Positions 1-64,000 of a stretch of 64,000 bases of DNA are shown in pieces; position 1 is the stretch's first letter; every line of letters starts with the position of its first letter. The position numbers were made by a program, and so were the translations under genes. The stretch is taken from NCBI RefSeq assembly GCF_018678075.1, contig NZ_JAHHIR010000028.1:62001-126000 (forward strand). Direction: 5' to 3'. The DNA comes from Epibacterium ulvae. Lineage in GTDB: Bacteria; Pseudomonadota; Alphaproteobacteria; Rhodobacterales; Rhodobacteraceae. Below the pieces are notes generated by a model. That model saw only the letters and a program-made list of their open reading frames with translations, was not told where the DNA came from and did not search any database.

Positions 1-35
1 CCATTAACCAAGATGCCGGATTGGGCAAATTCTCG

Positions 36-956
36 TTACAGCGGTTCGCCAACTCTCATGATTTCCCATTCTAGCGTGATGCCAGAATCGTCGTAAACAG
101 TTTTTCGCACCTCTTCGCCCAAACCTTCAAGGTCTGCGGCAGTTGCGCCACCGGTATTGATCATAAAGTTGGAATGTTTCTCGCTCATCTGCGCACCACC
201 GCGTGTGGCCCCGCGCAGACCGGCGTTGTCGATGACCTTCCAGGCTTTCAAATCATGCACGTCGTCCGCGCGCCCTGTCGACGAAAACCCGGCCGGATTG
301 CGAAAGGTTGAGCCTGCACTGCGGTCTTTGGTTGGCTGCGTCTCATCTCGTTTCTTGAGCTGTGCGTCCATGCGCGCGTGCAGCTCATCCGGGCGGCCCA
401 TGACACCATTGAACGTGGCCGCGACCAGCACTGCGCCCTCGGGCAGGTCGGACTGGCGGTATTGGAAATTCAGCTCTCCGGCCGTGAGCTCGCGGATCTC
501 GCCCTGACGGGTGACAAGGGTCGCCGACTGGAACACATCCGCCACATAGGAGCCATAACAGCCCGCGTTCATCCGCACCGCACCGCCGATGGAGCCCGGA
601 ATTGTGCGCAGAAACGTCAGATCGACGCCCGCATCGGCTGCTTTCCTGGCCACATGCGCATCCAGGGCTGCGGCGCCGGCGGTGACACGGTCGCCCGCAA
701 CCGCGATCCCGTTAAAGCCGCGCCCAAGGCGGATCACCACCGCCCGCAAACCACCATCGCGCACGATCAGGTTGGAGCCGACACCCATGGGAAAGACCGG
801 CACCGTAGGGTCAAGATGGCGCAGGAAATGGGCGAGATCCTCCAGATCGGCAGGTTGAAACAGATAATCCGCCGGACCACCGACCCGCAGCCAGGTCAAC
901 CCCGAGAGATCGCGGTTCTCGGTCAATGTGCCGCGCACTGTTGGAAGATCTGCCAT
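36..956 (-). CDS. murB: UDP-N-acetylenolpyruvoylglucosamine reductase
   Basis: Cytoplasmic flavoenzyme that reduces UDP-GlcNAc-enolpyruvate to UDP-MurNAc with NADPH. FAD-binding signatures are GSNL at residues 60-63 and IPGSIGG at 119-125. YRQSD (166-170), the catalytic Ser216 in AGSTFRNP, and Glu298 in the C-terminal LEWEIMRVG are all in place. The length of 306 residues is normal for the family. It is the last dcw gene seen on this strand; ddl, ftsQ, ftsA and ftsZ would be expected beyond the left edge. An unrelated gene separates it from DUF2484 and murC, which it normally follows. Confidence 0.97.
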
Positions 957-1067
957 ACCCGCTCCCGCCGCAAAGGCCCTTGAAAAACTGGAGATGGGTT
1001 TAGGGCATGTGGGAATGGGAGGAAAGAGGATAGTCGCCGCAGTCCACCTGTCGCGACAGAGACGAGC

Positions 1068-2708
1068 CTATGGAGGAAAAGTCTTTACCAATTCCAACAG
1101 TTCTTTCATGTCTTTCACCCGCACCAACCAGTCGATAACGCGCTCGACGCCAGCAAGGCTGCGGCCATCAGCGCGCTGTCGACGCACACCAAAAAGCGCT
1201 AACGTCACGGTCAATTGCGCGAGTCGAAAGTTCACCTCGCGTGACACGCCTTCCAGTGCGTTTCCGTCAGTGATTGAAGACTTGGCCTGCATCGCCCGCT
1301 CTGCGGCATTTGCAAGGTCATTCAGGACCGCTTGATCTTTTTCATCCAGCGGAGTTCGGTCACTTGGCTTCGAAAGATCCGTGAGCACAAGTCGCAACTC
1401 ATTGAGATACTCCCAATCCGTGGTCCCTGCCTCAAGCGTGAGCTCGTCGAGCGGAGCAAACCGCATCAAAGTCTCGCTCAAATGCCGACGCGTAAGGTCA
1501 AGCAAATTGTCCGAAATATTGACCAGCGGCTTGATCAAAAGCGAACCGAATTCCTTGCGCGTTTCTTCGGAGTGTCTGGCCTCATCTAGAAACGCCCCAT
1601 AGCGAACGATCTTTCCGATATTGAGCTGATCCGTTTGCCGCGCCTTGGAAAATTCATCCAACAGTTTGTCAAGGTAACTGGTTATGAATTGCGCGCCTTG
1701 AACAGCGCGCCCTTCTCGTTTTAGGGCCGCCGAATAATCTTCAATCTCATCGCGCAAGTCGTCTGCGTCCAACAAGAAGCTGCGCAGCCGATCAGGGTCG
1801 TCGATGAACCGAACATCCTCAGGAAACGGCACCATCCTCATCAGACGCGCCGCGCTGTCAAAGGAGAAATCGGAAAGGGCTGCCCGCATCAGCGATTGCG
1901 CTGCGATACGTTCGTCTAGGTTTGTTTCTACGTGCCACTCATTTTGAATGGCGACAATCGCTTCGCTCACATACACAGGTCCAGCGTCCCAGATCTCAGA
2001 TGAGATTTTCGTCACGACCTGCTCCAGCAGGTCCCATTTCGGCGGGTTGGCGATGGGGTCGAGCATCTGATCGTACCACTCCACCCAAAACCGCCAATCG
2101 CCGGGTTGCCAGTTTTCAGCGCTCAGGACTTTGGGGCGGAGGTCCTGCCAAAGATCCGCAAACGACGGGTTTTCATCGTGCCATAGCGGTGAAGACAACA
2201 ACTCAATTCCGCGCTGTAGGGCTGAGCAATCAGAGCGAACGTTGCCCCAAATCGTTGCAGCCGCGAGACTTCGAGCCTTAGTAGAACCGCTGCCCGGTTC
2301 TCCGGTAAAGAACTTTGAAAAGAAAACTGCCGAAACGGCGTCATAGGCCGCGTTCGCAGCTTGACCGGCATGCAACCTAACAGCAGAACCCACGGCATGG
2401 CCTGCGTCCCATGCAGCGGAATTTATTCCCTTTCCTCGAGTGGTCAATATTACTGGCACATCGATCTCGATGTGTTTCAACGATATCCCTGGATAACGGC
2501 AGACAACCGCGGCAGCGAAGATGCACTTCAAGACGGACAGCGCTGTAAAACCAGATTTGCGTGCGTCATCTGAAAGACTCCAGTCCCAGAACAGGGGCAA
2601 AGTTCGCAATGCGCTGCGGGCCGCGATGACTGTTGCAAATTCGCTCGGCTTGTCCTGAAGCCAAGCTTCAAGACTCCTGGTGTCTTTTATCTCTGAAATC
2701 TCAACCAC
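1068..2708 (-). CDS. Uncharacterised 546-residue protein inserted in the dcw cluster
   Basis: I do not recognise a named domain. The start is GTG at 2708 with only a weak ribosome-binding site. The protein has no signal peptide. An alanine-rich stretch at about residues 50-115 could be helical or membrane-associated. A tryptophan-rich block near residue 200 (GDWRFWVEWYDQML, then EIWDAGPVYVSEAI) recalls a block I believe occurs in uncharacterised proteobacterial proteins, but this is from memory. The C-terminal half is acidic and probably alpha-helical. Base composition looks more AT-rich than the flanking mur genes, which suggests later insertion. No function can be assigned. Confidence 0.75.
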   Translation of the reverse strand: MVEISEIKDTRSLEAWLQDKPSEFATVIAARSALRTLPLFWDWSLSDDARKSGFTALSVLKCIFAAAVVCRYPGISLKHIEIDVPVILTTRGKGINSAAWDAGHAVGSAVRLHAGQAANAAYDAVSAVFFSKFFTGEPGSGSTKARSLAAATIWGNVRSDCSALQRGIELLSSPLWHDENPSFADLWQDLRPKVLSAENWQPGDWRFWVEWYDQMLDPIANPPKWDLLEQVVTKISSEIWDAGPVYVSEAIVAIQNEWHVETNLDERIAAQSLMRAALSDFSFDSAARLMRMVPFPEDVRFIDDPDRLRSFLLDADDLRDEIEDYSAALKREGRAVQGAQFITSYLDKLLDEFSKARQTDQLNIGKIVRYGAFLDEARHSEETRKEFGSLLIKPLVNISDNLLDLTRRHLSETLMRFAPLDELTLEAGTTDWEYLNELRLVLTDLSKPSDRTPLDEKDQAVLNDLANAAERAMQAKSSITDGNALEGVSREVNFRLAQLTVTLALFGVRRQRADGRSLAGVERVIDWLVRVKDMKELLELVKTFPP

Positions 2709-2783
2709 TGGCCGTTTTAATCCGCTGTGTTCAAATCTTTGACCAGATTAGACACAACTGGGACCTGTGGGCAATGGGGTACG

Positions 2784-3023
2784 CTATCGCCGGGTCAGCC
2801 AGCGCCACAGGTAAATCACCGGCCAGCGCAGGATTGACATGCCGGCCAGCAACAGCGCGAGCCCCCACCAGGGGCCGTTTTCATAGGTGACATAGCCCAA
2901 AAGCGGGATGCCGACGCCGATGAGGATATAGGCATAGGTCCAGTGGTTGTCCTTGCTCGGCAACATGGCAACCAGATTGGCCGTCACAACCCACACACAG
3001 GCAAGGATCAGGGATAGGTTCAC
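2784..3023 (-). CDS. DUF2484 family small membrane protein
   Basis: A 79-residue protein with three hydrophobic segments (about 2-20, 28-46 and 53-72) and a basic C-terminus ending WRWLTRR. It matches the DUF2484 family, which in Rhodobacteraceae sits beside murC and murB. It starts 10 bases after the murC stop, so it is probably co-transcribed with murC. The location suggests a link to envelope or septum biogenesis, but no biochemical role is known to me. Confidence 0.85.
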   Translation of the reverse strand: MNLSLILACVWVVTANLVAMLPSKDNHWTYAYILIGVGIPLLGYVTYENGPWWGLALLLAGMSILRWPVIYLWRWLTRR

Positions 3024-3032
3024 CAGCGCCTC

Positions 3033-4430
3033 CTATGCCTGAAGCCGGGCAGGCAGGCCATTGGCCCAGGTGGAGATGGTACCGGCCCCGAGGCAGACAA
3101 CCATATCGCCAGGACCGGCCTGTTCACGCACCAGGCGTTCCAGGTCGTCTTCGTTCAGGATGGCGCGGGCGTGACGGTGGCCGTGGCGGATGAGGCCGGC
3201 AACCAGATCATCGCGCCCTGCCCCTTCGATTGGGGCTTCGCCGGCGGCAAAAACCTCGGCAATGGCAACAACATCCGCCTCGTTAAAGCAGGCGCAGAAA
3301 TCGTCGAACAGGTTGGACAGGCGCGAATAGCGGTGCGGTTGGTGCACGGCGATGACGCGGCCTTCGCTTGCCTGACGCGCAGCTTTGAGGACGGCTGCAA
3401 TTTCCACCGGGTGGTGGCCGTAATCGTCGATGATGGTGACGCCGTCCACTTCGCCGACCTTGGTGAAGCGGCGGTTGACGCCGCCGAATTTGGCCAGAGC
3501 TTCGCGGATCTCAGCCGAGCGCATGCCAAGGTGGCGGGACACGGCCACGGCCGAGAGCGCGTTTGAGACATTGTGGTCGCCGGGCATCGGCAGAGTGCAG
3601 CCCTCAATCACGGTGTCTTCGGCCTGAAGATGAATGTCGAAATGGGCAACGCCACGTTTGTAGGTCAGATTGACCGCGCGCACATCGGCCTGGGCGTTAA
3701 AGCCATAGGTCACAACGCGGCGATCCGAGATCCGCCCCACCAGCGCCTGCACTTCGGGGTGATCGGTGCAGCAAACCGCGACGCCGTAGAACGGAATGTT
3801 GGAGACAAAGTCATAAAACCCCTGACGCAGGTTTTCGATGCTGCCCCAGTGCTCCATATGTTCAGGGTCGATATTGGTGACCACAGCGATTGTGGCGGGC
3901 AGTCGGTTAAAGGTGCCGTCGGATTCGTCCGCCTCAACCACCATCCATTCGCCCTGCCCCATGCGCGCGTTGGAGCCATAGGCGTGGATGATGCCGCCGT
4001 TCACGACAGTGGGGTCGAACTTCCCATGCACCATGAGTTCCGCCATCATTGTGGTGGTGGTGGTTTTCCCATGGGTCCCCGCAATCGCGATATTGGATTT
4101 CAGGCGCATCAGCTCGGCCAGCATCTCGGCACGGCGCACCACCGGCAGACCTTTGAGGCGGGCCTCATCCAGCTCGGGATTGCCGGGTTTGATCGCCGAA
4201 GAGATCACCACGACGGAAGCCTCTTCTAGGTTCTCGGCGCGCTGGCCTTCAAACACGGTTGCCCCCAGGGTTTCCAGACGCTGAGTGATCTTGGAGGATT
4301 TCAGATCCGAGCCCTGCACCACATAGCCGAGGTTCAACAACACCTCAGCAATGCCCGACATGCCGATCCCTCCGATACCTACGAAATGGATCGGACCTAC
4401 GTCGCCGGGCAGTTTGGTTGCAGGGTTCAT
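3033..4430 (-). CDS. murC: UDP-N-acetylmuramate--L-alanine ligase
   Basis: Mur ligase that adds L-Ala to UDP-MurNAc using ATP. The N-terminal Rossmann domain carries [14 protein letters not shown] (about 15-28). The ATPase P-loop is GTHGKTTTT at about 118-126. The central-domain motif EADESDG and the C-terminal [10 protein letters not shown] are present. The length of 465 residues is typical. Its start is two bases from the murG stop (4433), indicating tight translational coupling in the dcw operon. Confidence 0.98.
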
Positions 4431-4432
4431 CT

Positions 4433-5524
4433 TTATCCTTCCTCTGCGAGGCGCTCGACCTCGGCCACCAGTCGATCTGTCGCGTCGGGGATGCCGGTGC
4501 TGTGCGCTGCGATCGCCATTTGAAGCGCGGCTTTGGGGTTACTCAGAATTGCGGTCATTTGCTCCGTCAGAACAGAAACGTCAATAGCGCTTTCAGGCAT
4601 CAGCACAGCCGCCCCCGCGTCAACCAGCCCCCGCGCATTGGCGGATTGATGATCGCCTGCCGCAGCTGCAAAAGGGATCAAGATCGATGGGCGCCCAATC
4701 ACGGAAATATCCGCAACCGAAGACGCACCTGACCTTGAGATCACAAGCTGCGCCTCGGTCAAACGTTTTGGGACGTCGTTGAAGAACGGTTGCACATCCG
4801 CGTTGATCGCCTGTTCCGCATAATAGGCCGACACTCGGTCGTGATCCTCGGCACGCGCCTGATGTGAGACCCGCAAATGTTGCAGGATTTCCATCGGCAG
4901 ATTGGCGATCGCTGGCGGGACAACATCGGACAGGATCCGCGCGCCCTGACTGCCACCCATCACCAGAATTTCCATTGGGTAGTCACCGGGAGCGATGTAT
5001 CCAGCCCCTGCGCGCTCCAACACGGCTGAACGCACGGGATTGCCCACATGCACGCCGGTCGCCCCTTCGGGCAGTTCGGTTGGCCAAACGCCACAGGCTA
5101 CCTGGGCCACGCGTTTGGCAAAGATCTGATTGACCCGCCCCAACACGCCGTTTTGTTCGTGGATCATACGCGGCAGCTTCAAAAGCGTCGCCGCACCCAG
5201 CGCAGGGATTGACGGATAGCCGCCAAAGCCCACCACAACGTCCGGCTTGTCGCGCATCATCTGTAGCGCCATGCCTCCGGTGCCAGCCGCAATCTTGGGA
5301 CCAACCAGCGCTTTGGCCAGCAGTCCACCGCGCGCGAATGTCGAGGACGCCGCCTGCACGATCTCACAGGTATGGGGAAAGCCACCGGTGTAGCGCGCGC
5401 CGCGCGGATCGGTGGAGAGTTTGACCCGCCAGCCCTTTCGCAACATCGCCTCGGCCAGAGCCTGGGCCGGGAACATATGTCCGCCGGTTCCGCCAGCAGC
5501 CATCAAAAGCAATTTCTGCGCCAT
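4433..5524 (-). CDS. murG: Lipid II synthase, GlcNAc transferase
   Basis: Peripheral inner-membrane glycosyltransferase (GT28) that converts lipid I to lipid II. The N-terminal donor loop [18 protein letters not shown] and the C-terminal GGSQGA and SRSGASS motifs are visible. A GTG at 5560 would add 12 residues and overlap ftsW. The ATG at 5524 is preferred because GGAAGA lies a suitable distance upstream and the protein then begins [16 protein letters not shown], as in homologues (363 residues). Confidence 0.96.
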
Positions 5525-5546
5525 AGCAATCGTCTTCCGTAATCCG

Positions 5547-6716
5547 TTAGCCTCGGCCACCGCCGCGCAGGAAATCGGCGATCTCGCCTTGGGGCCTGCT
5601 GCGGGTAAACGCCAAAAGCATGCCTACTGCAATTCCACCAGCAATCAAGGAAGAACCGCCATAGCTGACAAAGGGAAGCGTCATCCCTTTGGCCGGGAGC
5701 AGCCGAACTGCTACGCCCATGTTGATCATGGCTTGCACGCCGAACATGCAGACCAGTCCGGTTCCGGCAAGGCGGATAAAGGTGTCGCGCTCTTTCATCA
5801 GGCGGAACAATGAGCGCACAACCACCAGCATATATAGGGCGATCACAATCACCACGAGGACCAGACCGTATTCTTCGGCAGCAACCGCAATGATGAAATC
5901 GGTATGCGCATCGGGCAGCGACCATTTCACCTGCCCCTCGCCGACGCCAACACCAAACAGACCGCCTTCGCGGATTGCATTGGTCGCATAGCCAAGCTGG
6001 GTGGTTGGATCCACATCCGGGTTCAGGAAGCCATCAATCCGGCGGGCAAAGTGTTCGGATGAGGAGTAGGCCAAAATACCGCCCAAGACGACCACGCTGG
6101 CCATCACCACCAGCAACAGCATCGGCGCGCCCGCAACAAAATACATCACACCCCAGCCAAACAGCACCAGGCAAGACTGGCCAAAGTCCGGCTGCATCAC
6201 CAGAAACATCACCACCGTCATACAAAGCCCGAATGAGATCAGCGTACCGGGCGGTCCGTTGATCTGCTGGCTCGACGCGATCAGCCACGCGGCGACAACA
6301 ATGAAGGTCGGTTTCAAAAACTCAGACGGCTGCACGGAAGCAAAGCCAAGGCTGTACCAGCGCACAGCGCCCTTGCCAAAATCGGTGCCCAGAAATGGCA
6401 ACAGCATCAAGGCCACAAAAGCACCCGCAAACCCCAAGACAGCCGCACGCCGCACCATGGTCGGCGACATCATCGACGTCACCACCATCGCCATCAGCGC
6501 CATCAGTCCAAAGGCCGCCTGCCGCTGCACATAGTGGAAATTGTCGAACCCGTTGCGCGCGGCCAAGGGCACCGAAGCCGCAAGCCCCAGCAGCAGACCG
6601 ACCACAAACAAGATCAGGATGCAGGTCATCGTCCACTTGTCCAGTGTCCGCCACCATTTGGGAAGAATAGGTTCTCCGGTATGTACCGGAACCGCTCCAT
6701 AGACCATTTCAGTCAT
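5547..6716 (-). CDS. ftsW: Septal SEDS peptidoglycan polymerase FtsW
   Basis: Polytopic membrane glycosyltransferase of the SEDS family that works with FtsI at the division septum. About ten hydrophobic helices are visible, with the conserved late region [15 protein letters not shown] near the C-terminus and QPDFGQ in the middle. A GTG at 6752 would extend the N-terminus by 12 residues. The ATG at 6716 (MTEMVYG, 389 residues) fits the family better. It lies 22 bases upstream of murG in the same direction. Confidence 0.95.
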
Positions 6717-6895
6717 GGGTTCACCGCCGCCGTTTCTGCCACCCGTATTCACGTCTATTACGCAGGGTGGTCTGTTTATATCTGCCTCAAATACGCCCTC
6801 TTGAGAGGATCATTAAGGCGACTGTAACCACAAACTTCGTCTCAGGCCAGTCTCTTCCTCTTGCCTTTGGCAGTAATCCGCGCCAATGCCCCTTT

Positions 6896-8074
6896 ATGCA
6901 GTATCAAACAGTCATTCTTGGCGCTGGCGCGGCCGGCATGATGTGCGCAGCCCACGCAGGCGGCGATGTTCTGGTGGTCGATCACGCCAAAAATCCGGGC
7001 GAGAAGATCCGCATCTCCGGCGGAGGGCGCTGCAATTTCACCAATATGTATGCCAGCGCCGAAAACTACCTGTCTCAAAACCCGCATTTCTGCAAATCGG
7101 CGCTTGCGCGTTACACCCAGTGGGACTTTGTCGAACTGGTGGATCGCCACAATATCGCCTGGCACGAAAAGACTTTGGGACAGTTGTTTTGCGATGGTTC
7201 GGCTAAACAGATCGTGACGATGCTGGTGCAAGAGCTGAAACAGGCCGGCGCGGATCTGTGGCTTGAGACATCGGTCCAGTCCGTCACCCGCAGCTCAGAC
7301 GGGTTCCACATCACCCTGATGCGCGGTGACAAGACCACCCGCGTCACCTGCCGCAATCTGGTTTTGGCAACCGGCGGCAAATCCATTCCCAAGATGGGCG
7401 CCACCGGGCTTGCCTATGATCTGGCGCGTCAGTTTGATTTGCCACTGGAGGAAACCCGCGCGGGCCTTGTGCCGTTTACCTTTGCTGAGGAACGGTTCAA
7501 ACCGCTCGCCGGTGTCGCCCTGCCCGCCCGCCTGTCCAACGCGCGCAAAAGCTTTGATGAGGCGCTGCTGTTCACCCATCGCGGCCTGTCCGGCCCGTCC
7601 GTGTTGCAGCTGTCATCCTATTGGCACGAGGGAGAGGCGTTCACCGCGAACCTGATCCCCGACGGCACCTTGTTTGAGAAACTGCGCGACCAGCGGCAGA
7701 CATCCGGGCGCAAGGCGCTGACAACCGAGCTGGCCAAACACCTACCCTCTCGCTTGGTGGATTTTCTTGCTCCGCAGTTGAACCTCGCGGGCCGCCTTGC
7801 GGATCACTCGGACGCAGCCTTGCAAGAGCTTTGTGATGCGTTGTCATCGTGGAGCCTGAAACCATCGGGCACCGAAGGCTATCGCACCGCCGAGGTCACA
7901 TTGGGGGGCATTTCAACCGACGCACTCTCCTCCAAAACGATGGAAGCCAAATCACACAGCGGCCTTTATGCGATCGGCGAAGCGGTGGATGTCACCGGCT
8001 GGCTTGGCGGATACAATTTCCAATGGGCCTGGGCGTCAGGTTTTGCGGCGGGCACGGCGATAGCGCTGGGATAG
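6896..8074 (+). CDS. BaiN/HI0933-type FAD-dependent oxidoreductase
   Basis: NAD(P)/FAD-dependent flavoprotein of the HI0933/YhiN/BaiN family. It begins at the ATG directly before the dinucleotide fold VILGAGAAGMMCA, followed by the family signature KIRISGGGRCNFTN. The C-terminal GGYNFQWAWASGFAAG completes the FAD site. The physiological substrate is unknown for most members. It is encoded opposite to the dcw genes, between ftsW and murD. The longer upstream reading frame lacks homology-like sequence, so the start was set at 6896 (392 residues). Confidence 0.9.
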   Translation: MQYQTVILGAGAAGMMCAAHAGGDVLVVDHAKNPGEKIRISGGGRCNFTNMYASAENYLSQNPHFCKSALARYTQWDFVELVDRHNIAWHEKTLGQLFCDGSAKQIVTMLVQELKQAGADLWLETSVQSVTRSSDGFHITLMRGDKTTRVTCRNLVLATGGKSIPKMGATGLAYDLARQFDLPLEETRAGLVPFTFAEERFKPLAGVALPARLSNARKSFDEALLFTHRGLSGPSVLQLSSYWHEGEAFTANLIPDGTLFEKLRDQRQTSGRKALTTELAKHLPSRLVDFLAPQLNLAGRLADHSDAALQELCDALSSWSLKPSGTEGYRTAEVTLGGISTDALSSKTMEAKSHSGLYAIGEAVDVTGWLGGYNFQWAWASGFAAGTAIALG

Positions 8075-8145
8075 AATACGCGGAGTTGGAACCTTTCAGT
8101 GACACTGGATTGCCAACCAACTCAATCTCTCATTGATTTCAGAGA

Positions 8146-8676
8146 ATGACATGCCATCTTTGGGCAATGACACTCCGCAAGCCACATGTTGAAGATGCAT
8201 CCAGCATTGCTGCAATCTCCATCCAGGTATGGGTTGGAACCTATTTGAAAAAGGGCGTGAATTCTTTGTTTGCAGATTACGCGCTCAACGAGTTCACACC
8301 GTCCAAGATCAAGGCCCTCATACTTGACCCCACTCAGCACTTCATCGTTTCTGATAACGCAGAAGGCATAGATGGCTTCATACACCTCTCCACAGAAAGC
8401 ACAGCCCCGGTAGAAGGGTGTTCAGATGTGGAAATCTCGACCTTTTATGTACAGCCACGCCACCATGGAAAAGGCATCGGGAAACGTTTACTTCAAGCCG
8501 CTCTCACCGAATGTCGCCACTTGCAAGCTAAGTCCCTTTGGCTTGCCACCAACGCCGAGAATGATCCCGCCATCCGGTTCTATCGTTCACAGGGCTTTGA
8601 GCATGTGGGTGAGACGCATTTTTGCATTGATGACCAGCAATATCTGAACAATGTTTATTCGCGGCACGTGGCGTAA
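8146..8676 (+). CDS. GNAT family N-acetyltransferase
   Basis: Acyl-CoA-dependent acetyltransferase fold. The strand beta4 segment VEISTFYVQPRHHGKGIGKRL carries the acetyl-CoA pyrophosphate loop (Q/RxxGxG/A type: RHHGKGIG). NDPAIRFYRSQGFEHVGE is the typical C-terminal motif B. The substrate is unknown. The start is either ATG 8146 or ATG 8167; neither has a strong ribosome-binding site. It follows the BaiN-type gene in the same direction and has a somewhat lower GC content than its neighbours. Confidence 0.88.
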   Translation: MTCHLWAMTLRKPHVEDASSIAAISIQVWVGTYLKKGVNSLFADYALNEFTPSKIKALILDPTQHFIVSDNAEGIDGFIHLSTESTAPVEGCSDVEISTFYVQPRHHGKGIGKRLLQAALTECRHLQAKSLWLATNAENDPAIRFYRSQGFEHVGETHFCIDDQQYLNNVYSRHVA

Positions 8677-8735
8677 GAATAGTGTCGCTCACACAGATCA
8701 GTTACACCCTTAGAGAACACTAGACACCCGAGACA

Positions 8736-10133
8736 TTACGCCAACCGCGTCTGTACCTGGGCGACAAAGTCCTCACCACGTTTTTCAAAGCTGTTGTATT
8801 GATCAAAACTCGCCGCAGCCGGAGCCAGCAGGACCGTTTCACCGGCGTTGGCATCACGCATGGCTTGCGCAACCGCCTGCTCCATCGTGGTGCAGACCTC
8901 GCTCTCTACATCCAACTGCATGGCGAAATTGGCGGCTTCGCGGCCGATGACATAGGCCTTTTGCACGTTGCTTGTCTGGCCTTTTAGAGCCGCCAGCCCG
9001 CCCTCTTTTTCCAGCCCGCCACAGATCCAGCGGATGTTTTTGAACGCGCTCAGCGCTTTGATCGCGCTGTCGACATTGGTGGCTTTGCTGTCATTGACGT
9101 AACGCACGCCGCCCACTTCGGCGATGGTTTGGCTGCGATGGGGCAGTCCGGGGTAGCTGGCCAGCGCGCCTTCGATCTGGCGCGGAGCCAGCCCCAGCGC
9201 GCGCGCAGCCGCATAGGCCGCACATGCGTTTTGGTGGTTATGTGCGCCCGGCAGACCGCTCATATCGCGCAAGTCGATTGAGGCCGCTTGCCTTCCTTTG
9301 CGATACTCGCTCAGGAACCCTTTGCGCGCAAAGACCTGCCAGCCAGGACCAGTGAGTTTCTGCCCGGATGAGACACGCAGAACCCGGTCATCCGCTGCGC
9401 CTTCGGACAATTGCCCGGCCAGGAACAGCCCTTCATCCTCGTCGACGCCGATCACCGCGCGGTCCGGTCCACCTTCGGCAAACAGGCGACGCTTGGCCGC
9501 GAAATAGCCGCCCATGCCGTGATGGCGGTCCAGATGGTCGGGCGACAGGTTGGTGAAGACCGCCACATCCGGCGTCAACGAACGGGCAAGGTCGGTTTGA
9601 TAGCTGGACAGTTCCAACACCACAACGCCGCCATCACCGGGCGGGTCAATATCAAGAACACCGCGCCCGATGTTACCGGCCAGCTGGCTTTCACGCCCGG
9701 CCTCTTCGAGGATATGGTGCAGCAGCGCAACCGTAGTGGATTTACCGTTAGAACCCGTGACCGCGACAACCTTGGGCATCTGTTCAAACTTGTCCCAGTC
9801 CCGCGTCGCAAAGGAGCGGAAGAACAGGCCGATGTCATTGTCGACCGGCACCCCAGCCAACAGCGCCTGTTTCACCACAGGATTGGGCGTGGGATAAAGA
9901 TGCGGAATGCCCGGCGACACAATGAGGCTGGCGATATCATCAAAGGCATCGTCGCGGGTCAGTTTGCGGCAGGTGAAGCCTTCGCTTTCGGCCGTCTCCC
10001 GCGCGGCAGTGTTGTCGTCCCAGCAGATCGGCTCTGCCCCGCCTTCGCGCAAGGCACGTGCCGTAGCCAGACCAGAGCGCCCGAGCCCCAGAACCGCAAC
10101 TTTTTCGCCTTTGAAACCAACCACCGGGATCAT
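8736..10133 (-). CDS. murD: UDP-N-acetylmuramoylalanine--D-glutamate ligase
   Basis: Mur ligase that adds D-Glu to UDP-MurNAc-L-Ala. The N-terminal fold is [14 protein letters not shown], the ATP P-loop is [12 protein letters not shown], and NDSKATN is in the C-terminal domain. The length of 465 residues is normal. It is separated from mraY by 131 bases that include a terminator hairpin, so it may have its own promoter rather than relying on read-through from the mraZ-side operon. Confidence 0.97.
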
Positions 10134-10217
10134 GCCCCGCCCCTTTTCTTCAAATCTGCCGTCTTAGTCGCGGCCACCCTGTACTGAGATCGCAAACACT
10201 TGCAAGGCAGCACATCG

Positions 10218-10245
10218 AAAAAGGGCCGCCCCACGGCGACCCTTT
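10218..10245 (-). terminator. Rho-independent terminator after mraY
   Basis: On the minus strand an 11-bp stem (AAAGGGTCGCC with GGCGGCCCTTT, one G-U pair) closes a GTGG loop and runs into a T tract. It lies 20 bases past the mraY stop (10265). It would separate mraZ-to-mraY from murD and the genes beyond, or at least attenuate transcription. Confidence 0.8.
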
Positions 10246-10264
10246 GATTTTATTGTGCGAGAGT

Positions 10265-11347
10265 TTAGCGCACTTTCAGCGTGGCCAGTCCAATCATCGC
10301 GAGGATCAGGGCGATGATCCAGAAACGGATCACGATGGTAGGTTCCGCCCAGCCCTTCTTTTCATAGTGGTGGTGGATCGGCGCCATCAGGAAGACGCGT
10401 TTGCCGGTGCGTTTGAAGTACAACACCTGGATGATGACCGACAGGGCCTCTACTACGAACAGACCGCCGACAATGGCCAGAACCAGCTCGTGTTTGGTGG
10501 CCACCGCAATGGCACCCAATGCACCACCCAATGCCAGCGATCCGGTATCGCCCATGAACACGGCGGCCGGCGGAGCGTTGTACCACAAAAAGCCGAGGCC
10601 CGCGCCAAATAGCGCCATGGTAAAGATAAAGATCTCGCCCGTGTTTTCCACGTAATGCACATCCAAGTATTGGGTAAAGTCAGCCCGGCCAACCACATAG
10701 GCGATGACACCGAGGGTCAAGCCAGCAATCATTGCAGGCATGATCGCAAGCCCGTCCAGACCATCGGTCAGGTTCACCGCATTGGCGGAGCCCACGATCA
10801 CACAGATGCCAAAGGGCAAATACAACAGGCCCATATTGATCAGCGTGTCTTTGAAGATCGGCAGGGCCAGATGGTTCTGCAGCCCTTCGGGGTGGAAATA
10901 GGTCGCCCACATCGTCGCCAGAAGCGCGATCAACACGCCAAGCGCCAGGCGGATCTTGCCCGAGACACCGTTGGTGTTTTGTTTGGAGACTTTGGCGTAG
11001 TCATCAGCAAAGCCGATCAGGCCAAAGCCCAGCGTGACCAGAAGCACCATCCAGATATAAGGATTGTCCCACCGGCCCCACATTAATGTGCTGGTGACAA
11101 GCGCGCCCACAATCAACAAGCCGCCCATGGTCGGCGTGCCCGCTTTGGACAGGTGGCTTTCGGGGCCATCGTCACGGATTGGCTGGCCTTTGCCCTGCCG
11201 TTTACGCAGCACGTTGATCAGCGGTTTGCCGAACAGGAAGCCAAAGATCAGCGCCGTCAGGAACGCACCGCCTGCACGAAAGGTGATATAGCGGAACAGG
11301 TTGAAGAGGTCGCCCCCATCTGACAGCGCGGTCAGCCAATATAACAT
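10265..11347 (-). CDS. mraY: Phospho-N-acetylmuramoyl-pentapeptide transferase
   Basis: Integral membrane enzyme that transfers phospho-MurNAc-pentapeptide to undecaprenyl phosphate, giving lipid I. Diagnostic motifs are [12 protein letters not shown] (catalytic Asp pair), [10 protein letters not shown] and the cytoplasmic HHHYEKKGW. About ten transmembrane helices and 360 residues match the family. It follows murF by 16 bases in the dcw operon. Confidence 0.98.
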
Positions 11348-11363
11348 GCCTTAAGGGTCCTAT

Positions 11364-12767
11364 TCACGAATGGTTGTTTTTGGAATTTGCGCGGGCATCG
11401 CTCATATCACGCAGCGCGTCAACAAGCTTTCCCAGTCCGATGCTCAATGACCCTTTGGCCAAGAGCACGTCGCCTGCTTTTAGTTGTGAGGGCAGCTGCG
11501 CGATTGCGTCTTGGGTTGCACGCCAATGCTGGCCCTTTTTGCCTGGTGGCAAGGCTGCATGCAGATGTGACATCAACGGGCCAACACCGTGAACAGTGTC
11601 GATCTCATCCAATGCCGCCAATTCGGCCAACGCCTGGTGCATCGGGATTTCATCGGGGCCAAGCTCTTTCATATCCCCCAGAACCGCAATTTTGCGCCCC
11701 TTTGCCGGGACCAGCGCCAAAACAGACAGGGCAGCCGCGACCGAGGTCGGGTTGGCATTATAACTGTCATCCAGCACGGTGAGGGTGCCGTCATCCCATG
11801 GAAGCTCCAGTCGGGCACCGCGTCCTGTGACCGGTGACCACAGCGCAAGGCTTTGCACCGCGCGTTTCACATCCGCGCCCAAGGCTTCGACGCAGGCCAA
11901 CGCGCCAAGCGCGTTCATGGCAAAATGTGCGCCCAAGGATTGGATCGACAGCGCATGCGGCTGATCTGCGATTGAGACCTGCGCCAAGGTGGCCTCCCCC
12001 TCGGTCGCAACCGACAGGAGCTTGTGCGTTGCGGAGGCTTTGCCAAACCAGCGTGTCGTGCATCCCTGCTCTGCGGCGGCTTGGGCTAGGACATCTGCGG
12101 TCTCAACGTCTGCGTTCAAGATGGCGGTGCCGCCGGGTTCCAGCCCGGTCAAGATCGCAGCCTTTTCGCGGGCGATCCCCGCTACGTCGTCAAAGGCCTC
12201 CAGATGCACGGCGGCGACGGTTGTGACCATCGCCACATGCGGACGAGCCTGTTGGGCCAAGGGCGCGATTTCGCCGGGGTGGTTCATACCGGCTTCGATC
12301 ACCGCAAATTCCGTATCACGCGGCATCCGCGCCAGCGTCAGCGGCACGCCCCAGTGGTTGTTGTAACTGGCGACAGCCGCATGGGTTTTGCCCTGATCGC
12401 GCAGCATGGATGTCAGCATTTCCTTGGTCGAGGTTTTGCCAACCGATCCGGTCACCGCGACCACTTTGGCGTCCGTCCGCGCGCGTGCCGCCTGCCCCAG
12501 ATCTTCCAAAGCGCGCTGCACATCCTCAACAATCAACAGCGGCGCGTCGGCGTTCACCCCTTCGGGCACATGGGTCACCAGCGCCGCACCTGCGCCTTTC
12601 TCCAACGCCTGCGCTACAAAATCATGCCCATCGCGCGCCGCCTTTAGCGCGACAAACAAATCACCGGGCTGCAAGGTGCGGGTGTCGATTGAGATGCCAT
12701 TCACCGCCCAATCCACGGGTGTTTGACCACCGGTGGCGGTCTGTGCCTCTTGTGCGGTCCACAACAT
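11364..12767 (-). CDS. murF: UDP-MurNAc-tripeptide--D-Ala-D-Ala ligase
   Basis: Mur ligase that adds D-Ala-D-Ala to UDP-MurNAc-tripeptide. It shows the P-loop VAVTGSVGKTSTKEML, the central EAGMNHPGEI and the C-terminal DDSYNANPTS. It has 467 residues. Its ATG (12765-12767) overlaps the murE TGA (12767-12769), so the two genes are translationally coupled. Confidence 0.97.
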   Translation of the reverse strand: MLWTAQEAQTATGGQTPVDWAVNGISIDTRTLQPGDLFVALKAARDGHDFVAQALEKGAGAALVTHVPEGVNADAPLLIVEDVQRALEDLGQAARARTDAKVVAVTGSVGKTSTKEMLTSMLRDQGKTHAAVASYNNHWGVPLTLARMPRDTEFAVIEAGMNHPGEIAPLAQQARPHVAMVTTVAAVHLEAFDDVAGIAREKAAILTGLEPGGTAILNADVETADVLAQAAAEQGCTTRWFGKASATHKLLSVATEGEATLAQVSIADQPHALSIQSLGAHFAMNALGALACVEALGADVKRAVQSLALWSPVTGRGARLELPWDDGTLTVLDDSYNANPTSVAAALSVLALVPAKGRKIAVLGDMKELGPDEIPMHQALAELAALDEIDTVHGVGPLMSHLHAALPPGKKGQHWRATQDAIAQLPSQLKAGDVLLAKGSLSIGLGKLVDALRDMSDARANSKNNHS

Positions 12768-14251
12768 CAGGCGATCCCCCCGTCCAGTGCGGCGACGGCA
12801 ATGCTTGCCTGTTCCACATCGTCAAACGGCAGGATGGTGTCCCCTACCACCTGGCCGCTTTCGTGACCTTTGCCGCAGATAATCAACGCATCACCCGGGG
12901 CCAGCATATCGACACCGCGCAAGATAGCCTCGGCCCGATCGCCGACATTGTAAGCGTCCGGCGCGCCGGACATGACAGCGGCGCGGATGACCCCTGGGTC
13001 TTCGCTACGTGGGTTGTCATCGGTGACAATCACCACATCTGCATTGGCCTGAGCCGCCTCGCCCATCAGGGCGCGTTTGCTGGTGTCGCGATCACCGCCG
13101 GCACCGATGATGGCAATCAATCGCCCCAAAACGTGTGGACGCAGGGCCTTGACCGCTGTCGCAACCGCGTCGGGCGTATGGGCATAATCAACAAAGACGG
13201 TTGCGCCATTTGTGCGGGTCGCCGCCAGCTCCATCCGGCCGCGCACGGTTGTCAGATGTTGCAAGGTGTCAAAAACCTTGTCGGGCTCTTCACCGCTTGC
13301 GACCACCAACCCGGCTGCCAAAAGAATGTTTTCGGCCTGAAAGCCGCCGATTAGGTTCAGCCGCACCACATAGGGTTTGTCGTGCCAGGAAAAGCGGATG
13401 TCCTGGCCGCTGGCATCATAGCGCGTGCCAATCAGCGCCAAATCACCAAGGCCAAGCCCCACCGACAGGATTTCTTGCCCCTTGGCGGCGGCAACGGCGC
13501 GCATTTCCGCGCCGCGCGGGTCATTCATGTTCAAAACTGCAACGCCGTCTTCAGGCAGAACACTGCGAAACAGGCTGGCTTTGGCTGCGAAATAGGCCTC
13601 AAAGCTCTCGTGATAGTCCAGATGATCCTGGGTGAAATTTGTAAAACCCGCCGCTGCCAGATGCACGCCGTGCAGGCGACGTTGAACCAACCCGTGCGAG
13701 GATGCTTCCATCGCGGCATGGGTCACACCAGCCGCGGCAGCCTCGGCCAGGGCCGCGTGCAGGGTGATCGGGTCCGGCGTGGTGTGATGCAGCTTGCGGC
13801 TCCAGGCACCTTCGATCCCGGTGGTGCCCACATTGATCGCCTGATAACCCAGTTCGGACCAGATCTGGCGGACAAAGCTCGCAACCGAGGTTTTGCCATT
13901 GGTGCCCGTCACAGCCACCATGGTCTGGGGCTGGCCACCAAACCAAAGGGCCGCAGCCCCCGACAACGCCTGACGCGGATCTTCGACGATGGCCTGTGCA
14001 ACGCGGGCGTCGTCCAACACCTCAGCCGCCAGCGCAGCCCCTTCGACATCGGTCAAAATAGCCCCAGCACCCAGTTCGATCGCCATCTCTATAAATTGCG
14101 CACCGTGGACCTGACTGCCGGGAAGCGCTGCAAACAGGAAACCTTCGCCGACTTTACGACTGTCCGTTGCAAGACCACGGATCATCGGGTCCGCTCCTCC
14201 ACGGGCTGTCAGCCCCAATTGGCTCAGCGGCACTTCACTCGCTACGGTCAT
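12767..14251 (-). CDS. murE: UDP-MurNAc-L-Ala-D-Glu--2,6-diaminopimelate ligase
   Basis: Mur ligase for the third stem residue. The P-loop VAVTGTNGKTS is at about 112-122. The C-terminal domain contains DDNPRSEDP; the DNPR form is the signature for meso-diaminopimelate rather than lysine specificity, so the peptidoglycan should be the usual Gram-negative A1gamma type. It has 494 residues and overlaps murF by an ATGA junction. The start is 15 bases after the ftsI stop. Confidence 0.97.
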   Translation of the reverse strand: MTVASEVPLSQLGLTARGGADPMIRGLATDSRKVGEGFLFAALPGSQVHGAQFIEMAIELGAGAILTDVEGAALAAEVLDDARVAQAIVEDPRQALSGAAALWFGGQPQTMVAVTGTNGKTSVASFVRQIWSELGYQAINVGTTGIEGAWSRKLHHTTPDPITLHAALAEAAAAGVTHAAMEASSHGLVQRRLHGVHLAAAGFTNFTQDHLDYHESFEAYFAAKASLFRSVLPEDGVAVLNMNDPRGAEMRAVAAAKGQEILSVGLGLGDLALIGTRYDASGQDIRFSWHDKPYVVRLNLIGGFQAENILLAAGLVVASGEEPDKVFDTLQHLTTVRGRMELAATRTNGATVFVDYAHTPDAVATAVKALRPHVLGRLIAIIGAGGDRDTSKRALMGEAAQANADVVIVTDDNPRSEDPGVIRAAVMSGAPDAYNVGDRAEAILRGVDMLAPGDALIICGKGHESGQVVGDTILPFDDVEQASIAVAALDGGIA

Positions 14252-14266
14252 TGGTACCCTCGACGG

Positions 14267-16051
14267 TCAGTTTGAGGTCAGCGTTATACCTGTAACTTTC
14301 GCAGGTTCAACGCGTGGGCGCACACCGAGCAGCGGCGCAAGGCGCGAAACCATCTCGGCGGCGACAGGAACAGCCGTCCAACCGGCGGTTCTCCGCTCTT
14401 CGCCGTGGGCGATAATCTCAGGCTCGTCCAAGGTCACGACCAGAACATATTGCGGATCATCCACTGGGAACATCGTGGCAAAGGTCGCGATGACCTTGTC
14501 ATCATAATAGCCCCCACGCGGACGCGGCTTGTCGGCGGTGCCTGTTTTACCAGCCACCTGATACCCCGGCACCTCGGCAAACGACGCGGTGCCCTCGGTG
14601 ACCACTTTGCGCAGCATTTCGCGCGAGGCCGCTGCAGACTGTTCAGACATGACCCGGTGGGCGTATTGTGGCCCTTGTTGTTTTAGAACCGTGGGCGCCA
14701 CATAGTGTCCGCCATTGGCGATCGCAGCATAACCAGCAGCCAAATGCATCGGCGTGGTCGAAATCCCGTGGCCATAGGAAATCGTCATCGCTGACAGTTC
14801 AGACCAGTTTGGTGGCAACAAAGGCTGGCCGCCCTGGGCTTCTACGATTTCAAACGGCGTTGGTTCCAACAGGCCCAACCGATCCAAGAATGACTTTTGC
14901 TGCGCAACGCCGATCTGCTGCGCCAGACGTGCTGTGCCGATATTGGAGGATTTGACGATGATCTTTGAGACCGTCATTTCCTTGCCGTAATAATGGAAGT
15001 CACGGATCGCATGCTTGCCCCAACGCAAGGGGCCACGAATATCGATCACCGTTTCCGGGCCCACTAGTCCCAGGTCCAAGGCCTGCGCTACGGCAAAAAT
15101 CTTGAAGGTAGAGCCGAGCTCATATACGCCTTGCACCGCGCGGTTGAACAACGGGCTGACCGAGGGGTCAAACCCGTCTGTGGGGGGACGCGGGCGGTCG
15201 TTGGGGTCGAAATCCGGGAAGGACACGACAGAGACCACTTCGCCCGTGTGCACATCCATCACAATCGATGTCGCACCTTTGGCGTTCATCAATTCCATAC
15301 CGCCGCTCAGCACTTGTTCGGCTGCGGTTTGCACGGTCAGATCCAGCGACAATTGCAGCGGCGCATTGCCGTTTGCCGGATCACGCAGATAGTCATCAAA
15401 CTGTTTTTCAACACCGGCAACGCCGATCACCTCAGCAGCGCTGACGCCTTCTTTGCCAAAACCGGCACCGCCCAGAACATGGGATGCAAGGCGACCATTG
15501 GGATAAAGACGCATCTCGCGCGGGCCAAACATCAGGCCGGGATCGCCGATGTCATGCACGGCTTGCTTTTGCTCGGGGCTGATCTTTTTCTTGATCCACA
15601 GGAACTTACGCTTGCCGGTGAAATCTTCGATTAGATCCTCACGCTCAAGATCTGGGAAGATCTTGACCAGCTCATCCGCCGCGTAGGCCGGGTCGATCAT
15701 CTGCGGGGGCTGCGCATAGAGCGAGTGTGTTTCGAAATTGGTGGCCAGAATACGGCCCTGACGATCCACGATGTCAGCCCGCTGCATGGCGATGGTGCCA
15801 CCCACCACATTGGCCAGCGGCTCTTGCGGTTCAGACGTCGCCATCATCCCCATGCGTGCGGCAATCGCCGCAAAGGCACAGACAAAGAAAACCCCCAAAA
15901 CCAACAGCCGCCCTTCGGCGCGCTGGCGGGACTTCACGGCCATCTCGGCATGGCGTTCGCGCAGATTTTCGCGCTCGATCACATCCGGGTTTTCACCATT
16001 CGCTCGGGCCGCCAGAACACGGGCCAAGGGGCGCAGGGGTTTGCGGATCAT
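14267..16051 (-). CDS. ftsI: Septal peptidoglycan transpeptidase (PBP3/FtsI)
   Basis: Class B penicillin-binding protein that cross-links septal peptidoglycan with FtsW. There is a short cytoplasmic N-terminus, one membrane segment at about residues 48-68, then a pedestal domain (ADIVDRQGRILA). The transpeptidase motifs are STFK with nucleophile Ser314, SSN, and KTGT. It has 594 residues. Its ATG overlaps the ftsL stop by four bases. Confidence 0.97.
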   Translation of the reverse strand: MIRKPLRPLARVLAARANGENPDVIERENLRERHAEMAVKSRQRAEGRLLVLGVFFVCAFAAIAARMGMMATSEPQEPLANVVGGTIAMQRADIVDRQGRILATNFETHSLYAQPPQMIDPAYAADELVKIFPDLEREDLIEDFTGKRKFLWIKKKISPEQKQAVHDIGDPGLMFGPREMRLYPNGRLASHVLGGAGFGKEGVSAAEVIGVAGVEKQFDDYLRDPANGNAPLQLSLDLTVQTAAEQVLSGGMELMNAKGATSIVMDVHTGEVVSVVSFPDFDPNDRPRPPTDGFDPSVSPLFNRAVQGVYELGSTFKIFAVAQALDLGLVGPETVIDIRGPLRWGKHAIRDFHYYGKEMTVSKIIVKSSNIGTARLAQQIGVAQQKSFLDRLGLLEPTPFEIVEAQGGQPLLPPNWSELSAMTISYGHGISTTPMHLAAGYAAIANGGHYVAPTVLKQQGPQYAHRVMSEQSAAASREMLRKVVTEGTASFAEVPGYQVAGKTGTADKPRPRGGYYDDKVIATFATMFPVDDPQYVLVVTLDEPEIIAHGEERRTAGWTAVPVAAEMVSRLAPLLGVRPRVEPAKVTGITLTSN

Positions 16052-16395
16052 GGCTCTCTCTCCGCGTTCAGGGTCGAGACAACAACGCCGTTTTCAATTT
16101 CCAGCTCCGTCTCGGGAAAGGCGATTTCATCCACGCGGCCAAATTGGTCGGGACGCAACGGCTGAAGGCCCAGCCGATCAAAATTCAGCTCGGCCAATTC
16201 ACGCAGACGATCCGGACGGTTGAGATAGGCCCACTCGGCCCGCAATACGCTCAGACGCGCCTGAGCAGCCCCGATCTGACGTTGCAAACTGCGCGTGTCC
16301 TTCAAGGCCTGCTGCGTGGCATAGTTTTCCTGATAAGCCCAAAATGCCAGTCCCAGAACGCAGATTGCAGTGGCCATGTAAAGAAGTGTTCTCAT
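16048..16395 (-). CDS. ftsL: Cell division protein FtsL
   Basis: A 115-residue bitopic membrane protein with one N-terminal hydrophobic helix (about 3-20), followed by a heptad-rich coiled-coil stretch ([20 protein letters not shown]) and the [21 protein letters not shown] segment typical of alphaproteobacterial FtsL. It bridges FtsQ/B to FtsWI. It overlaps both neighbours (rsmH and ftsI) by four bases, confirming its reading frame despite low sequence conservation. Confidence 0.92.
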
Positions 16396-17378
16396 CGGCG
16401 CGCGCCTTTCAATTGCGGCATGCCCAGCTCTTTGGCCGAAATCTCTTCAGGCTCTGCGGCGGTGCGCCGCCCCACCCGCAACCGCGCGGAGCGCGACCGG
16501 GGGTTTTCCGCCAGCTCATCATCATCCGGGCCAACAGCCTTGCGGGTGACCAGTTCAAACTGATTTGGGGTCTCTTCCAGCTCTGGCGCATAGCGGTTGG
16601 CCCGCCCCGTGCGCCCGGCACGATGCTGAAAGAACCGTTTGACCATGCGATCTTCGACCGAGTGGAAGGTGACCACCGCCAACAAACCGCCCGGCTTCAA
16701 CGCACGTTCAGCCGCCAGCATACCCTCAAAAAGCTCTTCGTATTCGCCATTCACCGCGATGCGCAGCGCTTGAAAGCTGCGGGTTGCCGGATGGGATTGA
16801 CCGGGTTTGGGCCGTGGCAGACATCCCTCGATAATCTTGGCAAGGCGCAATGTCGTGGTGATCGGTTCCATCTCACGCTCGCGCACGATGGCTTTGGCGA
16901 TGCGACGACTTGCGCGTTCCTCACCAAAGATGAAAATGATTTCAGCCAGCTGCACTTCGTCCAGTTCAGCCACAAGGTCCGCCGCACTTGGCCCCTCTTG
17001 CGACATGCGCATATCGAGCGGGCCGTCCTTCATGAAAGAAAAGCCGCGTTCCGCCAGATCGAGCTGCATCGATGACACGCCAAGGTCCAGCACAACCCCG
17101 TCCAGATCAGAGGCATAACTGTCCATTTTGGAGAATACGCCCTGCTGTAGCGTCAGACGCGCGCTGTATTGATCCTTCCAGCTTGCAGCCATTTCCAAGG
17201 CAAGCGGGTCGCGGTCCACGCCAATGACATGATCGGCTCCGGCCTCCAGCAGGCCACGGCTGTAGCCGCCTGCGCCAAATGTTCCATCAAGCCAAGTCCC
17301 CGAAACGGGGGCGACCGCAGTTAAAAGCGGTCTCAACAACACTGGAATATGCGGTGCATTCCCCCCGGTCTGCGTCAT
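16392..17378 (-). CDS. rsmH: 16S rRNA m4C1402 methyltransferase
   Basis: SAM-dependent N4-methyltransferase acting on C1402 of 16S r[13 protein letters not shown] at the N-terminus and [14 protein letters not shown] (SAM motif I) are followed by [15 protein letters not shown] and [30 protein letters not shown] is near the C-terminus. The length of 328 residues is normal. It sits 12 bases downstream of mraZ, the conserved order at the head of dcw clusters. Confidence 0.97.
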
Positions 17379-17390
17379 AACCCAGCTACC

Positions 17391-17882
17391 TTAGCCATCA
17401 AGAAACTCCATCGGATCAAAATTTTCGGGCAGCTCTTCCATCCATTTCTCTTCCTGAGCCAGCTCTTCGGCATCATAAGTCTCAGGCTTCCAGATCTGGA
17501 AGGTATCGCCCGCTGCAATAAAGAACGCTTCTTTATCCAGCTCGATCTTGTTGCGCAGCTTTGCAGGCAGGACCAGTCGACCCGTCTCGTCCACATTGGT
17601 TGGGAACGACTGCCCGTGGAACATGCGTTGCAGCATCTTGCGCTGCATCGAGCCGCGCGGCAAGGCGTCGATCTTGTCGTCCACCTCGTTGATGGCTTCG
17701 ATCGTGTAGACCTCTAGGTAGGTGCGGCGCTGATCGCCATAGACAATGACCAGTTCAGGATTGCCGCCGGGCTGCCAGTTCGGATCCGAGGCTTCAAGCA
17801 CACGGCGAAAGGAAGCTGGAATGGATACCCGCCCCTTTGCATCCACCTTGTGGTGGCCTTCGCCTCTGAACCTGCGACCCAA
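17391..17882 (-). CDS. mraZ: Transcriptional regulator / dcw autorepressor MraZ
   Basis: DNA-binding protein of the MraZ/AbrB-like fold with two SpoVT-AbrB-type halves. KVDAKGRVSIPASFR is the first and VDETGRLVLPAKLRNKI the second. In E. coli MraZ represses its own dcw promoter through TGGGN repeats. The longest frame begins at 17960, but TTG at 17882 is preferred: AAGGAG at 17890-17895 lies seven bases upstream, and the protein then starts (M)GRRFRGE as in relatives (163 residues). Repeats of the expected operator type occur upstream. Confidence 0.95.
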   Translation of the reverse strand: MGRRFRGEGHHKVDAKGRVSIPASFRRVLEASDPNWQPGGNPELVIVYGDQRRTYLEVYTIEAINEVDDKIDALPRGSMQRKMLQRMFHGQSFPTNVDETGRLVLPAKLRNKIELDKEAFFIAAGDTFQIWKPETYDAEELAQEEKWMEELPENFDPMEFLDG

Positions 17883-18147
17883 ACGACCGCTCCTTATATC
17901 GCGCCTTTTGGCGCTGTCCCGTCCCCCAGAATGAAAAGGGGCGGGTTGATCTGCTGCCACTGATCAACCCGCCTCCACGTCCCGCTGAGCGGGTGTCCGA
18001 CTGCGCGCGCCACCTGGGGGGATGTCTGCTCGCCCGCGCGCCGGATCTCTCTTTTGTCGAAAAAGCGAAGGCCTGTATGAAACCTGCTATTTTTTAGTTT
18101 TGGTTGGGGTCGTTTGCTGCCCCAGCTCTCCGTCTCTCGATGTAGAT

Positions 18148-18172
18148 AGGGATACTATGGGAATTAATGGGC
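18148..18172 (+). promoter_or_regulatory. Three-box MraZ operator over a candidate mraZ promoter
   Basis: The plus strand reads AGGGA-TACTA-TGGGA-ATTAA-TGGGC: three [AT]GGGN boxes with exact 5-base spacers. This is the architecture described for the E. coli MraZ operator. On the minus strand (mraZ direction) a TTGTCA at 18173-18178 abuts it. The boxes would therefore cover the spacer and -10 area of a sigma70-like promoter (possible -10 TATCCC, weak). Occupancy should block transcription. The implied leader to the mraZ TTG is about 260 bases. Confidence 0.65.
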
Positions 18173-18329
18173 TGACAACTATTATTTTCTAAATAGAGCC
18201 CCGAATATGAGCACACACACCCATGAACCACTCAGCTTGGCGCCTCATTTCAGTCACATTTCGGTCAATGTAGTGGGCAATTTGAACTAAATCACTACAT
18301 ATAGACACACACCGAGACATGCAAAAAGT

Positions 18330-18601
18330 TCCCATAAATTCCCGCCACTGCCGCCAACCTCGATCTGCGAAAACACACGTTCCCCATAAGTTCTCACACC
18401 ACCGGGCAAAATCCACCCAAAACGCCCAATTCAGGTGATTCGCTTCATCAAATTTTCGGAAATTCCCTGCATTTCCCATGCCGCCCACAAAATCCCAGCG
18501 CACAATAGAAAGAACCCGCCCCACAAACGTGCGACGGGTTCCCGTGTTTTCCCAAAAGTGCCGTAATTTCCCAAATTCGCCAGCACGTCCCATCTCATCC
18601 C
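18330..18601 (-). promoter_or_regulatory. Extended array of MraZ-box-like GGG repeats
   Basis: Between mrp and mraZ, minus-strand (T)GGG boxes recur at 9-10 base intervals in clusters. On the plus strand the CCC triplets start at 18331, 18341, 18383, 18416, 18425, 18465, 18475, 18484, 18494, 18541, 18551, 18570, 18589 and 18599. Degenerate members (CTC 18393, CCG 18561, CCA 18580) fill in-phase positions. Cluster-to-cluster distances of 23, 40, 42 and 47 bases are nearer whole helical turns than chance would require. I infer multiple MraZ sites; this has not been demonstrated. Confidence 0.5.
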
Positions 18602-18641
18602 ATTTTCGGAACAAAACTTCGGGACGTTAGGCCTGGGGACG

Positions 18642-19709
18642 TTAGGCCATGCCGCCCTGCACCAAACCTTGGGCCATTTTCATATAGGCCTCCGCCATCG
18701 CGCTATCGCCAAGCGCCACGGGACGACCAGCATCCCCTGCCAAGCGGGTCTCCAGATCAATCGGCAGCACACCCAACAACGGGATGCCCATCTCCTCGGC
18801 CTCGGCCGCGACGCCGCCATTCCCAAAAATGTGGTGCTCTCCACCACAGTCAGGACATGTGAAGAAGGACATATTCTCGATCAGGCCCAGAACCGGCGTT
18901 TTCAGCTTGGCAAACATATCCAGCGCCTTGCGGGCATCAAGCAGCGCGACATCCTGCGGCGTGCTGACTACAATCGCGCCGGTGGGGTCGGATTTGCTGC
19001 ACAGGGTCAACTGTACGTCACCGGTGCCCGGCGGCAGATCCACAAGCAGAACGTCCAGCTCGCCCCAGTTCACCTGGGTCATCATTTGCTGCAAGGCGCC
19101 CATCAACATGGGACCGCGCCAGATGATCGCCTCTTTCTCTTCCACCATCAGACCAAGCGACATGACGGTCACGCCATGGGCCTGCAAAGGTTCAATCGTC
19201 TTGCCATCCGGGCTCGCTGGGCGTTTGGACACGCCCATCATTCGCGGCTGGCTGGGCCCATAGATATCCGCATCCAGTAAACCAACCCGACGCCCTTGAC
19301 GCGCCAGTGCCACAGCAAGGTTCGCGCTGACGGTGGACTTACCGACACCGCCCTTGCCAGAACCGATAGCCAGAATGCGATCCACGCCGGAGGGACGCAT
19401 CTGCCCCGCTTGCGGTGACATATGTCCACCGAACTTAAGCCCACCCTTTGGCGCAGGCGCCGGAGCACTGGATTGATGGGCTGTCAGCACAACAGAGACC
19501 GCCTCAACCCCGTCAATCGCAAGAACTGCAGCTTCGGCCGCGCGCCGCAAAGGCTCCATCTGCGCCGCAACAGCGGCGTTAGGTGCCTCAAGCACCATAG
19601 ATACCTGGTCGCCCTCAACCCGCAACGCACGTACAATGTCGTTGGAAATCAACGTGCCCTCACCAGGGTAGGGCAAGCGATTCAGCGTCTCTCGAATCAA
19701 ATTTTCCAT
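18642..19709 (-). CDS. mrp: Mrp/NBP35-family iron-sulfur carrier ATPase
   Basis: P-loop ATPase that carries and transfers Fe-S clusters. An N-terminal MIP18-like segment (about 1-85) is followed by a linker rich in Ala and Pro. The deviant Walker [12 protein letters not shown] and [11 protein letters not shown] follow. The cluster-binding CPDC lies in [12 protein letters not shown]. Two starts are possible, ATG 19742 or ATG 19709; the latter gives MENLIRETL at the usual N-terminal position (355 residues). It is a monocistronic gene upstream of the mraZ control region. Confidence 0.93.
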
Positions 19710-19931
19710 TTTATCCACATCACTTTCCCGCGTTCCGCACATATAGATCCAGTTTCAGCAAGGCCCAATAGAGGCAAAGCAACGAATTTCGCTCGATTGT
19801 GGCAATAAAATCCAACCACGTATTAAAAAAAACGCATCCACGACAATTCGCGGCAAACTCGATCCAATCGCGGTGGTGGCCAATCCTGTGACCCATGCAC
19901 AAACCGCATAGCGGGCTTGCCAAGTCTGATA

Positions 19932-19959
19932 TTGTGCGAATGCAGCAATTGTTTATTTT
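19932..19959 (+). promoter_or_regulatory. Candidate promoter for the DUF1127/CcsR transcript
   Basis: TTGTGC (19932-19937) and TATTTT (19954-19959) are separated by 16 bases, about 50 bases upstream of the DUF1127 start. In Rhodobacter sphaeroides the homologous transcript is driven by RpoH-type sigma factors. I cannot discriminate a heat-shock promoter from a sigma70 promoter here with certainty. Confidence 0.35.
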
Positions 19960-20007
19960 CAATCACAACAGAGACGAAGACGAAACATTAAGAAAGCGAT
20001 GGTAGAC

Positions 20008-20223
20008 ATGGCAACTGCACTGAACATCACACCGAGCGCACTGTCCAACACTGTGAACTCCGGCCTGGTTTTTGCTCTGGTTGCCAAGTGGAAAGCATAC
20101 CGCCTGTACCGCACCTCGCTGAACGAACTTCGCGCGCTGAGCAATGCAGACCTGGTCGATCTGGGTCTGTCGCGCAGCATGATCAAACGTGTCGCCCTTG
20201 AAGCGGCCTACGACGATATTTAA
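20008..20223 (+). CDS. DUF1127 small protein (CcaF1-like)
   Basis: A small basic protein ending in the DUF1127 segment: NELRALSNADLVDLGLSRSMI, with the conserved LSxxxLxDxGLxRxxI pattern. It is followed within 10 bases by four paired hairpins with anti-Shine-Dalgarno loops, exactly as the R. sphaeroides DUF1127 protein CcaF1 precedes CcsR1-4. CcaF1 is an RNA-binding protein reported to act in maturation and turnover of those RNAs, so the same role is inferred. The start is ATG 20008 (71 residues); ATG 19999 is possible, but its AAGAAAG is only two bases away. Confidence 0.88.
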   Translation: MATALNITPSALSNTVNSGLVFALVAKWKAYRLYRTSLNELRALSNADLVDLGLSRSMIKRVALEAAYDDI

Positions 20224-20232
20224 TTCAGAGAT

Positions 20233-20302
20233 CAGGTCCTTCTCCTCCTCCCTAGGGCCTGTACTTTAGCGACGACATCCTCCTCCTCCCTGATGTCGTC
20301 GC
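20233..20302 (+). ncRNA. CcsR/cuckoo-type sRNA, unit 1
   Basis: Two hairpins. The first (20233-20261) has a 7-bp stem CAGGTCC/GGGCCTG. The second (20269-20302) has a perfect 11-bp stem GCGACGACATC/GATGTCGTCGC. Both loops carry CTCCTCCTCCCT, complementary to strong Shine-Dalgarno sequences. This is the two-loop layout of the cuckoo RNA family, processed from the 3' end of the DUF1127 mRNA. Its first stem is unrelated to those of units 2-4, so it is the most diverged unit. Confidence 0.85.
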
Positions 20303-20331
20303 GACCTAACAACGGCCAATTGGCCATATAT

Positions 20332-20406
20332 ACATCGGGGCTCCTCCTCCCTTTGCTCCGATGTAAATAAAGCGACGGCACCTCTCCTCCTCCCTGGTGT
20401 CGTCGC
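20332..20406 (+). ncRNA. CcsR/cuckoo-type sRNA, unit 2
   Basis: Hairpin A: ACATCGGGG (20332-20340) with CTCCGATGT (20356-20364), one G-U pair, loop CTCCTCCTCCCTTTG. Hairpin B: GCGACGGCACC (20372-20382) with GGTGTCGTCGC (20396-20406), loop TCTCCTCCTCCCT. It is nearly identical to unit 3, 104-105 bases downstream. The G-U pairs that differ between units preserve the stems, which argues for RNA function. Confidence 0.87.
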
Positions 20407-20435
20407 GATCCAACAACGGCCAATTGGCCATAAAT

Positions 20436-20511
20436 ACATCGGGGCCTCCTCCTCCCTTTGCTCTGATGTAAATAAAGCGACGGCACCTCTCCTCCTCCCT
20501 GGTGTCGTCGC
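20436..20511 (+). ncRNA. CcsR/cuckoo-type sRNA, unit 3
   Basis: Hairpin A: ACATCGGGG (20436-20444) with CTCTGATGT (20461-20469), where C-to-T relative to unit 2 is tolerated as a G-U pair. Hairpin B: GCGACGGCACC (20477-20487) with GGTGTCGTCGC (20501-20511). Both loops display CCTCCTCCC. It is a tandem copy of unit 2 including the spacer. Confidence 0.87.
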
Positions 20512-20540
20512 GACCTAACAACGGCCAATCGGCCATATAT

Positions 20541-20620
20541 GCGTCAGGGCTCCTCCTCCCTTGCTCTGATGTTACAAAGAACGGTGGCACCCTCCTCCTC
20601 CCTGGTGTCACCGTTTTTTT
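20541..20620 (+). ncRNA. CcsR/cuckoo-type sRNA, unit 4 with terminator
   Basis: Hairpin A: GCGTCAGGG (20541-20549) with CTCTGATGT (20564-20572), several G-U pairs. Hairpin B: AACGGTGGCACC (20580-20591) with GGTGTCACCGTT (20604-20615), followed by a T tract, so the last hairpin doubles as the terminator of the whole transcript. The changed outer base pairs of hairpin B are compensated on both arms compared with units 2-3. Both loops keep CTCCTCCTCCC. Confidence 0.87.
20576..20620 (+). terminator. Terminator of DUF1127-CcsR transcript
   Basis: A 12-bp stem (20580-20591 with 20604-20615) and a run of seven T (20614-20620). The apical loop contains the anti-Shine-Dalgarno sequence, so this is both terminator and functional loop. 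Confidence 0.9.
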
Positions 20621-20775
20621 GTGTCTGGATCCATGAGATTGAACGTGGCTTTGCGGGCTGGGAACATGGCGACACCCTGCAAAGGGTCGCAAGCAACACG
20701 TGTTCAACCGTCGCGCGAAGATCTTTCCGCTGCTCTCTAGAAAAACGCGGAAATATCACAAATTCAACATGAGAC

Positions 20776-20803
20776 AAAAAAGGCGGCATCTTTCGATACC
20801 GCC
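20776..20803 (-). terminator. Rho-independent terminator of uvrD
   Basis: On the minus strand GGCGGTATC-GAAA-GATGCCGCC is followed by six T. This is a 9-bp stem with a GAAA tetraloop, 27 bases past the uvrD stop. It faces the CcsR array terminator, leaving about 155 bases (20621-20775) between them in which I see nothing. Confidence 0.92.
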
Positions 20804-20829
20804 CCTTCCAAACAGCCATGCAGTGCGCG

Positions 20830-23229
20830 TCAGAACGGAACGTCGGAGTCTGCACTAACAAAGCGTGCGACCACCTTCTTGAGGCCGGCTTTCTCGAAAT
20901 CAACTTCAAGCTTGTCGCCCTCGATCCCGACAACTGCGCCATAGCCAAACTTTTGATGGAACACCCGATCCCCTAATGTGTAGGCCGAAACCGCACTCAG
21001 ATCGATCACCTGATTTCGGCTTTCCTTGGGCTGTGACAAGCCGTGCTCACCGATTCTGGCCTGCATCCGCTTCCAACCGGGAGAGTTGTAGCCATCCGCC
21101 TGGGATACTTTTTCATCGATTGTTGAACGCGGCGATGTAGGCGCCGCAGCACCGTATCCGCCGCCGTACAAGCCGGGCGGGGTGAGGACTTCGACGTGTT
21201 CTTCGGGCAGCTCATCGACAAAGCGGGACGGCAATTGCGATTGCCATTGACCAAACACCCGACGGTTGCCCGCAAAGGAAATCGTGCAGACTTCCTCGGC
21301 GCGGGTGATGCCCACATAGGCCAGCCGCCGCTCTTCTTCGAGCCCTTTGAGACCGCTTTCATCCATTGAGCGTTGTGATGGGAACAGGCCATCTTCCCAG
21401 CCCGGCAGGAACACTGCGGGGAACTCCAAACCCTTGGCCGCGTGCAGGGTCATGATGCTGACCTTCTGCTCGGCGTCCTGGCTGTCATTGTCCATCACGA
21501 GGCTGACGTGTTCCAGAAACCCTTGCAGATTTTCAAAGCTTTCAAGGGCTTTGATCAATTCCTTAAGGTTCTCCAGACGTCCCGGAGCCTCAGGTGTTTT
21601 GTCGTTTTGCCACATGGTGGTGTAGCCACTTTCATCCAAGATGGTCTCGGCCAACTCCATATGGGTCATATGCCCATCACCGGCCATACGCCCCCAACGA
21701 CGCAGATCGTCGACCAAAACGCGCAGAGCCGCGCCGCCCTTGCCTTTGATCAGTCCGGCCTCAACCGCCAATCGTGCCCCTTCCACCAGGGACACGCCAT
21801 TGGTCCGCGCAACGCTTTGAATGGTTTGCTGCGCTTTGTTGCCCAGCCCGCGTTTCGGCGTGTTGACGATCCGCTCAAACGCGAGGTCATCATCGGGTGA
21901 GGTCACAACCCGGAAATAGGCCATCGCATCGCGAATTTCCAAACGTTCATAAAAGCGTGGACCGCCGATCACACGATACGGCAGTCCAATGGTCAGAAAC
22001 CGGTCCTCAAACGCGCGCATTTGGTGGGATGCCCGGACCAGAATCGCCATCTTGTCCAGATCCATCGGCCGCATGCCACGGCTGCCGCGTTGAATAGATT
22101 CGATCTCTTCCCCGATCCAGCGCGCCTCTTCCTCGCCGTCCCAGTGGCCGATTAAGCGCACCTTTTCGCCTCCAGTCGCCTCGGTCCAGAGTTCTTTGCC
22201 CAAACGACCCTGATTGCCCCGGATCACATTGGAGGCGGCGGCAAGGATATGTTCGGTTGATCGGTAATTTTGCTCCAGCCGAACCGTTTTGGCGCCGGGG
22301 AAATCGTTTTCAAACCGCAGGATGTTACCCACTTCGGCCCCGCGCCAGCCATAAATCGATTGGTCATCGTCGCCCACGCAGCAGATGTTGTGATGGGCGC
22401 TGGCCAGAAGCCGCAACCAGAGATATTGCGCGACGTTGGTATCTTGGTACTCGTCCACCATGATGAACCGAAACCAGCGTTGGTACTGGGCCAGAATGTC
22501 CGGGTGCGTTTGAAAAATCGTCACCACATGCAGCAGCAGATCACCGAAATCGACCGCGTTCAGCTCCAGCAGACGGCGTTGATATTGCTTATAAAGTTCC
22601 GGCCCTTGGTGATTGTAGGCACCCGCGTCCGCAGTTGGCACTTTCTCCGGTGTCAGCGCACGGTTCTTCCAATCGTCGATGATCCCGGCCAGCATGCGGG
22701 CGGGCCAGCGTTTGTCATCGATCCCATTGGCCTTGATCAATTGTTTGAGCAGGCGGATCTGGTCATCTGTGTCCAGAATGGTGAAATTCGACTTCAGGTG
22801 CAGCGCAGGCCGCGCCTCTTCGATCACGCCATCGCCGTCTTCGGCGCTAATCAGCTCTGCATGGCGGCGCAGCAGTTTCACGCAGATCGAGTGAAAGGTT
22901 CCAAGCCACGGCATCCCCTCGATCGCCTGCCCCATCATCGCGCCGACGCGGTTCTTCATCTCGCGCGCAGCTTTGTTGGTAAAGGTCACCGCCAACACTT
23001 CGTTCGGACGCGCGCTGTTGGTGTTCAGCAAATGCACGATCCGAGTGGTAAGCGCTTTGGTCTTGCCGGTGCCCGCGCCGGCCAGCATCAGAACCGGCCC
23101 CTCCAGACATTCAACAGCCTCCCGCTGGGCCGGGTTCAGCCCATCCAAGTAAGGCATCGGGCGTGCGGCCATCGCACGGGCGGAAAGCGATGCGCCTTCA
23201 AAGGCGTCCATTTCGTCAAAGCTGCTCAT
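20830..23229 (-). CDS. uvrD: UvrD/PcrA-type SF1A DNA helicase
   Basis: 3'-5' DNA helicase of nucleotide-excision and mismatch repair. The Q motif is LNPAQREAV, Walker A is GAGTGKT (51-57), and AVTFTNKAAREM is motif Ia. VDEYQDTN is the Walker B, DDQSIYGWRGA is motif III, LHAAKGLEF is motif V and YVGITRAEE is motif VI. The C-terminus (GDRVFHQKFGYGAVVGIEGDKLEVDFE) is the Tudor-like domain that contacts RNA polymerase. It has 799 residues and is monocistronic. Confidence 0.96.
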   Translation of the reverse strand: MSSFDEMDAFEGASLSARAMAARPMPYLDGLNPAQREAVECLEGPVLMLAGAGTGKTKALTTRIVHLLNTNSARPNEVLAVTFTNKAAREMKNRVGAMMGQAIEGMPWLGTFHSICVKLLRRHAELISAEDGDGVIEEARPALHLKSNFTILDTDDQIRLLKQLIKANGIDDKRWPARMLAGIIDDWKNRALTPEKVPTADAGAYNHQGPELYKQYQRRLLELNAVDFGDLLLHVVTIFQTHPDILAQYQRWFRFIMVDEYQDTNVAQYLWLRLLASAHHNICCVGDDDQSIYGWRGAEVGNILRFENDFPGAKTVRLEQNYRSTEHILAAASNVIRGNQGRLGKELWTEATGGEKVRLIGHWDGEEEARWIGEEIESIQRGSRGMRPMDLDKMAILVRASHQMRAFEDRFLTIGLPYRVIGGPRFYERLEIRDAMAYFRVVTSPDDDLAFERIVNTPKRGLGNKAQQTIQSVARTNGVSLVEGARLAVEAGLIKGKGGAALRVLVDDLRRWGRMAGDGHMTHMELAETILDESGYTTMWQNDKTPEAPGRLENLKELIKALESFENLQGFLEHVSLVMDNDSQDAEQKVSIMTLHAAKGLEFPAVFLPGWEDGLFPSQRSMDESGLKGLEEERRLAYVGITRAEEVCTISFAGNRRVFGQWQSQLPSRFVDELPEEHVEVLTPPGLYGGGYGAAAPTSPRSTIDEKVSQADGYNSPGWKRMQARIGEHGLSQPKESRNQVIDLSAVSAYTLGDRVFHQKFGYGAVVGIEGDKLEVDFEKAGLKKVVARFVSADSDVPF

Positions 23230-23506
23230 GCCCGCGATCCTAACGTGATTCAGTCAAAGCGGAAAGAGGATGTTCACAGTCTGTTCGCGCATTTTACACG
23301 GATCTCCAAAAATTTCCCGCGCTTTGGGATAGCTGCGCCGCAATTCCCCATCCGCATCGGCAGGCTGGCACTACCAATGGGTGACGCGCTTCCACGGATG
23401 CGCATGACACATATCGCCCGCTCAACCCTAATCTGAATGACATGTAATGTCTGACGCCAGAATGCTGTGCGTGCGCGGCACTCGGGCGAGTTATGGGAGT
23501 ATGCTG

Positions 23507-23941
23507 ATGCACCGATTGATTTATCTGAGCCAAACCACCCGCCCCATGTCGTCCTTGGAAACCGGTCGATTGATCGCAAAAGCGCAAGCGCGAAACGCCA
23601 AAGCGGGGCTGACGGGCATGCTGGTTTTGTTGCAATCCCGCTTTTTGCAAGTGCTGGAAGGGCCCGAAAATGCGCTGGCGCAGTGTTACGGCAGGATCCA
23701 ACAGGACAAGCGCCACAGCCATATGCAGTTGTTGCAAAGCACCCCGATAACGCAGCGCGCCTTTCCCGACTGGAAGATGAGCCTGTTTCACCCCGAGCAA
23801 CTGCCAGAGCAGGCAAAGGATGCGGCCCTGTCAATTGACGCGCTCATTCCCATGAACAGCCCAGATCGCGGCGATGACCCCGAGGTGCGGGCCGTCGTGC
23901 GCCAGTTTCTTGCGAGCTTCAAGCGGATGGCGGCGGCTTAA
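23507..23941 (+). CDS. Short BLUF-domain blue-light sensor
   Basis: Flavin-binding photoreceptor of 144 residues consisting of one BLUF domain plus a short helical tail. The photocycle residues are present: Tyr in HRLIYLSQ, Asn in QARNAKAGLTGML, Gln in FLQVLEG, and Trp in FPDWKMSLF. There is no fused output domain, so signalling must go through a partner, as for other short BLUF proteins. Start ATG 23507 is chosen because GGGAG (23495-23499) is seven bases upstream. It is divergent from uvrD; the 277-base gap should hold both promoters. Confidence 0.92.
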   Translation: MHRLIYLSQTTRPMSSLETGRLIAKAQARNAKAGLTGMLVLLQSRFLQVLEGPENALAQCYGRIQQDKRHSHMQLLQSTPITQRAFPDWKMSLFHPEQLPEQAKDAALSIDALIPMNSPDRGDDPEVRAVVRQFLASFKRMAAA

Positions 23942-23988
23942 CCCCCCGCCATAAGTAGGGCTTTGATCTGGACAGCCCGGAAAATCCG

Positions 23989-25149
23989 ATGACTATGCCC
24001 CATATGGATTTAGATCAACGTTTCCCAGCGCTCAGCGATCTGCGCAGGCGTGCGCAGCGCCGCTTGCCGCGCTTTGTTTGGGAATACCTCGACAGTGGTA
24101 CAGGGGTCGAGGCGACCAAACAGCGCAACCGGCGCGCACTGGATCGGATCGGCTTTGTGCCCTCAGTTCTGCATGGCCCGCTCGAGTGTGATGTGTCGAC
24201 ACTCTGGCTGGGCGCGTCCCTACCTTTGCCAGTTGGAATGGCACCAATCGGCATGTCCGGGCTGATCTGGCCCGATGCCGAAGGCCATCTGGCGCGCGCC
24301 GCGCGGGAGGCGGGCATTCCCTATTGTTTGAGCACGGTTGCGAGCCAATCCCCCGAAGACCTTGCCCCGCATGTGGGTGATCAGGCCTGGTTCCAGCTCT
24401 ACCCGCCCAAAGATCCCGACATTCGCCAAGACATGCTGGCCCGGGCGAAATCAGCCGGATTTGGGACATTGGTTCTGACACTGGACGTGCCGGTTGCGTC
24501 GCGCCGGGAACGGCAAACCAGATCGGGCCTGACCCAGCCGCCTCGTTTGACCCCGCGCTTATTGGCCCAGATCGCCACCTGCCCTGCCTGGGCCACTGGC
24601 ATGGCGCGCCGGGGCATGCCGCGGATGCGTACGCTCGATACCTACACCACCTCCCCCATGATGTCGCGGTCCTCCACGGCTCATATCGGATACCTGCTGC
24701 GCACCTCACCTGACTGGGACTATGTCACGTGGCTGCGCGACAATTGGGACGGCCCACTGGTAGCCAAAGGTGTCCTGCGGCCCGAGGATGCGACCCGGTT
24801 GGAGCAGATCGGCTGTGACGCTCTTTGGGTGTCAAACCACGCCGGGCGTCAGTTTGATGCGGCCCCCGCAACGATTGAAGCGCTGACGCAGATCCGTGCT
24901 GCCACCGATTTACCCCTGATCCTGGACAGCGGTGTGGAGACCGGCTTGGACATTCTGCGCGCCTTTGCGCTGGGGGCGGATCTGGTCATGATGGGGCGCG
25001 GCTTTCATTTTGCGCTCGCGGCTTTGGGCCCGCGCGGGCCTGCTCATTTGATCGATGTTTTGAAGAAAGATCTCTTTGCCAACATGGGCCAACTCGGCGT
25101 CGCGACCCTGCCTGAGGTGCGACAGGCCCCCCGGTTTGAGTTGGATTGA
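23989..25149 (+). CDS. FMN-dependent alpha-hydroxy-acid dehydrogenase (LldD-like)
   Basis: TIM-barrel flavoenzyme of the L-lactate dehydrogenase/glycolate oxidase family. It oxidises L-2-hydroxy acids, with lactate the likeliest substrate. Motifs are WEYLDSGTG near the N-terminus, PVGMAPIGMSGL, WFQLYPPKD, the Lys in VAKGVLRPEDA and the catalytic His in SNHAGRQFD. The usual GG after that His is AG here. The FMN-phosphate motif is LDSGVETGLDILRAFALGAD. ATG is at 23989 or 24004. It lies 47 bases after the BLUF gene and could share its transcript. Confidence 0.9.
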   Translation: MTMPHMDLDQRFPALSDLRRRAQRRLPRFVWEYLDSGTGVEATKQRNRRALDRIGFVPSVLHGPLECDVSTLWLGASLPLPVGMAPIGMSGLIWPDAEGHLARAAREAGIPYCLSTVASQSPEDLAPHVGDQAWFQLYPPKDPDIRQDMLARAKSAGFGTLVLTLDVPVASRRERQTRSGLTQPPRLTPRLLAQIATCPAWATGMARRGMPRMRTLDTYTTSPMMSRSSTAHIGYLLRTSPDWDYVTWLRDNWDGPLVAKGVLRPEDATRLEQIGCDALWVSNHAGRQFDAAPATIEALTQIRAATDLPLILDSGVETGLDILRAFALGADLVMMGRGFHFALAALGPRGPAHLIDVLKKDLFANMGQLGVATLPEVRQAPRFELD

Positions 25150-25515
25150 CACCAAACAGATCACCAGAGCGGATTGTATCGAACTTTGTACCCAACGCAA
25201 ATATGATCAAATCACGTCAACGCGCAAAGAGTTACCTGCATCAATGTTAACGCTATCTGCGCTGATTTCCTTTGCAAAAACTGCATTGATTCGAGGCGCG
25301 GTGACCGATTTTGCGCTAACTGTTGTGCGTTGCCATCAAAATTTTGCGAATTCCCCCCTCCGAAATGTCTCGATACATTTTATTTGCCGCCGGTTAAGTG
25401 CCTTATTTCTGGGGCGAAAGTCGCAAATAGGCGGGAAAATACCTAAAAATACGAGTATACCCCACTTCATTCTCCGCCTAACACTCTGCGCAAACCGACT
25501 TGACCGGGGGAAGAC
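25150..25515 (+). promoter_or_regulatory. Upstream region of pyruvate carboxylase
   Basis: A 366-base AT-richer gap carrying the pyc control region. An 8-base palindrome TTTGCAAA is at 25271-25278, and GCGAAAGTCGCAAAT is nearby. GGGGGAAG precedes the pyc ATG as ribosome-binding site. I cannot fix the -10/-35 with confidence. TTTGCAAA resembles the core of ScfR/PccR-type acyl-CoA-responsive regulator sites, but a single 8-mer is weak evidence. Confidence 0.4.
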
Positions 25516-28500
25516 ATGACGGATTTTTCGAAGATACTGATCGCAAACCGCGGAGAGATTGCGATCCGGGTTATGCGCGCTGCAAACGAGATGGGAAAGA
25601 AAACCGTCGCTGTTTATGCTGAGGAAGACAAGCTGGGCCTACACCGGTTCAAGGCGGATGAGGCCTACCGGATCGGCGAAGGCATGGGCCCCGTTGCGGC
25701 TTATCTTTCGATTGATGAGATCATCCGCGTAGCCAAAGAATGTGGCGCGGATGCGATCCACCCCGGCTACGGACTGTTGTCTGAGAACCCCGATTTTGTC
25801 GACGCCTGCGCGCGCAACGGCATCACCTTCATCGGCCCCAAGGCCGAGACCATGCGCGCCCTGGGCGACAAAGCCTCGGCGCGCCGTGTCGCGGTTCAGG
25901 CCGGCGTGCCGGTGATCCCGGCAACCGAAGTGCTGGGCGATGACATGACCGCAATCAAGAAAGAGGCGGGTGAGGTCGGCTATCCCCTGATGCTCAAAGC
26001 GTCCTGGGGCGGTGGTGGACGCGGTATGCGCCCCATCTTGTCCGAGGATGAGCTGGAAGAAAAAGTGCTGGAAGGCCGCCGCGAAGCCGAAGCCGCCTTT
26101 GGCAACGGTGAGGGCTATCTGGAAAAGATGATCACCCGCGCCCGCCACGTTGAGGTGCAGATCCTGGGCGACAAACACGGTGAAATCTACCACTTGTTTG
26201 AACGTGACTGTTCCGTGCAGCGCCGCAACCAGAAAGTCGTTGAGCGCGCCCCTGCCCCCTATCTGACCGAAGAACAACGGACCGAGATCTGTGAATTGGG
26301 TCGCAAAATCTGCGCTCATGTGAACTACGAATGCGCAGGCACCGTCGAATTCCTGATGGATATGAACACAAGCAAGTTCTACTTCATCGAAGTGAACCCG
26401 CGTGTGCAGGTGGAACATACCGTCACCGAAGAAGTCACCGGCATCGACATCGTGCAAGCGCAGATCCTGATCGCCGAAGGCAAGACAATTGCCGAGGCCA
26501 CCGGTAAGAACGCGCAGGATGAAATCCACCTGAACGGTCACGCCTTGCAGACCCGGGTCACCACCGAGGACCCGCTGAACAATTTCATTCCCGACTATGG
26601 CCGCATCACCGCGTACCGCTCGGCCACCGGCATGGGCATTCGTCTCGACGGCGGCACCGCCTATGCGGGCGGCGTGATCACGCGGTACTATGACAGCCTG
26701 CTGACCAAGGTCACCGCCAAGGCGCCAACGCCTGAAAAAGCCATCGCTCGTATGGACCGCGCTTTGCGTGAATTCCGGGTGCGTGGCGTGTCCACCAATA
26801 TCGCCTTTGTTGAGAACCTGCTGAAGCATCCGACCTTCTTGTCCAATGAATACACCACCAAATTCATCGACGAGACGCCGGAGCTGTTCCAATTCGCCAA
26901 GCGCAAGGACCGCGGCACCAAGGTTCTGACCTATATCGCGGATATCACAGTGAACGGTCACCCCGAGACCGAAGGCCGCGCCAAACCCGCTGCCGACCTA
27001 AAAGCGCCCCGCGCGCCCAAGGTCGACAACAGCGCGCAACCCTATGGCACCCGCAACCTGCTGGAGCAAAAAGGCGCACAAGCTGTCGCCGATTGGATGA
27101 AGGCACAGCGCCAACTGCTACTGACCGACACCACCATGCGCGACGGGCACCAATCGCTGCTGGCCACGCGTATGCGATCACACGACATGATCAAAGTGGC
27201 CCCGGCCTATGCGCAAAACCTCAGCCAGCTGTTCTCGGTTGAATGCTGGGGTGGTGCGACCTTTGACGTGGCCTATCGCTTCCTGCAGGAATGCCCCTGG
27301 CAGCGCCTGCGCGATCTGCGCGATGCCATGCCGAACCTGATGACCCAGATGTTGCTGCGCGCGTCAAACGGCGTGGGCTACACCAACTATCCGGACAATG
27401 TGGTGCAGGAGTTTGTGCGCCAGGCGGCTGTCACCGGTGTCGATGTGTTCCGCGTCTTTGACAGCCTGAACTGGGTGGAAAACATGCGCGTCGCCATGGA
27501 CGCTGTGGTGGAGAGCGGCAAGATCTGCGAAGGCACCATCTGCTACACCGGTGATATCCTGGATCCGGCTCGCGCCAAATATGACATCAAATACTATGTC
27601 GGCATGGCCAAAGAACTGGAAGCTGCAGGCGCCCATGTTTTGGGTCTCAAAGACATGGCGGGCCTGTTGAAACCGGCCTCGGCTCGGGTACTTGTCAAAG
27701 CGCTCAAGGAAGAAGTAGGACTGCCGATCCACTTCCACACACACGACACCTCAGGCATTGCCGGGGCCACCATCCTCGCCGCTGCTGACGCAGGTGTCGA
27801 TGCGGTGGACGCAGCCATGGACGCCTTCTCAGGCGGCACTTCGCAGCCTTGCTTGGGCTCGATCGTCGAAGGGCTGAAAAACACCGACCGCGACACCGGG
27901 TTGGACATCTCCAAAATCCGCGAGATCTCTGGCTATTGGGAGCAGGTGCGCAGCCAGTATCTGGCCTTTGAAAGCGGCCTTCAGGCGCCCGCGTCCGAGG
28001 TCTACCTGCACGAGATGCCCGGTGGTCAGTTCACCAACCTCAAAGCACAGGCGCGGTCTCTGGGCCTCGAAGAGCGTTGGAGCGAGGTCGCCCAGACCTA
28101 TGCGGATGTGAACCAGATGTTTGGCGATATCGTCAAAGTGACGCCGTCATCCAAAGTGGTTGGCGACATGGCCCTGATGATGGTCAGCCAGAACATCACT
28201 CGCGACGAGGTCGAAAGCCCCGACACTGATGTGGCCTTCCCCGACTCTGTGGTCGACATGATGCGCGGCAACCTGGGCCAGCCCCCCGGTGGCTTCCCTG
28301 AAGGTATCGTCAACAAGGTTCTAAAAGGCGACGCGCCAAACACCGCGCGCCCCGGTGCCCATCTGGAGCCTGTCGATCTGGAGGCCACCCGCGCCGAGCT
28401 GTCGGCAGAGCTGGAAGGCTTCACCGTCGATGATGAGGATCTGAACGGCTACCTGATGTACCCCAAGGTCTTCTTGGACTACATGGGACGCCACCGCCTT

Positions 28501-28959
28501 TATGGCCCCGTTCGGACGCTGCCGACCAAGACGTTCTTTTACGGGATGGAGCCGCGCGAGGAAATCGCCGCCGAAATCGATCCCGGCAAGAAACTGGAAA
28601 TCCGCCTGCAGGCCATTGGTGAAACCGATGACAAAGGTGAGGTCAAAGTCTTTTTTGAACTGAATGGCCAGCCCCGTGTGATCCGGGTGCCAAACCGCAA
28701 AGTTGCCGCCACCCAGGCCGCAAACAAAAAAGCCGAAGCAGGCAATGCCAACCACATCGGTGCACCGATGCCCGGTGTCGTCGCCTCGGTCGCGGTGCAG
28801 CCCGGACAAGAGGTCAAAGAAGGCGATCTCCTGTTGACGATCGAAGCGATGAAAATGGAAACCGGCATCCACGCCGAACGTGACGCAACCATCGCTGCCG
28901 TCCATGTTCACGCAGGCGGACAGATCGACGCAAAAGATCTGCTGGTTGAGCTGGAGTAA
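25516..28959 (+). CDS. pyc: Pyruvate carboxylase
   Basis: Biotin enzyme that makes oxaloacetate from pyruvate, CO2 and ATP (anaplerosis). Full-length at 1147 residues: biotin carboxylase domain (about 1-455: ANRGEIAIRV, GGGGRGMR, EVNPRVQVEHTVTE), carboxyltransferase (about 535-800: LTDTTMRDGHQSLLATR, HFHTHDTSG, DAFSGGTSQP), the PC C-terminal domain, and a BCCP domain with biotinylated Lys1113 in IEAMKMETG. The biotin operon needed to activate it lies 15 kb away in the same window. Confidence 0.98.
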   Translation: MTDFSKILIANRGEIAIRVMRAANEMGKKTVAVYAEEDKLGLHRFKADEAYRIGEGMGPVAAYLSIDEIIRVAKECGADAIHPGYGLLSENPDFVDACARNGITFIGPKAETMRALGDKASARRVAVQAGVPVIPATEVLGDDMTAIKKEAGEVGYPLMLKASWGGGGRGMRPILSEDELEEKVLEGRREAEAAFGNGEGYLEKMITRARHVEVQILGDKHGEIYHLFERDCSVQRRNQKVVERAPAPYLTEEQRTEICELGRKICAHVNYECAGTVEFLMDMNTSKFYFIEVNPRVQVEHTVTEEVTGIDIVQAQILIAEGKTIAEATGKNAQDEIHLNGHALQTRVTTEDPLNNFIPDYGRITAYRSATGMGIRLDGGTAYAGGVITRYYDSLLTKVTAKAPTPEKAIARMDRALREFRVRGVSTNIAFVENLLKHPTFLSNEYTTKFIDETPELFQFAKRKDRGTKVLTYIADITVNGHPETEGRAKPAADLKAPRAPKVDNSAQPYGTRNLLEQKGAQAVADWMKAQRQLLLTDTTMRDGHQSLLATRMRSHDMIKVAPAYAQNLSQLFSVECWGGATFDVAYRFLQECPWQRLRDLRDAMPNLMTQMLLRASNGVGYTNYPDNVVQEFVRQAAVTGVDVFRVFDSLNWVENMRVAMDAVVESGKICEGTICYTGDILDPARAKYDIKYYVGMAKELEAAGAHVLGLKDMAGLLKPASARVLVKALKEEVGLPIHFHTHDTSGIAGATILAAADAGVDAVDAAMDAFSGGTSQPCLGSIVEGLKNTDRDTGLDISKIREISGYWEQVRSQYLAFESGLQAPASEVYLHEMPGGQFTNLKAQARSLGLEERWSEVAQTYADVNQMFGDIVKVTPSSKVVGDMALMMVSQNITRDEVESPDTDVAFPDSVVDMMRGNLGQPPGGFPEGIVNKVLKGDAPNTARPGAHLEPVDLEATRAELSAELEGFTVDDEDLNGYLMYPKVFLDYMGRHRLYGPVRTLPTKTFFYGMEPREEIAAEIDPGKKLEIRLQAIGETDDKGEVKVFFELNGQPRVIRVPNRKVAATQAANKKAEAGNANHIGAPMPGVVASVAVQPGQEVKEGDLLLTIEAMKMETGIHAERDATIAAVHVHAGGQIDAKDLLVELE

Positions 28960-28979
28960 GGTCGCTTCAAGAACACACT

Positions 28980-29000
28980 CCCCCTCCTGTCCGGAGGGGG
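28980..29000 (+). terminator. Terminator-like hairpin after pyc
   Basis: CCCCCTCC-TGTCC-GGAGGGGG, a perfect 8-bp GC-rich stem 20 bases after the pyc stop. No T tract follows, so it may act as an mRNA 3' stabiliser or need Rho. Confidence 0.55.
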
Positions 29001-29311
29001 ACAGCTTCAAACGGCGTGATGCCGACAAAACCTGAAGCCCGTTTCAATGTTTCCGCGTCCTAAAGCAGGCCTGCAGGCACAGACGCGAAACCTAGAAACA
29101 TGCACCCTTCCTTTACGTTCATTGCTCCATATTCACGTCAGGACTTCGCTTTTTTAGGAAGAAAAGCAGGCGTCACTGCATCTGATTGCTTCTTTAGGGC
29201 TTCAGATCATTGCGATCACCCGCAAGGAGGGTGGCAAAAATTATTTGGACGCCCAATATTCGCAGCAAAACATACGACATAGACCTACTATATTAGATCC
29301 AAGAACAGCTT
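29001..29311. other. Gap between pyc and sulfotransferase gene
   Basis: About 310 bases, AT-richer toward the right. A short frame from 29100 (60 codons) shows no family features and is not called. I see no clear promoter; the sulfotransferase ATG has only a weak ribosome-binding site (AAGAACAG). Confidence 0.4.
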
Positions 29312-29974
29312 ATGAACCTATTTCTGCATATGCCGAAATGTGCTGGCACCTCTCTGCGCGAGATGATCGCACAAACAGAACCTGGTCGATTGATAACTGA
29401 TTATAACAGTCACTTCAGGCTTCCGCCCGCGGAACGCGCGCAGCGATTGGGGGAACTGTTGCGTCACCCGCAGAACCTCAGCAGGCACGCGATTGTCTTC
29501 GGCCATTTTTTTCCCGTCAAATATCTCGGCGACAATTTGCTAAGCGCTGAGAATTCAAATTTGGTGACTATCTTACGAGGCCCGCTTCAAAGGGCCTATT
29601 CCCATTACAAATTCTGGAACGCACTTCAAAACGTGGACCATTTCATTTGGAAGAAAATGAAGACCGAAAATTGGAGCTTTGAAGAATTCGCGCTAAGCGA
29701 CGAAATGAAAAGCATTTACGCGCAGTACCTCGCCCATACACCACTAGGTGCGTTTTCATACATTGGTGTTTACGAGAACTTACAGAATTCGATCTGGAAT
29801 TGCCTGAACGCCCTTGGTCTGTCTCAAGTTGCAAACGAAGAGATCCCTAAGTCGAACGTCACTCCGGGCAAGGGCGAATTCAAAGCCGACCCAGGTTTCT
29901 TGAGGGAGTTTCGCGCTTTCCATCACGAAGACTATTTGATCTATGGCTATGCACTGGCAAAGTTCCACCAATAG
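29312..29974 (+). CDS. Sulfotransferase family protein
   Basis: A 220-residue PAPS-dependent sulfotransferase-like protein. The 5'-phosphosulfate loop is HMPKCAGTSL at residues 6-15. The 3'-phosphate motif is RGPLQRAYSHYKFW at about 89-102, with the conserved Arg and Ser. It resembles Golgi-type Sulfotransfer_2 proteins that act on carbohydrates, so a glycan substrate is possible. No signal peptide is seen. Base composition is clearly more AT-rich than pyc, and the gene sits next to a tRNA, both suggesting horizontal acquisition. Confidence 0.85.
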   Translation: MNLFLHMPKCAGTSLREMIAQTEPGRLITDYNSHFRLPPAERAQRLGELLRHPQNLSRHAIVFGHFFPVKYLGDNLLSAENSNLVTILRGPLQRAYSHYKFWNALQNVDHFIWKKMKTENWSFEEFALSDEMKSIYAQYLAHTPLGAFSYIGVYENLQNSIWNCLNALGLSQVANEEIPKSNVTPGKGEFKADPGFLREFRAFHHEDYLIYGYALAKFHQ

Positions 29975-30127
29975 CTTCCCTGCGCAAGGCTGCTCTTCGT
30001 ACCAAGCATGATTGATTAGAAAACGTGTGCAGTGCTCGCCCGACCGCTGGCAAAAGGTAGACAAAACAGCAATACAGCGCAGGGCTCACAATTTTCAGGT
30101 ATCGGCGCCTTTTCATGCATTTTACCC

Positions 30128-30156
30128 TTGCAGCCCTGCCCAGCTTTGCCTAGTAA
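30128..30156 (+). promoter_or_regulatory. Promoter of tRNA-Gly copy 1
   Basis: TTGCAG-N17-TAGTAA, with the -10 starting 26 bases before the tRNA. The same layout precedes copies 2 and 3. Confidence 0.7.
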
Positions 30157-30176
30157 CCGCGTCACCGAGACGGAGT

Positions 30177-30251
30177 GCGGGCGTAGCTCAGGGGTAGAGC
30201 ATAACCTTGCCAAGGTTAGGGTCGGGCGTTCGAATCGCCTCGCCCGCTCCA
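30177..30251 (+). tRNA. tRNA-Gly(GCC), copy 1
   Basis: 75 bases including encoded CCA. The acceptor stem is GCGGGCG/CGCCCGC with discriminator T. The anticodon stem TAACC/GGTTA closes loop TTGCCAA (anticodon GCC). The T arm GGGCG-TTCGAAT-CGCCT is canonical. It is identical to the copies at 32476 and 32731 and preceded by a shared leader CACCGARACGGAGT. Confidence 0.97.
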
Positions 30252-30263
30252 TTCGGACAAACA

Positions 30264-30293
30264 AGCCGCCCGATGGGCGGTTTTGTTGTTTTT
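30264..30293 (+). terminator. Terminator after tRNA-Gly copy 1
   Basis: CCGCCC-GAT-GGGCGG (30266-30280) followed by TTTTGTTGTTTTT, about 15 bases past the tRNA. Confidence 0.88.
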
Positions 30294-30386
30294 ACCCCCT
30301 CCCTCCCTTGATCAGAATCGCCGCAAGCGATAGGAACAGAGGGCGAACAATGATCACCCTGATCCAGAACACAAGAACGAGGCAGG

Positions 30387-31346
30387 ATGCTTACATCGGT
30401 GGAACTTTGCGCGGGTGCAGGCGGCCAGGCTTTGGGATTGGAACGGGCGGGGTTTGACCACACCGCACTGGTTGAGATTGACAAACATTGCTGTGCAACC
30501 CTGCGCCACAATCGCCCCCAGTGGAACGTTCTGGAAGAGGACGTCCGCGATTTCAAAGAGCGCACTGGCGACTACAAAGGCATCGACCTTCTAGCAGGCG
30601 GGCTGCCATGTCCGCCTTTTTCGGTTGCTGGCAAACAATTGGGCGAAAAGGATGAGCGCAACCTGTTTGACGATGCGATGGAAATTGTCGACGCCACCCG
30701 CCCCCGTGCGGTGATGATCGAGAATGTGCGCGGCTTTCTGGATGCGGTTTTCCTAGATTACCGAGAGAAGCTGAAAAAACAACTGTCCAAGCTCGGCTAT
30801 GAAACCGATTGGCGGCTGTTGAATGCGTCAGATTTTGGTGTGCCCCAGCTGCGGCCACGTGTGGTGATCATCGCCCTGCGCAAAGAGTTCTCCGGCCAAT
30901 TCGCCTGGCCCGACCCGCTGCCCCACAATCCATTGACCGTTGGCGAGACTTTGATCGACTTGATGAAGGAACGCGGTTGGCGCGGCGCTGATGCCTGGAA
31001 AGAACAGGCCAGCGAAATCGCGCCCACTATCGTCGGTGGCTCCAAAAAACATGGCGGCCCAGATCTGGGCCCAACCCGCGCCCGTCGCGCCTGGGCTGCT
31101 TTGGGCGTCGAAGGGCGCACGATCGCCAACGAAGCGCCAGATCCCTTTCACAACGATATGCCTCGCTTGACCTGCCGCATGGTGGCGCGCATTCAGGGCT
31201 TTCCGGATGACTGGCACTTCTCCGGGGCAAAAACCAATGCCTATCGCCAGGTCGGCAATGCCTTCCCGCCCCCCGTCGCAGCAGCGGTGGCCAAACAATT
31301 GAGCGCGGCAATTGCCCGCCCCAACTTGCGCAGCGTCTCTGCCTAG
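30387..31346 (+). CDS. DNA (cytosine-5) methyltransferase of a type II R-M system
   Basis: C5-cytosine methyltransferase of 319 residues. Motif I is CAGAGGQALGLERAGF, motif IV is GGLPCPPFS with catalytic Cys, motif VI is ENVRGF, motif VIII is QLRPRVVIIA, and motifs IX-X are RLTCRMVARIQGFPDDW and QVGNAFPPPVAAAV. The target-recognition segment between VIII and IX is short. It precedes a NaeI-like endonuclease in the same direction. NaeI partners are C5-methyltransferases, so this is read as its cognate enzyme; recognition of GCCGGC is inferred only. Confidence 0.92.
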   Translation: MLTSVELCAGAGGQALGLERAGFDHTALVEIDKHCCATLRHNRPQWNVLEEDVRDFKERTGDYKGIDLLAGGLPCPPFSVAGKQLGEKDERNLFDDAMEIVDATRPRAVMIENVRGFLDAVFLDYREKLKKQLSKLGYETDWRLLNASDFGVPQLRPRVVIIALRKEFSGQFAWPDPLPHNPLTVGETLIDLMKERGWRGADAWKEQASEIAPTIVGGSKKHGGPDLGPTRARRAWAALGVEGRTIANEAPDPFHNDMPRLTCRMVARIQGFPDDWHFSGAKTNAYRQVGNAFPPPVAAAVAKQLSAAIARPNLRSVSA

Positions 31347-31370
31347 GCTCTGCTGGGCACGGTTGCGCTT

Positions 31371-31430
31371 TAAGTATTTGGAAAAAGATGAAAAGCCCGA
31401 CCGCCGCTTTCATCTTTTCGAAAATACTTA
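31371..31430. repeat. Long imperfect inverted repeat between methylase and endonuclease
   Basis: The left arm (31371-31393) and right arm (31408-31430) are 23 bases each, complementary at 20 of 23 positions, around a GC-rich loop. The arm sequence (AAGTATTT...AAAGATGAAA) resembles a short element that I recall as common between genes in Rhodobacteraceae. It may attenuate transcription from the methylase into the endonuclease. Confidence 0.7.
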
Positions 31431-31464
31431 CAATGACCCCTGAGCCACAGGTGAGGCCTTTCTG

Positions 31465-32373
31465 ATGAAGCGCAGTCTTCCGCCAAGTGATCTGACCCGG
31501 TCGCACCCCGACTTTGACCGCCTGACGGCGCTGTCGAAGGAAATCACCGCCCGCGCCGGAGGACCGTTTGAGCTGGAGCGGACGTTTCCCCAAATGCTGC
31601 GCGACTGTATCGACGCGGTGATCATGACCACAAAGACCGGGCGGCGCAGCTATGAAGAGCTGGAGAAGACCGAAAAGACCTATATCGGCACCCGGGTTGA
31701 AATTGAACTGCGCGCCTTGCTGCGATTGCGCAAGGGGCGGCTGGATACGGAAATCCTCGGCCAGGACGTCGATATCAAAAACACCATGGGCAGCAATTGG
31801 ATGATCCCGACCGAAGCGGTGGATCAACCCTGCATTCTGGTCGCCGCCGATGAGGCACGGGCTTTGTGTTATCTAGGCCTCATCGTGGCGCGCCCCGCCT
31901 ATCTGACTGTGGGAAAGAACAAGGATGCCAAGCGCAGCATCTCGGCCGGAGGCTTCCGCCACATCTTGTGGCTGTTGAAGGAGCAGCCCTACCCAGCGAA
32001 TTTCTGGCGCAACGTCGCGCCAGAGGCGGTTGATAACATCTTTGCCGGTCACTCCGGCAATGCGCGGATGGCGGAGCTGTTTCGTCAACTGCAAGGTCGA
32101 TCCATACCCCGCGATGTGATTGAGGCCGTGGCCAGGCAAAAGGACTTCACCCGCCGCATTCGCAAGGATAACGGTCGCGGCACGCGGGACATCCTGGAAC
32201 GCGAAGGTCTGGTCCTGATGGAGGGGCGCGCGGACGAGCAGTTGATTAGGGCCTTTAACCTGCCTGACTGCGGGCCAAGCAGCTTTATCTCGTTCAGGCC
32301 TTCCACCGTGGCAGATCTGACCTTGGCGCGGCAGGCGGGATTTGACGCGCTGCCGAACCTTACGCAGAGCTGA
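31465..32373 (+). CDS. NaeI-like type II restriction endonuclease
   Basis: A 302-residue protein resembling NaeI (317 residues), the type IIE enzyme that cleaves GCCGGC and has a topoisomerase-like second domain. The active-site spacing Asp-x8-Asp-x-Lys is preserved in RLDTEILGQDVDIKNT, with an upstream Glu in RVEIELRALL. A helical C-terminal region follows (SGNARMAELFRQLQGRSI, DILEREGLVLMEG). It lies 118 bases after the methylase. The identification rests on motif spacing and context. Confidence 0.75.
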   Translation: MKRSLPPSDLTRSHPDFDRLTALSKEITARAGGPFELERTFPQMLRDCIDAVIMTTKTGRRSYEELEKTEKTYIGTRVEIELRALLRLRKGRLDTEILGQDVDIKNTMGSNWMIPTEAVDQPCILVAADEARALCYLGLIVARPAYLTVGKNKDAKRSISAGGFRHILWLLKEQPYPANFWRNVAPEAVDNIFAGHSGNARMAELFRQLQGRSIPRDVIEAVARQKDFTRRIRKDNGRGTRDILEREGLVLMEGRADEQLIRAFNLPDCGPSSFISFRPSTVADLTLARQAGFDALPNLTQS

Positions 32374-32427
32374 CTTTGTCTTCACCGACAAAGCGCTATT
32401 TTTTCTCACCGAAACAACATTTTCCTC

Positions 32428-32456
32428 TTGCGCTCCTGCGCGTGCTTTCGTAAATC
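32428..32456 (+). promoter_or_regulatory. Promoter of tRNA-Gly copy 2
   Basis: TTGCGC-N17-TAAATC, with the -10 starting 25 bases before the tRNA. Confidence 0.6.
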
Positions 32457-32475
32457 CCGCTCACCGAAACGGAGT

Positions 32476-32550
32476 GCGGGCGTAGCTCAGGGGTAGAGCA
32501 TAACCTTGCCAAGGTTAGGGTCGGGCGTTCGAATCGCCTCGCCCGCTCCA
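32476..32550 (+). tRNA. tRNA-Gly(GCC), copy 2
   Basis: Identical over all 75 bases to copies 1 and 3, with encoded CCA and the same CACCGAAACGGAGT leader. No terminator hairpin follows, unlike copies 1 and 3, so its transcript may run into copy 3 (180 bases on). Confidence 0.97.
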
Positions 32551-32681
32551 TTCGGAAATTTCAAAAGAATCAACAGGTTGCCAGGCAGATTAAATTCGGC
32601 TTGGCTTGGCGTTCTTATCTGTCGCTTAACATTGTGTGCGACAAAAGTTCTGAATTCATTCACCACAATGCACATTTGATG

Positions 32682-32710
32682 TTGCAGCCTGCGCGCCCAT
32701 CGCTTATTCA
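32682..32710 (+). promoter_or_regulatory. Promoter of tRNA-Gly copy 3
   Basis: TTGCAG-N17-TATTCA, with the -10 starting 26 bases before the tRNA. Confidence 0.65.
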
Positions 32711-32730
32711 ATCTCTCACCGAAACGGAGT

Positions 32731-32805
32731 GCGGGCGTAGCTCAGGGGTAGAGCATAACCTTGCCAAGGTTAGGGTCGGGCGTTCGAATCGCCTCGCCCG
32801 CTCCA
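32731..32805 (+). tRNA. tRNA-Gly(GCC), copy 3
   Basis: Third identical copy with encoded CCA, anticodon GCC and the shared upstream leader. Confidence 0.97.
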
Positions 32806-32818
32806 TTTGGTTCAAAAC

Positions 32819-32842
32819 AACCGCCCAATGGGCGGTTCTTTT
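32819..32842 (+). terminator. Terminator after tRNA-Gly copy 3
   Basis: AACCGCCC-AAT-GGGCGGTT followed by CTTTT. It matches the hairpin after copy 1 in core sequence, supporting duplication of a whole tRNA unit. Confidence 0.85.
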
Positions 32843-32983
32843 GTGATTGGCCGATCCATTTCTCCACGCCTCGATAATTTGATCAAATTTCCTTTGACCC
32901 TCCAGGCATTCACGTGAACAGTAGATCAAGCCATCCGCTATTGCATGGATGGACTATGACATTTTTTTTTGCAGGAGGTCCTT

Positions 32984-34336
32984 ATGGCACCCGTCGTGTA
33001 CCCTACAACCAATCTTGCGGCGACCGAACAGTTGAACCTGGTTCGCGGCGAAGGCATCTATGTGTTTGACGAAAAGGGCAATAAATTCATCGAAGGTATG
33101 GCCGGCCTGTGGTGCACCTCGCTTGGATATAGCAACAGCGAATTGGCTGACGCGATTGCTGCCCAATTGAACACCCTGCCGTTCTCTCATTCCTTTGGCG
33201 GCAAAACACACCCTGCCCTGATGGAACTGGCGCAAAAACTGAGCGATATGGTGCCTGTTGAGGACGCCTATATCTTCTTTGGCAATTCAGGCTCTGACGC
33301 CAACGACTCCCACTACAAGATGCTGCGTTATTACTTCAACGCTATTGGCAAGCCGGAAAAGCGCAAGATCATCACCCGTGAGCGTGGCTATCATGGGGTA
33401 ACGGTTGCCGCCGGTGCGTTGACGTCTTTGCCGGTTAACCTCGCCCATTTCGACGCCCCGGTGGAAGACCTGAACATCCTACGCACCGACGCGCCGCATT
33501 ATTACACGGGCCGCCAAGGCAATGAGACCGAGGCGCAATTTGTCGACCGGATCCTCAAGAACCTTGAGGACATGATCCTGGCCGAAGATCCGAACACTAT
33601 CGCTGCCATGATTGTCGAGCCGATCACCGGCGCGTCTGGCGTCATTGTTCCGCCCGAAGGGTATTACGAAAAGCTGCAAGAGATGCTGCGCAAGCATGAC
33701 ATCCTGATCTGGGCAGATGAGGTGATCTGCGGGTTTGGCCGTACGGGCAATGATTTTGGCTGCACCACGATGGGTATCAAACCCGACCTTATGAGTTTTG
33801 CGAAACAGCTCAGCTCGGCCTATTTCCCGATCTCTGCCTCCGTCATCCCGGGTTGGATGTACGAAGCGATGATTGAGCCGTCAAATCAGGCGGGCGTGTT
33901 TGGCCATGGATTTACCTATTCCGGCCACCCAGCCGCCTGTGCGGCCGCACTAAAGACGCTGGAAATTTATGAGCGCGACAAGATCTTTGAACATGCGGCG
34001 GATGTCGGCGACTATTTTCAGGCGCAGCTGCGGGAATCGTTCACCGATCACCCGCTGGTCGGCGAGGTGCGCGGCAAAGGATTGATCGCAGCGCTTGAAC
34101 TGGTATCGAACAAGACAACCGGAGCCAGTTTTGAAAAGGCCGCCGGAGGTGCTGCAGCGCAAAAAGCATGTGAAAAAAACGGCTTGATTTTACGGGCCGT
34201 CGGCGGCAACGCTTTGGCATTCTGCCCACCGCTGATCATCACAGTGGATGAAGTGAACGACCTCATTTCGCGCGTAAAAACATCTCTAGATCAGGCATTT
34301 ACGGATTTGAATGATCAAGGATTGATCGCCAACTAG
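32984..34336 (+). CDS. Class III pyridoxal-phosphate aminotransferase
   Basis: Fold type I omega-aminotransferase of 450 residues. MAGLWCTSLGYSN and FFGNSGSDANDSHYKMLRYY are typical of the putrescine/beta-alanine/taurine-pyruvate group. IWADEVICGFGRTG holds the PLP-binding Asp, and SFAKQLSSAY the Schiff-base Lys. GFTYSGHPAACAAA is the substrate-phosphate loop. The ATG at 32984 has AGGAGG at 32973-32978; an in-frame TTG at 32969 lies within the ribosome-binding site and is rejected. The amine substrate cannot be told from sequence. Confidence 0.93.
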   Translation: MAPVVYPTTNLAATEQLNLVRGEGIYVFDEKGNKFIEGMAGLWCTSLGYSNSELADAIAAQLNTLPFSHSFGGKTHPALMELAQKLSDMVPVEDAYIFFGNSGSDANDSHYKMLRYYFNAIGKPEKRKIITRERGYHGVTVAAGALTSLPVNLAHFDAPVEDLNILRTDAPHYYTGRQGNETEAQFVDRILKNLEDMILAEDPNTIAAMIVEPITGASGVIVPPEGYYEKLQEMLRKHDILIWADEVICGFGRTGNDFGCTTMGIKPDLMSFAKQLSSAYFPISASVIPGWMYEAMIEPSNQAGVFGHGFTYSGHPAACAAALKTLEIYERDKIFEHAADVGDYFQAQLRESFTDHPLVGEVRGKGLIAALELVSNKTTGASFEKAAGGAAAQKACEKNGLILRAVGGNALAFCPPLIITVDEVNDLISRVKTSLDQAFTDLNDQGLIAN

Positions 34337-34343
34337 CGACTAA

Positions 34344-34373
34344 GCCTTGTGCATCCTATGCGGTGCACAAGGC
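34344..34373 (+). terminator. Terminator-like inverted repeat after aminotransferase
   Basis: GCCTTGTGCA (34344-34353) and TGCACAAGGC (34364-34373) form a perfect 10-bp stem eight bases after the stop. No T tract. Confidence 0.55.
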
Positions 34374-34446
34374 AGTTAACCTTTAGCGTTTCAGATCAAA
34401 TCCATCGACGCACGGCTGAAAAATCACAAATCCGATACTCTTTTTT

Positions 34447-34476
34447 TTGTGATTTCCCGTGTTTCTAGGTTATAGT
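34447..34476 (+). promoter_or_regulatory. Candidate promoter upstream of hisB
   Basis: TTGTGA-N18-TATAGT. The -35 lies inside the right arm of a 10-bp inverted repeat (AAATCACAAA 34421-34430, TTTGTGATTT 34446-34455), which could be an operator. Confidence 0.45.
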
Positions 34477-34482
34477 GAGATA

Positions 34483-34545
34483 GTAACGAGTTTTGTGGTG
34501 CAATACTGGCCGGACGTGCATCTGTTCCCCGCACGTCCGGTTTGC
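34483..34545 (+). ncRNA. Candidate small RNA or his leader with strong hairpin
   Basis: Downstream of the TTGTGA/TATAGT promoter a perfect 10-bp stem CCGGACGTGC (34510-34519) / GCACGTCCGG (34531-34540) closes an 11-base loop ending in CCCC and is followed by TTTGCGCTT. A transcript of about 60 bases could end here, or the hairpin could be an attenuator in a long hisB leader. No family match is known to me. Confidence 0.35.
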
Positions 34546-34822
34546 GCTTAGTAGGTTGCTATCTTTTCGGCATATGCCGTGTGGCGGTCATTTTACAGGT
34601 AAACTTGTGGTTTCCAGTATCATGTCACACGGCAATACGCTCCGCGCTTGCTACCATAGGCGCAGGATCAGCTTACATGAATTTATCGCAAATGGGTTAT
34701 GCAATTTTACATACCCACCGTGCGCAAACCTGTGATCTCTTTTTCCACACAAATGTTGACAAGGCTTGAGCCATGTCCACCTCAGCGCCTATAAGCACGG
34801 CGCAGGATTGGAAGGATCAACC

Positions 34823-35410
34823 ATGCGCACAGCACAGATCACCCGCAAAACGGCGGAAACCGAAATCATCGTGGACATCAACCTGGATGGCTCCGGTGAA
34901 TACGACAATCAGACCGGCGTTGGTTTCTTTGACCACATGCTGGACCAGCTTGCGCGCCATTCGTTGATCGATATGACCATCCGCGCCAAGGGCGACTACC
35001 ACATCGATGATCACCACACTGTTGAAGATACCGGCATCGCGCTGGGGCAGGCTTTGACTGCGGCGCTCGGCGACAAGAAGGGCATCCGCCGCTATGGGGA
35101 ATGCCACTTGCCCATGGATGACGCCCAGGTGCGCTGCGCGCTGGATCTGTCGGCGCGTGCCTTCCTGGTCTGGAACATCGCGCTGCCTACGCAGAAAATC
35201 GGCACTTTCGACAGCGAGCTGGTGCGTGAATTTTTCCAAGGGTTCTCGACCCATGGCGGCATCACACTGCACTTGGATCAGCTGCACGGGTTCAACAGCC
35301 ACCACATCGTCGAAGCAGCGTTCAAGGCCGTGGCCCGGGCGCTGCGCACCGCGGTTGAGACGGATCCGCGCAAGGCAGATGCCATCCCCTCAACCAAAGG
35401 GGCGCTTTGA
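34823..35410 (+). CDS. hisB: Imidazoleglycerol-phosphate dehydratase
   Basis: Sixth step of histidine synthesis. Monofunctional (195 residues), without the phosphatase domain found in enterobacteria. Metal-binding motifs are [31 protein letters not shown] and [16 protein letters not shown]. Start ATG 34823 has GGAAGGA upstream; the longer frame from 34766 is not family-like. The TGA overlaps the hisH ATG by one base. Confidence 0.97.
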
Positions 35411-36048
35411 TGCTGACGGCCATCATCGACTACGAAAGCGGCAATCTGCACTCCGCCGAAAAAGCCTTTCAGCGCATGGCGCAAGAGATCGGCGTAGGTG
35501 AGGTTGTTGTCACATCGGATGCGGATGTGATTGCGCGGGCGGACCGGCTGGTGCTGCCCGGCGATGGTGCCTTTCCTGCCTGTGCGGCAGAGCTGCGCGG
35601 CCACAAAGGGATCTATGACGCGATGGTGGACGCGGTTGAGGTAAAGGGGCGTCCCTTCCTTGGCATCTGTGTCGGCATGCAGCTTTTGGCCACCACGGGC
35701 CACGAATATGAAGAGACCAACGGCATTGATTGGGTCGACGGCGATGTCGTCAAGATCGAGCCAAACGATGCGACGTTCAAAGTGCCCCATATGGGGTGGA
35801 ATGATCTGGTGATCGACCACGCCCACCCGGTGTTTGATGGCATCAACTCAGGCGATCATGTCTATTTCGTGCATTCCTACCATTTCCGCGTGGCCAAGGC
35901 TGCGGAACGGTTGGCGCATGTGGACTATGCAAGCGATGTGACGGCCGTGATCGGGCGCGACAACATCCTCGGCATGCAGTTTCACCCGGAAAAGAGCCAG
36001 GACGTCGGCCTGCGCATGATCGCAAACTTCCTGACCTGGGCACCTTGA
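35410..36048 (+). CDS. hisH: Imidazole glycerol phosphate synthase, glutaminase subunit
   Basis: Class I glutamine amidotransferase subunit that supplies ammonia to HisF. IIDYESGN is at the N-terminus, the nucleophile Cys is in GICVGMQLL, and the His-Glu dyad is in MQFHPEKSQ. It has 212 residues, coupled to hisB by overlapping stop/start (TGATG). Its partner hisF is 3.2 kb downstream, unusually separated by non-his genes. Confidence 0.97.
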   Translation: MLTAIIDYESGNLHSAEKAFQRMAQEIGVGEVVVTSDADVIARADRLVLPGDGAFPACAAELRGHKGIYDAMVDAVEVKGRPFLGICVGMQLLATTGHEYEETNGIDWVDGDVVKIEPNDATFKVPHMGWNDLVIDHAHPVFDGINSGDHVYFVHSYHFRVAKAAERLAHVDYASDVTAVIGRDNILGMQFHPEKSQDVGLRMIANFLTWAP

Positions 36049-36055
36049 TCAGCAT

Positions 36056-36790
36056 TCAAACCGTCTCTCCCTTGCGGACTGCCATGGGGGAGACGCCGTA
36101 TGCGCGCCGAAACGCCCGCGAGAACGCCTCACCCGAGGCATAGGCATAGCGCCGTGCCACCGCATCCACCCGCGAACCGCGTTGCAAATCCTGCTGGGCC
36201 AAGGTCAGACGCCAACGGCGCAAATAGCTCATCGGGGTCTCCCCCACAGTGGATGCAAAAACCTCAGAGAAACGCGATAGGGACAGCCCGGCCTCATCTG
36301 CGAGGCTTGCGTTGGTCCAATTGCACCCCGGCTTGTCATGGATCGCCACCACCGCACGGCTGATACGCGGATCGGCAAGCCCGGCCAAAAGCCCGGCCTC
36401 TGTCGCGCCCTGTTGCAATTGATCGCGCAGCAGACGGACAATCAGAACTTCGGCCAGCCGGTTGACCACCGATTGCGCGCCACAACGCCCGCCATCCATC
36501 TCGCTGCGCATCATCTGCACAACGCCCAAAGCCTCGGGATTGCTGGACAAATCGTAGCGCACCACATCCGGCAGCGCGACCACGAACGGGTTCACATCAC
36601 CGGCCCAATCGACCTCTCCGGCCCAGAGCACAGTCTGCGCGGGCACCTCTGATACTGCTCCCGACGTATAGTAGACCAGTTGCAGCGGCACCCCGTCGTC
36701 GCCACCAAAAACCAAAAGGTTCGCACGCCCCTTATCGGCCCGTCGCACCGAAAGGTGGAATTTGGTCATCAAAGTGGTCAAACGATCCAT
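36056..36790 (-). CDS. AraC family regulator with cupin-type sensor domain
   Basis: A 244-residue transcription factor. The N-terminal region (about 1-125) is a cupin_6/AraC_binding_3-like sensor. The C-terminal pair of helix-turn-helices includes ASLADEAGLSLSRFSEVFASTVG and the AraC signature RRYAYASGEAFSRAFRRAYGVSP. The sensor domain is shorter than in typical relatives (about 300 residues). It is divergent from the peroxiredoxin-like gene with 89 bases between starts, so it probably controls that gene and itself. Confidence 0.9.
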   Translation of the reverse strand: MDRLTTLMTKFHLSVRRADKGRANLLVFGGDDGVPLQLVYYTSGAVSEVPAQTVLWAGEVDWAGDVNPFVVALPDVVRYDLSSNPEALGVVQMMRSEMDGGRCGAQSVVNRLAEVLIVRLLRDQLQQGATEAGLLAGLADPRISRAVVAIHDKPGCNWTNASLADEAGLSLSRFSEVFASTVGETPMSYLRRWRLTLAQQDLQRGSRVDAVARRYAYASGEAFSRAFRRAYGVSPMAVRKGETV

Positions 36791-36879
36791 TTCGGGTCTT
36801 TCGGTTAGGTTTTTCGTGTTTTCCTAACATTAACATGTGGCAAACCCGGGCTCAATACATTTGGCATAGGAGGCCCACC

Positions 36880-37416
36880 ATGTTGATCCCTCGTCTGAAA
36901 GTCCCCGCCCTGTCGGTTCCAACCGTCAGCCATGGCACATTTGACCTAACGACTGAAACCGCAGAACGCGGCACCGTGATCTGCTTCTTTCGCGGCGTGC
37001 ACTGCCCAATCTGCGCGACCTATTTGAAAGAGTTCGAAGCACAGGTTGATGCCTTTGCTGAACGTGGTGTGGCCACAATCGCCATCAGCTCGGACGGCGA
37101 AGAGCGCACCCGCCAGATGATCGAATCCGTGGGCGCCGAAAAGCTGCGCTTTGGCTATGACTTGTCGCTGAGCGTTGCTAAGGAATGGGGTCTTTATATC
37201 TCCACCAGCCGCGGCAAGACCTCGATCGGTATCGAGGAGCCTGCGCTGTTCTCTGAGCCCGGCCTGTTCATGGTAACCCCGCAGCAGACGCTCTATTACG
37301 GTGCGGTTCAGACCATGCCGTTTGTACGTCCTCACTTCAAAGAGCTGGTTGGCGCGCTGGATTTCGCGATCCCGAACAACTACCCGGCCCGTGGCGAATA
37401 CACCGGCGACGTATAA
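36880..37416 (+). CDS. Peroxiredoxin-like (AhpC/TSA) protein
   Basis: Thioredoxin-fold protein of 178 residues. The active-site region FRGVHCPICATYLKEFE contains a CPIC pair; the first Cys is at the peroxidatic position, and the second may resolve it or give thioredoxin-like disulfide chemistry. It likely reduces peroxides. The ATG at 36880 is preceded by AGGAGG (36868-36873); an upstream frame from 36835 is rejected. It is divergently paired with the AraC regulator. Confidence 0.88.
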   Translation: MLIPRLKVPALSVPTVSHGTFDLTTETAERGTVICFFRGVHCPICATYLKEFEAQVDAFAERGVATIAISSDGEERTRQMIESVGAEKLRFGYDLSLSVAKEWGLYISTSRGKTSIGIEEPALFSEPGLFMVTPQQTLYYGAVQTMPFVRPHFKELVGALDFAIPNNYPARGEYTGDV

Positions 37417-37427
37417 AACATCTGCGA

Positions 37428-37452
37428 CCTGGATCCCAACACGGGGTCCAGG
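37428..37452 (+). terminator. Hairpin after the peroxiredoxin-like gene
   Basis: CCTGGATCCC-AACAC-GGGGTCCAGG, a 10-bp stem with one G-U pair, 11 bases past the stop; GGGTTTT follows eight bases later. Confidence 0.55.
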
Positions 37453-37583
37453 CCCACGGGTTTTCCGACGGCGTATAAGATCACAAAACCAGCGCCACAC
37501 ATCCGTTACAAATATGGACAGTTCCCGCGTGATCGGGCAAAGGTGCCAGACAGTTTCTTTGCTCCTGAGATCCACCGCGCATC

Positions 37584-37835
37584 GTGTTCGTCCGACTTGA
37601 AAAATTCGACCATGTTGAAGGCCAGCACCGCTATTGCTGCGTCAGCCTCAGCCAGACTCTGTTGGGGGAATGGTGCGTGGAGCTGACCACCGGTCCTTTG
37701 GGCGACGCGGGCGGCACCACGCGGCGCAGTTATTTTACCTCCTATGCAGAAGCATTGACCCTGGCCGAAGCCAGCCGTGCACGTCAGATCAAACGCGGCT
37801 TTGTCCCCATTCCAGTGCAGCTTGGCCTGTTGTGA
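37584..37835 (+). CDS. Stand-alone WGR-domain protein
   Basis: An 83-residue protein that is essentially one WGR-like domain: [35 protein letters not shown] follows the WxVxxxxGRxG...xxxFxxxxxAxxxAxxxxxxKxxxGF pattern, with the W-G-R positions degenerated. The C-terminal [11 protein letters not shown] fits the K-x-x-x-G-Y motif. WGR domains bind nucleic acid in PARP-family and other proteins; the role alone is unknown. The start is a GTG with a weak ribosome-binding site. Confidence 0.75.
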
Positions 37836-37911
37836 CCAGCACCGCCGATTGCATTCCCACCCCACCTTGTGCAAAAGATCGCTAACTGAATTTTGCACAA
37901 GGCGCGCTGCC

Positions 37912-38634
37912 ATGATCCTTTATCCCGCGATTGACCTCAAAGACGGCCAGGCCGTGCGTCTGCTGCATGGCGACATGGACAAAACCACCGTGTTCAACGA
38001 CAACCCTGCTGCTCAGGCGTTGGAGTTTGTCAAAGCGGGCTGTGAATGGCTGCATCTGGTGGATCTGAACGGCGCCTTTGCCGGTGAACCGGTAAACGCG
38101 GCCCCTGTCGAAGAGATCCTGAAACAGACCAAAGTGCCTGCTCAGCTGGGTGGCGGCATCCGCGACATGAAAACCATCGCCAACTGGATCGACAAAGGTC
38201 TGGCACGGGTGATCCTGGGTACCGTTGCGGTGGAAAACCCCGATCTGGTGCGCGCAGCCGCGCGTGAGTTTCCGGGCAAGGTTGCGGTGGGCATTGACGC
38301 CCGCAACGGCAAAGTCGCGACCAAAGGTTGGGCGGAAGAGACTGATGTGATGGTCACCGATCTCGCCAAATCGTTTGAGGATGCGGGCGTTGCCGCGATC
38401 ATTTATACCGACATTATGCGCGATGGCGCGATGAAGGGGCCGAACGTGCCCGCCACGGCAGATCTGGCCAATGCGGTGTCAATCCCGGTGATCGCTTCTG
38501 GCGGCGTGTCCTCGTTGGACGATCTGCGTGCGCTCAAATCCTGCGGTGCAGAGCTGAACGGCGCGATCTCGGGCCGTGCGCTCTATGATGGCGCGATTGA
38601 TCTGGCCGAAGCTCTGGCAGTTTTGAAAGCCTAA
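37912..38634 (+). CDS. hisA: ProFAR isomerase
   Basis: Phosphoribosylformimino-5-aminoimidazole carboxamide ribotide isomerase, fourth step of histidine synthesis. A half-barrel-duplicated TIM barrel of 240 residues begins [17 protein letters not shown] (catalytic Asp). [11 protein letters not shown] and [16 protein letters not shown] (second catalytic Asp) are present, as is [13 protein letters not shown]. The ATG at 37912 is chosen; the longer frame upstream lacks barrel features. A hairpin terminator follows. Confidence 0.97.
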
Positions 38635-38660
38635 GCCTACGGCTACATCGACGGCAAAAT

Positions 38661-38686
38661 GGGCGGGGCAAATTGCGCCGCCCTTT
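38661..38686 (+). terminator. Bidirectional terminator between hisA and DUF302 gene
   Basis: GGGCGG (38661-38666) and CCGCCC (38678-38683) followed by TTTCTT on the plus strand. On the minus strand the stem is followed by CATTTTG. It serves the convergent hisA and DUF302 genes. Confidence 0.75.
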
Positions 38687-38702
38687 CTTATAGGTACGGC
38701 GC

Positions 38703-39155
38703 TTATTCGCCTGCGGCCTTGGCCGTCAACTTGCCAAGCGCACCGGCCATTTTGGCCAGATATTCCGCTTCGGTCGAAACACCGTCCAGCTTGCCCAGCA
38801 TTGCCTTTGGCTCTTCATACGACAGCCAGACATCGCCAGCGGCATCTGCATAGACCAGCACTTTCAACGGCAAGTACAGCCCCGCCAGCGCATCGTCCTG
38901 CATCGCGGGCGTGCCCAGCTTGGGGTTGCCAAAGATCAGCAGCTCCGACGGTGCCAGCTCCAAATCGACCTTGGCCGCGCCGCCTGCGTGATCAACCCGC
39001 GCAAAGACGGTGGCCCCTGCCCCGTTCACAGCCGCCTCAAGCGCGTCCATGGTTGTGGGCACGTCGTGGGCTGATTTAACCTGTGCGATTTCTCCGGCCT
39101 GTACCAAAGCTGGCATCACCATGGCTCCTACAATTGCTGCTCTCAATGTGTTCAT
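38703..39155 (-). CDS. Exported DUF302 domain protein
   Basis: A 150-residue protein with a signal peptide (MNTLRAAIVGAMVMPALVQAGE, cleavage near residue 20) and a DUF302 fold (VFARVDHAGGAAKV, LLIFGNPKLGTPAMQ, LPLKVLVYADAAGDVWLSYEEP). Function is unknown; a thermophilic member binds small molecules or metal. The start ATG 39155 has GGGAG upstream. The frame stays open to 39689, but that part is antisense to hisF. It lies on the opposite strand inside the his cluster. Confidence 0.88.
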   Translation of the reverse strand: MNTLRAAIVGAMVMPALVQAGEIAQVKSAHDVPTTMDALEAAVNGAGATVFARVDHAGGAAKVDLELAPSELLIFGNPKLGTPAMQDDALAGLYLPLKVLVYADAAGDVWLSYEEPKAMLGKLDGVSTEAEYLAKMAGALGKLTAKAAGE

Positions 39156-39257
39156 CACAATCTCCCTCTCTACTGCGCAGCCAACTCGCACTGCGCACTG
39201 GTGTTTTAGGACGCAACCTCCTAGAAACATCCCGAAAAGGCACAGGATCACGAAAAT

Positions 39258-40019
39258 ATGCTCAAGACCCGCATCATCCCCTGTTTGGACGTGGCTGACG
39301 GCCGTGTTGTCAAAGGCGTGAATTTTGTCGGCCTGCGCGATGCGGGCGACCCGGTCGAAAGCGCCAAAGCCTATGATGCGGCCGGCGCGGATGAGATCTG
39401 CTTCCTGGACATCCATGCCACCCATGAAAACCGCGGAACCATGTTTGACGTGGTGCGCCGCACGGCTGAGCAGTGTTTCGTACCGCTCACCGTCGGCGGC
39501 GGTGTGCGCACCAAAGAGGACGTGCGCGCACTGCTCCTGGCCGGTGCTGACAAGGTGTCGTTCAACTCCGCCGCCGTGGCCAATCCGGACGTGATCGCAG
39601 AAAGCGCCGACCAGTTTGGCAGCCAATGCATTGTTTGCGCGATTGACGCCAAAACCGTCTCTCCCGGCAAGTGGGAGATTTTCACCCATGGCGGGCGCAA
39701 GGAAACCGGCATCGATGCCGTGGAGTTTGCCCGCACAGTGGCCGGCAAAGGCGCCGGTGAAATCCTGCTGACCTCGATGGATCGTGACGGCACCAAATCG
39801 GGTTTCAACCTACCCCTGACCAAAGCCATTTCAGACGCGGTAAAGGTGCCCGTCATTGCATCAGGCGGCGTTGGCAATCTGGACCACCTGGTGGAAGGCG
39901 TGACCGAAGGCGGCGCCTCTGCTGTTCTGGCGGCCTCGATCTTCCACTTTGGCGAATACACCATCCAGGAAGCCAAGGCGCATATGCAGGCCGCGGGCAT
40001 CCCAATGCGGCTGGCGTGA
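39258..40019 (+). CDS. hisF: Imidazole glycerol phosphate synthase, cyclase subunit
   Basis: TIM-barrel cyclase that joins HisH-derived ammonia to PRFAR, giving IGP and AICAR. It begins [20 protein letters not shown] (catalytic Asp), with [26 protein letters not shown] (second catalytic Asp) and [13 protein letters not shown]. It has 253 residues. hisE follows after 10 bases. Confidence 0.98.
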
Positions 40020-40029
40020 GGAGACGCAG

Positions 40030-40347
40030 ATGACCATTCTCCACGATCTGGAAACCACGATCCTGTCGCGCAAAACTGTGGATCCTAACAGCAGTTGGAC
40101 CGCCAAACTGCTCGCCAAAGGCCCTGAGAAATGTGCCGAGAAATTTGGTGAAGAAGCGATTGAAGCCATCATCGAGGCAGTGAAGGACGACAAGGACAAG
40201 CTCGCCTCCGAAGGGGCGGATGTTCTGTACCACTTCCTGGTCATGTTGGCCGCACGTGATGTGGCGTTGGATGATGTGTTGTCCGTTCTGGCAGAGCGTC
40301 AGGGCCTCAGCGGTATCGCGGAAAAAGCGGCCCGCCCCAAGGGGTAA
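40030..40347 (+). CDS. hisE: Phosphoribosyl-ATP pyrophosphatase
   Basis: Second step of histidine synthesis, hydrolysing PR-ATP to PR-AMP. An all-helical MazG-like protein of 105 residues with [15 protein letters not shown] (Mg-binding Glu residues) and [13 protein letters not shown]. It is separate from hisI, as is usual in alphaproteobacteria. The ATG at 40030 has GAGGAGA upstream. Confidence 0.97.
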
Positions 40348-40380
40348 GCGGCCAGCGCTGTTGTTGCCTGCCAGACGGCT

Positions 40381-40806
40381 TTAGACGTCCATCAGGCGCG
40401 GATATTCTATTTTCGGGCATCGATCCTCGATCACACGCACACCACGTGCACGGGCCTCTTTGGCGGCCTCTGAGTGGGTGATGTCCAACTGCATCCAAAT
40501 GGTCTGTAACTTGGGAAAACGCGACAGCGCCTCTTGGACGATGCCTGGCACCGCATCTGACTGTCGGAAGATGTCGATCATATCCACATCGGCCTCGATC
40601 TCGCTGAGGCTGGCGTGCACGGTCTCTCCAAACAGCGTCTTGCCCGCATGCCCGGGATTGACCGGGATGACCCGGTGGCCCTTTTGGCGCAGAAATTCAC
40701 CCACGTAATTGCTGGGACGTTCAGGCTTCATTGAGGCCCCGACCAGCGCAATAACCTTGGCGGACGACAATGCGGCGCGGATGTCTTCGTCGGTTGTTAG
40801 CGGCAT
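40381..40806 (-). CDS. CoA-binding domain protein (YccU-like)
   Basis: A Rossmann-fold CoA_binding protein of 141 residues: VIALVGASMKPERPSNYVGEFL and HRVIPVNPG are the nucleotide-binding turns, followed by DMIDIFRQSDAVPGIV. No catalytic function is established for the family. Start at ATG 40806 is preferred (GTGAGGA upstream) over ATG 40836. The open frame to 41016 runs through a terminator hairpin and is rejected. Confidence 0.88.
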   Translation of the reverse strand: MPLTTDEDIRAALSSAKVIALVGASMKPERPSNYVGEFLRQKGHRVIPVNPGHAGKTLFGETVHASLSEIEADVDMIDIFRQSDAVPGIVQEALSRFPKLQTIWMQLDITHSEAAKEARARGVRVIEDRCPKIEYPRLMDV

Positions 40807-40852
40807 CTCGGCGTCCTCACTTGCGGCATACGTCATGATCGCAACCCACCAA

Positions 40853-40881
40853 CAAAAATGCGCCCAGTCAATACTGGGCGC
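40853..40881 (-). terminator. Terminator after the YHS-domain gene
   Basis: On the minus strand GCGCCCAGT-ATTG-ACTGGGCGC is followed by ATTTTTG. It is a perfect 9-bp stem, placed between the YHS gene and the CoA-binding gene, which implies separate transcription. Confidence 0.85.
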
Positions 40882-41036
40882 TAAGTACGGAACGAGGGAC
40901 AGTGAAGTGATCTGCGGAAGTTCCAATCCGCAGTCCTGCTCTATTATCTGGGTCTTTGGCCGCGCATTTAAACCCTCACTCTCGAAATCGTGAGCATTTT
41001 CCTGCCTAGGTTTCAAAGCCCTAGGCTATAGCATCG

Positions 41037-41498
41037 TCAATCGCGCAGGATATTTGGCCAATTCTCATGCGCCATCGTCAACCGCTCTTCGGGATCGCGG
41101 CGCCAGCGCGTCTGAATGTCCGGGCTATGCAGCATATAGAGCGCGCCGTCGCGGATTTCGAAGCTGTTGGGATCACCCGACACCAAATAGCCGCCCGAAA
41201 CCCCATAGGCGCAATAACCGCCAAAGCGCGGCGCATAGGCACGTGGATTGGCCTCAAACATCGCCTGATGCTCGGCTGAGGCAAACAACCACGTCACGCC
41301 TTTCCACATCACGGAATAGGACATGGCACCGTGTTCAGGTTCATCTTCGACAAAGAAGGAGACAGGATCAAAGCCGCCAATTGCGTAGCCAAGGTCCTGA
41401 TAATAAATTGAATGGGCAAGTGTGCGCTGCTCGGCAAAAGCCGAGACTGGGGTCAGAACAAGTGTCAATCCAACCGCAGTTGCTGTCAAAAACCGCAT
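41037..41498 (-). CDS. Exported YHS-domain protein
   Basis: A 153-residue periplasmic protein with a signal peptide (MRFLTATAVGLTLVLTPVSAFAE) and a YHS-type domain. GYAIGGFDPVSFF is at the N-terminal side, and FASAEHQAMFEANPRAYAPRFGGYCAYGVSGG carries the Cys/Tyr region that binds metal (often copper or heme-related) in the family. It is monocistronic. The role is not known precisely. Confidence 0.9.
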   Translation of the reverse strand: MRFLTATAVGLTLVLTPVSAFAEQRTLAHSIYYQDLGYAIGGFDPVSFFVEDEPEHGAMSYSVMWKGVTWLFASAEHQAMFEANPRAYAPRFGGYCAYGVSGGYLVSGDPNSFEIRDGALYMLHSPDIQTRWRRDPEERLTMAHENWPNILRD

Positions 41499-41707
41499 TA
41501 CTCAATCGTACCTTAAACCTAAAAACGCACGCCGCGTTTGATTCCAAACAGGTCTCCAAAATGCCGCATCCCGGCCGTGGATCAAGACAGGTCGCGATTA
41601 TGTGATAGGGAAACCTTATTGAGAAAATCAACACACCGGGTTGATTCTAACTCAACCCGGATTTTCGCCTATTTATTGTGCAAAACAGCCCCGAAAGGTC
41701 AGTTTCA

Positions 41708-42484
41708 TCACCCGCGCAGCGAGGCATAGAGCGCAATCGCCGCGGCGTTTGAAACATTTAACGACCCAAACCCGCCTGCCGCATCGATTTTGACAAGCTT
41801 ATCGACGGTTTCCTTGGTTTTTTGTCGTAATCCAGGCCCTTCTGCGCCCAGTACCAATGCCACGGGATGCCCCGTGCGCCCTTCCAGGACCTCTTCGATG
41901 GTCTCTTCCGCTTCACCGTCGAGTCCCAGGACCAAGAAGCCCATGGACTGCAGCTCGGTGATTGTATCGGCCAGGTTGCGCATCCGCAGATAGGGCTGGC
42001 GTTCCAGCGCACCGCTGGCGGTTTTGGCCAAGGCGCCCGTCTCAGGTGCGGAATGGTGGCGAGTGCCGATCACAGCACTGGCCCCCAGAACCTCGGCAGA
42101 CCGCAGGATCGCGCCGACATTATGCGGATCGGTAACACGATCCAGCAACAGCACCCGTGGCACCTCGGCGCCGATGCAGCTTTCGGCCAGCCCACCCCAG
42201 TTCAGCGGCTTCACTTCAAGCACCGCGCCCTGATGCACCGAATTCGGATCGATGGGGGCTTTGAAATTGCGCGGGTCGACCATCTCGGGCTCGATGCCGC
42301 TTTCGGCAATCGCATCCGCCAGTTTGTCACGCGCATTCAGCGTCACCATCAGGCGCAGTTTTTCCCGCTTTGGGTTCAGCAACGCATCGCGCACAGCATG
42401 CAGGCCAAACAGCCACACAGTCTCCGCCGAAGCGGCCTTTTTCGCCTGTTCTTTTTCGACGACCCATTTGGGTTTCTTGGACAT
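41708..42484 (-). CDS. rlmB: 23S rRNA 2'-O-ribose methyltransferase (RlmB/TrmH family)
   Basis: SpoU-family knotted methyltransferase. The N-terminal substrate-binding domain (WLFGLHAVRDALLNPKR) is followed by the SPOUT domain motifs: VTDPHNVGAILRSAEVLGA, LVLGAEGPGL and SLNVSNAAAIALY. 258 residues fits RlmB, which modifies G2251 of 23S rRNA. The tRNA-Tyr gene lies divergently 120 bases from its start. Confidence 0.92.
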   Translation of the reverse strand: MSKKPKWVVEKEQAKKAASAETVWLFGLHAVRDALLNPKREKLRLMVTLNARDKLADAIAESGIEPEMVDPRNFKAPIDPNSVHQGAVLEVKPLNWGGLAESCIGAEVPRVLLLDRVTDPHNVGAILRSAEVLGASAVIGTRHHSAPETGALAKTASGALERQPYLRMRNLADTITELQSMGFLVLGLDGEAEETIEEVLEGRTGHPVALVLGAEGPGLRQKTKETVDKLVKIDAAGGFGSLNVSNAAAIALYASLRG

Positions 42485-42603
42485 TTTCCGCTCCGGACAA
42501 AAATTTTAAGGTCATCGCAAAAATCAGGTGATTTTCGTGTTGACGCCAGCAGGTGGCGGTATTAATCACGCCTCCACGTCAGGTGCAACAGTCACCTGAC
42601 AGT

Positions 42604-42687
42604 GGGCGACAGGCCGCAAGGTGTGGCAGGGGACTGTAACTCCCTCGCGGAGACGCACGCCTGGTTCGATTCCAGGGTCGCCCACCA
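42604..42687 (+). tRNA. tRNA-Tyr(GTA)
   Basis: 84 bases with encoded CCA. The acceptor stem is GGGCGAC/GTCGCCC with discriminator A. The anticodon loop CTGTAAC reads GTA. There is a long class II variable arm (CGCGGAGACGCACG) and the T arm CCTGG-TTCGATT-CCAGG. This is the expected form of bacterial tRNA-Tyr. Confidence 0.96.
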
Positions 42688-42842
42688 TTTTCACTCTTTC
42701 AAGACATAATTGCAAAAGTGAGAATGGTGGCGAGATCCGCCATCGGCAAAAAATATCCCGGACTTATCCACAGACTGCGTGAAACATGAGCAATCAATAA
42801 AACATTGATTGCGCGTTATTTTTATGGGCCATTTACGCGCCC

Positions 42843-43358
42843 TCACGCGTCCTGCAGGCAGTTTTGCACCCAGTTTACCAAACCATCCACATCCAATGGC
42901 GCGGCCTCGGCGATGCCGCCGCTAAAGTCGTGAAACGCATCCACGTTCATTTTGTTCACGCCTGACACAACCGGAATTCCACGTTCCAGAGCCTCGGCAA
43001 AGACGACACGCATGCCGCGCCCGTTCGCTTCGTGTTTGCCAAATTTGTTGACCAAAAGAATTTGCGGTGCGGGCTCCTGCTTCAGGCTCTCTTGCACCAG
43101 TGCAACCGCGCGCTCCAATGCTTCGGGGTCCAGGCGACATCCGCGAGACTCGTGGCCCAGGGATTGTGAGATGCGAATATGCGCACCGTCCGGCAGAACT
43201 TTTACATCCATGTCGCATAATTCGGTATCGCAGATCTCTTCGTTGATCTGCACAATGCCCGCGGTTCGAATGCCCAGCTCCTGCAGCCTGTCTGCCAATG
43301 CGCTCAGCAATTTATCAGTGGCGCCACGTTCAGGGTCTCGTACATAGGCCAGTTGCAT
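42843..43358 (-). CDS. DUF2478 family protein (THEP1-like NTPase relative)
   Basis: A 171-residue protein: MQLAYVRDPERGATDKLLSALADRL, DMDVKVLPDG, SRGCRLDPEALE and LLVNKFGKHEANGRGMR are typical of DUF2478. The family is related to the THEP1/MobB-like P-loop NTPases and is often near molybdenum genes, but the classical Walker A is degenerate here. A link to the molybdopterin enzyme 8 kb away is speculative. It sits downstream of the biotin operon on the same strand. Confidence 0.85.
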   Translation of the reverse strand: MQLAYVRDPERGATDKLLSALADRLQELGIRTAGIVQINEEICDTELCDMDVKVLPDGAHIRISQSLGHESRGCRLDPEALERAVALVQESLKQEPAPQILLVNKFGKHEANGRGMRVVFAEALERGIPVVSGVNKMNVDAFHDFSGGIAEAAPLDVDGLVNWVQNCLQDA

Positions 43359-43434
43359 TTGGGTACTTCCTTATTTCATCCGTGCACGGCAGTGCGCCGG
43401 ACAAGGCTAGCAATAGGTAGCGCAAAGCGCCAGT

Positions 43435-43452
43435 GGGCGCGATAATGCGCCC
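43435..43452 (-). terminator. Short hairpin after bioC
   Basis: GGGCGC-GATAAT-GCGCCC, a perfect 6-bp GC stem 41 bases beyond the bioC stop, with no T tract. Weak candidate for the end of the biotin operon. Confidence 0.35.
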
Positions 43453-43492
43453 TGCAGTGGTAACTTCACATCGTGGTCATGCAAGCCCGTGC

Positions 43493-44281
43493 TTAGACCT
43501 TGCGGGCGACCATCCAGACCGTGTCATAGGTCAACGGCAGCTGCGCGCCATCGCCAAACTGGTTGCGATAGTCCGCGTCGAATTCCGCGAGCATGCGTTT
43601 GCTCCACTGGCAACCAGATCGGGCGTTGACCCCGGTCGCGCGCAGATGTCGTAGGACCTGTGATGCGGTTGCGAAATTTAAAACCACAGGCGCTTGTCTG
43701 AGCGTGACAAGCTCCATCCCGGCCGGTAACCACGCGGCCAAGGTTTCAGCGTCACTATAATTTGGTGCCGCCGCATCGGAGCCGAGGGCGACCAATTCAT
43801 GGAAATGGGACGTCCCAAAGGTTGAGAGCGCCAGATAGCCACCGGGTTTTAGCGCCGCGCCAAGGCGTTCCAGCGCCAACCGCCCGTCACGCACCCATTG
43901 CAGGGTCGACGCAGAGGCCACCAGATCGAGATCTTGCGGCAGTGCGAGCTGTTCGATCGCGCCTGCGGTGAACTGCACGTTTTGACAATGCTCGCGTGCT
44001 AGCTGGCAGGCGCTGCCTTCGGCTTCACCGACCAGATCGTTCAGCAAAAGCGTGTCGATGTTATGTGCGGACACTAGCGCGCGGGTGAGATGCCCGGTGC
44101 CGCAGCCGAACTCAAACGCGCGGGTCATACGCTCGGGCGCACCGGCCCTTTGCAACATCGCAACCAAGTCCTGGGCAATGCGTTTTTGGGCAATTGCCGC
44201 ATCGTGGTAGGTGTCCAACCCACGACGAAAGCTGTCGCGGACACGGGACCGGCTGTCCTGGCTACGTTGATGATCTCTCAT
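43493..44281 (-). CDS. bioC: Malonyl-ACP O-methyltransferase
   Basis: SAM-dependent enzyme that methylates malonyl-ACP to start pimelate synthesis. FEFGCGTGHLTRAL is SAM motif I, and DLVASASTLQWV and LKPGGYLALSTFG are the later motifs. It has 262 residues from ATG 44281, which overlaps the bioG stop by four bases. It is the last gene of the bio operon. BioC with BioG forms the route into pimeloyl-ACP by way of fatty-acid synthesis. Confidence 0.93.
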   Translation of the reverse strand: MRDHQRSQDSRSRVRDSFRRGLDTYHDAAIAQKRIAQDLVAMLQRAGAPERMTRAFEFGCGTGHLTRALVSAHNIDTLLLNDLVGEAEGSACQLAREHCQNVQFTAGAIEQLALPQDLDLVASASTLQWVRDGRLALERLGAALKPGGYLALSTFGTSHFHELVALGSDAAAPNYSDAETLAAWLPAGMELVTLRQAPVVLNFATASQVLRHLRATGVNARSGCQWSKRMLAEFDADYRNQFGDGAQLPLTYDTVWMVARKV

Positions 44282-44895
44282 GACCAAAACGCGTCCCATC
44301 TGGAAATTTTCTCAAATGGCGCATGGGGCGCATCAACGACACGCGGCTCCTGCCCAGCCCAGGCGCGTTGCATGTTTTGCAGGGGGAAAATCGCATCGTT
44401 CTGCGCAATCCAGACCGTATCAAAGACCGTGTCAGGCGCCGCACCCCGCCCTTCGACCGCCTGCAATTCCGCGCGACGCGCCGCGACATCGATCTCTGCC
44501 TCGCCTTGCTCTTGCCCAAAGACGCGCGTCTGGAACTGTTGATAGCTGGCTTGCGTTAACCCGTCGATGGTCCGACGATAGGCCAGCGGCGGGATCCCTT
44601 GCCTGCGGTCGACCGGGTTCAAACTGCCACAGAGAGCGACGCGGTGGCGAAACGCAGTTGGGTTTTCGGCCTGCCAATGACCAAAGGCCGCGACACCAAA
44701 GGACCAGGCCACCAGATCCACCGAAGAGTAGACGCTCAGATCGGGCAAGTCCGCATCAAGATCGCGGTAGTCATCCAGGAAATAGACATCGCGATCCTTG
44801 GGCAGCGCGTCAAACGGCGCGGATCCGACTGCCCAACCGCCAAAGACCACCATGGCCTCTTCTTGTCCCGACTGATGCAACCAGCGCCCGTTCAT
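44278..44895 (-). CDS. bioG: Pimeloyl-ACP methyl ester esterase, BioG type
   Basis: Alpha/beta-hydrolase that removes the methyl group from pimeloyl-ACP methyl ester, functionally replacing BioH. WSFGVAAFG carries the nucleophile Ser in the BioG/DUF452 style (WSFG), the Asp is probably in FLDDYRDLDADL or later, and His is in DAPHAPFEKI. It has 205 residues, encoded between bioA and bioC, which supports the assignment. Confidence 0.92.
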   Translation of the reverse strand: MNGRWLHQSGQEEAMVVFGGWAVGSAPFDALPKDRDVYFLDDYRDLDADLPDLSVYSSVDLVAWSFGVAAFGHWQAENPTAFRHRVALCGSLNPVDRRQGIPPLAYRRTIDGLTQASYQQFQTRVFGQEQGEAEIDVAARRAELQAVEGRGAAPDTVFDTVWIAQNDAIFPLQNMQRAWAGQEPRVVDAPHAPFEKISRWDAFWS

Positions 44896-44898
44896 GGC

Positions 44899-46191
44899 CT
44901 AGAGCTCCCGCGCCAGGCGCAGCATGCCGGCCGTAATCTGGCCCAGCTCATCCGGCGTCGTGATGAACGGAGGCATGGTGTAGATGTTCTTACCAAAGGG
45001 ACGCAGAAACACGCCCATGTCCTTGGCCCGTGCATGGGCGTCATCGGCGCTGACGCGATACTTCATCTCGATCACGCCGATCCCGCCGAGAACCCGCACA
45101 TCCGCCACGTTTTCCAGATCGCGCGCAGGGGCCAACTCCGTGGCCATCTGCGCGGCAATGTCCGCAACACGGGTGCGCCAATCCTGCGCCGTCAACACAT
45201 CCAGCGCCGCCTTGGCCGCGGCACAGGCCAAAGGGTTCGCCATATAGGTCGGTCCATGCATAAAAATACCCGGATTGCCGCCGCCGACCCCTTTGGCCAC
45301 GCGGTCATTGGTCATAGTGCAGGCAAAGGAGATATGCCCACCGGTCAAACCCTTGCCAAGGCAGATGATATCCGGCTCCACATTGCAAAAGCTCGTAGCG
45401 AACAGCTCTCCGGTGCGGCCAAAACCGGTTGCGATTTCGTCAAAGATCAACAAAATACCAAGCTCATCACAGATCCGGCGCGCCTGATTCAGATATTCGG
45501 GGTGGTAGAAATACATGCCGCCGGTGCCTTGGACGACCGGTTCCAGGATCAAGGCTGCGATTTTGTGCTGGCCAGTTTCCAGCGTGCGACGCAGCTCGGC
45601 CAATCCGTTGGCGCTTGGATCCTCTGGCCAATCTTGCCCTAACACCGCCGGTGGACGCGGGACAAAATGCTGCACGCTAAGCGCGCCTTGGAACAGATGG
45701 TGCATGCCAGTGTCGGGATCACAGACGCTCATCGCTTTCCAAGTGTCACCGTGATAGCCGGAGCGGACCGTGGCAAATTCACTGCGCCCGGGGTGGCCAA
45801 GGGCGTGCTGATACTGCACCGCCATTTTCATCGCCACTTCAACCGAGACCGAGCCGCTGTCGCAGTAAAAGATCCGGGTGAGCGTGTCCGGTGTGATTTC
45901 CAGCAGTTTCCGCCCCAAATCGACAGCAGGATCATGGGTCAACCCGCCGAACATCACATGTGGCAGGCGGTCCAACTGGTCATGCATCGCGCGGGTAATT
46001 TCGGGGTGACGGTGACCATGCATCATGCACCACCAGGACGACATCGCATCGATCAACCGCGTGCCATCGTCGAGCGTCAGATGGACGCCCTCGGCCTCTT
46101 TCACGACAAAGGTAGGACCCGGTTTGGTGACATTGGTATAGGGGTGCCAAAGATGGTGCTGGTCAAACTCCAGCTGCGTCAGGTCGCGCAT
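44899..46191 (-). CDS. bioA: Adenosylmethionine--8-amino-7-oxononanoate transaminase
   Basis: PLP enzyme that makes DAPA from KAPA using SAM as amino donor. HLWHPYTNV and DAMSSWWCMMHGHRHPEI (the Tyr/Trp-rich substrate entry) are specific to BioA. IFDEIATGFGRTG and LGKGLTGGHISF (Schiff-base Lys) follow. It has 430 residues from ATG 46191, whose start overlaps the bioD end by 13 bases. A longer open frame upstream is antisense or shadow and is rejected. Confidence 0.97.
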   Translation of the reverse strand: MRDLTQLEFDQHHLWHPYTNVTKPGPTFVVKEAEGVHLTLDDGTRLIDAMSSWWCMMHGHRHPEITRAMHDQLDRLPHVMFGGLTHDPAVDLGRKLLEITPDTLTRIFYCDSGSVSVEVAMKMAVQYQHALGHPGRSEFATVRSGYHGDTWKAMSVCDPDTGMHHLFQGALSVQHFVPRPPAVLGQDWPEDPSANGLAELRRTLETGQHKIAALILEPVVQGTGGMYFYHPEYLNQARRICDELGILLIFDEIATGFGRTGELFATSFCNVEPDIICLGKGLTGGHISFACTMTNDRVAKGVGGGNPGIFMHGPTYMANPLACAAAKAALDVLTAQDWRTRVADIAAQMATELAPARDLENVADVRVLGGIGVIEMKYRVSADDAHARAKDMGVFLRPFGKNIYTMPPFITTPDELGQITAGMLRLAREL

Positions 46192-46823
46192 GATGTCCCC
46201 TCCATCGTGTTGCGGATCAGATCCAGTTTCAGGTTCTCGGCGACGGCGGATTTCACGGTCTTGGGTGTCACTTCGGCCAAATGAGGCAAGCACCCCAGGT
46301 GCGCGACCGCGCCAAAGCTGCAAATCGTGTCTTCGACATCCGGGGTGGTCTCCCCCACAAAGATGATGCCCACAACCGGCACCTGCGCCGCACGCAACGC
46401 ACGGAGCGACAGGAGGCTGTGGTTGATCGTACCAAGCGCGGTGCGTGCGCATAAAACAACCGGCGCCTGCCAACGGGCAAAGAGATCCAAGTATAACGTA
46501 TCCCGGCTCAAGGGCACCATGACCCCGCCTGCGCCCTCAACGACAAACGGCCCCTTCCCCACTGGCAAGGTGAGCTGCGATGGGTCAATCGTGACACCTT
46601 CGGCCTCGGCCGACAGATGGGGCGAGGCGGGCACTTGCAGGCGATAGGTTTCGGGCAAAATCGGCTGGCCGGTCAGGCGCGCAACAGCCTGTGTGTCGGT
46701 TTCCTCTGCCAATCCGGATTGCACAGGTTTCCAATAGGTTGCCCCGAGCGCCTGCGTCAGCCCGGCTGAGACCACAGTTTTGCCGATACCCGTATCCGTT
46801 CCAGTGACAACAACCGTGTTCAT
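46179..46823 (-). CDS. bioD: Dethiobiotin synthetase
   Basis: ATP-dependent ring closure of DAPA with CO2. P-loop VTGTDTGIGKTVVSAGL near the N-terminus, KPVQSG and VEGAGGVMVPL are the family motifs. It has 214 residues. Its ATG overlaps the bioF stop by four bases. Confidence 0.97.
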   Translation of the reverse strand: MNTVVVTGTDTGIGKTVVSAGLTQALGATYWKPVQSGLAEETDTQAVARLTGQPILPETYRLQVPASPHLSAEAEGVTIDPSQLTLPVGKGPFVVEGAGGVMVPLSRDTLYLDLFARWQAPVVLCARTALGTINHSLLSLRALRAAQVPVVGIIFVGETTPDVEDTICSFGAVAHLGCLPHLAEVTPKTVKSAVAENLKLDLIRNTMEGTSCAT

Positions 46824-47959
46824 GTGAAATCCTGCCGCAGTTGCGCGAGGTCCGAGAACATCGAAGAAATGACACCCGCGTCTGTGTTCAAAGTGATCGA
46901 TAGCCGCAGACGTGAGGTGCCGCGTGGCACCGTGGGCGGGCGGATGCCGCGAATGTCGTAGCCGATTTCTTGCAAGCCGTGTGCCAGAGCCATCGTGGGT
47001 TTGTCGCCGCCGATGATCACCGGCATGATCTGGCTTTGAAAACCGCTGAGCCCACAAAGCCGCGCGGCCTCCCGGTGGGCATGATCAACCGTCGCGCGCG
47101 CGCGGCGTCGCAGATCGTGGTTTTCCGCCACTTCCCGTAGAGCCGCCCGCACGAGCGCTGCATTCAACGGCGAGGGTGCCGTGGCATAGATAAAGCTGCG
47201 CGCCTTGTTGATCAGCGTGTCCACCAAGACCCGCGCGCCGCAGATCAAAGCACCAGACACCCCGAGCCCTTTGCCACAGGTGTGCAGGCACAGGACGTTT
47301 TTATGATGCGCAACCGCATGTGCGACGCCACGCCCAAGGTCCCCCATCACAGCTGTTGAATGCGCCTCGTCCACGACCAGCACCGCGTCATGTTGTTGGG
47401 CGAGCTGAAAGAGGTCCGAAACGGGGGCGATGTCGCCATCCATTGAGTAGACGCCTTCAACCGCGATCCAGATCCGCCCCGCGCCGCCTTCGTTTCGCCA
47501 TGCCGCAATTGCATCCCCTGCGGCCTGAACGTCACTGTGCGCAAAGCTGCGTGTCTCGGCCCGACCAAGGCGCATACCGTCATGGGCGCTGGCGTGGATC
47601 AGCGCATCAAACAGCACCAGATCGCCTTGCTGCGGCAGAGTTGAAAAAATTGCCATATTGGCATTGAACCCACCACCCATAAAGAGCGCGGCCTGCGTGC
47701 CAAAGAAGGCAGCAGCTTCATCCTCAAGCTGTTGATGCTCATCCGCGTTGCCGCGCAACAGACGGGACCCGCCTGCCCCAACTGGAACACCACGCGCAAT
47801 TGCATCGCCTGCAGCCTGCCGCAGCACATCGCTGTCGGCGAGGCCCAGATAGTCGTTCGAGGCAAAGTCCTGCCCTTTGCGCGGCAAGAGCTGGCGCAAT
47901 CGCCCCCGCTCCTGCAGGCGATCCAGCGCCTGCGCATGCCGCGCAAAACGAGCCGCCAT
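46820..47959 (-). CDS. bioF: 8-amino-7-oxononanoate synthase
   Basis: PLP-dependent condensation of pimeloyl-ACP/CoA with L-Ala. FASNDYLGLA, VPVGAGGSRLLRGN, VVDEAHSTAVMG and the Lys in HTCGKGLGVSG are diagnostic. It has 379 residues from ATG 47959, overlapping the bioB stop as ATGA. The frame extends upstream inside bioB without family features. Confidence 0.96.
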   Translation of the reverse strand: MAARFARHAQALDRLQERGRLRQLLPRKGQDFASNDYLGLADSDVLRQAAGDAIARGVPVGAGGSRLLRGNADEHQQLEDEAAAFFGTQAALFMGGGFNANMAIFSTLPQQGDLVLFDALIHASAHDGMRLGRAETRSFAHSDVQAAGDAIAAWRNEGGAGRIWIAVEGVYSMDGDIAPVSDLFQLAQQHDAVLVVDEAHSTAVMGDLGRGVAHAVAHHKNVLCLHTCGKGLGVSGALICGARVLVDTLINKARSFIYATAPSPLNAALVRAALREVAENHDLRRRARATVDHAHREAARLCGLSGFQSQIMPVIIGGDKPTMALAHGLQEIGYDIRGIRPPTVPRGTSRLRLSITLNTDAGVISSMFSDLAQLRQDFT

Positions 47960-48936
47960 CAGCGGCTGCCGTCGCACCCCGCCGCCATAGCGGTGATGCC
48001 TAGACGGTTGAACAGGGCGACATCGTGGTCTTCTTCGGGATTGTCTGCGGTCAGAAGCGTGTCGCCGACAAAGATCGAATTCGCACCGGCAAAGAAGCAC
48101 ATCGCCTGCAGCTCATCTGTCATATCGGTGCGACCGGCAGACAGGCGCACATGGGATTTCGGCATCAAGATACGGGCCAGCGCGATGGTGCGCACGAATT
48201 CGATCGGGTCCAGTTTTTCCACGTCAGCCAAGGGCGTATCCGCGATGGGGATCAGCATGTTGACCGGCACGGAATCCGGGTGCTCTTCCAATGTCGCCAG
48301 CGCCAGTAGCATATCGATACGGTCCATCTGCTGCTCACCCATGCCAACGATACCGCCGGCACAGACCTTGATCCCGGCTTCGCGCACACGGTTCAGCGTG
48401 TCGATCCGGTCGGCAAAGGTGCGGGTGGTGATGATCTCTTTGTAATAGCGCTCAGAGGTGTCGATATTGTGGTTGTAATAATCCAGCCCCGCATCGCGCA
48501 GACGGAAGACCTGATCCTCTTCCAACATGCCAAGGGTCATGCAGGTTTCCATCCCCATCTCTTTGACCCCGTGGATCATCGCCTCAAGCGCGGCCATATC
48601 GCGATCCTTGGGCGAGCGCCAAGCGGCCCCCATGCAATAGCGCGTGGCGCCTGCTTCCTTGGCTTTGCGGGCCTCGGACAGCACACGCTCAACCTCGATC
48701 AATTTGGCCGCTGAAAGCTGGGCACCGTTGCGTGCAGATTGCGAGCAATAGGCGCAGTCTTCGGGGCAGCCGCCGGTTTTGATCGACAGGAGCTTGGACA
48801 TCTGCACCTGATTGGGATCAAACAGTGCTCGGTGAACCGTTTGCGCCTGGAACAAAAGATCCATGAACGGCTGGTTGTAAATTTTCTCGGCTTCCTCACG
48901 CGTCCAGTCGGTGCGAATAGGGGCTGCGTCCAGCAT
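47959..48936 (-). CDS. bioB: Biotin synthase
   Basis: Radical-SAM enzyme that inserts sulfur into dethiobiotin. The CxxxCxxC cluster is in [25 protein letters not shown] and [15 protein letters not shown] are conserved. It has 325 residues with AGGAG seven to eight bases before the ATG. It is the first gene of bioBFDAGC, every junction of which overlaps or nearly touches. Confidence 0.98.
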
Positions 48937-48956
48937 GGAGATCTCCTGCGATCATT

Positions 48957-48966
48957 TTATCTATAA
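48957..48966 (-). promoter_or_regulatory. BioR-type operator, proximal box
   Basis: TTATCTATAA (palindromic core of the alphaproteobacterial BioR consensus TTATmKATAA), 21 bases upstream of the bioB ATG, between transcription start and ribosome-binding site. Confidence 0.85.
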
Positions 48967-48998
48967 AAATTCGCCACACATTCGGCGAGTTGGCAGCT

Positions 48999-49028
48999 TT
49001 TATAGATAAGTATCTGCTTACTTATCAA
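48999..49028 (-). promoter_or_regulatory. bioB promoter
   Basis: Minus strand TTGATA (49023-49028), 18-base spacer, TATAAA (48999-49004). The -10 is inside the distal BioR box, which explains repression. Confidence 0.7.
49000..49009 (-). promoter_or_regulatory. BioR-type operator, distal box
   Basis: TTATAGATAA on the plus strand, the same motif in the second orientation, overlapping the -10 element of the candidate bioB promoter. The two boxes are 43 bases apart, about four helical turns. Confidence 0.87.
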
Positions 49029-49069
49029 GCCCGCATTTTTTCGTAGAGCGGCTTGGACGCTTTGCACGA

Positions 49070-49097
49070 CAAAGGGCGGTACATTTCGCACCGCCCT
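49070..49097 (-). terminator. Terminator after the RTX gene
   Basis: Minus strand AGGGCGGT-(9)-ACCGCCCT followed by TTGTC; 8-bp stem, 22 bases beyond the RTX stop. Confidence 0.75.
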
Positions 49098-49118
49098 CGC
49101 CCCATTTGAGATGTCGAA

Positions 49119-50591
49119 TTAGAATTCGAAATCAAATTGTCCGGTGATCGACAGCTGCGTATTTGTGACTTGAACGCTCTCCTCCAAAAGAACGTAATCC
49201 TCGAACACGATCTGGCTTTCGACTGCGGTCCCCACGCCAACGGTCAGGATAGAATCTGTGCCATCCAGTGTTACGTCAAAGTTGGACGTATCCGTGCCGT
49301 CGATCGAGATCGAGATCCAATCACTCTCTTCGAAATCGCGGATCGTGTCGTTGCCAAATCCAATATCCATGTCCTCACCGGCGTGAACGAAGAATTCAAA
49401 TGTATCAGCGCCAGAGCCGCCTTCCAGAAGATCGTCGCCCTCACCACCATTGATCACATCGGCGGTCGCATTGCCCAGAACAGTGTCGTCTCCGATTCCA
49501 CCGTAAAGATAGTCGAAGCCATCACTGCCGATCAGCACGTCATTGCCAGCGCCACCCGAAACAACAAAACCATTGTCTGCAGAGCTGAACAAAACATCGT
49601 CTGACACAACGTTAAATTCAGAGCCATGGAACGTGTGACGGAGGTTTACAAAGCCATCTTCTGGCAACTCGTACGTCGGCAAGATGTAGCTTTCGAGTGT
49701 AATCGTGCTCTCTTGCTCTGTGCCTTCGGCGATGGTCAGGACCGTGTCCGTTTCGGTATATTCAGCTGAGATCGAGAACACGCCGGATTGGCTGTCAAAG
49801 ATCCGCAGCGTGTCGCCTTCGCCAAAATCCGTGATCGTGTCGTTGCCGTGGCCGATATAGACCTCATACCTGTCGCCACCACCGTTACCGGTCAGAACAT
49901 TGTCGCCGTCAAAGACCTCGAAGCTATCCGAGCCCGTGCCGCCGATCAAAACATCTTCGCCGCCGCTCGCATAAAGGAGGTCGCCCCCTTCATCTGAAGC
50001 GATCAGCGTGTCGTTGCCCAGTCCCCCGTTCAAAAAGTCGTTGCCGCCTACAGCGATCAAGAGGTCGTCGCCCGCATACCCTTGAAGGTCATCTTGTACC
50101 TCTGCGCTTCCGGTCAAGATGTCATCGGATACGACACCATCAGGTACGAAGCCGAATCCAAAGGAGTAGTCCACAACTGTGTCGTCTTCAAACGGACCCG
50201 CAATGTAGTTCACCAAACGCAGCGTGCTTTGCCCCGGGGTGCCCGCCGCCAAAACCAGAAGTGTATCGTTCCCATCATAAGTCACATCGAACGAAACCGG
50301 TGCGCCACCGAAATTGAAGAAATACAAAAAATCCCCGGCACTGAAGTCCGTCACGACGTCATTGCCTGCGCTGAAATCCGAGCTGAACTCTAGATAGAAA
50401 TTGTCGTTGCCCGCGCCGCCGGTCAGGACGTCATCGCCGCCGTAACCACCCGAAATCCAATCGTCGCCTTCCAGCCCCGATACAGTGTCATTCCCTTCAC
50501 CGCCTTGAAGAAAATCTTCACCGGCCGTGCCCAAAAAAAGCTCTCCCTCGACAACTTCACTGGTTGCAGAAATTTCTGATATAATTGACAT
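49119..50591 (-). CDS. RTX-type calcium-binding repeat protein
   Basis: Acidic 490-residue protein built of glycine/aspartate nonapeptides (GGxGxDxxx) that bind Ca2+ in beta-rolls; such proteins usually leave by a type I secretion system. Three similar modules are visible. Each is an RTX block followed by a segment of the type GNDxxxDFxxGDxLxxF, then DTxLxxxxGTxxxSTxxLxxY (about residues 65-130, 210-275 and 375-440). ATG 50591 is preceded by TTAGGAGG. No secretion genes are in the window. Confidence 0.9.
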   Translation of the reverse strand: MSIISEISATSEVVEGELFLGTAGEDFLQGGEGNDTVSGLEGDDWISGGYGGDDVLTGGAGNDNFYLEFSSDFSAGNDVVTDFSAGDFLYFFNFGGAPVSFDVTYDGNDTLLVLAAGTPGQSTLRLVNYIAGPFEDDTVVDYSFGFGFVPDGVVSDDILTGSAEVQDDLQGYAGDDLLIAVGGNDFLNGGLGNDTLIASDEGGDLLYASGGEDVLIGGTGSDSFEVFDGDNVLTGNGGGDRYEVYIGHGNDTITDFGEGDTLRIFDSQSGVFSISAEYTETDTVLTIAEGTEQESTITLESYILPTYELPEDGFVNLRHTFHGSEFNVVSDDVLFSSADNGFVVSGGAGNDVLIGSDGFDYLYGGIGDDTVLGNATADVINGGEGDDLLEGGSGADTFEFFVHAGEDMDIGFGNDTIRDFEESDWISISIDGTDTSNFDVTLDGTDSILTVGVGTAVESQIVFEDYVLLEESVQVTNTQLSITGQFDFEF

Positions 50592-50954
50592 AGCTTGCCT
50601 CCTAAAATTGCAGGCACAGGTAGCATCCCCAAGGGTTAACAAATTCTTAATTTTCTATGTTTAGATTCCTAATTTCAAAATAAAAAACATCTGGACAAAT
50701 AACCACAAACATCTAACAAAAAACCATAATAAACGAATACGCAACCTCGAATCATCTCACCTTATTCGACAAAGTGAAATCTAAGAGAAACCGCCGGATA
50801 GCGCTCGTTAGACCCAAGACACGCGATCCAGTGTGGTGAACCGCTGGCCATCGCTGGGTTCTCATGTATGACGCTACATGTTTTTCATGGCGGCCTTCGA
50901 CGCGCTGTGGTTACTGATCTGATCAGGAACTATTGCGCATGAGGAACCTCAGAC
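50592..50954. other. AT-rich divergent gap between RTX and reductase genes
   Basis: A 363-base AT-rich region that must contain both promoters. A small hairpin CATGTA-TGACGC-TACATG plus five T lies at 50863-50885; with only six pairs it could be a weak plus-strand terminator or an operator. Nothing else is recognised. Confidence 0.4.
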
Positions 50955-53204
50955 ATGGCACAGCGTCACGGGCGTCGAACCTTCATCACCTCAAGCCATT
51001 GGGGCGCGATGGAAGTGGATGTTGACGGTGATCGGCTGACCGCAGCACGCCCTTTTGCGCGCGACCCAAATCCGTCCAAAATTGCACATATTCTACCGGA
51101 CGCCGTACATCATTCATCCCGCGTCGCGCGGCCCGCGATCCGGCGCGCTTGGCTTGATCGCCGTGACCGCTCTGGCCGGGGCGAGGGTGACTATGTGGAC
51201 CTCCCCTGGGACGAGGCTTTGGACATTGCGGCGCAAGAGATTGACCGCGTTTGCACGACCCATGGCAATGACGCTATTTTCGGCGGCTCTTATGGTTGGG
51301 CCTCGGCTGGGCGGTTTCATCACGCCCAAAGCCAGGTGCATCGGTTTTTGAATGCGATCGGCGGCTATGTGAAATCCTTTGGCAGCTATTCCACCGGCTG
51401 TGCGCAATCCATCATGCCCCATGTGTTTGGCATACCCTTCCTGAAATACACCTACGACTCGCAAGACAGTTGGCAAACTATCCTGGATCACACCGAAACT
51501 CTGGTGATGTTTGGCGGTATCAACCCCAAGAACAGTCAGGTCTCGATGGGCGGGATAACCGAGCATGAAACCGAAGATTGGTTCGACCGCTTTGCCGCCA
51601 AGGGGATGCAGCGCATCAACATCGGCCCCCAACGCAGCGACGCGCCCGAGGGCTGCGCATGGATGCCCTGTCGTCCGGGATCCGACACGGCCCTAATGCT
51701 GGCCCTGGCTTTTGTCCTGGAAGAGGAAGGTCGCACCGACCATGCGTTCCTTGCGCAATACACCACAGGGTTCGAACGCTTCCGCCCCTACCTGATGGGA
51801 GAGGTAGACGGGCAGCCGAAATCGCCAGAATGGGCCGTAGCGCTGTGCGGTGTCGCAGCCGCGGAGATTCGCACGCTTGCGCGCCGTATGTCGACCACGC
51901 GCACCTTGATCACCGTTGCTTGGTCCCTGCAGCGCGGTGAGCACGGCGAGCAACCCTATTGGATGAGCGCAGTCCTCGCAGCCATGCTCGGCCAGATCGG
52001 CCTGCCGGGCGGCGGCGTTGGATATGGCTATGGCGCCATCGGCACAATTGGCAAGTCGATGCGCGGCCCACGGGGAGCCACCCTTCCCCAAGGCGACAAT
52101 GCGATCAAGACCGTCATCCCCGTCGCGCGCATTTCCGATATGCTGCTGCACCCCGGTGAAGACTATGATTTCAACGGCAAACGTGAACCCTACCCCGATA
52201 TCCGGCTGGTCTATTGGGCGGGCGGCAATCCGTTCCACCACCATCAGGATCTCAACCGGCTGCACCAGGCCTGGCAGCAGCCCGAGACCATAATTGTAAA
52301 TGAACCCTGGTGGACCGCGACGGCCCAGCGCGCCGATATCGTGTTTCCGGCCACAACCCCATATGAGCGCGAAGACATTGGGCGTAGCGATCTGGACGAG
52401 TACCTCTACCACATGCCGCAGCTGATCCCGCCCGTTGGGGACGCCCGCGATGACTACGCGATTTTTGTGGGTCTTGCAGAGCGGTTGGGCGCGACTGAGA
52501 CCTTTACCGAAGGGCGCAGCGCTCAGGGCTGGCTGGAACATCTTTACGGTGAGCTTGAAACAAGCGCCCAAGGCTTGGGGCTGGAGCTGCCAAGCTTTGA
52601 CGCGCTCAAGGATCAGAACTGGGTCAAGCTACCGGTCGCGCAGAAAGAAGCGCCGCCATCATTCCTCAACCGGTTTCGTGCGGATCCAGTTGGTCGGCCC
52701 TTGGCAACGCCTTCCGGCAAGATTGAGATCTTTTCTGAGACGATCGACAGCTTTGGCTATGCGGACTGTCCGGGGCATCCCGTTTGGTTGCCGCCGTCAG
52801 AATGGCCGGGTGCAGCAACCGCTGCCGCACCCTTGCATCTGGTCTCCCCCCAGCCCGGCGACAAGTTGCACAGCCAATTTGAAAGCGCGCTGGCAGATCA
52901 AGCCGGTGCGCGGCCTGAACAGCTGATCCTGCACCCGGATGACGCGGTCCCCCGTGGGATCGAAACCGGCATGCTAGTCAAAGTGTTCAACGCGCGTGGA
53001 GTTTGCCGCGCCCGCGCCATGATCAGCGAGGACATCACCCCGGGCGTTGTCGCGCTGCCCACAGGGGCATGGTACGGCAAACCCGGCGCGCTGATCGACC
53101 CCAATGGCAACCCTAATGTCCTGACCAAGGACGTCGGCACCTCACGTCTGGGACAAGGGTGTTCTGCGCACACCGCACTGGTTGAGGTCACTAAAATCGA
53201 TTGA
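50955..53204 (+). CDS. bisC: Molybdopterin S/N-oxide reductase, BisC-like
   Basis: DMSO-reductase family molybdoenzyme with bis-MGD cofactor. SSHWGAMEVDV is at the N-terminus, GGSYGWASAGRFHHAQSQVH follows, and the molybdenum-ligand Ser is in GSYSTGCAQSIMPHV. QRGEHGEQPYWMSAVLAAM and the C-terminal MGD-binding half follow. It has no Tat signal peptide, so it is cytoplasmic like biotin sulfoxide reductase BisC rather than periplasmic DMSO/TMAO reductase. At 749 residues it fits BisC. It is near the bio operon. The substrate (biotin or methionine sulfoxide) is inferred. Confidence 0.83.
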   Translation: MAQRHGRRTFITSSHWGAMEVDVDGDRLTAARPFARDPNPSKIAHILPDAVHHSSRVARPAIRRAWLDRRDRSGRGEGDYVDLPWDEALDIAAQEIDRVCTTHGNDAIFGGSYGWASAGRFHHAQSQVHRFLNAIGGYVKSFGSYSTGCAQSIMPHVFGIPFLKYTYDSQDSWQTILDHTETLVMFGGINPKNSQVSMGGITEHETEDWFDRFAAKGMQRINIGPQRSDAPEGCAWMPCRPGSDTALMLALAFVLEEEGRTDHAFLAQYTTGFERFRPYLMGEVDGQPKSPEWAVALCGVAAAEIRTLARRMSTTRTLITVAWSLQRGEHGEQPYWMSAVLAAMLGQIGLPGGGVGYGYGAIGTIGKSMRGPRGATLPQGDNAIKTVIPVARISDMLLHPGEDYDFNGKREPYPDIRLVYWAGGNPFHHHQDLNRLHQAWQQPETIIVNEPWWTATAQRADIVFPATTPYEREDIGRSDLDEYLYHMPQLIPPVGDARDDYAIFVGLAERLGATETFTEGRSAQGWLEHLYGELETSAQGLGLELPSFDALKDQNWVKLPVAQKEAPPSFLNRFRADPVGRPLATPSGKIEIFSETIDSFGYADCPGHPVWLPPSEWPGAATAAAPLHLVSPQPGDKLHSQFESALADQAGARPEQLILHPDDAVPRGIETGMLVKVFNARGVCRARAMISEDITPGVVALPTGAWYGKPGALIDPNGNPNVLTKDVGTSRLGQGCSAHTALVEVTKID

Positions 53205-53461
53205 CCCGGCGCGTCGTGCATCATCAACGAGACGTCAACCACACTATCCGAGGCCGTCACCTCACCGTTAACGCCAGCTTAAGAATTCTTGCTTAACGAC
53301 AAGTAAATTAAAGCGCGGTCTGGTGCCCGTTCTGGATCGCAATAGCCCTTTGCTCTCTCGCCATATGTGACGCTTAACCATAAATTTACCCCTTTCCCGC
53401 GCATGAAAATTCCAGATGCTGGCGAGACAACTTTTAACCTGATCAGCACGGGGAGGCCCGC

Positions 53462-55165
53462 ATGGCGATTTTGTTTGGAAACTCTCCGACCGGGAGCACA
53501 ATCACGGTAACGGGTTCCATCGGTTCGGTGCTTGGCGATCCGAGCCAACAGGATGTGACGTCCGTCAGCGGAGTCCTTGGGACGGCTGGCGTTGACCTTG
53601 TTTCGATTTCCGGCAACTCCAATCTGTTCAATGGCGTTTCGGTGTCCGGTGGCAACGATGTCGTCACGATCTCTGACACATTCGGAGCGCAAGTCGCCCT
53701 CGGCGCAGGCGACAATACCTTCACCCTGACGGACAGCACGCTCTATGGGGTGATCAGCAGCGAAGGTGGCGACGACGCGATCAGCTTGCTCGACAGCACC
53801 GCAAGCGGCGGCATTGCAAGCGGCGCAGGCAATGACACGATCCAAGCGACCAGCGCGGCCTTTGATCAAATCGGCGGGCTCTCTGCCGGTGACGGTGCAG
53901 ACGTCATCCGCATCACCGGCGTCACGGTAAACACCCGGTTTGAAACCGGCGATGGCGCGGATGCCGTCGAGCTCACTGACACCACGATCAATGCGGAGTT
54001 GGACACCGGCGACGGCGACGACACGATTTCTGCGCAAGACAGCACTTTGAACCGGGGATTGGACAGCGGTGATGGTGATGATCTGGTTGAGATAACCGGC
54101 AGCACGGTCAACAACGGGCTCCTGCTTGGTGATGGCAGTGACACGCTGCTGTTGTCTTCATCGGTTCTCAACAACGGCCTGAACGCCGGGGATGGCGACG
54201 ACAGGATTGCCCTCACTGATGACGTCACAATCTTCGGTCGGATTAATGGCGGTGATGGCACCGACCACCTGTCGCTGCCAGTTGGCACGGAAATCAACGA
54301 CCGCACGCTGGGGCGTTTCACCATTGAAGAAGGCGGAGATTATACCCTGTCCCAAGGGCGCCTGACCCTGCCCGGTGGCCATACCATTCGGTACTCCAAT
54401 CTGGAAACCGCCAGCACAGCGCCCTGTTTCGTTGCGGGCACATTGATTGACACGCCCCGTGGGGCAACTGCGGTCGAGGCTCTGCGGATCGGCGATCTGG
54501 TTGAGACCATCGATCAAGGCGCGCAACCCATTCGCTGGATCGGAAGCCGTCTTTTGACGCGCAAGCAGTTGGATCAATCGCCCAAACTGCGCCCCGTTTT
54601 GATACCTACGGGCGCTTTGGGCACAGGCTGCCCAGCGCGTGATCTTTACTTGTCGCCGCAACATCGCGTCTTGGTCAAATCCAAAATCGCCCAACGCATG
54701 TTTGGCACGGACGAGGTTCTGGTGGCCGCGATCAAACTGGTTGGCCACGCCGGTATCCAACAAATCCGTCCTCAAAGCTCGATCTGTTACACGCATGTTC
54801 TGTTAGACCAGCATCACCTGTTACAGGCCAATGGCACGGTGAGCGAAACACTGCTGTTAGGCCAAGAGGCGTTGCGCGCCCTGTCAGAGGATGCCGATCA
54901 CTGCCTTGCGCTGCTGGCAGCATCAGGCCCTGTGCCTGCCGCGCAGCAACGGGCGACGGATGCCGCGCGGCTGATCCCCGAACAGGGCAAACGCATCAAA
55001 ACCCTGCTGCGCCGCCACCAAGCCAACGGCAAACCCCTGCAAGCGTCCCTGCAAAACCAAGTCGCGTGCGTCAATGTCGCCTACTCACACCTAGCGCCGA
55101 TTGTGGAAGATAAATCCCAAGAAGTTCAGCAACAGCTGCGCTGCCAGGATCTGAGTGCTTTCTGA
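53462..55165 (+). CDS. Beta-roll repeat protein with C-terminal Hint domain
   Basis: A 567-residue protein. Residues about 1-310 are a string of roughly 23-residue repeats (GDGxDxxxxxxSxxxxxLxx) forming a predicted beta-helix/roll. From Cys322 (CFVAGTLIDTPRGATAVEAL) a Hint (Hedgehog/intein-type, Hint_2) domain follows with QHRVLV supplying His. Such architectures are common in Rhodobacteraceae and are thought to be secreted or autoprocessing, but cleavage is unproven. There is no N-terminal signal peptide. Its last 75 bases overlap the convergent agmatinase gene. Confidence 0.88.
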   Translation: MAILFGNSPTGSTITVTGSIGSVLGDPSQQDVTSVSGVLGTAGVDLVSISGNSNLFNGVSVSGGNDVVTISDTFGAQVALGAGDNTFTLTDSTLYGVISSEGGDDAISLLDSTASGGIASGAGNDTIQATSAAFDQIGGLSAGDGADVIRITGVTVNTRFETGDGADAVELTDTTINAELDTGDGDDTISAQDSTLNRGLDSGDGDDLVEITGSTVNNGLLLGDGSDTLLLSSSVLNNGLNAGDGDDRIALTDDVTIFGRINGGDGTDHLSLPVGTEINDRTLGRFTIEEGGDYTLSQGRLTLPGGHTIRYSNLETASTAPCFVAGTLIDTPRGATAVEALRIGDLVETIDQGAQPIRWIGSRLLTRKQLDQSPKLRPVLIPTGALGTGCPARDLYLSPQHRVLVKSKIAQRMFGTDEVLVAAIKLVGHAGIQQIRPQSSICYTHVLLDQHHLLQANGTVSETLLLGQEALRALSEDADHCLALLAASGPVPAAQQRATDAARLIPEQGKRIKTLLRRHQANGKPLQASLQNQVACVNVAYSHLAPIVEDKSQEVQQQLRCQDLSAF

Positions 55166-56056
55166 AGGGTCATAGGCAGGTGCGACTTCGACCAGGTCGA
55201 TGCCAACCACATCGCCGCGCGTGCTCAACCCCTGCAAGATTTCCAGCACATCATAGTACAGAAATCCCCCATGGCTGGGCGTGCCGGTGCCAGCTGCGAT
55301 GGAGGGGCAAAAGGCGTCGATATCGATGGTCACATAGTATCGCTGACCCTCCGGAATGCGCGCCAAGACCGCATCCGTGCCAAGCTTGCGCACTTGGCGC
55401 ACCGACAGGATGTCAGACCCACGCGCACGGGCATCCTCGTAGCCTTCCTTTGCGGTTGAAGAGACATTACGGATGCCAAGCTGCGTCATCCCGGAAACGT
55501 AGTCTTTTTCCATCGCGCGGCGCATCGGGTTGCCATGGCCCAAAGTGACCCCGTGGCGGTCATCCACAAAATCCAAATGGGCATCGATCTGAATGACATG
55601 GATCGCCCCGTTCTGCGCACAGTCATCTGCAAAAGCATTGATGCAGGGAATATTCACCGAATGATCGCCACCGATGGTCACAGGCAGTGCGCCAGCTTCC
55701 AAAATCTTGCGGACGCCAAATTCGATATTGGCATGGCTTTCTTCGGTCTTGGTATGAATGATGTCTGCATCGCCGAGATCCACAATGCGTACGTCTTCAC
55801 CCAGATAGGTCGCATCGTCCTCGTGATCATAGGCACCCGCGTGACCGAAACTAAAAAGCGTTGAGGCCTCCCGCACCGCACGCGGTCCAAACCGTGCACC
55901 CGAACGATACTGCGCGCCAAAATCAAACGGCGCCCCCAGTATGGCGACATCGGCGTCGATTGTTTCCCAGTCCTGTACATACGGCGACTTGCCGAATGTC
56001 GGAATTCCGACAAAGGGGAGGTTCAAGCGGCCCGCATCATATCCATGGGATGACAT
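55091..56056 (-). CDS. speB: Agmatinase-family ureohydrolase
   Basis: Mn-dependent arginase/agmatinase fold of 321 residues. Metal ligands are in GGDHSVNIP, QIDAHLDF and TIDIDAFCPSIAAGTGTP. GAPFDFGAQYRSGARFGPRAVRE is at the N-terminus. It hydrolyses a guanidino compound to urea plus amine; agmatine is likeliest, but guanidinobutyrate or a relative cannot be excluded. Of two nearby ATGs, 56056 has AAAGGA at good spacing. The 3' end overlaps the Hint gene tail-to-tail. Confidence 0.85.
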   Translation of the reverse strand: MSSHGYDAGRLNLPFVGIPTFGKSPYVQDWETIDADVAILGAPFDFGAQYRSGARFGPRAVREASTLFSFGHAGAYDHEDDATYLGEDVRIVDLGDADIIHTKTEESHANIEFGVRKILEAGALPVTIGGDHSVNIPCINAFADDCAQNGAIHVIQIDAHLDFVDDRHGVTLGHGNPMRRAMEKDYVSGMTQLGIRNVSSTAKEGYEDARARGSDILSVRQVRKLGTDAVLARIPEGQRYYVTIDIDAFCPSIAAGTGTPSHGGFLYYDVLEILQGLSTRGDVVGIDLVEVAPAYDPSESTQILAAQLLLNFLGFIFHNRR

Positions 56057-56289
56057 CGGCATTCCTTTATTTGCGGCCAACACATGTAGCCAATCCTTGA
56101 TTGCGGTGTCCCAGGCGGGCGTTAAAAAACCCGGGCACCGTTTGCAGAAAAGGACCTCACAATTTGAAATGGAAAATGTCTAGCCTAGAATGCTCGATGC
56201 GCGCGGGCCTGCGCTGCAAGAGTGATCGAGCGCATCAAAAGTAGCTGCCAGGCCGATCCCCGGTGTGATCATCATTCCAGCACGTAACG

Positions 56290-56312
56290 GGCCCGCAGGT
56301 CGAACGCGGGCC
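56290..56312 (-). terminator. Hairpin after the sugar ABC operon
   Basis: GGCCCGC-(9)-GCGGGCC, 7-bp GC stem, 20 bases beyond the ATPase stop. No T tract. Confidence 0.5.
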
Positions 56313-56331
56313 AGCGTTTAGCGATGTGGCG

Positions 56332-57429
56332 TCAATTCAAACGATCACCGGTAAGTGGCGCAAAGTAGGACACTTTGCCCAGATCAAAAGCCAGCGACAA
56401 GGCGTGTCCCGCCTGCGCCGAAGTTTCCGCATGAAGACGCGCGGTCACCTGTTTCCCGCCCAGATGGGACACCACATAGGTGTCTGCTCCAGCCGGTTCG
56501 ACCATCTCCACCATGCATTCGGCCTCTTGTACGTCGGCGCCAGATCGGAAGCCGCTTTCGGCGATGTCTTCGGGACGCAGACCCAGCAAAACATCCGCTG
56601 GCAAGTCAAGATCGCGCTGATCCATCAGCTTCAACGGCGCGCCGTCGGGACGAGAGATTTCCAGCACGGTGTTGCCCTTTTCCTTGTGGGTTTTGGCCGG
56701 GATCAGGTTCATCGCGGGCGAGCCCATGAAGTCCGCCACAAAGAGGTTGGCGGGCGTGTTGTAGATCTCAGCCGGGGTGCCGATCTGCTGGATCACGCCG
56801 CCTTTCATCACCACAATCTTGGTCGCGAGGGTCATCGCTTCGATCTGGTCGTGGGTCACATAGACCATGGAGGCCCCAAGGGTCTGGTGCAGTTTCTTGA
56901 TTTCAGAGCGCATCTCAACCCGCAGCTTCGCGTCCAGGTTCGATAGGGGTTCGTCAAACAGGAACAGCTTGGGATCCCGCACCAGCGCGCGTCCCATGGC
57001 AACCCGTTGACGTTGCCCCCCCGAAAGCTGGCCGGGACGCCGGTTGAGCAGCGATTCGATCTGCAGCTGGGCCGCAACTTTCATCAGCTTGGCCTCTTGG
57101 GTGGCGGCATCTTCGCCGCGCACTTTCATGCCAAAGGTGATGTTCTTTGCCACGCTCATGGTCGGGTAAAGCGCGTAGGACTGGAACACCATCGCGATAT
57201 CGCGGTCCTTGGGGCTGACGTGGGTCATGTCCTTGCCGCCAATGCTGAGGTGGCCGTCGGTGATGGGTTCGAGACCGGCGATACAATTCAGCAACGTGGA
57301 CTTGCCACAGCCCGACGGACCAACCAGCACCAGAAAGTCGCCGGGTTCGATGGAGACGTTGATATCCTTGAGGATTTCGACGTTTCCGTAGTTTTTGTAG
57401 AGGTTTTTAATATCAAGAATAGGAGCCAT
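56332..57429 (-). CDS. gtsD: Sugar ABC transporter ATPase (UgpC/MsmK type)
   Basis: Cytoplasmic ATPase of a CUT1 carbohydrate importer, 365 residues. Walker A is GPSGCGKST, the Q-loop is at FQSYALYPTMSV, the signature is LSGGQRQRVAMGRAL, Walker B is LFLFDEPLSNLD, and the H-loop is VTHDQIEAM. A C-terminal MOBE/TOBE regulatory domain (about 240-365) follows. It is the last gene of the binding protein-permease-permease-ATPase operon, three bases from the second permease. Confidence 0.93.
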   Translation of the reverse strand: MAPILDIKNLYKNYGNVEILKDINVSIEPGDFLVLVGPSGCGKSTLLNCIAGLEPITDGHLSIGGKDMTHVSPKDRDIAMVFQSYALYPTMSVAKNITFGMKVRGEDAATQEAKLMKVAAQLQIESLLNRRPGQLSGGQRQRVAMGRALVRDPKLFLFDEPLSNLDAKLRVEMRSEIKKLHQTLGASMVYVTHDQIEAMTLATKIVVMKGGVIQQIGTPAEIYNTPANLFVADFMGSPAMNLIPAKTHKEKGNTVLEISRPDGAPLKLMDQRDLDLPADVLLGLRPEDIAESGFRSGADVQEAECMVEMVEPAGADTYVVSHLGGKQVTARLHAETSAQAGHALSLAFDLGKVSYFAPLTGDRLN

Positions 57430-57432
57430 GGG

Positions 57433-58338
57433 TCACCCTTTCACTGAACCGGCGGTGAGGCCGCGGATGAAGTATTTGCCAGCAACGACGTAGACAAAAA
57501 GCGTAGGAAGCGCGGCGATGATCGCTGCGGCCATATCCACATTGTACTCTTTGACGCCAGTGGTGGAGTTGACGATATTGTTCAGCGCAACGGTGACAGG
57601 CTGGGTACCCGCCTGGCTGAAAGACACACCAAACAGAAAGTCGTTCCAGATCTGGGTGAACTGCCAGATGACCGTCACTACGATGATTGGCAGCGACAGC
57701 GGCATAAAGATCGACCAGAAGATGCGCAGGAAACTGGCGCCATCTACCTTGGCCGCTTTGGTCAGCTCAGCCGGAACCGTCACATAGTAGTTGCGAAAAA
57801 ACAGCGTGGTAAAGCCAAGCCCGTAGATCACGTGGACAAAGATCAGCCCCGGAATACTGCCCGCCAGCTGCATCATGCCCAGTACCCGTGCCATCGGCAG
57901 CAACACCACTTGGAACGGGATGAAACAGCCAAACAGCATCAAAGAGAAGATCAGGTTGGCCCCTTTGAATTTCCAATGGGCAATCACATACCCATTCAGC
58001 GCGCCAAGGATGGTCGAGATCGCAACCGCCGGAATGGCAAGAATGACCGAATTCCAGAAATAGGGACGCAGCCCTTCGCATTGAATGCCCGTACAAGCAC
58101 CGGACCAGGCGGTTTTCCAGGCGTCAAACGTGACCTCGCGCGGCAATGCCATCAGCGATCCGGTGCGGATTTCCTCAAGGCTTTTGAGGGATGTTGTCAG
58201 CATCACAAACAACGGCAACAGATAGTAGAGCGCAAAGAGGCCAAGGATCAGATAGAGGCCCAAACGCAGGGCGAGCTTGCCAAACCCGGTGTCGGATTTT
58301 GCGCTGCGCGCGGTTGAAGACATAGGGAGATCAGTCAT
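57433..58338 (-). CDS. gtsC: Sugar ABC transporter permease (MalG-like)
   Basis: Inner-membrane permease of 301 residues with six predicted helices and the EAA loop VPAELTKAAKVDGASFLRIFW that docks to the ATPase. The short extra periplasmic segment with CTGIQCEGLRP (two Cys) is characteristic of the glucose-transporter subgroup. Its start overlaps the preceding permease by eight bases. Confidence 0.92.
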   Translation of the reverse strand: MTDLPMSSTARSAKSDTGFGKLALRLGLYLILGLFALYYLLPLFVMLTTSLKSLEEIRTGSLMALPREVTFDAWKTAWSGACTGIQCEGLRPYFWNSVILAIPAVAISTILGALNGYVIAHWKFKGANLIFSLMLFGCFIPFQVVLLPMARVLGMMQLAGSIPGLIFVHVIYGLGFTTLFFRNYYVTVPAELTKAAKVDGASFLRIFWSIFMPLSLPIIVVTVIWQFTQIWNDFLFGVSFSQAGTQPVTVALNNIVNSTTGVKEYNVDMAAAIIAALPTLFVYVVAGKYFIRGLTAGSVKG

Positions 58339-59203
58339 TTTTCGCCCTCAGTTCTGAGTAGAGATAGGGAACAACGATGGTGAAAACGACCGCCATCATG
58401 ATCATCGCAGAGCTTGCCGCCTGACCAATGTCACCGCGCGAAAACGCCATGGCATACATGTAGGTCGCGGGCAGATCGGTGGCATATCCCGGACCACCGC
58501 CGGTAAGCGCGATCACCAGATCAAAGCTTTTGATCGCCAGGTGGGCCAGCACGATAAAGGCAGACAGGAAGATCGGCGCCATCGAGGGGATGATGATCGC
58601 CGTATAGATCCGCCAGGTGGGGATACCGTCGACCTGGGCTGCCTTGATGATCTCTCCATCCACAGAGCGCAGGCCTGCCAGGAACAGCGCCATCACAAAG
58701 CCCGAGCTTTGCCAGACAGCCGCAAGCACAACCGTGTAGAGCGCGTAGTCCGGGTTCACAAGCCAGTCAAAGGTAAAGTTCTCAAACCCCCAGCCGCGCA
58801 CGGTTGCCTCGAGTCCCAGACCGGGATTGAGGATCCATTTCCACGCAGTGCCGGTCACAATCATCGACAGCGCCATCGGGTACAGATAGATCGTGCGGAT
58901 CACCCCTTCGGTGCGCACCTGCTGATCGAGAAAGATCGCCAGCATCAGCCCCAGCACCATGGCGATCACGATAAACAGCGCGCCAAAGATAAAGAGGTTG
59001 TCCATCGCCGTATCCCAGCGCGGCGAGGCAAAGAGTTTCTCGTATTGGATCGTGCCCTTGAGTTCGTAGCGGGGCAGAAGTTTTGAGCGGGTAAAAGAGA
59101 CCCACGCCGTCCAGCCAATAAATCCATAGACAAAGATCAATATGGCGATGAAGGACGGGGCGAGCACCACCTTGGGCAGGTGATTTTCGAGCCAGTCAGA
59201 CAT
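58331..59203 (-). CDS. gtsB: Sugar ABC transporter permease (MalF-like)
   Basis: Inner-membrane permease of 290 residues with six hydrophobic helices and the EAA loop DGEIIKAAQVDGIPTWRIYTAIIIP. ALTGGGPGYATDLPATYMY is typical of CUT1 partners. A terminator-like hairpin lies between it and the upstream binding-protein gene. Confidence 0.92.
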   Translation of the reverse strand: MSDWLENHLPKVVLAPSFIAILIFVYGFIGWTAWVSFTRSKLLPRYELKGTIQYEKLFASPRWDTAMDNLFIFGALFIVIAMVLGLMLAIFLDQQVRTEGVIRTIYLYPMALSMIVTGTAWKWILNPGLGLEATVRGWGFENFTFDWLVNPDYALYTVVLAAVWQSSGFVMALFLAGLRSVDGEIIKAAQVDGIPTWRIYTAIIIPSMAPIFLSAFIVLAHLAIKSFDLVIALTGGGPGYATDLPATYMYAMAFSRGDIGQAASSAMIMMAVVFTIVVPYLYSELRAKND

Positions 59204-59216
59204 GATGTCCTCCCAT

Positions 59217-59251
59217 TAAAAAGCCGCCCCCACGCCGCGCATGGGGGCGGC
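59217..59251 (-). terminator. Attenuating terminator between binding protein and permeases
   Basis: Minus strand GCCGCCCCCA-(9)-TGGGGGCGGC followed by TTTTT: a perfect 10-bp stem directly after the binding-protein gene. Partial read-through would give more binding protein than permease, as is common in such operons. Confidence 0.88.
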
Positions 59252-59266
59252 CACATGATGTCAAGA

Positions 59267-60511
59267 TTAGTAGCTGTTGGCGACGGCGTCAGCGAGCATC
59301 TGCACCGCTTCGGCTGAGGACATGTCAGAGTTGAAATGCGCGGTCACAACGTCGGTGATCGCACCCGCCTGTGCGCCACGCAGCGCCATGCCATGGGCGT
59401 AAGACGGCAGCAGAGTTCCCCCTTCGGACGAAGATGTCATGTCAGCGGCTGACAGATGCGCACAGCTGTCAAACTCATCCAGAGCCACGTCAACACGCGC
59501 CGGGATTGACCCCTTGTTCAGGTTGAAAACCTTCTGGAAGTTCTGCCCCACGATCAGCTCGGCCAAGAGATCCTGACCGGCCTTTTTGTCGGCGCCGGCC
59601 ACATCAAACATCGCAAAGCTGTCGACATTGTACAGGAAGCCATCACCCGGCGTTGAAGCACACAGGAAGTCTTCGCCAGGCACTTTGCCTGCAGCCAGGA
59701 ACTCACCCTTGGCCCAGTCGCCCATGATCTGGAACGCCGCTTCGCCGTTCATGACCATCGCCGTGGCAAGGTTCCAATCCCGACCAGAGAAGTTGCCATC
59801 CACATAACCACGCAGGGTGCGCATCTGGTCGAAGGCCTGAACCATCGTGTCAGACGTCAGCGCATCGGTGTCCAGATCAACCAGTGCCTGCTGGAAAAAC
59901 TCCGCACCACCAACTCCCAACACAACAGCTTCGAACACGGTTGCGTCCTGCCAGGCTTGCCCGCCGTGGGCCAGCGGGGTGATGCCAGCAGCCGCCAGTT
60001 TTTCGGCAGCGGCGTTGAATTCGTCCCAAGTTGTGGGCATTTCAATTCCATTGGCAGCCAGCAGTTCGGCGTTTGCCCAGATCCAGTCGACGCGGTGCAC
60101 GTTGACCGGTGCGGCACACCAGCTTCCTTCGCATTTCATGTGGTTGGCAATGGATTCTGGCAGAACAGCGGCCCAGCCCGACGCCTCGGCCACGCTGGAG
60201 ATATCGGCCAGAACGCCTTCCTCGTACCATTCCTGAATGGCGGGGCCTTTCAGCTGAACCGCGGTTGGCGCATTGCCGGACAGGACACGTGCCCGCAGCG
60301 CGGTCATCGCAGCGTCACCGCCGCCACCGGCCACTGGCATATCCGTCCAGGTGCCACCTTTGGCTGCGAACTCTTGCTGGAGCACGGCCACGGATTTCGC
60401 CTCACCACCGGATGTCCAATAATGCAGGACTTCGGCTTCGGGGCCTGCGAATGCGGCGGATGCCGACGTTATGGCAAGGGCAGAGACTGCCGCAAATGCG
60501 GTGAATTTCAT
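59267..60511 (-). CDS. gtsA: Glucose/mannose-type ABC substrate-binding protein
   Basis: Periplasmic family 1 solute-binding protein of 414 residues with a cleavable signal (MKFTAFAAVSALAITSASAAFAG). The start of the mature protein, EVLHYWTSGGEAKSVAVL, and MPVAGGGGDAAMTALRARV with LKGPAIQEW closely match the Pseudomonas GtsA/Thermus glucose-binding subgroup. Glucose or mannose is therefore the probable ligand. GGGAGGA precedes the ATG at 60511. It is the first gene of the importer operon, divergent from a two-component system. Confidence 0.9.
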   Translation of the reverse strand: MKFTAFAAVSALAITSASAAFAGPEAEVLHYWTSGGEAKSVAVLQQEFAAKGGTWTDMPVAGGGGDAAMTALRARVLSGNAPTAVQLKGPAIQEWYEEGVLADISSVAEASGWAAVLPESIANHMKCEGSWCAAPVNVHRVDWIWANAELLAANGIEMPTTWDEFNAAAEKLAAAGITPLAHGGQAWQDATVFEAVVLGVGGAEFFQQALVDLDTDALTSDTMVQAFDQMRTLRGYVDGNFSGRDWNLATAMVMNGEAAFQIMGDWAKGEFLAAGKVPGEDFLCASTPGDGFLYNVDSFAMFDVAGADKKAGQDLLAELIVGQNFQKVFNLNKGSIPARVDVALDEFDSCAHLSAADMTSSSEGGTLLPSYAHGMALRGAQAGAITDVVTAHFNSDMSSAEAVQMLADAVANSY

Positions 60512-60735
60512 GTTAGATTTCCTCCCATTGGTGCCGCCCCTCCCGGGCAGCTGTGGCTCATCATTGTGAATGAAGGGGGCCTGTGACAACGTGCAATACA
60601 CCCGCCAGACGGATGCGAGGGCAGTTTTTGTGCGGTTTTGTTACGCCCTGTTACTTTGGCATTGATTTTGTTGCACAGCGTTACAATGACACAAGGAGGG
60701 AGCGCCAATTCATTGGCAAAAGGAGGAGAAGCACC
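60512..60735. promoter_or_regulatory. Divergent control region of sugar importer and two-component system
   Basis: 224 bases with strong ribosome-binding sites at both ends: GGGAGGA for the binding protein and AGGAGGAG (60721-60728) for the regulator. The region reads TTTTGTGCGGTTTTGTTACGCC, then TTGTTGCACAGCGTTAC; the recurring TGTTAC / GTTAC steps (60638, 60649, 60680) could be response-regulator half-sites. Confidence 0.4.
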
Positions 60736-61467
60736 GTGACGATTCCCCGACTGTTGGTCGTTGATGACGATGCAGAGATGCGCGCGATGATGGTGCAATT
60801 TCTGCGCCAGAACGGCTATATCGCCCTGCCCGCGTCTACTGAGGCCGAGATCCAGACCCTGATCAAAGACAACCGGGTGGATCTGGTGTTGCTGGATGTC
60901 ATGTTGGGGGATGAAAACGGGGTCGAGATCTGCGCCCGTCTCCGCAAGGATCGGGACGTGCCGATCATTCTGGTCTCGGCCCTGTCCGCAGATCACCAGC
61001 GCATGGCGGGGTATGAGGTTGGCGCCGATGACTATATCGCCAAGCCCTTCAATCCGGATCTGTTGCTGGCGCGGGTCAAGGCGGTTTTGCACCGTGCCCG
61101 CCGCAGCGCCTCGCTTATCTATCGCCGCAATACCGAAACGTTCCACTTTCAGGGCTGGATCTATGACGGCAAACGCGACGAGGTGCGCGCGCCTGATGGT
61201 GTGCAGGTGGCCCTGTCCAAACGGGAGACCGCCTTGCTCAAGGTGTTTCTGGCCAATCCCCATATCCCTTTGACTCGCGAAGAGATCGCCGCCGCGCTGG
61301 ATGTCACCGGCGACAGTGGCGGTGATGCGGCGGGGCGGGCCATCGATGTTCTGGTCGGACGGTTGCGCACCAAGGTCGAGGCCAACCCCAAAGACCCCAA
61401 GATGCTGCGCACCGAACGCGGTGTTGGCTATGTCTTCTCCGCGGATGTTGAGGTTGAAGCCAGTTGA
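60736..61467 (+). CDS. OmpR-family response regulator
   Basis: A 243-residue regulator. The receiver domain has VVDDDAEM (acidic pocket), the phosphorylated Asp in LVLLDVMLGDENG, the conserved Ser/Thr in ILVSALS, and Lys in YIAKPFNPD. The winged-helix output domain has ALSKRETALLKVF and RAIDVLVGRLRTKVE, ending RTERGVGYVF. The start is GTG 60736 behind AGGAGGAG. Its position suggests control of the sugar importer, as GltR controls gts in Pseudomonas. Confidence 0.93.
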   Translation: MTIPRLLVVDDDAEMRAMMVQFLRQNGYIALPASTEAEIQTLIKDNRVDLVLLDVMLGDENGVEICARLRKDRDVPIILVSALSADHQRMAGYEVGADDYIAKPFNPDLLLARVKAVLHRARRSASLIYRRNTETFHFQGWIYDGKRDEVRAPDGVQVALSKRETALLKVFLANPHIPLTREEIAAALDVTGDSGGDAAGRAIDVLVGRLRTKVEANPKDPKMLRTERGVGYVFSADVEVEAS

Positions 61468-62912
61468 GGGCGCGCGCGCTTTCATTGCGCCGTTTGGGGC
61501 AGATCTGGGTTCTGGTTGCGGCTCTGTCCGGCGTACTCTTTAGCGGGGTCTGGATTGGGTCATCGCGTGCTTGGGATCGACATCTGACCCAGAGTTTTGT
61601 TGCGGGCTTTTCCTTATATGAAGCCCTGCGCCAAGGCACGCCCCTGCCACAGGACATTCGCGCAGAGCCAATGTCGCATGAACAATCCGCGTTGGCCGAA
61701 GCGGGGCGGTTTGAACGGTTAAACCAAGCCCCTCACCCGGCCTATGTCACCAACCTGTCGATCCATTCCAGCAGTATCGATCCCTTGCTGGGGGATACGC
61801 TGACCCTGGCCATTGTGTCGGACCGGCTGCGCTACCGTGTGGGCGACATCACGCCGCGTGCGGAGGCAAGTGCCGCTGAAAAGCTGGGGAATGTCACGCA
61901 GATCCTCGCGACCTATTGTTCGAACCCGGTGATTTACGCACGCTATGGGCTGGGGCCCTGGTTGCAGGTGAACGGCACATCCATCTGGGGCTGCAGCGCG
62001 CGGCCCACCGATTGGCGCCTACCGGCTGCTTTTGGTCTGTTTCTGGTTATGGCGGTCTTGTTGTCGCAAGTGGTGCGTGTCGCCAGCCTGTTCGAAGCTT
62101 TTGCCCGCCGCCTGCGGCAGCACCGACGTCTGGGCGGGCCAGAAAGCTATGAAAGCGACGGCCCATCTGAACTGAAAGAAGTTGTAGAGGCGGTGAACCT
62201 CTACCTTGAGGCCGAACATGACAGCCTGTCGAAACGGGCGGTGGTTCTGTCCGGTATCAGCCATGATCTGGGCACCCCTGCCACCCGGTTACGGCTGCGC
62301 GCCCGCCTGATCGAGGACGCCGCGCTGCGCTCAAAACTCGAAGGCGACATCGACCAGATGACCGGTATGATCGAAAGCGTCCTGACCTACACACGCGCTG
62401 AATTGAACCTGGAAGAGCCGCGCGAATTGTCCCTGTCGTCCTTGGTCGAAGCCTTGGTGGACGACTACCGCGATGTGGGCCATCCGGTGGATTTGGTCGA
62501 AAACGCCCCGCTTGTGGTGCACGGCATGGGCTCGCTGTTTCAATCGCGCAAAGGGTCCGCAACCATCCCTCAGGATCGCCGTGTCATTGTCACCTGTCGC
62601 CCGGTGGGGCTGCAAAGGGCCCTGTCAAACCTGATCGACAATGCAATCAAATATGGTCGCACCGCGCGGGTGACCTTGCAGGCCGACAGCCGCTTTGCCA
62701 CCGTTTTGATCGAGGACGAAGGCACCGAATTCACCCTGGACGACATCAACCGCATGATGGCCCCGTTTCAGCGCGGCCATAACACCACCCAGATCGAAGG
62801 CACCGGTCTGGGGCTTTCCATCGTGGTTACAATCGTGTCGATCCACGGCGGCACTTTGACGTTTGAACAGGGGGATGTGGGGCTGCGCGCACGGGTTGTT
62901 CTGCCCCGGTGA
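61464..62912 (+). CDS. Membrane sensor histidine kinase
   Basis: A 482-residue kinase with two membrane helices (about 12-30 and 190-206) flanking a periplasmic sensor of about 150 residues, then HAMP-like linker. The H-box is SGISHDLGTPATRLRLR, the N-box is LSNLIDNAIKYG, and the G-boxes are LIEDEG and IEGTGLGLSIV. The start is a TTG (61464) overlapping the response-regulator TGA, so the two are coupled. Sugar or binding-protein sensing is inferred from context. Confidence 0.9.
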   Translation: MRARALSLRRLGQIWVLVAALSGVLFSGVWIGSSRAWDRHLTQSFVAGFSLYEALRQGTPLPQDIRAEPMSHEQSALAEAGRFERLNQAPHPAYVTNLSIHSSSIDPLLGDTLTLAIVSDRLRYRVGDITPRAEASAAEKLGNVTQILATYCSNPVIYARYGLGPWLQVNGTSIWGCSARPTDWRLPAAFGLFLVMAVLLSQVVRVASLFEAFARRLRQHRRLGGPESYESDGPSELKEVVEAVNLYLEAEHDSLSKRAVVLSGISHDLGTPATRLRLRARLIEDAALRSKLEGDIDQMTGMIESVLTYTRAELNLEEPRELSLSSLVEALVDDYRDVGHPVDLVENAPLVVHGMGSLFQSRKGSATIPQDRRVIVTCRPVGLQRALSNLIDNAIKYGRTARVTLQADSRFATVLIEDEGTEFTLDDINRMMAPFQRGHNTTQIEGTGLGLSIVVTIVSIHGGTLTFEQGDVGLRARVVLPR

Positions 62913-63309
62913 ACGTCTCCGTTTGCACAGATCTGTCCCCCTCTTTGGGCAATGACAACAACACCACCATAAAAACCGCAGTCCCGGTGCCTCTCTATGG
63001 TAAGAAATCGTATTATGAAACGTGCTAAATTTACGTGTGCAGGCTTATTAAATTAGCAATGCTCACCCGATTGAGCACGAACAGCAACTGTAGTAACAGC
63101 ATTTCAATGGAAGCCGCCTAATTCAGGAGCCCAATAGATCAGCCGTGCAGAGATGCGACAATGAGGACGGTCCCTTTGTGCTGCTGATGATCTTGCAAAC
63201 CAAGCATGCTTGGTATACATCCGCATACAACGCGCTTGTCGCTGACTCGCCAGACCTGTCTTAGATTCAGTGGTCAAGCTTACCGAAACGCATATTCGTC
63301 GAGGCAGTC
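62913..63309. other. Gap between sensor kinase and acnB
   Basis: 397 bases without a gene. It holds a perfect 16-base palindrome ACCAAGCATGCTTGGT (63199-63214) and a 6-bp inverted repeat TGCTCA-(6)-TGAGCA (63060-63077). One or both may be operators for acnB. No terminator for the kinase gene is apparent. Confidence 0.5.
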
Positions 63310-64000
63310 ATGAGCTTGTACACAGACTACTTAACAGAGATCGAAACGCGCAAAGAGCAAGGGTTGAACCCCAAGCCCATTGATGGTGGCGCTCTGACCC
63401 AAGAGATCATCGATCAAATCAAAGATGTGGACAATGCACATCGCGCTGCCTCTTTGCAGTTCTTCATCTACAACACCCTGCCCGGCACCACGAGTGCTGC
63501 AGGCGTAAAAGCCGCCTTCCTGAAAGAGATTGTTCTGGGCGAATGCGCTCTCGAAGAAATCTCTGTTGAATTTGCGTTCGAGCTGCTGTCCCACATGAAA
63601 GGCGGCCCTTCGATCGAAGTTCTGCTGGACATCGCATTGGGTGACGACGCAGCGCTGGCCACACAGGCCGCAGACGTGCTGAAGACACAAGTCTTCCTGT
63701 ATGACGCGGACACCGACCGCCTGGATGCCGCCTACAAGGCTGGCAGCGCCGTCGCCAAAGACCTGCTGGAAAGCTACGCCAAGGCGGAGTTCTTCAACAA
63801 CCTGCCCGAGATCGACGAAGAGATTAAAGTTGTGACTTATATCGCCGGCGAAGGCGATATCTCCACCGACCTTCTGTCTCCGGGCAACCAAGCGCACTCG
63901 CGCGCGGACCGCGAATTGCACGGCAAGTGCTTGATCTCGGAAACCGCTCAGCAAGAAATCGAAGCGCTGAAGATCAAACACCCCGATGCGCGCATCATGT
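63310..64000 (+). CDS. acnB: Aconitate hydratase B, N-terminal part (runs off window)
   Basis: TCA-cycle aconitase B / 2-methylisocitrate dehydratase. Only the first 230 codons are present: MSLYTDYLTEIETRKEQGL, then the HEAT-like helical domain typical of AcnB, and the start of the swivel domain (VVTYIAGEGDISTDLLSPG, SRADRELHGKCL). These correspond to the E. coli AcnB order HEAT-swivel. The catalytic Fe-S domains lie beyond the right edge. The frame is open to the last base. Confidence 0.92.
   Translation, partial: MSLYTDYLTEIETRKEQGLNPKPIDGGALTQEIIDQIKDVDNAHRAASLQFFIYNTLPGTTSAAGVKAAFLKEIVLGECALEEISVEFAFELLSHMKGGPSIEVLLDIALGDDAALATQAADVLKTQVFLYDADTDRLDAAYKAGSAVAKDLLESYAKAEFFNNLPEIDEEIKVVTYIAGEGDISTDLLSPGNQAHSRADRELHGKCLISETAQQEIEALKIKHPDARIM

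What the first reader, a model, noticed from the sequence alone, without database searches (positions are those of the whole stretch)
20233..20620. Four tandem CcsR/cuckoo sRNAs with eight anti-Shine-Dalgarno loops behind a DUF1127 gene
Eight consecutive hairpins, in four pairs with about 104-base period, each display CTCCTCCTCCC in the loop, while stem bases vary in compensatory or G-U-preserving ways. The unit count (four), the paired layout and the position after a DUF1127 gene match CcsR1-4 behind ccaF1 in Rhodobacter sphaeroides. The loops here are longer CU runs than the CUYCCUCCC motif reported there. Within the window, AGGAGGAG before the response regulator and GGGAGGA before the sugar-binding protein are perfectly complementary and would be candidate targets.
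Basis: partly seen in the sequence, partly recalled or inferred. Interest (0 to 1): 0.8.

Follow-up and report, generated by a model that had tools for sequence, protein, structure and literature searches.

The report
Anti-Shine-Dalgarno sRNA array with storage-polymer switch
This is a marine-bacterium copy of a known stress operon, a tiny RNA-binding protein followed by four small RNAs that can mask ribosome-binding sites, and comparing relatives suggests that its promoter is switched by PhaR, the sensor of the cell's carbon-storage polymer.

Summary
Window 20233-20619 contains eight hairpins in four pairs, each showing CTCCTCCTCCC in its loop, directly behind a DUF1127 gene and ending in a T-run. 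All four units match Rfam CcsR1 (E 2e-8 to 1.5e-6) but stay below the gathering score; so do most units of the best-scoring CcsR1 loci. This is a cuckoo/CcsR "CIN1" locus, a known kind. Four units is not a family constant.

Two things were missed. First, a small third hairpin separates the units. Second, the promoter carries a conserved TGC/GCA dyad module. A matrix trained on sites behind phaC (phasin promoter) finds it upstream of 57 of 70 DUF1127 loci, against 1 of 137 control windows. The dyad overlapping the -35 is intact in 62 of 64 PhaR-positive loci where the module was found (69 examined). It is broken in 3 of 3 complete genomes that carry the array but lack PhaR and PHB synthase. Two incomplete such genomes (89%, 71%) keep it.

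Inference: PhaR, the PHB sensor, controls this anti-Shine-Dalgarno operon. My searches (capped listings) showed no paper saying so.

The parts
19904..19914 (.). S1 dyad, CCGC-ATA-GCGG; CTGC-N3-GCAG in many relatives (degenerate here)
   Evidence: conserved position in relatives; own copy scores -24 on the phaP matrix
19932..19947 (.). S2 dyad TTGTGC-N4-GCAGCA, predicted PhaR operator overlapping the -35
   Evidence: one of only two perfect matches in the 4.09-Mb genome, the other before a thiolase (phaA) gene; rank 1 of 63985 positions in the window with the phaP matrix opened by one base
19932..19937 (+). putative -35 TTGTGC
   Evidence: conserved in relatives; inference
19954..19959 (+). putative -10 TATTTT, 16 nt from the -35; CATNTT-type in the best CcsR1-scoring relatives
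   Evidence: inference
20008..20223 (+). DUF1127 protein, 71 aa from ATG 20008 (74 aa from ATG 19999), CcaF1-like
   Evidence: PF06568 E 1.7e-10; start chosen from the alignment
20233..20261 (+). unit 1 hairpin A, anti-Shine-Dalgarno loop
20267..20304 (+). unit 1 hairpin B
   Evidence: CcsR1 36.7 bits for unit 1
20314..20325 (+). spacer hairpin 1, GGCC-AATT-GGCC
   Evidence: spacer hairpins in relatives
20327..20369 (+). unit 2 hairpin A
   Evidence: CcsR1 40.9 bits for unit 2
20372..20406 (+). unit 2 hairpin B
20418..20429 (+). spacer hairpin 2, GGCC-AATT-GGCC
20435..20470 (+). unit 3 hairpin A (units 2 and 3 are 96 of 105 identical)
   Evidence: CcsR1 40.6 bits for unit 3
20477..20511 (+). 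unit 3 hairpin B
20523..20534 (+). spacer hairpin 3, GGCC-AATC-GGCC
20541..20572 (+). unit 4 hairpin A
   Evidence: CcsR1 34.5 bits for unit 4
20576..20619 (+). unit 4 hairpin B, running into T7: also the intrinsic terminator

Best explanation
This is a CIN1 (cuckoo RNA) locus. One promoter transcribes a DUF1127 RNA-binding protein mRNA followed by four two-hairpin sRNAs, and transcription stops at the last hairpin. RNase E most likely cuts the precursor in the AU-rich stretches beside the small spacer hairpins, freeing RNAs of about 75 nt. Each RNA exposes two CUCCUCCUCCC loops that pair with GGAGG-rich Shine-Dalgarno sequences, with Hfq and the DUF1127 protein helping, and lowers translation of many metabolic mRNAs. 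Inferred and new: the promoter is under PhaR, which sits on the -35-overlapping dyad and leaves when PHB granules titrate it, so the array is made when carbon is stored. Shown here: anatomy, structural conservation, family match, and PhaR-type dyads and their co-variation with PhaR. Taken from R. sphaeroides papers: co-transcription, RNase E processing, Hfq, the FlhR target, the RpoHI/HII promoter. Not shown in this organism: expression, processing, targets, PhaR binding.
For: Eight hairpins and fold z -14.4. CcsR1 covariance hits on 4 of 4 units. Compensatory stem changes. DUF1127 upstream. Of the 80 best named DUF1127 loci (of 485, query made of array-linked proteins), 78 have at least one CCTCCTCCC hairpin downstream. 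CcsR1 matches (E <= 0.01) in 334 of 394 family genomes. Spacer hairpins: 132 spacers of 22-48 nt from 71 loci, mean z -1.93, 73 of 132 reached by at most 5 of 100 shuffles. Promoter: CTGC-N3-GCAG is the top dyad behind phaC (28 of 30 genomes; 0.35 expected) and second of the dyads upstream of the DUF1127 match (41 of 71; 0.7 expected; the first, TGCA-N5-TGCA, 46 of 71, overlaps it). Matrix score >= 8 in 57 of 70 upstream regions, 1 of 137 control windows, 0 of 70 shuffled. S2 intact in 62 of 64 against 0 of 3 (Fisher 2e-4). R. sphaeroides PhaR binds CTGCNNNGCAG (PMC12542648, passage). R. sphaeroides biology from passages of PMC10253847, PMC8307010, PMC7866481, PMC8625941.
Against: No unit reaches Rfam's gathering score. 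No expression data. The window's own S1 is degenerate. CTGCNNNGCAG alone is common, 147 places in the genome against 51 for the reversed control, so only the composite module is specific. Two incomplete PhaR-less, PhaC-less genomes (G256, 89%; G199, 71%) keep S2. L042 (Leisingera, PhaR not tested) has lost S2, and PhaR-positive L132 and L269 lack an intact S2. Related promoters are not independent, and only three complete PhaR-less genomes carry the array.
Confidence: 0.82

Rival explanations
1. The hairpins are a protein sponge: eight CU-rich loops titrate an RNA-binding protein (the DUF1127 protein itself, Hfq or another), as CsrB does for CsrA (comparison from general knowledge), and mRNA pairing is secondary.
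For: Multi-loop array with near-invariant loops and free stems: of 501 loops found with the pattern CCTCCYCC, 390 read CCTCCTCCC and 108 CCTCCTCCT. Hairpin number varies from 0 to 16 per locus in 71 loci. The co-transcribed DUF1127 protein binds RNA in R. sphaeroides.
Against: The loop is the exact complement of a strong Shine-Dalgarno. R. sphaeroides CcsR RNAs are reported to target flhR mRNA and to be processed from the precursor. Unrelated ar8 sRNAs are thought to use an anti-Shine-Dalgarno 10-mer on many targets.
Confidence: 0.1
2. The dyads bind a different TGC-specific factor, or are only an extended RpoH-type promoter, and PhaR has no role.
For: R. sphaeroides ccaF1-CcsR has an RpoHI/RpoHII promoter. 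S2 overlaps TTG of the -35, which RpoH needs. The S1 centre is nearly fixed (ATA or ATG), unlike the phaP sites. The window's S1 is degenerate.
Against: A matrix trained on sites behind phaC finds the sites. Tandem spacing is alike (mostly 28-30 there, 30.5-31.5 here). The only other perfect S2 in the genome lies before phaA. In three complete PhaR-less genomes the dyad is gone where a TTG remains (the finder required TTG). Arrays with too little room for a DUF1127 gene between promoter and first hairpin also have dyads there (L134 both, L137 one).
Confidence: 0.3
3. The array is only a long attenuator or 3' stabiliser of the DUF1127 mRNA, without trans function.
For: The last hairpin is a terminator and the array starts 9 nt behind the gene.
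Against: Loops are conserved while stems drift. In L236 the array follows the promoter without a DUF1127 gene, and L134 and L137 have no room for one. R. sphaeroides CcsR RNAs act in trans.
Confidence: 0.05

Closest known systems
CcsR1-4 / ccaF1 of Rhodobacter sphaeroides (CIN1 locus, cuckoo RNAs; Rfam RF02791)
   Same: DUF1127 gene followed by tandem two-hairpin RNAs with anti-Shine-Dalgarno loops, terminator at the end; significant covariance match of all four units
   Different: Stems differ and no unit reaches the gathering score. Four units are a local expansion: 13 of 16 same-genus loci with an array show four hairpins, two show eight. The -10 is TATTTT rather than the CATNTT type of the best CcsR1-scoring loci. 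PhaR control is not in the passages I read
ar14 (RF02344), with SmelA075/SmelA099 of Sinorhizobium meliloti as a comparable array
   Same: ar14 covariance matches of 47.4 and 47.0 bits over parts of the array. SmelA075/099 have three and four hairpins, each with CCUCCUCCC loops (PMC3927594 passage). That the two names mean one family is my recollection
   Different: Hairpins in a single transcript there; here repeated pairs behind a DUF1127 gene; below the ar14 gathering score of 58.8
MmgR / ar8 sRNAs (SisA-D in Caulobacter)
   Same: Anti-Shine-Dalgarno 10-mer; mmgR has a dyad between -35 and -10 and is repressed by AniA/PhaR
   Different: Different RNA family; no DUF1127 partner or hairpin array in the passages seen
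phaP promoters (PhaR operators)
   Same: Tandem CTGC-N3-GCAG dyads mostly 28-30 nt apart
   Different: Here the second dyad has N4 spacing and overlaps TTGTGC

Membership tests
CIN1 locus / cuckoo (CcsR) RNAs | CUYCCUCCC motif in the loop of each hairpin | tested here: met
   8 of 8 loops
CIN1 locus / cuckoo (CcsR) RNAs | two hairpins per unit, stems variable but paired | tested here: met
CIN1 locus / cuckoo (CcsR) RNAs | short DUF1127 gene directly upstream on the same strand | tested here: met
   PF06568 1.7e-10; gene ends 9 nt before the first stem
CIN1 locus / cuckoo (CcsR) RNAs | significant full-length match to the CcsR1 covariance model | tested here: met
   4 of 4 units, E 2e-8 to 1.5e-6 in an 851-base search; the four best matches of the whole own genome, next E 0.06
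Rfam RF02791 as curated (not treated as the defining test of the wider kind) | gathering score 65.3 bits | tested here: not met
   34.5-40.9 bits. Control: over the five best-scoring loci L111-L115 only 7 matches reach it although those loci show 4, 14, 9, 8 and 7 hairpins; 17 of 394 family genomes have any match above it
CIN1 locus / cuckoo (CcsR) RNAs | co-transcription and RNase E processing into 70-80-nt RNAs, Hfq binding | not testable with these tools
   no RNA data; published for R. sphaeroides
CIN1 locus / cuckoo (CcsR) RNAs | RpoHI/RpoHII promoter | tested here: inconclusive
   TTG at -35 present, -10 reads TATTTT; the best CcsR1-scoring relatives read CATNTT
PhaR regulon | PhaR-type dyads at the promoter | tested here: met
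   S2: rank 1 of 63985 in the window and one of two perfect genome matches. S1 degenerate in this genome
PhaR regulon | PhaR present in the genome | tested here: met
   PF07879 E 9.4e-28 in the pha cluster
PhaR regulon | PhaR binding and PHB-dependent expression | not testable with these tools
   needs gel shift and deletion strains

The most novel reading that the evidence does not exclude
Throughout Rhodobacteraceae the anti-Shine-Dalgarno cuckoo/CcsR locus belongs to the PhaR regulon. PHB granules titrate PhaR off a -35-overlapping operator and so release an array of ribosome-site-masking RNAs plus an RNA-binding protein. Carbon storage thereby reprograms translation, in parallel with PhaR control of the unrelated anti-Shine-Dalgarno sRNA MmgR in rhizobia.
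Probability: 0.62. Interest if true: 0.66.

Novelty: new member of a known kind. Interest (0 to 1): 0.5.

Why it matters
CcsR/cuckoo RNAs are very widespread in Rhodobacteraceae (334 of 394 genomes) and are described as stress RNAs under RpoH. If PhaR also controls them, a storage polymer becomes a direct input to a broad translational regulator. That could help explain why in R. sphaeroides they affect C1 metabolism and pyruvate dehydrogenase. It would also make PhaR control of anti-Shine-Dalgarno sRNAs a theme shared by two unrelated RNA families. The prediction can be tested with one gel shift and one deletion strain.

Tried and rejected
Rejected or reduced: 'loops longer than in R. sphaeroides' (1-2 bases against the Rfam consensus). 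Rejected: 'unit count four is a match'; 13 of 16 same-genus loci with an array have four hairpins, L009 three by my pattern, and only G000 and G002 have eight, by extra internal copies; 71 named loci range from 0 to 16 hairpins. Not used as evidence: the perfect complements at 60721 and 60520. They sit at ribosome-binding positions, but 8 such 7-mer places lie outside the array and four start codons of ORFs of at least 100 aa are near one; any strong Shine-Dalgarno fits the loop. Considered: the GGCC-AATT-GGCC palindromes as DNA operators; the relatives show instead a changing but paired stem.

Weaker or failed tests: RNAalifold misplaced the third hairpin and the spacer hairpin, because MAFFT shifted those columns, so pair counts cover hairpins 1, 2 and 4 only. 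The spacer set was chosen by length and holds a few stretches that are not clean spacers (for example in L091). The matrix sites were taken with the pattern CTGC-N3-GCAG from the 350 nt behind phaC after the dyad search; that this is a phaP promoter was checked by Pfam only in the own genome. phaA upstream regions carry the N4 dyad at about -105 to -135 in only 7 of 30 genomes. The first regex census of S2 missed real sites: of its 8 'no S2' loci, L009 has the perfect 16-mer and L054 a TTGCGC variant, L134 an S2-type dyad; L042 has really lost it (PhaR untested). PhaR-positive exceptions: L132 and L269 (module found, S2 not intact); L134, L137, L263, L282, L290 (no module by the fixed-offset rule; L134 has both dyads, L137 and L290 a CTGC-N3-GCAG dyad close to the array). 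The module finder requires TTG, so 'TTG remains' is partly by construction. The 69 PhaR-positive loci are high scorers of the CcsR1 search, not a random draw, and I skipped some hits near contig ends. Of 15 genomes without a PhaR match, 4 have a PhaC match and are probably only incomplete; G394 has a weak CcsR1 hit without hairpins; five (G066, G123, G169, G314, G411) have no CcsR1 hit at E 0.1 and no PhaC, and G066 is only 74% complete.

Full report
What is there. The stretch 20233-20619 holds eight stem-loops in four pairs, all with CTCCTCCTCCC in the loop. Copies repeat every 103-105 nt and units 2 and 3 are 96 of 105 identical. The fold energy of 20224-20625 is 14 standard deviations below shuffled sequence. 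The last hairpin runs into T7 and serves as terminator. The DUF1127 gene (PF06568, 1.7e-10) ends 9 nt before the first stem; the alignment with relatives puts its start at ATG 20008, giving 71 residues, the length given for CcaF1 of R. sphaeroides. Neighbours are an Mrp-type P-loop NTPase on the left and a UvrD/PcrA helicase on the right.

Family. A permissive Rfam scan of the 851-base region gives CcsR1 (RF02791) on all four units, 34.5-40.9 bits, E 2e-8 to 1.5e-6, and ar14 (RF02344) at 47.4 and 47.0 bits. In the window nothing but three tRNA genes reaches a gathering score. The control explains this: in the five loci with the highest CcsR1 scores (103.8-106.6 bits), the scan at gathering threshold marks 7 units although those loci show 4, 14, 9, 8 and 7 hairpins. 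In the own genome the four best CcsR1 matches are these units, the next at E 0.06. Among 394 family genomes 334 have a match at E 0.01. Passages of PMC10253847 describe this arrangement as the CIN1 locus, with co-transcription from an RpoHI/RpoHII promoter and RNase E processing. The papers that define the cuckoo family, CcsR and CcaF1 are not held, so I know them only through citations.

Relatives. The genus is Tritonibacter or close to it: named loci whose contigs have the same length as same-genus hits are T. litoralis, T. aquimaris, T. mobilis, T. multivorans and others. Loops stay while stems change. In 22 two-unit loci 97.9% of stem cells pair, with 33 double-change cells against 9.7 by shuffling and at most 6 when partners are slid. 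The loop core reads CCTCCTCCC in 390 of 501 hairpins found with the pattern CCTCCYCC, and CCTCCTCCT in 108. Of 16 same-genus loci with an array, 13 have four hairpins; G000 and G002 have eight, by internal copies shared between the two. G009 and G015 (both 99% complete) have no CcsR1 match better than E 0.07 and no promoter module.

A third hairpin. Between units lies a short GC-rich stem with a loop that lacks the CU motif: GGCC-AATT-GGCC here, CCGGC..GCCGG, CCGGG..CCCGG or GGGCC..GGCCC elsewhere. Over 132 spacers of 71 loci, chosen by length, the mean z is -1.93, and in 73 at most 5 of 100 shuffles fold as well. It is flanked by an AU-rich stretch. I infer that it separates units for RNase E and protects the new ends; this is not shown.

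The promoter. Aligning 15 same-genus upstream regions gave one strongly conserved block. It has S1, in the wider family often TGCTGCATAGCAGCATTG, and about 31 bp further S2, ATTGTGCANNNGCAGCA. S2 overlaps a TTG -35 and is followed by TATNTT, or by CATNTT in the highest-scoring CcsR1 loci. A regex found S2 in 108 of 116 loci and S1 upstream of it in 107, with centres 31.5 or 30.5 apart in 98. R. sphaeroides PhaR is reported to bind CTGCNNNGCAG (PMC12542648, passage). I tested this without using the locus itself. In the 350 nt behind phaC of 30 genomes (the phaP promoter in the own genome) the top four-base dyad is CTGC-N3-GCAG, 28 of 30 against 0.35 in shuffles. Upstream of the DUF1127 match the same dyad is second (41 of 71 against 0.7), after TGCA-N5-TGCA (46 of 71), which overlaps it. 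A matrix from 53 of the phaC-side sites scores at least 8 in 57 of 70 regions upstream of the DUF1127 matches, in 1 of 137 control windows of the same loci and in 0 of 70 shuffled regions. The phaC-side sites are also in tandem, 28-30 apart in 20 of 25 neighbouring pairs. In the own genome TTGTGCN4GCAGCA occurs perfectly twice: here and before a thiolase gene (phaA). The composite S1 core-S2 pattern occurs exactly once in 15 of 18 genus genomes, each time beside the CcsR1 hits, and not in G009, G015 or G006; G006 has the array with intact S2 and a diverged S1. The own genome encodes PhaR within 3.5 kb of phaP and phaC.

Natural knock-outs. PhaR is missing in 15 of 394 family genomes. Three complete ones lack PhaC as well and still carry the array: G020, G183, G341. 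In all three S2 is broken although the module position is recognisable. In the 64 PhaR-positive loci where the module was found (69 loci of 69 genomes examined), 62 have both half-sites and 55 are perfect. Fisher's exact test gives 2e-4, without correction for kinship; the three belong to three genera. Against this, G256 (89% complete) and G199 (71% complete) lack both genes in the assembly and keep S2; counting them as PhaR-less gives p 0.002. Two genomes with PhaC but no PhaR match keep both half-sites. Arrays in L134 and L137 have dyads within about 125 bp of the first hairpin, too close for a DUF1127 gene between, and in L236 the array follows the promoter without DUF1127, so the promoter seems to go with the RNA.

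Limits in the window itself. S1 here is CCGC-ATA-GCGG, a symmetric but poor match (score -24); only S2 is a good site. The short motif alone is not specific, 147 places in the genome against 51 for its reversed control.

Mechanism. The most likely chain is: stored PHB binds PhaR, the operator is freed, the precursor is transcribed (with RpoH or the main sigma factor), it is cut into single RNAs, and their loops cover Shine-Dalgarno sequences. The first part is inferred from sites and co-variation; PhaR titration by PHB is published for S. meliloti and others. The second part is published for R. sphaeroides, except that pairing through the loops here is inferred. The parallel is MmgR: an ar8 sRNA with an anti-Shine-Dalgarno 10-mer (PMC12559287 passage) whose promoter dyad between -35 and -10 is controlled by AniA/PhaR (PMC8401924 and PMC12542648 passages).

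Novelty. The array is a new member of a known kind. I saw the PhaR link in no listing or passage: 'PhaR' with 'DUF1127' (9 of 9 listed), two of PhaR, CcsR, cuckoo RNA, CcaF1, RSP_6037 (10 of 344 listed), three of PhaR, Rhodobacterales, regulon, binding motif (10 of 1,296 listed); an open-access library only. The spacer hairpin had no search of its own. Regulon databases could not be checked.

Noticed in passing
17961-18641 (- strand): About 680 bases upstream of mraZ (PF02381) without a clear gene, with several TGGGA boxes at about 18330-18600. R. sphaeroides makes the sRNA UpsM from this 5' UTR, so a homologue is likely.
   Followed up: partly
30177, 32476, 32731: Three tRNA-Gly(GCC) genes with identical scores within 2.7 kb.
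   Followed up: no
34150-34164: TGCTGCAGCGCAAAA, the best position in the window on the phaP matrix (16.3); possible further PhaR site.
   Followed up: no
58331-61485: Three of the four start codons near a 7-nt complement of the loop lie together here: a response regulator, a solute-binding protein and an untested ORF (58331-59203) beside an ABC permease gene.
   Followed up: partly
L159 centre: A second DUF1127 gene of the own genome with TTATGCACCTGCAGCA upstream (one mismatch to S2); no array looked for.
   Followed up: no
L162 centre: Perfect TGCTGC-N3-GCAGCA before a UPF0262 gene of the own genome, a possible PhaR target of unknown function.
   Followed up: no
L236: PhaR-less genome with three anti-Shine-Dalgarno hairpins behind the promoter and no DUF1127 gene between.
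   Followed up: partly
L070, L091, L035: Arrays with 16, 14 and 12 anti-Shine-Dalgarno hairpins (Mesobaculum, Limimaricola, Pseudoruegeria).
   Followed up: no
window 20227-20307: Weak similarity (E 0.32) to 6C RNA, a family I recall as an unrelated two-hairpin RNA with C-rich loops; probably convergent or chance.
   Followed up: no
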